Virus record (IMG/VR): IMGVR_UViG_3300031977_000242
Coordinates: 1 to 31,554 of that record
DNA: 31,554 nt
Direction: 5' to 3' (one strand)
From: a virus
Position 1 is the first letter of the stretch. The number at the start of each line of letters is the position of its first letter. This document shows, piece by piece, positions 1 to 31,554 of this stretch. The translations under genes and the position numbers were made by a program. The notes under the pieces are model-generated. The model did not search any database and was not told where the DNA came from. It was given only the letters and a program-made list of their open reading frames with translations.

Positions 1-263
1 ACCTCACCTAGAGCCACGATGAAGTCTATGACATCACCAGTCACTAGGTTCTCTGAGAAGGTAATAGTAGACCCTGATACAGTGTAGGCATCAGCAGGGG
101 CTTGTACCACGCCATTGACAGAGACAATGATTTGCTCTGCCGTGGCTGGTTTGAAGTTAATGCTGTTATACTGCATCGTATAAGCGGCCTGATTGTTGAC
201 CACAGTAATAGCGTCTAGCTTTTTAAATTGCCCAGCTAGAGGGGCTTTACCGATATAAGGCAT
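1..263 (-). CDS. Tail fibre/adaptor-type virion protein, 3' part missing
   Basis: The reading frame opens at the ATG ending at base 263 and runs off the left edge, giving 87 visible residues that begin MPYIGKAPLAGQFKKLDAI. AGGAGAGG lies just upstream as a ribosome binding site. The visible part is a compact beta-rich domain with the pattern 'VSVNGVVQAPADAYTVSG...ITFSENLVTGDVIDFIVALGE'. Phage tail proteins often use this kind of short N-terminal module ahead of a variable fibre body. The same layout (IGN/IGK start, 'VFVNNVRQEPSVAYTVAG', 'FYVVFQGKALQ') is seen in the 271-residue protein at 1479-2294, so the two look paralogous at their N-termini. It lies 9 bases after the 56-residue gene in the fibre operon. 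A structural role is an inference from position and domain type; the C-terminal part is not visible. Confidence 0.75.
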   Translation of the reverse strand, partial: MPYIGKAPLAGQFKKLDAITVVNNQAAYTMQYNSINFKPATAEQIIVSVNGVVQAPADAYTVSGSTITFSENLVTGDVIDFIVALGE

Positions 264-272
264 ATGCCTCTC

Positions 273-443
273 CTATGATGATGGGGTTATCGTGTTGCCT
301 TCAGCTACCCATTCTAGGATAGCGGCATAGTGGCGGTTGGCTGGGTCGAGGGGTACAGTTAAAGTTTCCCCGTCCATTATAGCAATTATACAATCATTTT
401 CCGCTGTTCTATATTGAGCGGCTGATATGTTTATATTATCCAT
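273..443 (-). CDS. Small conserved phage tail-region protein (56 aa)
   Basis: This 56-residue gene starts MDNINISAAQYRTAEND and ends TITPSS. It starts 2 bases after the stop of the preceding fibre gene, with GGAG 8 bases upstream of the ATG inside that gene's end. The segment 'VPLDPANRHYAAILEWVAEGNTI' resembles a recurrent small protein found beside tail-fibre genes in many tailed phages, where it is usually annotated as hypothetical. No membrane segment or signal peptide is seen. Size, position and translational coupling suggest a small structural or chaperone-like partner of the neighbouring fibre proteins. That role is inferred; I know of no demonstrated function. Confidence 0.75.
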   Translation of the reverse strand: MDNINISAAQYRTAENDCIIAIMDGETLTVPLDPANRHYAAILEWVAEGNTITPSS

Positions 444-445
444 TT

Positions 446-1477
446 TTATAACTCCGCATCAAAGGCTTCTTCAAAACCAACATATTGAAATCTGCCTGTA
501 GAGTTATTAGTTTCTACTTGTGCAGACCCACCGTATTTATTCACAGCCAAAATACCCGCATACGAAGTACTTGAACCTCTAACATTAAGCATAGTGCCTT
601 GAGTAATAGTGCTTCTTGTGGGGGTTGCTCTCATTTCAACAGGAAAACTATACGGAACTGTTACGCCCCTAACATATCCTGTAAGCCCCTGATACCCTTC
701 TATGCTTTTTGTCCCAGAACGATTATAATACCTCTGACACCTAGCCAACTCATCCCCATAGCTACGATGCTCGAACGGTGTGGCCTGTTCGCCTACCTCA
801 AGCTGTACGCCTGTGATTTGCCATGTCGCACTATTGGTTGCCACAACATCCGTTGCGTTACTTCCCGCAATATCATTGTTAGCCGCCCAAGCGTTTGCTG
901 TTGACTTAAAGTCAGCCCCAGCACCTATACTAAAGGTTGTTGTAATTGCAGCACCATTTGTCGTTAAATAAGTGCCAGATGTATCGCCAGCAAATGTTAT
1001 GGTTTTTCTTTCCCAAGTGTTTGCAGAGTTAATTGTGTACTCAAAAGGATAAGTTCTGTTGTACCCATTACTATTTCTAATTGCACCACCAAAAGTCCCT
1101 GTTAAAGATGACTTTACATAAAAAGACAAAGTTGCTGTTTTTGCATCAGCCGTTCCATAAAGTAAATGTGCGCCTGTATATCCTTCTAGCTGTTGCTGAA
1201 CAAGAAAGTAATCAGAAGAAACAGGGGTGTAAGCAGAAAGGCTAGTAATTTTTAGCGAGTTTTGAAAACCAACTGGAGCATCCGTAACTTGTTGGGCAGA
1301 AAACTTTGACGCTTGGCTTAAAGAACATTTCCATCTGTCTGCACTAAACTGACCATTGGTAGGTGTTATACTTGAGCCGCCGTTTCTTTGGTCAATAGCA
1401 AAGTTACCATTGATGATAAGATTTCTAGCCCCTGCATATTGCTCTTGAGAGGCTGGTAGAATTTTTGATAATGCCAT
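446..1477 (-). CDS. Putative receptor-binding tail protein
   Basis: A 343-residue protein. The region from about residue 16 ('GARNLIINGNFAIDQRNGG...SADRW') to about residue 240 ('WQITGVQLEVGEQATPFEHRSYGDELARCQRYYNRS') is a layout seen in many phage tail proteins: a carbohydrate-binding-like beta-sandwich ending in the conserved TPFEHRSYGDELARCQRYY motif. The C-terminal 100 residues look like a separate beta-rich domain. The start is the ATG 1 base after the TGA of the upstream fibre gene, with GAGGG as ribosome binding site. It probably binds host surface glycans as part of the fibre complex. The family-level motif is recognisable; the ligand cannot be told from sequence. Confidence 0.75.
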   Translation of the reverse strand: MALSKILPASQEQYAGARNLIINGNFAIDQRNGGSSITPTNGQFSADRWKCSLSQASKFSAQQVTDAPVGFQNSLKITSLSAYTPVSSDYFLVQQQLEGYTGAHLLYGTADAKTATLSFYVKSSLTGTFGGAIRNSNGYNRTYPFEYTINSANTWERKTITFAGDTSGTYLTTNGAAITTTFSIGAGADFKSTANAWAANNDIAGSNATDVVATNSATWQITGVQLEVGEQATPFEHRSYGDELARCQRYYNRSGTKSIEGYQGLTGYVRGVTVPYSFPVEMRATPTRSTITQGTMLNVRGSSTSYAGILAVNKYGGSAQVETNNSTGRFQYVGFEEAFDAEL

Positions 1478-1478
1478 G

Positions 1479-2294
1479 TCAGTCTGCCCTCACTAGGTAT
1501 ACTGTTACATTATTTTTACGGTCAGTGTTGTCATCAGCGTGACCAGTGTTATTGTGATAAACATCTGTTGTAATATAGTCATCAACTCCATCAAAATAGG
1601 TAACTACAGAAACATTTAACGAGTGAGATCTATCAGCATTGCAAATGCCAACTTGCCCATAAACACTATGGCTTATCCTTATAGTTGTGCCATCGTGATT
1701 ACCGTTAAGATGTCCATAATTAAAACTTATTTGATAATACCCAGCAACAGTAGGTGTAATACGATAATTAGTTGCATCCCAATTTATTTTATCTGTAACA
1801 TCTCTGTTAGCCCAATCTATTGTTTTATAACCGCTTGCAGCAGTGCTATTAGTAACATCGTGAGCATGGAAAAACGGAAGTTGGTTTTGTTTAACAACAC
1901 CATTAGATGCAACGGTCATAGCAGTGTTAGTACCAGTGCTATCTTTAATGGTGGCTAGATTAACAGAAGTTCCTAAGTTAGATGCCGCCGCACCACTAGC
2001 TAGCTTTGCGCTAGTAACAGAACCATCAGGCGGCACTACAGTCTGCAATGCCTTACCTTGAAACACCACATAGAAGTCATCAGAGCTTGCTACATTGCCT
2101 GTCATGGTCAAAGCTGTACCAGCTACCGTGTAAGCCACTGAAGGCTCTTGACGGACGTTATTAACGAATACTTCAATCTCGTTTACGTTGGCTACTGCAT
2201 GGTCAAGAGTGTACGATGTACCCCCATTACCAGTGATGGTCTGCTTGTCCATACTGGTATAGGAGTTTGTAGTTTGATTACCTACATATCCCAT
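1479..2294 (-). CDS. Tail fibre protein with C1q/TNF-like C-terminal domain
   Basis: A 271-residue protein in two parts. Residues 1 to about 95 (MGYVGNQTTNSYTSMDKQT, then 'VFVNNVRQEPSVAYTVAG' and 'VVPPDGSVTSAKLASGAA') are a virion-attachment module common in marine T7-like phages. Residues from about 140 to the end ('FFHAHDV...WDATNYRITPTVAGYYQISFNYGH...VYLVRAD') have the strand pattern of a C1q/TNF-like jelly roll: an aromatic motif after 'AGYY', alternating strands and a hydrophobic last strand. Such domains trimerise and occur at phage fibre tips. AAGGAG precedes the ATG. A receptor-binding role is inferred from fold type and position among the fibre genes. Confidence 0.7.
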   Translation of the reverse strand: MGYVGNQTTNSYTSMDKQTITGNGGTSYTLDHAVANVNEIEVFVNNVRQEPSVAYTVAGTALTMTGNVASSDDFYVVFQGKALQTVVPPDGSVTSAKLASGAAASNLGTSVNLATIKDSTGTNTAMTVASNGVVKQNQLPFFHAHDVTNSTAASGYKTIDWANRDVTDKINWDATNYRITPTVAGYYQISFNYGHLNGNHDGTTIRISHSVYGQVGICNADRSHSLNVSVVTYFDGVDDYITTDVYHNNTGHADDNTDRKNNVTVYLVRAD

Positions 2295-2304
2295 AGTCTA
2301 CTCC

Positions 2305-2640
2305 TTATGTGCTAATTGCATCAACGGCTGATACCCAGCAGTCCAGTGAACTTGCTGTATCTGATTTAATCCAAAGGCGGTCACCTGATTGGACGACTAC
2401 TTTTGCACCACCATCAAGGACTTGTAGCGCACCGCCAGCAGCGATAGGCGCACCCTTGATTAGATAGATGTCGTTAGTGCCATCGTTGATGTAGCAGTCT
2501 ACATTGATAGCGTTGCTTGTAATGTTAGTCATGTGGATACCTACGATGGTATCGTATGAGTCAAAGTTTGCCCCATCAGGAATATCTGCGGCTGTTGTGC
2601 CGACAGAGTTGAGGCTATAACGTCTAAAATTCTGTGCCAT
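2305..2640 (-). CDS. Small virion-associated beta-domain protein (111 aa)
   Basis: A 111-residue protein starting MAQNFRRYSLNSVGTTAADI, with AAGGA upstream of the ATG. The sequence 'VGIHMTNITSNAINVDCYINDGTNDIYLIKGAPIAAGGALQVLDGGAKVVVQSGDRLWIKSDT' is a single beta-rich domain of a type regularly found in the tail-fibre cluster of marine T7-like phages, where it is annotated as a structural or hypothetical protein. It may be a fibre connector or decoration subunit. There is no coiled coil, membrane segment or enzymatic motif. It lies 9 bases from the fibre gene before it and 10 from the one after it, so all three are probably one translational unit. Confidence 0.7.
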   Translation of the reverse strand: MAQNFRRYSLNSVGTTAADIPDGANFDSYDTIVGIHMTNITSNAINVDCYINDGTNDIYLIKGAPIAAGGALQVLDGGAKVVVQSGDRLWIKSDTASSLDCWVSAVDAIST

Positions 2641-2649
2641 TTTTTATCC

Positions 2650-3930
2650 TTATAGAGCGATTGACATGGCTATACTAAAGCCAGCCGTAGCAAAGTTTGA
2701 GGTATTGACAGCCGCTATGTCTGTCCAGTTAGTTCCATCGTAGTATCGGACTGCACTTGTAGAGCTTGAGAAATACAAGTCCCCAGCGGCTACAGTGTTT
2801 CCAGCATTTGTGTGGGCTGTCTCAGCGTCCGTATCGTTTGCGTATGTTCCGTAGTAAACTTGGTTAAAGTCTGCCACTGAATTAGCGGCATCAATTGCGT
2901 AAGCTCGTGCTGACTTGTACGTCCCATCTACTGTGTTAAGACCAGATACATAGCTTGCCCAATCTTTAGCCGAGTGAGAGCCAGCAGAGCCTCTGTTCAT
3001 ATCACCTACAGCATAGGCTTTGGCAGATAACTCAGTACCATCGACTGTAGAGTTGGACGCTTTAGTTGCCCATTCCTGAGCAGCACCAGACCCAGCAGTA
3101 TCGGTAACACCTTGACCACCTGTAGCCCATGCTTTAGATGAGTAGCCTGTACTTGCTACAATACCGTTGGTTTTAGTAGCCCATTCTTCAGCTTCATCCT
3201 CGCTTCCCTGAGCATCTGTAGCACTAGAGGACGCTGCGGTTGCAGAGTTCGCACTAGCTGTCGCTGAGGTTGCACTGGAGGTGGCTGAAGTTGCACTAGC
3301 TGTCGCAGAGTTGGAACTATTAGTGGCCTGAGTGGTGGCTGTAGAAGCCGATGTCGCGGCATTTGTTTCTGATGTAGAAGCCGCTGATGCTGAGTTAGCA
3401 CTAGCTGTAGCACTGTTGGCAGAAGCTGTAGCTGAGTTGGCGGCATTAGTGGCCTGTTGGGTCGCTTGGTTTACCTGAGAAGTAGATGCTGTGTCCACAT
3501 AGTTCTTTGTGGCAACATCCTGTGCATTTGTAGGGTCAGTGACATTCTTAATAACACGGTTAGTACCAGATACCTCAGCATCAAACTTACCGTCATCATC
3601 AAGAGACAAAGCTTCGTTAGCTGTGTCGATAGCTTCCTGCACACCGTACAGAAGCTGTGTGTTAGAGTCGTTCAACTGCTTGGCAGTCAAAGCACCACCA
3701 TCTGAGTAGGTAGTGTTAAGACTGTCCAAGTCAGTGTTACGGACAATACGGACAGCCGAGTTGTTAGCTGGGGCTGTCGTAAAGCTGACAATGTTGTCAG
3801 AAGTGAAGGTAAATGAAGTGGAAACACCATCTACGAAAGCAGTGATATCGTCTTCCTCTAGATAGCTAAACGGAATAGTAAAGTCCGTGGTGCTTCCATC
3901 ACCTGTGGATTCATAGATGGAGTTTGCCAT
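2650..3930 (-). CDS. Tail fibre protein with T7 gp17-type N-terminal domain
   Basis: A 426-residue protein. The first 130 residues ('MANSIYESTGDGSTTDFTI', 'FSYLEEDDITAFVDG', 'RIVRNTDLDSLNTTYSDGGALTAKQLNDSNTQLLYGVQEA') match the T7 gp17 N-terminal domain pattern, which attaches the fibre to the tail. Residues from about 145 to 245 are a long Ala/Ser/Thr/Asn-rich run with a short period ('SATASANSAT...'), expected to form a trimeric shaft. Residues 250-370 contain repeats of 'EWATK...G.V....YSSKAWA'. The end is short, so the tip may be supplied by the separate proteins encoded downstream. AAGGAA precedes the ATG. This is the first gene after the ejection proteins, the same place as gene 17 in T7. 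Confidence 0.9.
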   Translation of the reverse strand: MANSIYESTGDGSTTDFTIPFSYLEEDDITAFVDGVSTSFTFTSDNIVSFTTAPANNSAVRIVRNTDLDSLNTTYSDGGALTAKQLNDSNTQLLYGVQEAIDTANEALSLDDDGKFDAEVSGTNRVIKNVTDPTNAQDVATKNYVDTASTSQVNQATQQATNAANSATASANSATASANSASAASTSETNAATSASTATTQATNSSNSATASATSATSSATSATASANSATAASSSATDAQGSEDEAEEWATKTNGIVASTGYSSKAWATGGQGVTDTAGSGAAQEWATKASNSTVDGTELSAKAYAVGDMNRGSAGSHSAKDWASYVSGLNTVDGTYKSARAYAIDAANSVADFNQVYYGTYANDTDAETAHTNAGNTVAAGDLYFSSSTSAVRYYDGTNWTDIAAVNTSNFATAGFSIAMSIAL

Positions 3931-3941
3931 TATGTTTTTCC

Positions 3942-6900
3942 TTAGTCTCTTACGTTAGGGAATATATTATCGTCGTTTAGGCCAGCTTTGTTTTTACCAG
4001 TTCTCTCTTGACGGTCTCTAAACTGCTCTAACCAGTTTACTTCTTCTGTATATTCAACAGTTGGGTCTCTCATTAGAGCTTCAGCAGCAATCTCTCGCTG
4101 TTCTTTAATGATTTTTCTCACCTCGCTGGTGATGTAACCATCAGTGTTTGCTGTTCCAAAACCACGATTGTTTCGGTTTGCTAGGATTGGATAAAGCTTG
4201 TTTACCAAGCCTCCACCAGCGTTCCTGTAAAGTTCGACATACCTATCGTACATCGTCATTGTTTCTGTAGAACCATCCTGACGCTTAACAACTACATACT
4301 CTTTTGCCATGTCTATCTGACCAAAGTATTTTGGCAATTTAGATGGAATGGTAATGTATGAGTCTGTAGCTATACCCATAAGCTCAAGCTCACGAAGCAC
4401 AAATAAGTCTCTTTCAGACTTACCACCTCCCCGTTGTTCCTTACTTGTAAGGGTAACCCCTGTAAGTGCAGACATTGGGTTTTTAATTGGACGGGGATTA
4501 CCTAGAGGGTCATACTGATCCGCTACAGGCACTAATCCAAGACCAGCCCGTGCCTCAAGGTACTGTAAGTATGTCTTAGGGTTTTTGAGTGTTGGCTCAT
4601 CCTCTAAGAAAGCATTCTTTACCTTGTATATCATGTTGGGCATGGCAAGCTGTGTCTTTTGCCCTAAGAACTTAATTATGTTCTGAAGGTAAGTATCTTC
4701 ATTGCTCAGTACGTCTGTTCCCAAGTTGATAACCTGATCCAGACCTTCCATAAGACTCGCATCTTTAATAGCATTGAAGAGAGACCCTAAAGCAACGTAG
4801 GCAGAGTCAGTAGCGAACTTGAAGTCATTATCCACATACTCACCCTGACGACGACGATACTCGAGCATCTCATAGCTCTCCATAGCGTTGACTAGGATTT
4901 TTAGTGGAGTGGATAAAGGGTCAAAGCGGTTAAAGTTGAATGTATCCCCATCATCAAGTGTGATGCTATAGGGTTCAGCTCTATCGCCATCCTCACGGGA
5001 TTTACGCTTTCTGTAGTCAGAATTTGCAGAACCTGTGATTTTACCTTGAGAGTATTGAGTCATAACCCAGCCAGCAATGGCATAAGACATCAGAGCTTCA
5101 CCCTGCGCCCGTACTTGACGAGCTGTGCCATTTTTCCCTCGGAGGTCATCGATGTACCGTGGGGCAATGAGCTGAAACCCTGGGGTTAGTCTAATACCTT
5201 CTTCAAATACACGAACTGGTGTACGAAAGAAGAGCTGACCCATAATACGCATTAGAGGGTTATTTTTAACTATCTGCTCGTATGTGGCTGCGCCTTTAGA
5301 TATGTTGCCTTCTTCAGAGAACCTTCGCTTAAACAAAAGGTCTTCGGTGTAATCCCTTCCTTCTTTGTTCTTGCTTGTCTTAAAGAGGTCTCGGTTCTTC
5401 TTTAGCTCATCCTTTACAAAAGCTCTGGCTTGTTTAGCGTTCATGCCTCGAGACAGAGCCTGTTCTAGTAAGGTTTGTTTTACCTCAACCTCATCGATAG
5501 CTTCGTAAGCATTAGTTACTTGCTCATCCACTTTTTTCTGAATGTATTTCTTTAAGGCTTCACCTTTGAGAGGCTTAACTCTTTTCTGGTTATCTACTAG
5601 CGCATTAGCAACCGTCTGTCCTTCAATATAGCCCCTATAAGTTACCTGAGCGAAAAACTCGTCAGTAAAGTTTAGGGCGTTGGGGAAGAATCGGATGAAT
5701 GACCCTACAGGTATTTTATCCTTAATCTTCTTTGGCAAGACGTTGTGGTTTTCAATAAACTTACTGTAGTCACCAGTAAGCATAGACCGTTCATAACGAT
5801 AGGCGGTCAGGGCTGCTCTAAGCGCACCTCCAGTTACCTTACCCATGGCGTTATAGGTGGCAAAGAGTTTACCAAACCCTACACGACCATATTCACCCTC
5901 AACGGCAAAGTTGATAAAAGGCTTATATATTGTCTTAGCGAGGGAAGGGACGGTGTTAAATACAAGAGTGGAGGTGGTAAACACCGTACCAATAACGTAT
6001 TCGTTTACACCTTCTACAAGTCTATTAAATCTGTAGTAAGCTTTAGAGTTAGCATTTTCATATGCTTTATCTTGGAGCATCTGTCTGCGCTTTTTAATAA
6101 GCTCGAATGCTTTACCCGTACTACCACGCTTGATTGCCGTGTTGATTTGACCTGTTATGTTTTTGATTTCGTTATCCCGTCGAAGGGCATTTTCTTGCTT
6201 ATCAACTAGTTCGTTGAAAATCCTTCGTGCTTCTTCATCGGTTACATTCTTGTCTCTTTTGATGGATGCAGGGGTTACGTCCAGAAGCTTGCCTGTATTT
6301 AGATAATCTTGACGGAGACCAAATCCTCTAGCATTATCTGTTCTAAACATAGAGTCTAGAGTTTCAAGCTTAACAGTTAGCTCTTCAATCTCATCAGCCT
6401 GTTCAATTAAGCTTTGACGGGTGACATCATCCATCTCGCCATCTAGCGTCTTATTGATGTCCCGTATCTTTTGCTTTAGCTGTCCTACGTTATTTTGAAT
6501 GGATACACCTAGAGCATTTTTCTCTGCTGGAGTAATTTGATTGAACAGTTTACCCATAGCCACAATAACACTGTCAGTGTCAGTAGGAACAACATCAGCC
6601 ACAATCTGAGTTAAGATTTCAGTGGCCTCTTTGACGGCCTTACGGTTCTGTACGCCTTTTTTATCAACCCCAACGTATCCCTTAGCTGTAATAGTTTTCA
6701 AAGCTGACTGGATACGGTCTAGAGCTGTAACGGTAGCTGATGCAGGAGTAGATGTACCCTCAGCCTTAGCCTTGTTCAGAAGGTCGTCATTGGCCTTCAC
6801 AAGGTCTTCTGGAGTGATTGTCTTCTCTGCATCTTTTGCAGTGGCTTTTGTTTTTGGTGTAGGTTTATTAGCACCCACTTTTCTTTGAATGAAGTTAATA

Positions 6901-7715
6901 CCAGGTGTAAGGGCAAAACCCATAGTACCAGCAATAGCACCGCCATACAGAGAGGCTTTAGCCGCTTCTCCGTAGTCAATATCTTCACCCGTTACAGATG
7001 TCTCGATCTCTTGTCTATTGATATTATCAGCGTAAGAGTAGATAGCACCTTCTGTAGCGGCAATAGCAGTGTTACGAAGACCTCCTTTGAGAAGTTCTTT
7101 AACACCTATCTTGGTAGCTTGTTTACCAGCTTGGCTGGCGGCTGTAGCTAGACCAAACGATGCAAGGCCAGCCCATGTTGTGGGGTCTGTCCCTGTACCC
7201 TTAACAAAACGCCATACACCATCCCATGACATATTAAGGTCGTCATAGGCTTCCATAAGATATAGGAAAGATGCTTTTGATGTTTCATCAGCACGGGTGA
7301 TAATTGCGGTATCCACAGTCATCTTTGGGAGGTTGTAATTAAACCAACCCATAGTATCCAAAGCATAGTCTATTAGTTCTTCATCAGAACCCTCAAAGTC
7401 TTCTTGATTATTATTAAACTTGTAGACATTACGGGCGGCAATAAGAAAGTCTTCATCTTGAAGAAAAGTTTTCGCAGTACTTCCATCTTCGGTTTCTTCG
7501 AACCGAGTTGAGAAAGGTTGCTCTTCCTGATTAGCTGTGATGTCTATTTCAGTAATAGTGCCATCCCATTCAGGAAGTTCTTCGAGGTTCTGTACGCCAG
7601 ACTCCTCGATTGTTAAGTCTTGAGGCTCTGGAGTAGCAGTTTGTGTTTCCTGTTGTTCTTCATCCTCATCTGGATTCCAGACAGGAAGGTCGTTCAGGCT
7701 ACGAATATCTGCCAT
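3942..7715 (-). CDS. Large internal virion (ejection) protein, gp16-like
   Basis: At 1257 residues this is the longest protein in the window and occupies the place of T7 gene 16 (1318 residues), between the gp15-like gene and the tail fibre. In T7 the equivalent protein is ejected and helps span the cell envelope. The N-terminus is acidic (repeated E, D, Q and T in residues 1-70). Residues about 190-290 are Ala/Gly-rich and hydrophobic ('GLASFGLATAASQAG', 'AGTMGFALTPG') and could insert in membrane; the middle is charged and helical. T7 gp16 carries a lytic transglycosylase domain at its N-terminus. I see no such motif here. AGGAG lies upstream of the ATG, 3 bases after the gp15-like stop. 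The role is inferred from size and gene order. Confidence 0.8.
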   Translation of the reverse strand: MADIRSLNDLPVWNPDEDEEQQETQTATPEPQDLTIEESGVQNLEELPEWDGTITEIDITANQEEQPFSTRFEETEDGSTAKTFLQDEDFLIAARNVYKFNNNQEDFEGSDEELIDYALDTMGWFNYNLPKMTVDTAIITRADETSKASFLYLMEAYDDLNMSWDGVWRFVKGTGTDPTTWAGLASFGLATAASQAGKQATKIGVKELLKGGLRNTAIAATEGAIYSYADNINRQEIETSVTGEDIDYGEAAKASLYGGAIAGTMGFALTPGINFIQRKVGANKPTPKTKATAKDAEKTITPEDLVKANDDLLNKAKAEGTSTPASATVTALDRIQSALKTITAKGYVGVDKKGVQNRKAVKEATEILTQIVADVVPTDTDSVIVAMGKLFNQITPAEKNALGVSIQNNVGQLKQKIRDINKTLDGEMDDVTRQSLIEQADEIEELTVKLETLDSMFRTDNARGFGLRQDYLNTGKLLDVTPASIKRDKNVTDEEARRIFNELVDKQENALRRDNEIKNITGQINTAIKRGSTGKAFELIKKRRQMLQDKAYENANSKAYYRFNRLVEGVNEYVIGTVFTTSTLVFNTVPSLAKTIYKPFINFAVEGEYGRVGFGKLFATYNAMGKVTGGALRAALTAYRYERSMLTGDYSKFIENHNVLPKKIKDKIPVGSFIRFFPNALNFTDEFFAQVTYRGYIEGQTVANALVDNQKRVKPLKGEALKKYIQKKVDEQVTNAYEAIDEVEVKQTLLEQALSRGMNAKQARAFVKDELKKNRDLFKTSKNKEGRDYTEDLLFKRRFSEEGNISKGAATYEQIVKNNPLMRIMGQLFFRTPVRVFEEGIRLTPGFQLIAPRYIDDLRGKNGTARQVRAQGEALMSYAIAGWVMTQYSQGKITGSANSDYRKRKSREDGDRAEPYSITLDDGDTFNFNRFDPLSTPLKILVNAMESYEMLEYRRRQGEYVDNDFKFATDSAYVALGSLFNAIKDASLMEGLDQVINLGTDVLSNEDTYLQNIIKFLGQKTQLAMPNMIYKVKNAFLEDEPTLKNPKTYLQYLEARAGLGLVPVADQYDPLGNPRPIKNPMSALTGVTLTSKEQRGGGKSERDLFVLRELELMGIATDSYITIPSKLPKYFGQIDMAKEYVVVKRQDGSTETMTMYDRYVELYRNAGGGLVNKLYPILANRNNRGFGTANTDGYITSEVRKIIKEQREIAAEALMRDPTVEYTEEVNWLEQFRDRQERTGKNKAGLNDDNIFPNVRD

Positions 7716-7718
7716 GTT

Positions 7719-9488
7719 TTACTCCTGAATAATAAACCTATTAAAGGCTGGATTGTTTTGGTCAGCACTGGCTCGACGTACAGTTTTACCTTGACGTTGA
7801 GCTTCGGCTGCTTCCTCACGACCAACAGTCCTGTAATTTACACCGTTGATACGAACAGCGAGTGCATCGATGGTTTGTTGACCTAGTTGGATAGCCATAC
7901 TTGAAGCAGTAGGGTCTTTAGCGACTTTATCAATACTTTGTTTGTACTGCTCTACAGCACCTACAACACTCTCACGGATTTCCCGTAGTTGACGTTTGGT
8001 AGGCTGACGACCATCATTCTCCTCGATGGTAATCTCTAGAAGCTCCTGATACTCTTTCTCAGCAAACTCTTTGGCTGTTGAATAAGCGATTGTGTCATTA
8101 TTACCTACAGCTAGGGTGTCCCCAGTATTAAAGTTTGTTCTCTTGAGTGGAGAAAGGATACCTTCAATACTCTGTGTAAACGATGTGTATTCTGGAGAAC
8201 TCTTTACATTGGTAACACGACCAGCCGTGGTTGCTTTTGCGATTAAGGCAGGAGTGTCTTCGGGGCGAATGCCTTCTTGCGTTCTTGCCCAAAGTTCCAG
8301 TTGTTCTGCATCATTGATAACTTCTAAAGTTAGACCAAGAGCGTCCAAGTCGTCCTGTGACCCAGCATTGTCCATAGTCACTAACAAAGACTGTGCGTTA
8401 ATCTTAGAGTCATTTTTGTCGATACCTAAATTATCTTTTAGGCGTTGGAATGACCCTGAAAGGTCTGAGTGTATTTCGATAAACCGACGTTCTTCGTCAC
8501 TAGGTTTATAGGAAGGGTCTAACATCTTTTGACGTATATCTTGCTTACGGGCTGATATTTCATCACTCCGTGCATTGATACGGTTCTGCACGTCAGCAGC
8601 GTTTGCATCGGCAATACGACGCTCAACGTCAGCCATATAAGAGTTCCAGAGTTCTGGTTTATCCTTCATTGCACCCTTGTATTTCTCAGGTGTGTTTCGG
8701 ATAATCTCAATATTTCTTGATAGAACTGCTTGGTCAGTAGCTGCTTGTAAGATGTAGGCATTTCTTGTCCCACCTTGAATGAAATCATTCTTACCAGCAG
8801 AAACCCAAATCTTATCTTGTCTCTCTAGGGCATCCCAATCACCAGATGCCGCAAGAGACACATCAGTAGTTTGAAACTCATCCTGAGTTGCTTTTAGCTC
8901 ATCTGCCCGTTTACCAGCAACATATTGCTGTACCTGAGCTGAACGCTGACCATCTAGGTAGCCAAGCATCCCTGATACATAAGCACCGTTAGATTCACCA
9001 TAGATTTCACGGATGTACTGTTCTGCTGATGCATAGCCTTGATTGATACCATCTAGGGTATTAGCAAATCCTGTAGTGCTACCAAACTCATTAGTACTAG
9101 GCGCACCAATAGATGCTACTAAGCTCTGAAAGTTCTCATCCCGTTCCATAGTGGCCTTACCAGCCGCCTTGAGGATCATGAGCTTCCTTGTCATGCTCAT
9201 GTCGGGGTATAGTGTGTCTAGCTCTTGGATGCCTGTAGTATTGTCACCTTGCAGTGCCTTAGATACATAGCTGTCAAACTCTAGTTCAAACTTCTTGTTT
9301 GCCTCATCTATTTTTCTTTGGTCATTCCGTTGAGATGCGTCCAATACAACATTCAAGCTATTTGCCAAAAGCTCCGCAGAACTTCCAGCGTTTGGGTTAG
9401 CTCGATACTGTACTGCACCTGACCCCTGTCGTCCTATTCCCCTCGCAGTGGGAGACACAGGTGTTAAATCAACTGTAGTCCGTGCCAT
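7719..9488 (-). CDS. Internal virion protein, gp15-like
   Basis: A 589-residue, largely helical and charged protein starting MARTTVDLTPVSPTARGIG, with AAGGA upstream of the ATG. It sits between the gp14-like and gp16-like genes, exactly where T7 gene 15 (747 residues) lies. In T7, gp14, gp15 and gp16 form the inner core and leave the virion to make the conduit for DNA entry. The sequence shows long Gln/Glu/Lys-rich helices ('QRNDQRKIDEANKKFELEFDSYV', 'RRIADANAADVQNRINAR') typical of this core, and no enzymatic motif. Identification rests on order, size and composition, not on a specific motif. Confidence 0.75.
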   Translation of the reverse strand: MARTTVDLTPVSPTARGIGRQGSGAVQYRANPNAGSSAELLANSLNVVLDASQRNDQRKIDEANKKFELEFDSYVSKALQGDNTTGIQELDTLYPDMSMTRKLMILKAAGKATMERDENFQSLVASIGAPSTNEFGSTTGFANTLDGINQGYASAEQYIREIYGESNGAYVSGMLGYLDGQRSAQVQQYVAGKRADELKATQDEFQTTDVSLAASGDWDALERQDKIWVSAGKNDFIQGGTRNAYILQAATDQAVLSRNIEIIRNTPEKYKGAMKDKPELWNSYMADVERRIADANAADVQNRINARSDEISARKQDIRQKMLDPSYKPSDEERRFIEIHSDLSGSFQRLKDNLGIDKNDSKINAQSLLVTMDNAGSQDDLDALGLTLEVINDAEQLELWARTQEGIRPEDTPALIAKATTAGRVTNVKSSPEYTSFTQSIEGILSPLKRTNFNTGDTLAVGNNDTIAYSTAKEFAEKEYQELLEITIEENDGRQPTKRQLREIRESVVGAVEQYKQSIDKVAKDPTASSMAIQLGQQTIDALAVRINGVNYRTVGREEAAEAQRQGKTVRRASADQNNPAFNRFIIQE

Positions 9489-9503
9489 ATCTTTTTTTCC
9501 TTA

Positions 9504-10037
9504 TTAGAATGAAGGCAAGAAGCCTTTACCTCCAGCAGCTATCTGTCTGTCATTCGCCCCACTAGTAGCCCCAGCAATACCAAGTACTGCTCCAAGTGGG
9601 CTTGGGGATGACTGTAGAGGGTTGTTTGCAATGACCTGTTCTAGGTTCTTCTGCATACCTCTGGCTGATGCCTCGTATGCTCTCTCCAGAACAATCTCTT
9701 GGTCTTTAACTCTTGTTGTGTTTCTCGCACCCTGCTGAATAATAGCGTTGATGGTGGCATCTACAGATTTACCTGAGACACCTTGAGATGCGGCAGAGGC
9801 AATGGCGGTAGACCGTGCGGCTCTGTTTGCTAGGATTGTATCAAATTCATTTTGGTTCTGCGCCCGAGCTTCGAGTTGGAAGTCTTGTTGGGCAGCACCT
9901 GTTTGGTAATTATAATCTTTGCGTCCACTTGTTATACTGGCATTGGCGGCAGCATTGGCAGCGTCAACTTTCTCACGCTCTGCCTGATACTTCATCACCG
10001 CCTGACCACCTTGGACGGCTGCTGTAACGTCACACAT
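9504..10037 (-). CDS. Internal virion protein, gp14-like
   Basis: I choose the ATG ending at 10037 (MCDVTAAVQGGQAVMKYQAE, 177 residues). It has GGAAGG about 7 bases upstream and overlaps the preceding gene's stop as ATGTGTGA. The TTG 15 bases further upstream lies inside that ribosome binding site. The protein is a small Ala/Gln/Asn-rich helical one ('AEREKVDAANAAANASI', 'ARAQNQNEFDTILANRAARSTAIASAASQG', 'GARNTTRVKDQEIVLERAYEA') with a Gly-rich C-terminus ending GKGFLPSF. That composition and its place ahead of the gp15-like gene match T7 gp14 (196 residues), an ejection protein that goes to the outer membrane. There is no catalytic motif. Confidence 0.8.
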   Translation of the reverse strand: MCDVTAAVQGGQAVMKYQAEREKVDAANAAANASITSGRKDYNYQTGAAQQDFQLEARAQNQNEFDTILANRAARSTAIASAASQGVSGKSVDATINAIIQQGARNTTRVKDQEIVLERAYEASARGMQKNLEQVIANNPLQSSPSPLGAVLGIAGATSGANDRQIAAGGKGFLPSF

Positions 10038-10491
10038 TTTCAAACCTTCCAAATTCGTAAAACGGCAAATTATGTGCGCCCCAGTTCACCTCTCGGATGA
10101 ATGAGAACCCACACCACTTCAGCCACCTATGGTGAACTGTGTTTCTTTTATCTGTTAAGTTCCACAGAAGGTCTGCTTTAGATTCCTCGTGGAGTTGTTT
10201 AATGTAGTTCTTGCTCTCTCGCAGGAACTGTCTGGAGTGACGCTTCAGGTCATCACTGGCAAGCATCCAGACAAGAGCTGAGTTAGCATCGTCTGGGGCT
10301 GTACCGTAGATGGCGACTGGTAGATCGCCCTCCATAATCGTATAGCATATTGGGGAGTACTCCACCGACCTAGAGAGACCCTCGAGGGCTTCCAGATCGG
10401 AGGAGGCTTTGATTTCTTGCTTGTCTTCATGCCGAAGCCGTGAGGCCAGCGACGAGATGTGCCAAGCCTCAGTTACTTCAGTATGTAGCAT
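10030..10491 (-). CDS. gp13-like virion assembly protein (GNAT-like fold)
   Basis: A 153-residue protein whose ATG follows the tail tube B stop with no gap (TAA then ATG). It lies at the T7 gene 13 position (T7 gp13 is 138 residues). The sequence has the look of a GNAT-type fold: 'YTIMEGDLPVAIYGTAP', 'SALVWMLASDDLKRHSRQFLRESKNYIKQL' and 'RWLKWCGFSFIREVNWG', the last resembling the end of an N-acetyltransferase core. gp13-like proteins in this phage group often carry this fold and are annotated as internal virion proteins or acetyltransferases. No acetyl-CoA loop (Q/RxxGxG/A) can be seen, so activity is doubtful. Confidence 0.7.
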   Translation of the reverse strand: MLHTEVTEAWHISSLASRLRHEDKQEIKASSDLEALEGLSRSVEYSPICYTIMEGDLPVAIYGTAPDDANSALVWMLASDDLKRHSRQFLRESKNYIKQLHEESKADLLWNLTDKRNTVHHRWLKWCGFSFIREVNWGAHNLPFYEFGRFENV

Positions 10492-12846
10492 TTATACCCT
10501 TCTTACGGCTTTAGGTGTCCACTGAGCATTCCATTCTGTACCAGTAAACGTACAATGGAACGGAGTGTCGTTCAGTAGTTCTACCTTTGTGTAAATGTTC
10601 TCACCCATTACAGGAAACTTAAACTCGCCATCGTCCAGCGATAGTCCACCAATGACGTTGTTACTAGACCCGAGGTTACGACCTGAGAAAGTATATTCGT
10701 ATGGTGTGCGACCACGGTTAGTTACTTTGGCAGTAAACTGGGCGGTGTCTTCGTACTGTACTGAAACATACCTTACAGACAACCTACCATCTTGAATGGA
10801 CACCTGACCCTGACCCTTGTCTTCCTTTAAGAAGAATGGGGAGTACTCATAGCGGAAAGTAAAGTTTCTTCCGATAACAGCATCATCATAGTCTGAACCA
10901 CTATAATCACCCACAGCAGTAAATGTTGTGCTGTTGGTTCTAGTAGTACTAATAATAAACCCTCTAGGGGCATCAGCAGCACTCTGGACGAACACAGCGT
11001 TGGCTGGGGTAGGATGGGGTAGTGTAAAGGTAGTTAGCCCTGTAGAGGCACTGTATGCCCGTGTAGTGTCAGAGAACTTGAAGCTGTGGTCTAGGTGGAT
11101 AGGAAAGTCTGTATTTGTACGCACCGAGTCTTCCTCGATGTTTATCTTTTCCATATATAGCCCGTCACTATCATAGTCTACCAGCAGGAACATATCGTTA
11201 TCTACTAGCGTAAAGTATTTTATATCACCTTCGAATATCCACTTACCCCAAGATGATTGGACTTTGCCCTGAGTACCTTGAAAGTATTTATAGCAGTAGA
11301 TTTCGTTAGGGTCGTTACCTAGTAGAAAGACACTAGATAGACGACTAGACCCTGCAACGTATTGCACAGGGGCTTTGATATATTCTGGTATCTGTGCTGA
11401 TACCTCATCAGCGTTCTCTGTGTTCAAGTCGTTATCGACGAAATACTCCATGAGCTTAGAGTTAGTCCCTGTGTCATCGGCAAAGTAAATGTAAGCACCT
11501 ACCTGTACAGGGGTCTGTGTCTTGGAGCAGTTAAAAGCTGAAGCAAAGTTCAGTTGTGCAGTTTTTGGGGAGAGTAAGTCCAGCGTTTCAAGAATGTATT
11601 GCGTTCTGTCTGAGAAGACGAGCAGTTTCTTGTTAAACGGGACAGCAAAGTTGAGGAGTGTAACTTGACCAGTTACAGCAGCGATATCGATTGGATCAGA
11701 ATCTACAAGCTGGGCTACAGTTGTCCTGTAGAAGTTCTCGAAGTAATCGGCTTCTGACAGGATGACGTTCTCATCAGCGAGAAAGCCCATGCGTCCTTGA
11801 TGAATAAAGATATCGTTAATTGGCTTACCTACAAATGTAGGGTCGGCATTGGTAGTATCATCACCTACTAGCATCTTAGCCCATGTATGTTCATCAAATG
11901 TGAACGAGTCTGTCGATGCATCATAAGATAGTGTGTGAGGTAGGGTTGAGGGGGTGAGCTGTCGCTTCTTCCCGTAGCCATGTGTTTCTACCCATAGGCC
12001 ATCTTGGTAGACAACATAATAGTCATCACCATCAAATCCTGGCTCACCAATGATACGAACCAGACGACCATCCTTGTCTTGTGCAGGAAGGTCTTCGAAG
12101 TTTGTTAGTTCATCTTTGAAGGCTGTCATGGCGTTACCACCATTACCTTCATCAATCGTTACAACATCAGATGCACCTAAGTACAGCGATATCGTAGAGT
12201 TATATCTAGCTACAGTGTAACCAGCCGCAGATAAATCATTTACCAGCTCCTGTGCAATCTCTTCTGTACGCTCAACAGCATTAGAAGCCTCTGTGTTAGC
12301 CCCTGTGGTAAAGTTAGCCTTTAGGACATTATTTACATAGATAGCGTAGTTAGAGTTACTCAGAGAGCCTTTAATAAAGATTGACCAGTATCTTGTAGGG
12401 TCTAGTCGGGTAGGAGAAATGCTTGCTTCAGCTATTGTTGTAGCCGCAGCATTTACAGTCTTATTGAGCATGAATGTAGTGTCACCCACCGTAATCATCT
12501 TACAGTTCTCACGAGGGTTACTGTCAAAATCTAGGTAAGACCCTGAGAGTGTACCATTGACTGTCTTAGAGTTACCAGTCTCATCAAAAACCTTAATATC
12601 GTTATCCTGAACAGTAATGAAAAACTTCTTAGCGTCAAAACGCTGAAAGAAGTGACCCTTTACATTTCCTGATACGTTATTACCCAGACGGGCAACAACC
12701 TCAGAACCTGGTCGTTTTTGTAGGCCAGCAACTAGTGAAGCCCAGCCGTTCTCCATTTCAGTACAAGCGTTTTGCAATCGGAGTGCTGGGGGCTGCTGGC
12801 TGACACCATTGAACATATTTGGCATAACGCCAGCAACGAGAGCCAT
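10492..12846 (-). CDS. Tail tubular protein B (nozzle)
   Basis: A 784-residue protein, close to T7 gp12 (794). The N-terminus 'GVMPNMFNGVSQQPPALRL' followed by 'TEMENGWASLVAGLQKRPGSEVVARL' is the signature of tail tube B. In podoviruses this protein forms the hexameric nozzle that closes the tail and to which fibres attach. The start overlaps the tail tube A stop as TAATG, so translation of the two is coupled. 'DGLWVETHGYGKK', 'FIHQGRMGFLADENVILSEADYFENFYRTT' and 'LLVFSDRTQYIL' are further family hallmarks. No frameshift is seen. Confidence is high from motif, length and order. Confidence 0.95.
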   Translation of the reverse strand: MALVAGVMPNMFNGVSQQPPALRLQNACTEMENGWASLVAGLQKRPGSEVVARLGNNVSGNVKGHFFQRFDAKKFFITVQDNDIKVFDETGNSKTVNGTLSGSYLDFDSNPRENCKMITVGDTTFMLNKTVNAAATTIAEASISPTRLDPTRYWSIFIKGSLSNSNYAIYVNNVLKANFTTGANTEASNAVERTEEIAQELVNDLSAAGYTVARYNSTISLYLGASDVVTIDEGNGGNAMTAFKDELTNFEDLPAQDKDGRLVRIIGEPGFDGDDYYVVYQDGLWVETHGYGKKRQLTPSTLPHTLSYDASTDSFTFDEHTWAKMLVGDDTTNADPTFVGKPINDIFIHQGRMGFLADENVILSEADYFENFYRTTVAQLVDSDPIDIAAVTGQVTLLNFAVPFNKKLLVFSDRTQYILETLDLLSPKTAQLNFASAFNCSKTQTPVQVGAYIYFADDTGTNSKLMEYFVDNDLNTENADEVSAQIPEYIKAPVQYVAGSSRLSSVFLLGNDPNEIYCYKYFQGTQGKVQSSWGKWIFEGDIKYFTLVDNDMFLLVDYDSDGLYMEKINIEEDSVRTNTDFPIHLDHSFKFSDTTRAYSASTGLTTFTLPHPTPANAVFVQSAADAPRGFIISTTRTNSTTFTAVGDYSGSDYDDAVIGRNFTFRYEYSPFFLKEDKGQGQVSIQDGRLSVRYVSVQYEDTAQFTAKVTNRGRTPYEYTFSGRNLGSSNNVIGGLSLDDGEFKFPVMGENIYTKVELLNDTPFHCTFTGTEWNAQWTPKAVRRV

Positions 12847-13442
12847 TAGTAAGTCCTCCTGACGGGAGCATATCTGCCCACTGTGGAATATGTGGAGTAG
12901 CTATCCGTAATTACATTGTAATCACCTGTCTCTGCTTCCTCGTGTTGCAGTAGTGCCCAAGCTTGCTGTTCATCTGCCCTGTTAAACTTAGACAGTGAAT
13001 CAGAGCCAAGCACACGTTCTTGAAACAGACGAATGGAGCGTACAGTAATATATCTACGGGCAGCTTCAGGGATATCGTCAAAGTCCAGCCCTACAGTCAG
13101 AGCCAGCTTTAGTGCTTTTGTAAATGTATATTGGTTTTCTTTGCGATCATACAGCTTCATACCACGCTGGATTACATCAGTAGCGATATCGTCTTGTACG
13201 CTATCAACCCTGAGTGTGTTAGCTGGGAGCTTGATCTCACTATTGATATCTGGTTTTAGTGTGTGAACTTCAGAGTTCCAGTGCCAGCCGTGGGCTTGTA
13301 CCTCACGGGACACCTCATCGATAATCGAGGAGGCAACCTGAGCGTCAACCTGAAGTCCTGTTAGAGATGCTACTGGAGCTTCGCCTATATTAGATAGACA
13401 GGCGTTCACAGCCTCTAGTTTAGTTGTTGGGACAAGTGCCAT
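12846..13442 (-). CDS. Tail tubular protein A (gatekeeper)
   Basis: A 198-residue protein, compared with 196 for T7 gp11. It starts MALVPTTKLEAVNACLSNIG and continues 'ASSIIDEVSREVQAHGWHWNSE', a hallmark of tail tube A, the dodecameric ring that joins portal to nozzle and keeps DNA in the head. 'ARRYITVRSIRLFQERVLGS' is also typical. GAGGG precedes the ATG, just downstream of the hairpin terminator that follows the capsid gene. Expression therefore depends on read-through or on a promoter not recognised here, as in T7 where gene 11 lies after Tphi. Confidence 0.93.
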   Translation of the reverse strand: MALVPTTKLEAVNACLSNIGEAPVASLTGLQVDAQVASSIIDEVSREVQAHGWHWNSEVHTLKPDINSEIKLPANTLRVDSVQDDIATDVIQRGMKLYDRKENQYTFTKALKLALTVGLDFDDIPEAARRYITVRSIRLFQERVLGSDSLSKFNRADEQQAWALLQHEEAETGDYNVITDSYSTYSTVGRYAPVRRTY

Positions 13443-13455
13443 ATTACCCTCATAT

Positions 13456-13485
13456 AAAAAAGGGAGACACCCGAAGGTGTCCCCC
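13456..13485 (-). terminator. Intrinsic terminator after the capsid gene (Tphi-like)
   Basis: Read on the minus strand, a 10-bp stem (GGGGGACACC paired with GGTGTCTCCC, one G-T pair) closes on a TTCG tetraloop and is followed at once by six T. It lies 15 bases after the capsid stop and 13 bases before the tail tube A start. T7 has its main late terminator Tphi in the same place, between genes 10 and 11, which sets capsid mRNA above tail mRNA. Confidence 0.92.
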
Positions 13486-13500
13486 AGCTTAACCTAATGG

Positions 13501-14463
13501 TTACGGAGTCGCAGTACGGATTTGTACAGCAGCTTCGTTACGCAGGATGCCGTGACCGACAGCATACTTAGCAACCATCAGAGTACCCTGACGACGGATG
13601 TCGTAGTCAGACTCTGTTGCCAAGTCCATCAGCTTCACAGTACCCACAGCCGAGCCGTGCATTACCAGAGCGACAGTGTTACGAGCGTCTACTGCATGAC
13701 GGGTAGATGTACCAGCTTCAACACCAGTTGTGATGTTGGTAGTAGGCAAGTTGTTGGACTTGATTACGTCCATACCAGCTACTCGCATGATACGACCTGA
13801 TGCAGTCGAACCGTTACCAGCGTTGCCGAAGTCAACATTGATTGCCTTCGAGCTGTTAGCCAGCAGATAATACTGCTCAGGCTTAACGATTACATAACGG
13901 CCTTCTTCTGGTACGTTCTTTTCGTCCAGATTCTGGGCAGCGTCGAAGATTGACTCAATCAGTGAGTCAGCGTTGGTGTCACCATCAGCGTCAGTAAGGA
14001 TTTTACCGACCATGTCAGTTTCGCCAGTGATTGTGGCAGTCGTTGCCTGTGCAGCCTGAATACCAGTTTGCAGGATGTGCTTATCCATCTGGTTAGCAAG
14101 TGCAATACCCATCTCACGAGAGTACACTGAGCGTACATCATAGTGAGACTTAGCTTCGTCAAGGTTTGCGATGAAGCTTGAAGCCAGCAACAGGTCGTTG
14201 ATGGTGATAACCTTTTCGTTGTGGTTAATCGCATCACCAGTGATTTCGTTGCCAGGGGTGTGGTAAGCGGCTGAAGTACGACCCATTACAGGGAACTGAG
14301 CTGATTTACCGTTTGAGATGGTACGAACCTGATGTTTGTCCATCATTACTGTTTGTTGCTCAAAGGCAGTCAGGACTTCACCTGAAAAGACTTTGAGAAA
14401 GAGTGCGTCCTTATCTGAACCAGCATTAATCGAGCCGATACGGGACGGAGTTGCGTTAGACAT
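13501..14463 (-). CDS. Major capsid protein
   Basis: A 320-residue protein starting MSNATPSRIGSINAGSDKDA, with the T7 gp10 family pattern: 'ALFLKVFSGEVLTAFEQQTV', 'RTISNGKSAQFPVMGRTSAAYHTPGNEI', 'DKHILQTGIQAA' and 'MRVAGMDVIKSNNLP'. It forms the icosahedral head lattice. The start has a very strong GGAGG site 8 bases upstream. A 115-base non-coding gap precedes it, unusual in this compact genome, and a hairpin terminator follows it, so it is set up as a separately boosted transcript. T7 gp10A is 345 residues. No evidence of a slippage-made longer form was seen near the stop. Confidence 0.95.
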   Translation of the reverse strand: MSNATPSRIGSINAGSDKDALFLKVFSGEVLTAFEQQTVMMDKHQVRTISNGKSAQFPVMGRTSAAYHTPGNEITGDAINHNEKVITINDLLLASSFIANLDEAKSHYDVRSVYSREMGIALANQMDKHILQTGIQAAQATTATITGETDMVGKILTDADGDTNADSLIESIFDAAQNLDEKNVPEEGRYVIVKPEQYYLLANSSKAINVDFGNAGNGSTASGRIMRVAGMDVIKSNNLPTTNITTGVEAGTSTRHAVDARNTVALVMHGSAVGTVKLMDLATESDYDIRRQGTLMVAKYAVGHGILRNEAAVQIRTATP

Positions 14464-14487
14464 AATTGTACCTCCAAGTACGAGTCA

Positions 14488-14511
14488 TAGTTATAGGGAG
14501 TGTCCTAAGTC
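14488..14511 (-). promoter_or_regulatory. Candidate late promoter in the 115-base gap before the capsid gene
   Basis: The gap 14464-14578 holds no gene. On the minus strand it contains GACTTAGGACACTCCCTATA about 25 bases before the capsid ATG. This matches the repeated elements at 28378 and 25833 in layout: ACTTA, then 10 bases ending C, then TATA or TAGA. It also loosely resembles K11/SP6-type promoters (TTAGG, ACAC, TATA). Position before the capsid gene is where T7 has its strongest promoter. No test is possible here; this is a spacing-based inference. Confidence 0.35.
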
Positions 14512-14578
14512 TACTCGCCACCTTTCCTTTGAGGTTGTTCTCCGCAGAGAGCCAGAAAGTACAGTTGGTCTGTCTTCT

Positions 14579-14803
14579 TTAGGTTTTCATGCCTCGGTTT
14601 TGTTTCCGAGACATAACTGCAAGGTTATTAGAATTATTATTAAGAGTGTTCCTGTCCTTGTGGTGGACATCTCTGCCATCACCTTTACGGGCAAGTCCCT
14701 TCTTAATCATGAGCCGACGGGCGGCATTTCGACCAGCCCTACGCTTCTTTTGGTCGGGCTTTGAATGGTAGTCTGCATATTCTGCTTTGTAATCCCGATC
14801 CAT
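14579..14803 (-). CDS. Small HNH-like protein between scaffold and capsid
   Basis: A 74-residue basic protein with AAGGAAG before the ATG. Residues 8-35 are Lys/Arg-rich ('YHSKPDQKKRRAGRNAARRL'). They are followed by 'DVHHKDRNTLNNNSNNLAVMSR' and a final 'KQNRG', which is the HNH-type beta-beta-alpha pattern (HH...N...N). Proteins of this size and pattern occur next to capsid or packaging genes in many tailed phages and are usually annotated as HNH endonucleases. No zinc-binding cysteines are present. Whether it cuts DNA (homing or packaging role) or has become a structural DNA-binding protein cannot be decided. It starts 11 bases after the scaffold stop. Confidence 0.75.
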   Translation of the reverse strand: MDRDYKAEYADYHSKPDQKKRRAGRNAARRLMIKKGLARKGDGRDVHHKDRNTLNNNSNNLAVMSRKQNRGMKT

Positions 14804-14814
14804 TCTAACTTCCT

Positions 14815-15573
14815 TTACATAATGTTTGATCGTCCCAGCTTCTGAGCTACAGCTTCACGGAATGCTGAGTCAGATTGGTAACGTGGGTCTGCCATGTCAG
14901 CTTTCATCTGAGCAAGGCTCTGGTATGCGTCAGTAGAAGCCCGTGCCTGACCAGCTAGTTGTCGTGCTGGTTCAGTACCTCTCTGAGCGTCATACATAGA
15001 TTTGAGACCCTGAACGGCAAACATGGTCTCTTCCATGTCACCGCTATTCACTGCTCTGTTAAAGGCATCAATCTGACCATCTGACAGATTATCTCCAGCC
15101 CATTCAGTCATAGACTCATAACTATCCTGACCGCCAACAGAGTCAAAAACTTGATTTGTAGTTGTGGATAGCAGAGCCTCTTGTCCCTCGATGTAACTAT
15201 TAACTAGTTCACGGGGGATGCCAGCTTTCTCTAGCTGGTCATAGGACTCATCTGTTAGCCCGTCGTTATTCCAAAACTCTTGACTAAGAGATTCAAAATC
15301 TAGACCAGCTTGTTCCACAGCTTCACGAGCGACCTCTTCAGATGCCTCTTCATTACTATCCGAAACATCCTCGCTCTCAGGCGATTGGCGTGATTTCGTA
15401 AAGTTGGATTGTAACTCAGCATAGGCTTTTTCTAGTTCCTCGTATGAATCAAATTTTCCTGCAATTTTCTCTTCACCAGAAGAAGGTGACTGCGCCTCGT
15501 CTTGAAGCGCAGCCTGTTCTTCCAGCGATGGATTGTTTTCTTCGGGGTTAATATTAACCGTTTCCGTTGCCAT
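14815..15573 (-). CDS. Capsid scaffolding protein
   Basis: I use the ATG ending at 15573 (MATETVNINPEENNPSLEEQ, 252 residues) with AAGGA upstream. The GTG one codon earlier is less likely. It overlaps the portal stop by 20 bases. The N-terminal half is strongly acidic (E, D, S and Q-rich to about residue 95). A helical middle follows, then a C-terminus that becomes basic near its end ('SAFREAVAQKLGRSNIM'). Acidic body plus basic tail is the usual scaffold plan, the tail being the capsid-binding part. T7 gp9 is 307 residues and has the same order: portal, scaffold, capsid. Confidence 0.88.
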   Translation of the reverse strand: MATETVNINPEENNPSLEEQAALQDEAQSPSSGEEKIAGKFDSYEELEKAYAELQSNFTKSRQSPESEDVSDSNEEASEEVAREAVEQAGLDFESLSQEFWNNDGLTDESYDQLEKAGIPRELVNSYIEGQEALLSTTTNQVFDSVGGQDSYESMTEWAGDNLSDGQIDAFNRAVNSGDMEETMFAVQGLKSMYDAQRGTEPARQLAGQARASTDAYQSLAQMKADMADPRYQSDSAFREAVAQKLGRSNIM

Positions 15574-17131
15574 CACTTAATCCTTGTTGTGCCATTTCCA
15601 TAGCTTGTGGGGTGGCTTTCTCAGCCATACGACCCATTGTTTCGTTCATCATCATCTGCTGTTGAGCTTCGGCTTGTGCCTGTTGCTCTGCCATGATGTC
15701 TTGTTCTGTCTTCACCAGACCATCCATATCAATGCCCAAAGCTGTACCAATACGGGTGATGTAGTCCCCAACATTCATGTACTGTGCAACAGCTTCAGCT
15801 CCAATGGGCTGTAGTGCCTGTAAAAATGCGTTGTACTTGTTGAGGTCATGACCACGACCCAGAGCTTCTAGACCAGTAACAATAGCTGGACGTACAATAC
15901 CCTTTGGTAACTCAGGTAACCGCTTGGCCTTTGTCATCCGATCCATAAGACGGTTGACCAACGGGAGCTGGAACTCTTGCGATAAAATAGAGTAGACACC
16001 CCCGAGGGCATCTTCCAGTTCCTTTGCCATGAAGCGTACTTCTTCGGCAGTCACACGTTCACCAGAACGCTGTACAGCACTATTCATTAGGAAAGCATAT
16101 GACAAACGCTCAGTGATGGAACGCACAGTGTCATAGGCTACCCTCATGTCGGCATACTTCTGGGTCTGTAGGACAGACACCTCATTAGCATTACCAGCCA
16201 CGATAGCGCAGTTCTCGGCCTGAGCGATGTCTCGCATCCGAGTAGTACCGTTAGGGTTGACCATGAACAGCACCTTAGCTGATGCCGCAGATGCCTCTAC
16301 AATCGCCTTAGACAGTCCCTCAAGGCTGATAAGGTCTCCGAGGTACTCATCTACATATGAACGTCCATAGTCCTCACCGTCGATCCTAGTCCAGCGCAAA
16401 GGCATCATAGGGGACTTATCGATAGGCCAGTTACCAGCAGAACCTGGAACTACCTTACCTTTGAGTTCTTGGTACATACGCCATTTGTTACCGTCGAGGT
16501 ACAAGTGGGTATAAAGAGCTACTTTATCGTTGTAGCTTTCTTTAACGTCACTGTTTAGGTCACTGCCTAACAGCTCTAGTTCTTTTTCTTCTAATACAGC
16601 AGGGGAGATTTCTTCCTTTGTAATGACTTCTAGGACATTACCGTAGGGATCACGCTTCACGACATAACTATCTAGTCGAAATACACGGATGCCTCCAGAC
16701 TTGGGAAGATATACGAGAACATTACCAGCAACGATAAGATGCTTGAGTGCTTCAAAGATAGGAGAGCGTAAGCCAGATGTTTCAATCTCAGTCATTACTG
16801 ACCGTTCAATCTGGTTAAGAGCTTCTTCAACTTTGGCTCGGGCATTATCTTGCCCTGTGAGTTCTACTAAAGTCTGGTCGTCTACTTGGAGACGAAAGAA
16901 GGGGGAATTTGGGGGCAGGAGGGAGAGCAGTAGTTTTGAGGCTAGGTTATTTACACCCCTAGCCCCAATACCTTGATAAGGCGTTCTGTATTCTGTAGCC
17001 GAGCTATGACCACTCGGAGGTACTAAAGTTGGAATAGTAACCTCTGAGCAATCTCTAGCTCGGTTCAGAAACATTTCACGCTCAACGGCAAGCTGCTCAT
17101 ACCGTCCTGCACAGGTCTTACCGTTGTGCAT
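15554..17131 (-). CDS. Portal (head-tail connector) protein
   Basis: A 525-residue protein, compared with 536 for T7 gp8. It starts MHNGKTCAGRYEQLAVEREM and continues 'LNRARDCSEVTIPTLVPP' and 'YRTPYQGIGARGVNNLASKLLLSLLPPN', the characteristic T7-type portal N-terminus. 'PLRWTRIDGEDYGRSYVDEYLGDL' and 'ERVTAEEVRFMAKELEDALGGVYSILSQEFQLPLVNR' are further family motifs. The C-terminus is Gln/Ala/Met-rich, as in many portals. It forms the dodecameric ring through which DNA is packed and ejected. It follows the polyproline gene by 3 bases. Confidence 0.95.
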   Translation of the reverse strand: MHNGKTCAGRYEQLAVEREMFLNRARDCSEVTIPTLVPPSGHSSATEYRTPYQGIGARGVNNLASKLLLSLLPPNSPFFRLQVDDQTLVELTGQDNARAKVEEALNQIERSVMTEIETSGLRSPIFEALKHLIVAGNVLVYLPKSGGIRVFRLDSYVVKRDPYGNVLEVITKEEISPAVLEEKELELLGSDLNSDVKESYNDKVALYTHLYLDGNKWRMYQELKGKVVPGSAGNWPIDKSPMMPLRWTRIDGEDYGRSYVDEYLGDLISLEGLSKAIVEASAASAKVLFMVNPNGTTRMRDIAQAENCAIVAGNANEVSVLQTQKYADMRVAYDTVRSITERLSYAFLMNSAVQRSGERVTAEEVRFMAKELEDALGGVYSILSQEFQLPLVNRLMDRMTKAKRLPELPKGIVRPAIVTGLEALGRGHDLNKYNAFLQALQPIGAEAVAQYMNVGDYITRIGTALGIDMDGLVKTEQDIMAEQQAQAEAQQQMMMNETMGRMAEKATPQAMEMAQQGLSDGNGNG

Positions 17132-17134
17132 AAT

Positions 17135-17362
17135 TTAGACTCCTACGCCACCTGTTGAGCTACCGCTACTACCGCCAGTGATTGACAGGCCAGAGCTACG
17201 GTATGGCTTAGTGCCACCTTTCTTACCACTCTTGTTGCGCTTTGCCCGTTCTTCATCAGCAGTAACTGCCTCTGTAGGTGCGCCCTGCTCCAATACTGGA
17301 GGAGGAGGTGGTGGAGGAGGTGGCGGTGGTGGAGGAGCTGGTTTGCTCGATGACATACACAT
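17135..17362 (-). CDS. Small polyproline virion-associated protein
   Basis: A 75-residue protein starting MCMSSSKPA, followed by 13 consecutive prolines (about residues 10-22). A charged linker follows ('EERAKRNKSGKKGGTKPYRSSG'), then a Gly/Ser-rich end. The ATG overlaps the TGA of the preceding gene as TGATG, with GGAG 8 bases upstream, so translation is coupled. Short Pro-run proteins just before the portal gene are common in T7-like marine phages and sit where T7 has gp7.3, a tail protein needed for adsorption. The function is inferred from position only. The low-complexity run makes similarity unreliable. Confidence 0.7.
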   Translation of the reverse strand: MCMSSSKPAPPPPPPPPPPPPPVLEQGAPTEAVTADEERAKRNKSGKKGGTKPYRSSGLSITGGSSGSSTGGVGV

Positions 17363-17547
17363 CACATATTCTCCAAAATGTTTTCGTTTTGTTGTTCATA
17401 TATCGCCCGAAGATGACGGGCTACCGAAGCAGCCCCAGCCTTAAACCAGACTGTGTTTTCATCATCTTCTAGATTTGGGCAACGATCTGGAAACATTCGC
17501 TCGAGATAATCGAGTAAAGCTTCATCTATTACAGGTAGCCTAGACAC
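17362..17547 (-). CDS. Small conserved protein before the portal gene (61 aa)
   Basis: A 61-residue protein: MSRLPVIDEALLDYLERMFP, then 'NTVWFKAGAASVARHLRAIYEQQNENIL'. This pattern recurs as a small gene upstream of portal in T7-like phages of marine bacteria. It may be a virion or assembly factor, but its role is not established. It overlaps the ribonucleotide reductase stop by 8 bases and the next gene by 1 base, bridging the nucleotide-metabolism and structural sections. No membrane segment is visible. Confidence 0.75.
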   Translation of the reverse strand: MSRLPVIDEALLDYLERMFPDRCPNLEDDENTVWFKAGAASVARHLRAIYEQQNENILENM

Positions 17548-19222
17548 CGCATGAACCCCCAGTACCGCTTATGTCGCAGATATCATGGGTTTCGATGCTT
17601 TCCTCAAACTCTTCACCCAGCTTACTAACTGCTTCAGAGTAAGGGACAGATACCAGTGGTTGCCCACCCCGTGAACCATCTGGGTAGACGGTGAATCCAC
17701 GAAGCCTGTGGGCATAGGATGCCAATGTGTTAGCGAAATCATCTACAGTGTCCTCATTGTTTAACTTAGAACCCCACGATGGGAGGTTGATTGTTGAGGA
17801 GATAGACATATCCACATAGTCTTGGACATCAGCTTGGAACTTCATCCGACGCTCATAATCAGCAGCCAGATCAAGTGCAGACTCAATATTGTCTGGGTCT
17901 GCCCCATACATATCAATCAGCTCTTGGGCAGCACTATCGACGACATATTGATAATGCCATCTGTTACCACCTTTGAGATATCGACGTTTGTATGCGACAG
18001 CAAAAATAGGTTCAACGCCAGTGCTAGTACCAGCAAGAATGCCAATACTACCCGTAGGCGCAATAGCCCTATTAGCAACAGGACGGGTGACATTATGATA
18101 ATCAGCAAACCGACGGCTAGTAAGATCAGACTGTCTTTTATAGATTGCCAGCCATTGATGTAGCTCGGGAGTGACTTCATAACGGTATCCCTTTTTGATA
18201 AGCCATTCATGCATACCCATTAGTCCGAGACCGAGGCGACGGTTCTTCTCACGGGTCTCATAGACACCACGGTATGGCAGTTGGGCTTTGAATGTCCCAC
18301 AGATAAGGAACTTGGTTGCAAGGTCTACAATATCCTTGAACTCGGATATATCATCGACTCGACCTAAGTTGATGCTACCTAAGTTACAGACATCAGAGTC
18401 GTCCTCACTGGTTACCTCTGTGCAAGCATTACGCAGTGTTTCATTCTCTCTATCGAAGAAGTTAAAGCTGAAACCTGGCTCTGCTGAACGCAGGGCTTGT
18501 TCGACATTCTGTTTGAATACTTCTCCAACATCACCTGTCTTCCAGTAGTTCATGAGCCATTCAGTGTCGTAATTAACGCTGATGTTTGTCATGTCTAAAG
18601 GTGCAGGGAAGTTGAAGTCGTCCTGTTTGATATCCCACAAGGTCTGACCAGTCTTACCGACAGGCATGGATTGCCAGTCCTTAGCTTTTAGGAAATCGTC
18701 TACGTCCCCATGTTTCCAGTTCAGTGATGCATAAATAGCTGACCGTCGGCTGCCACCTTGCATGACCCTACGACCAATCTCGTTGATCATGTTCATCTTA
18801 GTGACAGCACCTGAAGCCTGACCACCAGTACGGCTGATGGTAGCCCCAGCAGGGCGATACACACTATAGTCCACACCAATACCACCACCAGTCATCAGGC
18901 AACTTTCTGCTTTCCATGACAGGTTAGCCCAGTCTTCCCGTGTATCTTCTTCTGCCTTTAGTAGATAGCAGTTATTGAAGAACTTATTGGGACGACCAGC
19001 ATAGTAAAGGTAGCGACCACCAGGTATAAACTTGAGGTCGGTGATATATTCCTGAAGTTGGAACATATCTTCTTTGCTCATATGCTCGGAGCATACGTCT
19101 TTGACTAGTGTCTTTGCCAAGTCAGCCCATGTCTCACATCCGTCATGGGCATATTTGTAATTGAAGATGTCCTCACTAAACTTAGATCGGAACATCGGAT
19201 TGTTGTTAGATTTGAACGCCAT
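17540..19222 (-). CDS. nrdJ: Ribonucleotide reductase, class II (adenosylcobalamin-dependent)
   Basis: A 560-residue enzyme that reduces ribonucleotides to deoxyribonucleotides for phage DNA synthesis. Visible catalytic parts: Cys85 in NNCYLL; the finger loop N265-A-C267-T-E269 (radical Cys flanked by Asn and Glu); Cys279 in CNLGSINL, which pairs with Cys85 in catalysis; the phosphate-binding 'APTGSIGILAGTSTGVEP'; and a C-terminal redox pair Cys549/Cys558 in CDISGTGGSCGV. 'QDYVDMSISSTINLPS' is typical of class II enzymes, and no NrdB-like radical subunit lies nearby. The class II call is therefore likely but inferred. The start is the ATG 2 bases after the MazG-like stop, with only a weak ribosome binding site. 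It would need host cobalamin. Confidence 0.9.
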   Translation of the reverse strand: MAFKSNNNPMFRSKFSEDIFNYKYAHDGCETWADLAKTLVKDVCSEHMSKEDMFQLQEYITDLKFIPGGRYLYYAGRPNKFFNNCYLLKAEEDTREDWANLSWKAESCLMTGGGIGVDYSVYRPAGATISRTGGQASGAVTKMNMINEIGRRVMQGGSRRSAIYASLNWKHGDVDDFLKAKDWQSMPVGKTGQTLWDIKQDDFNFPAPLDMTNISVNYDTEWLMNYWKTGDVGEVFKQNVEQALRSAEPGFSFNFFDRENETLRNACTEVTSEDDSDVCNLGSINLGRVDDISEFKDIVDLATKFLICGTFKAQLPYRGVYETREKNRRLGLGLMGMHEWLIKKGYRYEVTPELHQWLAIYKRQSDLTSRRFADYHNVTRPVANRAIAPTGSIGILAGTSTGVEPIFAVAYKRRYLKGGNRWHYQYVVDSAAQELIDMYGADPDNIESALDLAADYERRMKFQADVQDYVDMSISSTINLPSWGSKLNNEDTVDDFANTLASYAHRLRGFTVYPDGSRGGQPLVSVPYSEAVSKLGEEFEESIETHDICDISGTGGSCGV

Positions 19223-19224
19223 AA

Positions 19225-19635
19225 TTAAACCAAGTCTTCCAATGATGGGGGTTGATAATTTTTGCCTTTGAGTACTTTTCCGTCTTCTCGCTTGACTGGC
19301 TTCCCATCTTCCAGCTTGGACATATTGCTGGCGTGTACCCGATTAAATGCGACTTGAAGAGGAAGACCGAATGCATCGGCAAAACCTGAAATTACATACT
19401 GACAATCTGCCAGCTCCTTCAAAAGATGCGTTATATCTTCAGGCGTTACGGCCTTCTGAAGATGTATTTTTTTGCATATAATGTCGGATGCCTCTTTTAA
19501 TTCGAGGACTTCCTCTTGAATCAACTTCATGCGTAAGTGAAGCAGTTCGATTGAGAATGAAGCATTACGCTCCATCCCCATTGCTTTGTGAAATTCTGAG
19601 ACTCTAGCCTCTCGTTCTATGTATTTTGTCACCAC
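19225..19635 (-). CDS. MazG-like nucleotide pyrophosphohydrolase
   Basis: A 136-residue protein with a GTG start (GTGGTGACA) behind GGAGGG; the second GTG is equally possible. It has the all-helical NTP pyrophosphohydrolase layout: 'LIQEEVLELKEA' (EExxE-type metal ligands), then 'LLKELADCQYVISGFADAFG' (ExxD) and the C-terminal 'VHASNMSKLEDGK', which is common to phage MazG/PRA-PH-like enzymes. It may hydrolyse non-canonical or excess dNTPs, or alarmone-like nucleotides; which is unknown. It sits between DUF3310 and nrdJ with short overlaps, in the nucleotide section. Confidence 0.85.
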   Translation of the reverse strand: MVTKYIEREARVSEFHKAMGMERNASFSIELLHLRMKLIQEEVLELKEASDIICKKIHLQKAVTPEDITHLLKELADCQYVISGFADAFGLPLQVAFNRVHASNMSKLEDGKPVKREDGKVLKGKNYQPPSLEDLV

Positions 19636-19868
19636 GATTCACCCTCCGTCTTCTCAATCTTCTCAATCATCAGATTCAGATACCATTGAGCTTTCTTTGC
19701 ATTTTCTAGAGGGTTACCTTTGTTCCATAGGCGAGTGCCTAAGTACTTCAGGATGTTACCGTGGCAGTAACTAATAGTTTCGTAATCACCTAATACATCC
19801 ACAATGTAATCGATAGTTTCGATCTGTCCTGTGGTGTAATGATCAGGGCTGTTTACTTTATCTTCCAT
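19629..19868 (-). CDS. DUF3310 family protein
   Basis: A 79-residue protein: MEDKVNSPDHYTTGQIETID with 'CHGNILKYLGTRLWNKGNPLENAKKAQWYLNLMIEK'. This is the DUF3310 signature, a small family widespread in phages and often called nucleotide kinase-like without proof. It overlaps the exonuclease stop by 11 bases and the MazG-like start by 7, so all three are translated together. Function is unknown; the setting suggests nucleotide metabolism. Confidence 0.88.
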   Translation of the reverse strand: MEDKVNSPDHYTTGQIETIDYIVDVLGDYETISYCHGNILKYLGTRLWNKGNPLENAKKAQWYLNLMIEKIEKTEGESW

Positions 19869-20595
19869 TGGGTCTCCAGAGTTTTACCTTTGCCTGTTCC
19901 ATGTCATACTCACCGTGTCTTAGGATACGAGCGAGTTGTGCTTGGTGTATGGCATCCTCTTCTGACAGCCCTGCTTTTTCGTAAGCCTTGACGACAGCTT
20001 CCCATGTGGGGTCTTCGTCAAGAATAGCAGTAGCTCTCTTCTCACCGATACCCTTACAACCAGGGTAGTTATCGGCTTGGTCGCCAGTGAGGATTTGTTT
20101 AAGAAAGAAGTAGTCAGCCTCTTCAGGCGTTACTTCGACGATTTCGTCATCAATCAAATGCCGACCTGGAATTTGCATTAAATCCTTGTCGATACTGTAG
20201 ATGACACACTCTTCAAAAAGAGGTTCGTATGTACCACACAGACCCAGTACATCATCAGCCTCGATGCGAGGGTAGATAAGTGTACGGTATCTGGATTGGC
20301 AGTAGTCTCTGAGCAAAGGCAGAAGCATAGGCTTTCTGGTCTTAGCTCGGTTAGCCTTATAGTTAGCATCCAGCTCTTTACGGAAGTTCACCTTATCAGA
20401 AAAAGCTACAACAGTATCTGCACACCCTGACTTCTCGAGCAGGGTAGACATCATGTCATCAAACTTAGCTTTAGTGTCCGACTCAGATGCCCAGAGTATC
20501 CAAGTATCTTCGTCGTACTTTGTAGGGTATTCCAGAGAAGCAGATGCTTGAAAGGCTACAATATCTCCATCAATCAGGAGCGTATTTTTAGCCAT
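19858..20595 (-). CDS. 5'-3' exonuclease (PIN/FEN type, T7 gp6-like)
   Basis: A 245-residue FEN/PIN-type nuclease. Metal-ligand motifs are clear: 'LLIDGDIVAF' at residues 6-15, 'RIEADDVLGL', 'YSIDKDLMQI', and 'LTGDQADNYPGCKGIGEKRA', the last forming the helix-hairpin-helix. It removes RNA primers and resects DNA ends during replication and recombination. In T7, gp6 (300 residues) also degrades host DNA to nucleotides. The start has AGGAG 6 bases upstream, 8 bases after the DNA polymerase stop. Confidence 0.92.
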   Translation of the reverse strand: MAKNTLLIDGDIVAFQASASLEYPTKYDEDTWILWASESDTKAKFDDMMSTLLEKSGCADTVVAFSDKVNFRKELDANYKANRAKTRKPMLLPLLRDYCQSRYRTLIYPRIEADDVLGLCGTYEPLFEECVIYSIDKDLMQIPGRHLIDDEIVEVTPEEADYFFLKQILTGDQADNYPGCKGIGEKRATAILDEDPTWEAVVKAYEKAGLSEEDAIHQAQLARILRHGEYDMEQAKVKLWRPNGR

Positions 20596-20603
20596 GTCTT
20601 CTC

Positions 20604-22376
20604 CTAGTGTGTCTCTGCCCAGTTAGCACCGATGTTGTATTCACCAGTTAATGGGACTTGGACGTTGAAGTGTTTACCAGCTTTGGCAATGCAGTCCACG
20701 ATGAGCTGACCACATTCTTCTGCAATCATTGCATCACAGTCGAACTGTAGTTCATCATGTATCCATGCCACTTGCTGACATCTGTCTTGCCACCCTCTGG
20801 AGCGTAGTTCTTTGTCTACCTCCACAAGCCACTGCTTACAGACCAGCGCACCAGCCGACTGTAGTAAAGTGTTGAGAGCAGCGTGAGTAGACCGTATGTG
20901 TAACTGTCTACCGTCTAGACCAAGCAGATAACCTTTGTCACCAGCTTGTGCCTTTACTTGTTTTACCAGACGCTCTAGCGCAGGGACTTTCTCGAAGAAC
21001 TTCTTCTTAATCTCACGACCAGCAGTCGCACCCTTGCCGATAATAGAGCCAATCTTAGCGTCGCCAGCACCGTACAAAAACGCATAGATAAAAGTCTTTG
21101 CATCATTCCTCGTCGGGAGTTCGGCTGCGGTCTGGTTTGTGGTGTGAATATCTCCATCCACAACCTCCTTTGCATATGCACCGTTGTCGAACCGCCACAT
21201 CTCGTTTGCCAACATTCGTAGCTCTAAGCCAGAAACGTCAGCACCAATCAGTATGCGGTGTTTAGATGCAGTCCAGCATGACCTACACTCTTTGCCATAA
21301 GGGACATAGACAGCAGGGGTCTGGGCTACATTTGGTGACCTATGCGTGGCTCGGCCTGTGACAGCACCATTGGTGATGACCTGACCGTAGATGCGCCCGT
21401 CCCTAACTCTTTTGAGCCAGCCGTTTGCACCTTCAGCCACCTGACCGATACGCTTTTGCACCATTAGGTATTCGCTCAGGAGCTTCGCTTCGGGATAAGG
21501 TAAGCTAGATAACACACGTTCATCTACCTTTGCTCGTCCGTCTTCAGTGAACTCCTTTGGCTTCCATCCGTTGATAGCCTTGAGCCTAGACTCGATGTGC
21601 ATCCTAGAACCAGGATTGAACACAACAGTCTTCTTCTTCATTATGGGTACGCCTTTAACGTAACCACGGGACTTATTGTTTACCTTGGGTGTAAAGAGAC
21701 CAAGCTCCTGCTCCCAAGGTGGAAATGTGTCCTGTAGTTCTGCTTCGAGTTCTGCCCGACGTTTGTCCAACGTCTTTTTAAGATGCAACGCTGCGTCCTC
21801 GTCGAAAGGAAAACCACAACGCTCCTGTTCCGCAATCACCCACTTGACCTGATGTTCAAGTTCGGTAGCGACGGGAGAAACATCTTTAGACTCGATAAGC
21901 TTCCACAGCCTGTCGGTGACCTCCACATCCTGTTCGCAGTAGTCCTGCATCACCTGAGACCACTCTGACCAACCGCCATCGTAGTCACCTTTGAAACACT
22001 TGAGCCTATGACCCCATGCCTCCAAACGATGCTTACCAATCAACTTTTTTGGGAAGCTCTCGTCGGATGCTACTAAACGATAATCTCGGTCACTGAGATC
22101 GGGGTAGAGTAACAGGGACATAACCAATGTGTCTCTGACCCGTGATTTTCGGATTCGAAACCACGGATACACCTTCTTGATAGCTGGGATATCAAAACTG
22201 ATGACGTTGTGGCCTATGATAAGGTCAGCATCCATCAGCATCTTGACACCAGTTTCCACCTCAGAAGGTGCGAAGCTATATGTTTGTTCGGTGTCTATGT
22301 CTTTCAGGCAAAGACAATGGATGCGATCCAGCTCGTCTAGTAGCCCATTGCTTTCAAGGTCGAATACTAATCGCAT
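20604..22376 (-). CDS. DNA polymerase, family A (T7 gp5-like)
   Basis: A 590-residue replicative polymerase, shorter than T7 gp5 (704). The 3'-5' exonuclease is present: D6/E8 in DLESN, D62 in 'ISFDIPAIKK', and D150 in 'YCEQDVEVT'. Polymerase motif A is GADVSGLELRMLA (D380); motif B is RNDAKTFIYAFLYGAG (R423, K427, Y431, G436); motif C is IHDELQFD (H540, D541). Tyr431 aligns with T7 Tyr526 and E. coli Pol I Phe762. T7 gp5 uses host thioredoxin, bound by an insertion in its thumb; the shorter length here may mean that insertion is reduced. The start has AAGGAG 7 bases upstream. Confidence 0.95.
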   Translation of the reverse strand: MRLVFDLESNGLLDELDRIHCLCLKDIDTEQTYSFAPSEVETGVKMLMDADLIIGHNVISFDIPAIKKVYPWFRIRKSRVRDTLVMSLLLYPDLSDRDYRLVASDESFPKKLIGKHRLEAWGHRLKCFKGDYDGGWSEWSQVMQDYCEQDVEVTDRLWKLIESKDVSPVATELEHQVKWVIAEQERCGFPFDEDAALHLKKTLDKRRAELEAELQDTFPPWEQELGLFTPKVNNKSRGYVKGVPIMKKKTVVFNPGSRMHIESRLKAINGWKPKEFTEDGRAKVDERVLSSLPYPEAKLLSEYLMVQKRIGQVAEGANGWLKRVRDGRIYGQVITNGAVTGRATHRSPNVAQTPAVYVPYGKECRSCWTASKHRILIGADVSGLELRMLANEMWRFDNGAYAKEVVDGDIHTTNQTAAELPTRNDAKTFIYAFLYGAGDAKIGSIIGKGATAGREIKKKFFEKVPALERLVKQVKAQAGDKGYLLGLDGRQLHIRSTHAALNTLLQSAGALVCKQWLVEVDKELRSRGWQDRCQQVAWIHDELQFDCDAMIAEECGQLIVDCIAKAGKHFNVQVPLTGEYNIGANWAETH

Positions 22377-22386
22377 CCAGTTCTCC

Positions 22387-22737
22387 TTAGCTTGCTAGTG
22401 TATAGCGAACATACTTTTGACCTGTGACAGGGTGGTATTTGACGTTACTCACAATGTCATGACCAGCTTCCCGAAGGTTTGAGATGGTCTTGGTCAGTGA
22501 TTGAATTGAATACTCGACAATGGCCTCACGCACAGTGATTGAGCCAGCTTTCTTCAGATGTTTGATTACTTTATCTTGCTGTGTCATACCGTTCCTTTTC
22601 TTCCATCCATTGGACTCTAGAGATTGTGCTTGTGTATTGAAGAAGTGGTGAAGCTCTTCCCAAGCTGGATTTCGTACTGCAATTAGGGCTGTCATTTCAG
22701 CCATTTCAAATATTGGATCATCAGTAGATATCTCCAT
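22387..22737 (-). CDS. Small winged helix-turn-helix protein
   Basis: A 116-residue protein starting MEISTDDPIFEMAEMTALIA and overlapping the primase-helicase stop by 17 bases. The C-terminal 66 residues ('MTQQDKVIKHLKKAGSITVREAIVEYSIQSLTKTISNLREAGHDIVSN...KYVRYTL') have the plan of the small winged-helix domain common in phage replication clusters: helix, helix, recognition helix, beta wing. The N-terminal 45 residues are of unknown function. It could bind DNA near the replication fork or regulate transcription; nothing in the sequence decides. It lies between helicase and DNA polymerase. Confidence 0.75.
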   Translation of the reverse strand: MEISTDDPIFEMAEMTALIAVRNPAWEELHHFFNTQAQSLESNGWKKRNGMTQQDKVIKHLKKAGSITVREAIVEYSIQSLTKTISNLREAGHDIVSNVKYHPVTGQKYVRYTLAS

Positions 22738-24340
22738 CTTGGAATGCCTCCGTTGTCACTTCGGTCAAACGTCCCGTCTGCTCGTCGTACCTGAGCTGAC
22801 AGGCTTCGCCCGTGATACCACTGAAGCGGTTCTTCAAGATGCGAACTGTAGTTATATTACGGTTCTCACCCTGTTGGTCTCTCTCGAGGCCAATGACTAC
22901 ATCAGAGGTTTGAGCGATTGATTGAGAGCCACGGAGATGACTAAGGCTAGTCGTAACTCCATTCTCGTGGCCTTTGTTACCCTCAAGGCGGCGCAGATGC
23001 GCTACCATGAGAAGACCTACGCCTGTCTCTTCAACAAGTGAGCGTAGTTTGGTGACCATGATATCGAGTGCCTTTCGGTCATCGACATCCAGTCCTGCGA
23101 TAGCAATAGAGATGTGGTCAAAGATAATAAAGTCACATCCTAGACCTACAGCCATGTATCTGAGCTTCTCTATAAGCACATCGGGGTCAGTAGACCCAAA
23201 GCTGTCGTATAGGTGCAACCTGTTATCTTTAGTTACAGCATCAAACGATTTACGCAGTTCGCCTTCTTCTACTGTTGAATCAACATGAAGGACTTTGTTC
23301 ATATGAATACCGAGCATACCCTGCATCGTGCGACGCAGACCTTCCTCGAGCATCATCATGCCCACAGTCATATCTTTGTTCATCATTAGGTCGTAGGCAA
23401 TTTCTCGTACAAACGCAGATTTACCTACGCCCGTACCAGCAGTTATTGTAGTTAGCTCCCGAAGCCCTACTCCATAGGTAGGTGTGTTAAGACCAGCGAA
23501 TGGGTATGGTACACGGAAGCTATCGTTACTGCCTCGGACTGTATCCCAGAGGTCGGCAGCATTAACGATACCGTCTGGACGATACTGTTTAGCACCCCAG
23601 ATAGCATCAATGACATCAGCCCCACGCCCTGCTATAAGCATTTCGTTAGGGTCTTTGAGGTCAGTGTGAGCGATATGGGCTTTGCCTGGCGATAGAAGCT
23701 TTGCACATTCTAGTGCTGCATCCTTACCTACATCGTCCATATCAAACATGAACACAACCTTCTCAAACTTCTCTAAGAAGGTAATGCTTTTGCGTATAGC
23801 CCGTGATGCCCCTTGTGCGCCATTTGGCACAGACACCACAGGATATTTGTTGTTTTGTAGTTGGGATACAGAGAGCGCATCAATCTCACCCTCGGTCACC
23901 ACTATCATCTTGCCTGAGTCACGCCAGAGCCAGTCGCCATATAATCCTACATTCTTAGAGTCACCAATCCAGTGGAATGTCTTGTCTGGATAGCGAACCT
24001 TTGCAGCGATAGGTCTTCGGTTCTTGTCGTAATAATAGGCTATGTGAGCAGGACTGCCATTATATTCACCGAGGCGGTATCCCCACTTAGATGTGGTGTC
24101 TTCTTTGATACGCCTCGATGATATAGCTCTTGTTTCGCCCGTGATCTTGAGTACTTCTTTTTGTTCCGAACTACCCGTTGTCGATAGAGGGGCGACCCAA
24201 GACGTTTCGCCATTGGATTCTTTTTGCTCATAGTAGTCACACCCAAAACAATATCCGTGTCCGTCGTCATATCTGGCTAGATTATCTTTAGAGCCACAGC
24301 TCGGACACGGTTCGTGATTAGTAAACTGGGACTCTTCCAT
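22721..24340 (-). CDS. DNA primase-helicase (T7 gp4-like)
   Basis: A 539-residue protein, compared with 566 for T7 gp4. The N-terminal zinc finger has C12-x2-C15 and C31-x2-C34. The TOPRIM primase part has VVTEGEIDALS (E150) and VFMFDMDDVGK (D200, D202). The helicase part has Walker A GTGVGKS (302-308), Walker B FIIFDHI (D408) and 'LMVAHLRR...LRGSQSIAQTSD'. It unwinds DNA as a hexamer and makes the primers for lagging-strand synthesis. The ATG lies 1 base after the gp3-like stop. Confidence 0.95.
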   Translation of the reverse strand: MEESQFTNHEPCPSCGSKDNLARYDDGHGYCFGCDYYEQKESNGETSWVAPLSTTGSSEQKEVLKITGETRAISSRRIKEDTTSKWGYRLGEYNGSPAHIAYYYDKNRRPIAAKVRYPDKTFHWIGDSKNVGLYGDWLWRDSGKMIVVTEGEIDALSVSQLQNNKYPVVSVPNGAQGASRAIRKSITFLEKFEKVVFMFDMDDVGKDAALECAKLLSPGKAHIAHTDLKDPNEMLIAGRGADVIDAIWGAKQYRPDGIVNAADLWDTVRGSNDSFRVPYPFAGLNTPTYGVGLRELTTITAGTGVGKSAFVREIAYDLMMNKDMTVGMMMLEEGLRRTMQGMLGIHMNKVLHVDSTVEEGELRKSFDAVTKDNRLHLYDSFGSTDPDVLIEKLRYMAVGLGCDFIIFDHISIAIAGLDVDDRKALDIMVTKLRSLVEETGVGLLMVAHLRRLEGNKGHENGVTTSLSHLRGSQSIAQTSDVVIGLERDQQGENRNITTVRILKNRFSGITGEACQLRYDEQTGRLTEVTTEAFQDGDIY

Positions 24341-24341
24341 A

Positions 24342-24773
24342 TCACTCCTTTAGCCAGCCCAAAGGCAACTCACTGTTCGAGTATGGGAAGCCATTACGCT
24401 CTGCCCACATTCCGTAGGTGGTTTTGCTTTGCTTGGATATTTTTTGATTAGCGTTTGAAAAGATGAACCTGATGTCTAGATCAGGGTGCTGGTCTTTGAC
24501 TAACAGCATCTTTTGACGGTCAGCCGTTAAGAAACGGCCTTTGGTCTCAATGATGATGCCATTGGGTAAAACAAAGTCGGGGGTGTATCGAGACTTTTTG
24601 GCAGGACGTAAATAGTCAATACGCATCTGCTCATACTCGAACTCGATACCACGTTCAATCAGCTCTTGAGCTATACGTTCCTCAAGCCCTGACCGATATC
24701 CATTACCTGTTTTATTTGCCCATCCACCAGCATTAGAAGAAGTCAGACGCTTCTTCCTGCGTAGTGTCGGCAT
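24342..24773 (-). CDS. Endonuclease I / Holliday-junction resolvase (T7 gp3-like)
   Basis: A 143-residue nuclease, compared with 149 for T7 gp3. The catalytic set is in order: E31 in 'YRSGLEERIA', D66 in YTPDFVLPNG, and E76/K78 in IIIETKGRF. The 35-residue distance from E31 to D66 equals that between T7 E20 and D55. It resolves branched DNA and, in T7, starts host DNA breakdown. The first 41 bases overlap the SSB gene in another frame; no later start would keep the family's basic N-terminus. Confidence 0.92.
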   Translation of the reverse strand: MPTLRRKKRLTSSNAGGWANKTGNGYRSGLEERIAQELIERGIEFEYEQMRIDYLRPAKKSRYTPDFVLPNGIIIETKGRFLTADRQKMLLVKDQHPDLDIRFIFSNANQKISKQSKTTYGMWAERNGFPYSNSELPLGWLKE

Positions 24774-25341
24774 CGGTTTCCCCGTTTGTTTTTAGTGGTT
24801 CTGTATCAAATACAGCTTCTTCGCCTTCTCCGAATGGATTACCACCATCGGACTCGTATTCAACAACATCCTCGATCAATACGCTGAGAGGCTGGAGTGA
24901 CACGCCTTTTTTCTCCGACTGCCAGCAGTACACTTCAAATTGTACCTTCATAGAAGAACCGCCACCTATCTTATCGGTGCGGTCATCGGCATTACGGAAG
25001 AACACTTTTGGACGACGATCCCAGAGTTCGCCTTCTTTATTCATTTTGTTAGCGACACGCATTTTGACAATGACATCGCCTGTAGCGTTGCCTTCTTTGT
25101 CTTCGTCCATTTTCCACATAGTGTTGTCGTTTTTGCTTGGAGCTTTACCTGTCCACTCTTTGTAGACTTCAGCCAGCTCTTGCATTAACTCTTTCGCTTC
25201 CTCAATAGGAACACGGAGGTCAGCCTTGTATTGGCCTAGTTTGTTGTACTTTGTATCAGGACGTACAAGTCGAGGGTAAAAAGCTTTACCCGTCATTGTC
25301 ATGCCTGAATACTTTCCAGATTTTTCATTCAGATACTTCAT
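24733..25341 (-). CDS. Single-stranded DNA-binding protein (T7 gp2.5-like)
   Basis: A 202-residue protein, compared with 232 for T7 gp2.5. 'GKAFYPRLVRPDTKYNKLGQYKADLRVP' near the N-terminus and 'VFFRNADDRTDKIGGGSSMKVQFEVYCW' in the middle fit the gp2.5 OB fold. The C-terminus is a long acidic tail (from about residue 165) ending ...EEASDFF. In gp2.5 the acidic tail with a terminal Phe contacts the DNA polymerase and helicase. It overlaps the upstream gene by 17 bases and is followed by endonuclease I, the same order as T7 2.5-3-4-5. Confidence 0.92.
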   Translation of the reverse strand: MKYLNEKSGKYSGMTMTGKAFYPRLVRPDTKYNKLGQYKADLRVPIEEAKELMQELAEVYKEWTGKAPSKNDNTMWKMDEDKEGNATGDVIVKMRVANKMNKEGELWDRRPKVFFRNADDRTDKIGGGSSMKVQFEVYCWQSEKKGVSLQPLSVLIEDVVEYESDGGNPFGEGEEAVFDTEPLKTNGETDADTTQEEASDFF

Positions 25342-25654
25342 CTAAATCCTCGATTAGAAAGAAAGTTGTAGCGTAGCTTGAGATAAAATGTAGCTGACGC
25401 TGGGTTAGGACGACTGATTGGGCAAGGTATCCATCCTCATCTGGGACTTCACCAGCCTCTATATCCTCTTCTGTTGCTTTGCGGATTTGCATGACCATGA
25501 ACTTATCGTCCTCAATCATGTAACCCAACATCGCTGGGATGCAGTCGTCGTAAGTGTCATCGTGAACTTCATACAGATTTGCTATCGTGATATCTGCTTC
25601 GTCTACTTGCTTTTTGCAGTAGTCCTTCAGGTTGATTACATTAGATGTCATCAT
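25325..25654 (-). CDS. Hypothetical acidic phage protein (109 aa)
   Basis: I choose the ATG ending at 25654 (MMTSNVINLKDYCKKQVDEA), which overlaps the end of the upstream 59-residue gene by 14 bases. A frame extension upstream to 25744 would run through that gene and lacks a ribosome binding site. The protein is acidic ('YEVHDDTYDDCIPAMLGYMIEDDKF', 'ATEEDIEAGEVPDEDG'), with a hydrophobic strand near the end. I do not recognise a family. Its place between RNA polymerase and SSB corresponds to the T7 gene 1.x-2 region, where small host-takeover proteins are encoded. Confidence 0.6.
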   Translation of the reverse strand: MMTSNVINLKDYCKKQVDEADITIANLYEVHDDTYDDCIPAMLGYMIEDDKFMVMQIRKATEEDIEAGEVPDEDGYLAQSVVLTQRQLHFISSYATTFFLIEDLDEVSE

Positions 25655-25820
25655 ACAATCTCTGTAGAAAGTGTTCACAAGTGTAAGCGTCCTGAGCAGC
25701 CAAGGCTGGATAAAGACGCTCGAAGGTTTCCTGATTGACACCATTGAGTGTCTCTCGGGAGTTGTACGCAGTTCGAATAATTTCGACTACGGGGTGTAAT
25801 TGGTCGAACATTTGAGTCAT
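25641..25820 (-). CDS. Hypothetical small phage protein (59 aa)
   Basis: Starts at the ATG ending at 25820 (MTQMFDQLHPVVEIIRTAYN) with AGAAGGA upstream. A TTG two codons earlier is possible but less likely. The protein is short and helical ('ETFERLYPALAAQDAYTCEHFLQRLYDDI'). I do not recognise a family. It is the first gene after RNA polymerase, directly downstream of the repeated non-coding module at 25833-25883, so it probably opens the phage-polymerase-driven middle operon. Confidence 0.6.
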   Translation of the reverse strand: MTQMFDQLHPVVEIIRTAYNSRETLNGVNQETFERLYPALAAQDAYTCEHFLQRLYDDI

Positions 25821-25832
25821 TTCCAAAGGTTT

Positions 25833-25854
25833 CCTTCTAATGGTGGCGGTAAGT
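25833..25854 (-). promoter_or_regulatory. Candidate phage RNA polymerase promoter, copy 2 of the TTACCGCCAC element
   Basis: The minus strand reads ACTTACCGCCACC, then ATTAGAAGG. The 10-mer TTACCGCCAC occurs in the same orientation at 28389-28398 and 30480-30489, each time in non-coding or leader DNA ahead of genes. After the 10-mer comes a TA-rich tetramer (TAGA) and then GG, like the specificity, melting and GG-start layout of T7-type promoters. It lies 13 bases before the first middle gene. Confidence 0.5.
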
Positions 25855-25860
25855 TGTAAG

Positions 25861-25883
25861 AGTCTCGTATATGTAAGTATTAA
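25861..25883 (-). repeat. Upstream half of the repeated module, copy 2
   Basis: The minus strand reads TTAATACTTACATATAC followed by GAGACT, beginning at the RNA polymerase stop codon. A near copy, TTATTACTTACACATAC then ACAGGAGACT, lies at 28427-28453 on the other side of the polymerase gene. Both copies stand a short distance upstream of a TTACCGCCAC element (6 and 26 bases). It also recalls T7-type promoters (TAATAC, TATA, GAGA), so this half rather than the other could be the promoter. Confidence 0.5.
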
Positions 25884-28360
25884 GAAAAGAAAAACTCACT
25901 GTCAGAGACCCCCTGAATATCCAAGTTACCTTTAGATGGTGGTAAGTTATGCTCGAAAGGCAGAGCTTCATGCAGTTCAGCCAGAGGGTCTGAATGCACA
26001 TACATAGAAATGAAGCTCGGCTTCACACAGCTATCGATGAAGGTTGGCATATGTGCAGCATGAACACCGAAGCTGTCATGGATCATAGCGTAACTAGTAA
26101 TCCCAACTCTAAGCCCATCGAGTACAGCCATACGCAGATGAGTAGCATCGAGAGAGTGAACAAAATTAGGCGCAACAGATAATGCCATGTCTTTTGCATC
26201 AAGGCCTGTAGTTTCTTCATAATATGTAAGCCTTACCCTTCCGTTCATGTAAGTATTTTGATGCATCTTTTTTTGTGATGCTCTGTACTGTACTACTTGG
26301 AAACCATCGGGTGTCGTCCATGTCATACGTTTGTCGTATCCAGAACATTCCAGCTTGTTATGGTATTTAGTCCACTCACGGGCAACAGAAGACAGCCAGT
26401 CCATAGCCACTTTACCCTTAACAACCACCTCATCGATGGCTGCCCAGATGTATCTGGCAAGTAGTACGACCATCGCTTGATCCTGCTTGTCATCCCACAT
26501 ACGCTGATGACCAGCCTTCAGCTTATCGACGTAAGCCTCTCGGGTGTATTCCATACAGCTCGAGAACTTACCAGCGTAAGGTATCACCATTGTCTGACGC
26601 TTGGTCATCTTACGGTCTATACCGAAGTTGACCCACAGCATGGCCTCTGGTGAACCCTCAGCAATGAGCATACGCTTGGCAACATCAGCCACATCAGCAT
26701 AGATATCCTGACGCTCTAAGCCTGGTATTAGGTTCACAGACTTACCCCCGACCTCATCTCTAAGCATCGCTGAGTAGTGCTGTAAGCCTGAACAGGTGGC
26801 ATCTACATGGCACGGGAAGTGCGAATAGAATACCTCACCACGCTTGTCTGTCTCCAACAGGTCTGCCCATTCCATACAGAATGACAAGAACATGAAGGGT
26901 TCATCAGCGTCCAACCACTGCTGGTTGTTTCGCCAGTCCCTACCACACTCGACAATCCAGTCTTCATTAGCAATCACCCAGTCAGCTCTGTCTTGTAGGG
27001 ATACCTTATCGTTACCCCAAGCATTAGCCCCAGCTACCGCAAGCCATGCAGCTTGTTCCATGTTCTGGATAGGTTGACCCTCAGCAAACTCCAGCATTGA
27101 TTTACCAAAGTCGGCTGCCTGTGGGTTTAGGAAGGCTGGTAATGGGTATGCCCTACCCCGTACATCCAGATTGTGCGGAAAGAATATCTGGTGAAACTGT
27201 TGGAACTTACGAGCGATAGACAGCGTAAAGACAACTGACAGTCTCTTTGAGATATCCTGACGGTTCTGGTCACGGATTAAAAAGACTTCTCTGTTGTGTG
27301 CTTTGCGTACCTGTTCGTCTGTATCGTAGGCTGGTGGCTTTGGTGGTAGCTCACGGGCATCCACTGTAGGTAGACCCCCACGGTCACCGCCTAGCTCATT
27401 AAAGACATAGTCCAGAGCATCCACCATGCGTCGCTTCACTCGCCACGGTGTCTCCTGTATGGCATTGATGGGTGGCAGGATACGCTCCCAGTCCATCCGT
27501 AGCATACGTTCAACATCACGTTTACCAGCACCCTTGATGATGCTGTATTTTTTCACACGGCCTTTGTTCAAGTACCCACCCTTGAATAGGTTGTACTCAG
27601 CAGACCACGGGCGAGGCTTGACGACCATCGGTAGGTACAGCGTGAAGTCCAGCACAGACCGCTTACAGGTCTGCTCAACGTGATCCACCAGCTCTTGGGT
27701 AGGTAAGACATAAGTTTTGGTGTGGTCTGCCTCTATGAGCTTTGTAGCCTCCATAAACAGCGTCATAAGTGCATACCCAATGAGTAGACACTCTCGCTGA
27801 GACCAACCACGCCATTCGACTTGTTCAGCATCGAAATACATCCGATAGGTACGCATACGCCAAGACGTTGGGTATGTACGCTTGTCCATGTCCTTAGTTA
27901 TCTTGTCGAGTAGGTTCTTGCGTTCCTTGACAGACCCAAAGAAAGCTAGACGCCACTCTGTATGGATAGCATCAACAGATTTAATGCAGAAGCTTGTGCG
28001 CTTGATTGGTTTAGACGAAAACAAGGGTATAAGGTTATATACCTGTTTGACATAGAGGTATGAGATAACCTCTGGATTAAGACCAGTCTGCCTTAGATAC
28101 TCAGCAGCTCTAGCACCCCTACCACCACTCTTCCTAGACAGGAACGAGATTAAAGCTTCAGTGAACTTACGCTGGGCTGAAGAGACATACCTATTACCAA
28201 TCTTACTTTCAGACCATGCACTCCTAGAGTTAGACTCTAAGTTATCTTTAGTCATTCTAGTCTTAGCACTAGTATAGATATCTTCTTCTAATTTATCCTG
28301 TAAGACGCTATTACTAAAGTCATCACTACAGTTTAACTTATAGTTATACTCTTGGTTCAT
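25880..28360 (-). CDS. Single-subunit phage RNA polymerase (T7 gp1-like)
   Basis: An 826-residue polymerase, compared with 883 for T7. I prefer the ATG ending at 28360 (MNQEYNYKLNCSDDFS), with GAGGAG 9 bases upstream. An in-frame ATG ending at 28423 (MTRHTVSEL) also has a strong AGGAGA site and would add 21 residues. Motifs by the short numbering: 'NLDVRGRAY' near 398-406; catalytic Asp520 in 'HVDATCSGLQHY' (T7 D537); K587 and Y595 in 'MTKRQTMVIPYAGK' (T7 K631/Y639); and Asp762 in MIHDSFGVH (T7 D812). It transcribes middle and late phage genes. 'VAPNFVHSLDATHLR' follows the specificity-loop region. Confidence 0.96.
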   Translation of the reverse strand: MNQEYNYKLNCSDDFSNSVLQDKLEEDIYTSAKTRMTKDNLESNSRSAWSESKIGNRYVSSAQRKFTEALISFLSRKSGGRGARAAEYLRQTGLNPEVISYLYVKQVYNLIPLFSSKPIKRTSFCIKSVDAIHTEWRLAFFGSVKERKNLLDKITKDMDKRTYPTSWRMRTYRMYFDAEQVEWRGWSQRECLLIGYALMTLFMEATKLIEADHTKTYVLPTQELVDHVEQTCKRSVLDFTLYLPMVVKPRPWSAEYNLFKGGYLNKGRVKKYSIIKGAGKRDVERMLRMDWERILPPINAIQETPWRVKRRMVDALDYVFNELGGDRGGLPTVDARELPPKPPAYDTDEQVRKAHNREVFLIRDQNRQDISKRLSVVFTLSIARKFQQFHQIFFPHNLDVRGRAYPLPAFLNPQAADFGKSMLEFAEGQPIQNMEQAAWLAVAGANAWGNDKVSLQDRADWVIANEDWIVECGRDWRNNQQWLDADEPFMFLSFCMEWADLLETDKRGEVFYSHFPCHVDATCSGLQHYSAMLRDEVGGKSVNLIPGLERQDIYADVADVAKRMLIAEGSPEAMLWVNFGIDRKMTKRQTMVIPYAGKFSSCMEYTREAYVDKLKAGHQRMWDDKQDQAMVVLLARYIWAAIDEVVVKGKVAMDWLSSVAREWTKYHNKLECSGYDKRMTWTTPDGFQVVQYRASQKKMHQNTYMNGRVRLTYYEETTGLDAKDMALSVAPNFVHSLDATHLRMAVLDGLRVGITSYAMIHDSFGVHAAHMPTFIDSCVKPSFISMYVHSDPLAELHEALPFEHNLPPSKGNLDIQGVSDSEFFFS

Positions 28361-28377
28361 CTTTAGATTCTCCTCTT

Positions 28378-28400
28378 CCTTTCTAGTGGTGGCGGTAAGT
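28378..28400 (-). promoter_or_regulatory. Candidate phage RNA polymerase promoter, copy 1 of the TTACCGCCAC element
   Basis: The minus strand reads ACTTACCGCCACC, then ACTAGAAAGG, directly upstream of the preferred RNA polymerase start, whose ribosome binding site GAGGAG follows within a few bases. The piece CCACTAGAAAGGAAGA resembles the end of T7 promoters (CACTATAGGGAGA). If it is a promoter, the polymerase gene would be autoregulated. If the 28423 start is used, the element lies inside the coding sequence. Confidence 0.5.
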
Positions 28401-28426
28401 TCAGATACAGTGTGCCTCGTCATACA

Positions 28427-28453
28427 AGTCTCCTGTGTATGTGTAAGTAATAA
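28427..28453 (-). repeat. Upstream half of the repeated module, copy 1
   Basis: The minus strand reads TTATTACTTACACATAC followed by ACAGGAGACT; the copy after the polymerase gene (25861-25883) differs at a few bases and lacks four. The AGGAGA part also serves as a good ribosome binding site for the ATG ending at 28423. The shared core is TTAwTACTTACAyATAC. Confidence 0.5.
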
Positions 28454-28461
28454 GGTATCGT

Positions 28462-28490
28462 CTAGCCCCTGTAGGATATACAAGGGCTAG
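28462..28490 (-). other. 11-bp stem hairpin between tRNA and RNA polymerase gene
   Basis: The minus strand reads CTAGCCCTTGT, loop ATATCCT, ACAGGGGCTAG: 11 pairs with one G-T. No run of T follows on either strand, so it does not look like a terminator. The 186-base stretch 28361-28546 holds no independent gene. This hairpin could be an RNase III-type processing site, as found between T7 early genes, a tRNA-release structure, or a recombination dyad. Confidence 0.6.
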
Positions 28491-28524
28491 AGCTTATTTA
28501 TGGATGTGTAAGAGAGTCTAAAGG

Positions 28525-28543
28525 GATTTTAAGACTCTTGTGT
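28525..28543 (-). repeat. Imperfect copy of the tRNA anticodon arm
   Basis: Just 3' of the tRNA, the minus strand reads ACACAAGAGTCTTAAAATC. The tRNA anticodon arm (28594-28610) reads ACACAAGACTTAAAATC. They are identical apart from a two-base insertion (GT). The copy lies 3 bases after the encoded CCA. It may be a trace of an old integration or duplication at the tRNA. It also forms a hairpin of its own with AGACTC further downstream. Confidence 0.5.
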
Positions 28544-28546
28544 AAA

Positions 28547-28634
28547 TGGTGGGGACACCCAGACTTGAACTGGGAAGGCTTGTTCAGCCGCAAGATTTTA
28601 AGTCTTGTGTGTTTACCAATTTCACCATGCCCCC
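28547..28634 (-). tRNA. tRNA-Leu(UAA), complete, CCA encoded
   Basis: An 88-base class II tRNA folds fully: acceptor GGGGGCA with TGTCCCC (one G-T), D stem GTG/CAC, anticodon stem CAAGA/TCTTG with loop CTTAAAA (anticodon TAA), variable arm GGCT/AGCC, T stem CCCAG/CTGGG with loop TTCAAGT, discriminator A and CCA. No mismatch breaks a stem, so it looks functional and reads UUA/UUG. It lies 53 bases downstream of the integrase gene, on the same strand and with phage genes on both sides. It is therefore a phage gene that probably contains the attP core, since T7-like temperate marine phages commonly integrate in tRNA genes. Confidence 0.95.
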
Positions 28635-28652
28635 ACTGAGCTGTGCCAAATA

Positions 28653-28682
28653 TGGCACAAGGTGTCACAAGTTGTGTCACAA
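28653..28682 (-). repeat. Direct repeats next to the integrase, likely arm-type sites
   Basis: In the 53 bases between integrase and tRNA, the minus strand carries TTGTGACAC twice with 12-base spacing (28674-28682 and 28662-28670), then a degenerate third, TTGTGCCA. The last overlaps a small palindrome, GTGCCA-TATT-TGGCAC (28643-28658). Short direct repeats beside attP are typical binding sites for the N-terminal domain of tyrosine integrases. The gap holds no gene. Confidence 0.6.
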
Positions 28683-28687
28683 TATCA

Positions 28688-29659
28688 TTAACCTTCCAAA
28701 GCTTCAAGACAAACATCCAGATCATCTGGTGCTAAGTGGCTGTATCTCATGGTCATTGCGATAGTACTGTGACCCAGCCAGACCTGGACTCTACGGATAT
28801 CCACCCCAGACTGAACCAGCCGTGATGCACAAGTATGACGCATCACATGGGGTATCACATCCTCACCCAGCCCAGCCATTGCTCTAGCCTTCTCAAAGAC
28901 TGTACGGTAGGTGTTACGGTTGATATGACTGAAGGGCTGCTGGGTATCCCGAGGGCAACGCTCAAGTATCTCACGGCAACGCTTGGTAAGCGGTACGGTG
29001 CGAGGTGTGTTGCTCTTGGTATGCCAGAGGGTCACCTTGCCATCATTGTAGTCATTCCATGTGAACTTTAGTGCCTCACCAAAACGAAAGCCTGTATCAA
29101 TCAGGAATGCAGTGAAGTCTGCAAACTCTGGTCTCAGGTATCCAAGTCTGTCCAGCAGTCGGGTCTCTTCCTCTTTTGATAAGAAGCGAAGTCGTCCCCG
29201 ACCTTCCTTCAGACGAGGGATGTCAGGCTTATCTGCCAGCACCTTGGTCTTCTTGGCCTGTGTAAGTATCTTGGACAGTGATGCCATCTTACGATTGATT
29301 GTAGCATCAGCATTGCGACGCTGTTTCAGGGCGGTAACAATGTTCTCTATGTGCTGGTCTGTAATCTGAGACACAGGACAGTCGGCGATGATAGAGGCAA
29401 TCTCGTTAAGTTGACTGATGACCTTCATACCATGCTGGGTATCACCCCATAGAACGCTGTGTACTCGCCTGTAGTACTGTGTGAAGCTCTCAGCACTAGG
29501 TGCTATACCCTCAGAGCTAATAGGCTCACCACGAGCGATTGCAAGCTTGACTGAAGCTTCCCAGAGTTCAGCATCTTTCTTATTGCTGAAGCTCTTTCTT
29601 ATGCGCTTCGTTGATGTCTTTACGTCGCCTTGCCATTGATTCCCACGCTGTCTCGCCAT
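28688..29659 (-). CDS. int: Tyrosine-type integrase
   Basis: A 323-residue site-specific recombinase. I choose the ATG ending at 29659 (MARQRGNQWQGDVKTSTKRI): it has GGAG 8 bases upstream and is the usual integrase N-terminus. The frame stays open upstream through the 104-residue gene, but that extension is unlike the family. The full catalytic set is visible: R192 (TGFRFGEAL), K215 (WHTKSNTPR), H271 and R274 (HVMRHTCASR), H297 (WLGHST) and nucleophile Y306 (MRYSHL). The N-terminal part (about 1-50) fits an arm-binding domain and residues 60-150 a core-binding SAM-like domain. It should catalyse integration at the adjacent tRNA-Leu. No excisionase is recognised. Confidence 0.95.
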   Translation of the reverse strand: MARQRGNQWQGDVKTSTKRIRKSFSNKKDAELWEASVKLAIARGEPISSEGIAPSAESFTQYYRRVHSVLWGDTQHGMKVISQLNEIASIIADCPVSQITDQHIENIVTALKQRRNADATINRKMASLSKILTQAKKTKVLADKPDIPRLKEGRGRLRFLSKEEETRLLDRLGYLRPEFADFTAFLIDTGFRFGEALKFTWNDYNDGKVTLWHTKSNTPRTVPLTKRCREILERCPRDTQQPFSHINRNTYRTVFEKARAMAGLGEDVIPHVMRHTCASRLVQSGVDIRRVQVWLGHSTIAMTMRYSHLAPDDLDVCLEALEG

Positions 29660-29894
29660 TCTTATGTCTCCATGCATTCCAGTACTTGTTATCAAAATGA
29701 GGTGATGTGCATTGAACTGCATATTCACGGTCTGCTTCTGGATACCTTGCAGTATAGTAAGCCGCTTGTATCCGTAAGTTTTCAGCCAGCTTATCATTAC
29801 CTTCCCACTCAGCTTCCCCAGCCGCATAGCTGAGGAACTTTCGAGCCTCTGGGTAATTCAGGCCATGTTCATTCGCTTTTGAATACTCTCTCAT
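29580..29894 (-). CDS. Hypothetical early protein overlapping the integrase start (104 aa)
   Basis: A 104-residue, charged, helical protein: MREYSKANEHGLNYPEARKF ... ending HKKELQQ. Its ATG lies within the last 26 bases of the MarR-like gene, with AGGAAAGG upstream. Its last 80 bases overlap the integrase start in another frame. No family is recognised. The small size, charge and position beside int would suit an excisionase or recombination-directionality factor, but no such motif is seen and this is only positional. It could equally be a host-takeover protein. Confidence 0.65.
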   Translation of the reverse strand: MREYSKANEHGLNYPEARKFLSYAAGEAEWEGNDKLAENLRIQAAYYTARYPEADREYAVQCTSPHFDNKYWNAWRHKNGETAWESMARRRKDINEAHKKELQQ

Positions 29895-30195
29895 AGAAAG
29901 CCTTTCCTGATTTGGTTAATTTGACAACCCTGTAACGCTCATCCACTGGGTCTGGGTAGGACTCGATGTACTCTAAGCCAGCAGTCTGCTTGGCCTTATC
30001 TTTCCATCTTCCCCACCATTTAATACATCTTGAAGCTGTAGCGTTGGATAGTCCTAAGTATTGTTCGAGGTCGTATTGGTGTCGTCCCTCGTTTTCTGCT
30101 ACCCAGATGAAACTTAAAATGTATGTTAGTGGCATCGCAGGATATAAAGTGTAAAACTGCTCTAGCACCCCCTTAATGTTTACTGTTTTTGTCAT
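29869..30195 (-). CDS. MarR-like winged-helix DNA-binding protein
   Basis: I use the ATG ending at 30195 (MTKTVNIKGVLEQFYTLYPA, 108 residues), with GAGG about 10 bases upstream. A TTG three codons earlier is less likely. The middle and end follow the MarR plan: 'HQYDLEQYLGLSNATASRCIKWW' as helix-turn-helix and 'DPVDERYRVVKLTKSGKAFYERVF' as beta wing plus last helix. It is the only clear regulator next to the integrase, so it may control the lysogeny decision or its own promoter at 30415-30443. That role is inferred. MarR proteins usually bind as dimers to 15-20-bp palindromes, and one lies at 30387-30401. Confidence 0.82.
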   Translation of the reverse strand: MTKTVNIKGVLEQFYTLYPAMPLTYILSFIWVAENEGRHQYDLEQYLGLSNATASRCIKWWGRWKDKAKQTAGLEYIESYPDPVDERYRVVKLTKSGKAFYERVFKSE

Positions 30196-30234
30196 AGCTT
30201 CCAATCCTCATTTATAGTCGGTAGGCGACTAGGG

Positions 30235-30354
30235 TTAGTCTTTACTGTATGGAATGAATTTCTCGTATCTTCTAATACGGATATACACCCCATATGTAAG
30301 GACTTCAAGGCAGATTGAGCTGCCCACTCTTAGTATAAAGACTTCTTCGTTCAT
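30235..30354 (-). CDS. Leader small protein (39 aa)
   Basis: MNEEVFILRVGSSICLEVLT continues to ...EKFIPYSKD, 39 residues. A strong site, AGGAG, lies 7 bases before the ATG. It is the first gene after the sigma70-type promoter and lies 39 bases before the MarR-like gene. The sequence alternates hydrophobic and basic residues (IRIRRYEKF) like a small beta-strand protein. No family is recognised. Support comes from the ribosome binding site, the position and the clean frame. Confidence 0.6.
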   Translation of the reverse strand: MNEEVFILRVGSSICLEVLTYGVYIRIRRYEKFIPYSKD

Positions 30355-30386
30355 AAATGTACTCCTATCTTCATAGAACAAAGCAA

Positions 30387-30401
30387 GAACGTAGTGCGTT
30401 C
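30387..30401. promoter_or_regulatory. Candidate operator palindrome at the early promoter
   Basis: GAACG-TAGTG-CGTTC is an inverted repeat with perfect 5-base arms. It sits just past the expected start site of the promoter at 30415-30443 and ahead of the MarR-like gene. A repressor bound here would block the transcript encoding the MarR-like protein and the integrase. The arms are short, so chance is possible. Confidence 0.4.
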
Positions 30402-30414
30402 ATCCTACTTAGTC

Positions 30415-30443
30415 AATATGGGGACGGAGTGTGCAAATGTCAA
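30415..30443 (-). promoter_or_regulatory. Sigma70-type early promoter
   Basis: The minus strand reads TTGACA, 17 bases, CATATT: a perfect -35 and a 4/6 -10 at ideal spacing. The transcript would start about 60 bases before the 39-residue gene and continue into the MarR-like, 104-residue and integrase genes, and possibly the tRNA and RNA polymerase. This fits T7-type logic, in which host RNA polymerase reads the early region. Confidence 0.65.
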
Positions 30444-30468
30444 GGGCTTACGGAAGAGAAAGTAAAAA

Positions 30469-30489
30469 CCATATAAAACGTGGCGGTAA
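30469..30489 (-). promoter_or_regulatory. Third copy of the TTACCGCCAC element
   Basis: The minus strand reads TTACCGCCACG, then TTTTATATGG, 26 bases upstream of the -35 box. The 10-mer is identical to those at 28389 and 25843, and TATATGG echoes their TAGAAAGG/TAGAAGG. The spacing between 10-mer and TA box is one base longer than in the other two. As a phage-polymerase promoter it would re-transcribe the early region after infection. Confidence 0.45.
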
Positions 30490-30540
30490 CAATGATAGTG
30501 AAATAGCCTGGACGAGCGAAAAAATTCAAAAAATTTTCCA

Positions 30541-30562
30541 AATGATATTGATAATCATTCGC
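30541..30562. promoter_or_regulatory. Fur-box-like sequence in the early control region
   Basis: AATGATATTGATAATCATTC contains GATATT-GATAAT-C-ATTCGC (30544-30562), which agrees with the classic three-hexamer Fur box GATAAT-GATAAT-C-ATTATC at 16 of 19 bases, and a perfect inverted repeat AATGAT-N7-ATCATT. It lies about 100 bases upstream of the sigma70-type promoter. The wider stretch 30355-30617 holds no gene apart from the control elements listed. A host Fur-type regulator or another AT-palindrome binder could act here. Confidence 0.4.
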
Positions 30563-30582
30563 AAGTAATAGAAAATCGGGAC

Positions 30583-30609
30583 AAAAAAAACCCCCGATAT
30601 TCTCGGGGG
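30583..30609 (-). terminator. Intrinsic terminator of the right-end operon
   Basis: The minus strand reads CCCCCGA, loop GAATA, TCGGGGG, then eight T. It lies 8 bases after the stop of the 29-residue gene and separates the right-end operon from the integrase control region. On the plus strand the hairpin is followed only by GCTTTCTG, so it acts mainly on minus-strand transcripts. Confidence 0.93.
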
Positions 30610-30617
30610 CTTTCTGT

Positions 30618-30707
30618 TCAGTTATGGGTTTGTCTGGTTATCCACAAAATCAAATAAAGAATTATCAGGATAAACCATGCGAATATATCAGCTAAAAGGT
30701 CTCTCAT
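30618..30707 (-). CDS. Single-span membrane peptide (29 aa)
   Basis: The frame starts with an ATG that overlaps the stop of the 78-residue gene as ATGA and has AAGGG upstream, so it is translationally coupled. The peptide begins MRDLLADIFAWFILIILYLI and ends LWITRQTHN: a short acidic head, about 18 hydrophobic residues and a basic tail, the plan of a one-pass membrane peptide with its N-terminus probably outside. It is the last gene before a strong terminator. It could be a holin-like, superinfection-exclusion or anti-host peptide; none of these can be proved from sequence. Confidence 0.6.
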   Translation of the reverse strand: MRDLLADIFAWFILIILYLILWITRQTHN

Positions 30708-30940
30708 AGTTTGTTACCCTTTAGAAAATCAGCCCCTTGCAAAATTCCCCTTAGATAGAATATCAATTCCGAGCTGGTCAAATTTTGGTTGAACATTGTA
30801 AAACCGTCTATTTCAATTCCCCAGCTATGGGGGGCATAGGTCGGGTCATATTGAATATAAATTTTCTGTCCGACATGATGACTCACCAAATGGGAATAGT
30901 GTTTTATTGTTTTAAAGTTTTTGCTTTTATTCATGCCCAT
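30704..30940 (-). CDS. Hypothetical right-end operon protein (78 aa)
   Basis: Starts MGMNKSKNFKTIKHYSHLVS, 2 bases after the stop of the large right-end gene (the second Met at residue 3 is an alternative). 'VGQKIYIQYDPTYAPHSWGIEIDGFTMFNQNLTSSELIFYLRGILQGADFL' looks like a small alpha/beta protein. I do not recognise a family. It is coupled to the membrane peptide downstream through ATGA, so the two may act together. Confidence 0.65.
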   Translation of the reverse strand: MGMNKSKNFKTIKHYSHLVSHHVGQKIYIQYDPTYAPHSWGIEIDGFTMFNQNLTSSELIFYLRGILQGADFLKGNKL

Positions 30941-30942
30941 GA

Positions 30943-31554
30943 TTAAGCCCCCTGCAACTGTAAGTTTTGACGACGTTTTGCAGATACCGATTTTGTGTCA
31001 TGCATGGGTATCACAATATTTTTAGCCTTTATCCCTGACCCTGAACAAAGCTTGCAATCTTTACAGGTCACCCGATATCCTGCCTCTTCACTAGCTGGAC
31101 ATAGGGTCTCATTTTTACGGTCTATTTGTGCAAGGGTCTTTTCTTTACTTTCCAAAATTGGAACAGTCCTAAAAGTCCTATATCCCTTACCCCATGCTGA
31201 TAAAGCTTGTTCATATGAATCAGCCGATATCATACAAAGGTCGGGTCTGACATCTGCCCCGTCTACCCCGAGCTGATGAGTGTATCCAGTCCGACCCTTT
31301 GCTGATGATAGCAAGCTTTCCCAAATAAAACTTGGGGCTGCGCTGGGGTCGCCATATGTCCCGAGCCTGACTATCTGCCCAGCCCCGAGCTGGGCTATAG
31401 CTTCATGGCCTGAAAGATAGGGATAAGCCCCTTTCTGGTATTGCTTCCAGACAATCAAAACCCCTTGCCCTATGTTGACATAGCAAGTCCTGTCTTCTGC
31501 CAGTTTTTTATCTGGGTTATTTGAGGGTCGCCCCCTATGGATACAGTCCCCACA
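30943..31554 (-). CDS. Conserved phage CxxC protein, 5' end outside the window
   Basis: The frame is open to the right edge: 203 residues are visible, beginning CGDCIHRGRPSNNPDKKLAE, so a TTG ending at 31458 is not needed as a start. Features: an N-terminal CxxC with HRG; 'CYVNIGQGVLIVWK'; 'GAGQIVRLGTYGDPSAAPSFIWESLLSSAKGRTGYTHQ'; and 'CPASEEAGYRVTCKDCKLCSG', with two further CxxC pairs. I recognise this as a conserved phage family of unknown function (possibly the one Pfam calls DUF7227; not checked). The paired cysteines suggest metal binding. The C-terminus is basic. It heads the right-end operon with the two small genes below it. Confidence 0.75.
   Translation of the reverse strand, partial: CGDCIHRGRPSNNPDKKLAEDRTCYVNIGQGVLIVWKQYQKGAYPYLSGHEAIAQLGAGQIVRLGTYGDPSAAPSFIWESLLSSAKGRTGYTHQLGVDGADVRPDLCMISADSYEQALSAWGKGYRTFRTVPILESKEKTLAQIDRKNETLCPASEEAGYRVTCKDCKLCSGSGIKAKNIVIPMHDTKSVSAKRRQNLQLQGA

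Follow-up and report, generated by a model that had tools for sequence, protein, structure and literature searches.

A probable tRNA-dependent integration module, with a complete tRNA-Leu(UAA) beside a short anticodon-loop core, in a temperate T7-like phage

Introduction

tRNA-dependent lysogeny was described for actinobacteriophages in 2024, being named and proved in mycobacteriophages; in this mode the att core is too short to rebuild the host tRNA and the phage carries a complete cognate tRNA (PMC10865867). The same mechanism had been described in substance for T7-like phages of Rhizobium in 2021 (PMC8631192); tRNA substitution has further been reported for Sinorhizobium prophages (PMC11476347) and attributed to Lo5R7ANS-like prophages (PMC12429752). 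The tRNA of the Pseudomonas phage LUZ100 has been read as a product of imprecise excision (PMC10134795), and that paper relays, at second hand, a similar hypothesis for pelagiphages.

Here we analyze a window that comprises a whole IMG/VR record, a linear contig of 31.5 kb (31,554 nucleotides) representing the incomplete genome of a marine virus, in which a complete tRNA-Leu(UAA) follows a tyrosine integrase gene on the same strand. Among its closest described counterparts is the vTRX32-1/RHEph01 group (Rhizobium Autographiviridae of the genus Paadamvirus, PMC8631192), which is likewise temperate and T7-like, uses a 12-bp core from the anticodon loop of tRNA-Leu (CAGATTTAGGTT), and interrupts the host tRNA-Leu while replacing it with a complete phage tRNA-Leu. 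In that group, however, the tRNA is of the UAG type and stands before the integrase gene on the opposite strand without the core motif, whereas the window tRNA reads UAA, stands after the integrase gene and contains the 9-nt loop. The window lies outside Paadamvirus, a genus with >70% ANI among its members (PMC8631192), as its RNA polymerase (RNAP) and integrase are each 31.6% identical to those of RHEph01. The actinobacteriophages (Fionnbharth, Gaia and others; PMC10865867) share a tyrosine integrase, an attB overlapping a tRNA gene, a core of 8–17 bp and a complete cognate tRNA near the integrase gene; they differ in belonging to several clusters, none T7-like, in using the isotypes Lys, Ile2 and Leu(CAA), and in that the need for the tRNA was demonstrated there with mutants. 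LUZ100 and the pelagiphages HTVC119P, HTVC200P and S28-C10 are Autographiviridae with a MarR-type regulator, an integrase, an RNAP, a complete tRNA-Leu(UAA) and a copy of its anticodon loop, but their tRNA is upstream of the integrase gene on the opposite strand and their integrases are only 35–36% identical to that of the window. Finally, in the T7-like cyanophages P-SSP7 and S-TIP37 the integrase gene is followed by an attP matching tRNA-Leu (PMC8776855); this attP is identical to a segment of the host tRNA-Leu, 42 bp long in a P-SSP7-type site (PMC3861242), and neither of these two papers describes a complete phage tRNA there.

The mechanism as such is therefore not new, having been published for both Rhizobium T7-like phages and mycobacteriophages. 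Within the literature searched, which did not extend to the original pelagiphage integration paper, we found no description of the marine UAA clade, the cassette-like exchange of the tRNA, the Parvibaculum and Xanthobacter cases or the extension to LUZ100 and the pelagiphages presented below.

Results and Discussion

Organization of the window

On the minus strand the genes run in the order regulator, small ORF, integrase, tRNA and RNAP, after which come the replication and virion genes of T7 type. The block formed by the integrase and the tRNA is flanked by genes for the T7-type RNAP, primase-helicase, DNA polymerase A, endonuclease I, single-strand binding protein, capsid, head-tail connector and tail. 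The single-subunit RNAP and a unidirectional set of T7-type replication and morphogenesis genes place the phage in the Autographiviridae. The features of the block and its surroundings are as follows.

25880..28360, minus strand: T7-type RNAP, 826 aa, probable start ATG at 28360 (phrog_414, E 2.8e-208; PF00940)
28436..28447, minus strand: CTTACACATACA, copy 2 of a direct repeat on the RNAP side, kept in all tRNA types, candidate arm-type site
28461..28491, minus strand: hairpin of 13 bp in the stretch from the core to the RNAP gene, pairing kept while the sequence changes
28501..28512, minus strand: CTTACACATCCA, copy 1 of a direct repeat on the RNAP side, kept in all three tRNA types, candidate arm-type site
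28525..28540, minus strand: CAAGAGTCTTAAAATC, invariant in the clade and present once in the window, proposed region of the attP core
28525..28533, minus strand: CTTAAAATC, 9 nt within CAAGAGTCTTAAAATC, identical to the anticodon loop of a tRNA-Leu(UAA) together with two of its stem bases; preceded by ACACAAGAGT and followed, on the RNAP side, by CCCTTTAGACTC
28547..28634, minus strand: complete tRNA-Leu(UAA), 88 nt including CCA (ARAGORN, Rfam), proposed substitute for a host tRNA broken by integration
28662..28682, minus strand: direct repeat TTGTGACAC, two copies 12 nt apart on the integrase side, candidate arm-type integrase sites by anatomy only
28688..29659, minus strand: tyrosine integrase of 323 aa whose conserved start is M57 of the longer ORF 28688–29827 (PF00589, E 1.8e-27; phrog_1 integrase)
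29869..30204, minus strand: small transcription regulator (phrog_9665, E 2e-21)

The integrase relatives are 94, 84, 77 and 77% identical to that of the window, and in a 12-member alignment R192, K215, R274, H297 and Y306 are invariant and H271 nearly so. A sequence-only reading of the window had taken the catalytic residues to be intact; the R-K-H-R-H-Y set is indeed all present, and the upper limit of 29659 adopted there agrees with the conserved start M57. The RNAP has the same length in the window and in the related contigs L004 and L076. A Pfam search with the regulator gave no match; in the relatives a MarR-type regulator is annotated at the corresponding position. Elsewhere in the window, two large ORFs (3942–7715, 1257 aa; 7719–9488, 589 aa) occupy the place where internal virion proteins of T7-like phages are expected, and they matched nothing in Pfam or PHROGs.

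The phage tRNA is complete and under constraint

The Rfam tRNA model matches 28547–28634 with 58.5 bits (E 2.2e-10); the stems of the acceptor, T and anticodon arms are paired along their whole length, position 73 is A and the CCA is encoded. ARAGORN and Rfam thus bear out the earlier description of a complete, CCA-ending tRNA-Leu(UAA) 53 nt past an intact integrase gene, with phage genes on both sides. All 88 positions are identical between the window and the related contig L007, while the integrase genes of the two agree at 760 of 972 bases (78%); between the window and L003 the tRNA shows a paired T-stem change, A-T versus G-C. The tRNA gene is accordingly under constraint, and these observations, together with three intact versions of the gene in the clade (see below), support the proposal that the phage brings what, to judge from its sequence, is a working tRNA. 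No sigma-70 promoter was found for the window tRNA itself, promoter matches being no more frequent than in shuffles.

Such a tRNA might serve the lytic cycle irrespective of integration, either by supplying UUA/UUG decoding or by conferring resistance to tRNA-cleaving host defences. Many lytic phages do carry a tRNA-Leu(UAA), and lytic and lysogenic roles are not exclusive. However, UUA constitutes only 12.6% of the leucine codons of the window, on which ground a codon-supply role was rejected; moreover, the gene stands beside the integrase gene in all clade members, and the twelve integrase-bearing relatives that lack the tRNA also lack a convincing cognate copy of the anticodon loop. A role unrelated to integration appears very unlikely to us.

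Three tRNA types beside one invariant candidate core

Ten related contigs were gathered by integrase and DNA-pattern scans of viral contigs. In every one that reaches the position after the integrase gene, a complete tRNA-Leu(UAA) is found there (L008 ends within it). These tRNAs are of three types: the window type (L002/L009, L003, L007 and L008), a second type identical to the window at 55 of 88 positions (L004 and L005) and a third identical at 65 of 88 (L076–L079). The 16-mer CAAGAGTCTTAAAATC lies 6–7 nt past the tRNA, is invariant at 16 of 16 positions across all three types and occurs once per clade locus, while the bases that separate it from the tRNA vary among the contigs. The 9-nt copy within it is weak on its own in the window, being equalled by 17 of 500 dinucleotide shuffles. 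The 16-mer was also considered as a repeated phage promoter, which its presence only once in the window ruled out.

The sequence-only reading had allowed that the phage acquired its whole target by imprecise excision, in which case the host tRNA was captured by chance and is not needed. This is a simple explanation, compatible with a complete gene next to the integrase gene. It is, however, unneeded, and it leaves unexplained why three different complete tRNAs lie beside one fixed core and why their isotype agrees with that core. Nor would an unneeded gene be expected to stay intact with paired changes in three versions, to show a paired change in the variable arm between HTVC119P and HTVC200P, or to be the only intact copy found in lysogens (see below). 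Of the readings weighed here we consider this the least probable.

Search for the host, and the tRNA as a possible attP

In the canonical arrangement the phage tRNA would itself be the attP, as the sequence-only reading had implied: after a crossover in its anticodon loop, the phage 3' half would restore the host gene, and the 5' half would be extra homology. In line with this, the tRNA abuts the integrase gene, T7-like cyanophages use a tRNA-Leu attP (PMC8776855), certain T7-like prophages have long cores or a rebuilt tRNA (see below), and, since the window tRNA also contains CTTAAAATC, a crossover inside it is compatible with the sequence. A canonical attP should show a long exact match of the tRNA 3' half to a host gene, and the lack of one had been named as refuting this reading; the 3' 56 nt of the window tRNA indeed had no match among the bacterial tRNAs of 84,980 prokaryote species, although the host may be unsampled. 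Among 369 gammaproteobacterial genomes the best tRNA matches were partial only (91% over 46 nt and 93% over 42 nt). Furthermore, the invariant candidate core is external to the tRNA, lysogens with the same layout cross over in this short copy, and three different tRNA types would require three host ranges together with one unchanged external motif. The tRNA as attP is thus improbable, if somewhat less so than the preceding alternatives.

No lysogen or host of the window's clade was detected in the 84,980 genomes, the closest RNAP being 51% identical and located on a 3-kb contig. A search for the integration junction in viral contigs with an RNAP-side pattern recovered only unintegrated forms of the known clade.

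Related lysogens have a broken host tRNA

We scanned the 84,980 bacterial and archaeal genomes (species) with a T7-type RNAP profile, obtaining 71 loci, located the integrase end of each prophage with an integrase profile and rebuilt the empty sites by joining both prophage flanks. The RNAP and integrase genes are separated in the prophages, as expected from an attP lying between them. Inquilinus, Microvirga, a Bacillota MAG and Polynucleobacter were left out as they offered no usable junction. In six T7-like lysogens the joined flanks restore an intact host tRNA-Leu, with short cores of 8–17 bp. Two of these have the order of the window, i.e., integrase, complete tRNA-Leu(UAA), core: a Parvibaculum MAG, whose core (CAGACTTAAAATCTGCT) measures 17 bp, and Xanthobacter sp. 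YC-JY1, a complete genome with the 11-bp core GACTTAAAATC; joining the flanks of either prophage yields a site with the fold of tRNA-Leu(UAA). In R. anhuiense (CCBAU 23252) and R. mongolense (R. mongolense/loessense CGMCC 1.3401) cores of 12 and 15 bp, respectively, lie in tRNA-Leu(UAG), and a phage tRNA-Leu(UAG) precedes the integrase gene; these two results independently reproduce PMC8631192, which includes both strains. The cores of the last two lysogens, a Rhizobiales isolate with 11 bp and a Hyphomicrobiales MAG with 8 bp, lie in tRNA-Leu(UAA), with the phage tRNA elsewhere near the integrase gene.

At the junctions of all six lysogens the host tRNA is cut in the anticodon loop and no tRNA is encoded except the complete phage one, so that the host tRNA is not rebuilt at attL or attR, including in the two lysogens with the window layout. 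Pattern searches, which fall short of a full tRNA census, found a single host gene of the broken isotype in each of the six genomes, namely the broken one. On the other hand, long cores are present in the T7-like prophages of Rhodanobacter sp. ANJX3 (45 bp) and A1T4 (59 bp), and a gammaproteobacterial MAG holds a T7-like prophage with an intact tRNA-Leu(UAA) beside the RNAP gene. Thus, both modes of integration coexist among T7-like prophages.

As a separate observation, the "tRNA-Leu(UAA)" of the Hyphomicrobiales MAG prophage (L168, reverse complement, 1398–1474) is only 77 nt long and does not have the long variable arm typical of leucine tRNAs, even though the host gene for this isotype is broken; how such a tRNA would be charged is puzzling.

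Anticodon-loop copies in other temperate T7-like phages

A copy of the anticodon loop was found between the integrase and RNAP genes in all tRNA-carrying temperate T7-like phages examined (HTVC119P, HTVC200P, S28-C10, LUZ100, L091, RHEph01, RHEph21, Limnohabitans YIMV22061 and Lo5R7ANS), and it carries the anticodon of the phage's own tRNA, i.e., UAA with UAA and UAG with UAG; in YIMV22061 it is on the opposite strand, like the tRNA. The copy was equalled by none of 500 dinucleotide shuffles in HTVC119P, HTVC200P and L091, by one in YIMV22061 and by two in S28-C10. It is marginal in LUZ100 (45/500), as in the window, and by itself not significant in L076 (79/500), RHEph01, RHEph21 and Lo5R7ANS; where the shuffles are marginal or non-significant, conservation or lysogen junctions carry the case, Lo5R7ANS excepted. 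Twelve integrase-bearing relatives lack a complete tRNA; none of them has a convincing cognate copy, and a loop copy with UAA or UAG is absent from ten. Between the integrase and RNAP genes HTVC109P (L206) has a longer 5' half of tRNA-Leu(UAA), as in a canonical attP, and HTVC309P (L215) a weak ACTTAAAAT adjacent to the 5' half of what resembles a tRNA-Arg; these half-tRNAs indicate that related phages use different isotypes and both modes of integration.

L091, a contig of 7.5 kb that was assigned to a "Bacteroidetes" MAG from Chesapeake Bay, carries a T7-like module of integrase, tRNA-Leu(UAA), ACACAGACTTAAAATCTC and RNAP; it is probably a misbinned phage.

Proposed mechanism

We propose, with a probability of about 0.83, that this block serves a temperate T7-like phage for integration by tRNA-dependent lysogeny. 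The window holds the phage tyrosine integrase, a complete and, as far as its sequence tells, plausibly functional tRNA and, separate from it, the invariant 16-mer containing CTTAAAATC; a short core matching the host tRNA of the same isotype is seen in the six related lysogens. Applied to the window, tRNA-dependent lysogeny predicts the anticodon-loop copy, rather than the phage tRNA, as the attP core. The integrase would recombine CTTAAAATC, contained in the CAAGAGTCTTAAAATC stretch that closely follows the 3' end of the phage tRNA, with the anticodon loop of a host tRNA-Leu(UAA). Because the common stretch is too short to rebuild it, the host gene would be left in two halves, the 5' half ending beside the phage RNAP gene and the 3' half beyond the integrase gene. 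The complete phage tRNA-Leu(UAA), kept beside the integrase gene on the prophage, would then take over the reading of UUA and UUG. The anatomy of the block, the constraint on its tRNA, the invariance of the core and the broken host tRNA in six related lysogens are shown here, the last by rebuilding the empty sites; that the window phage does likewise and that its tRNA is essential to the lysogen is what we infer from them. The host half of the mechanism is drawn from homology of layout, as no host or lysogen of the window's clade was found in the genomes searched. Of the sequence-only reading, the working tRNA is retained, while the tRNA as attP and the capture of the whole target by imprecise excision are given up.

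More generally, the odds seem to us even that the replacement tRNA is an exchangeable cassette beside a fixed anticodon-loop core and that tRNA-dependent lysogeny is common in temperate Autographiviridae, including SAR11 phages and LUZ100. One att system could then serve hosts whose tRNA bodies differ, as only the conserved anticodon loop must match. With no more than this near-universal loop required by the core, attP and host would be less tightly linked, which would explain why matching the tRNA to bacterial genomes misses the host. If this is true, the tRNA beside the integrase gene of many temperate T7-like phages is a replacement for a destroyed gene and not debris, and its deletion is predicted to make integration lethal in abundant marine phages.

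Other elements of the block

The TTGTGACAC pair and the CTTACACATMCA pair are candidate arm sites on anatomy alone. In the hairpin at 28461–28491, six pairs are changed on both sides and 94.5% of cells are paired across the window, L003, L007, L004, L005, L076 and L078; one idea is that in a lysogen it protects the RNAP gene against transcription running on from the promoter of the host tRNA. Directly before the tRNA lies a dyad, TGTGCCATATTTGGCACA (28642–28659), whose core is kept in L003, L007 and L072 and altered in types 2 and 3; it is possibly an operator or an integrase arm site. Upstream of the regulator and integrase genes, a stem, CCCCCGAGAATATCGGGGG, followed by eight T (30583–30609, minus strand) is likely a terminator isolating the lysogeny module. 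Finally, one type-1 and one type-2 phage, but not their close relatives, have a small protein gene (MPKVTIRF.../MPKITIRF...) between the integrase gene and the tRNA (L002, 7139–7420; L005, 3026–3274); its product has no Pfam match and is possibly that of a mobile early gene or an excision factor.
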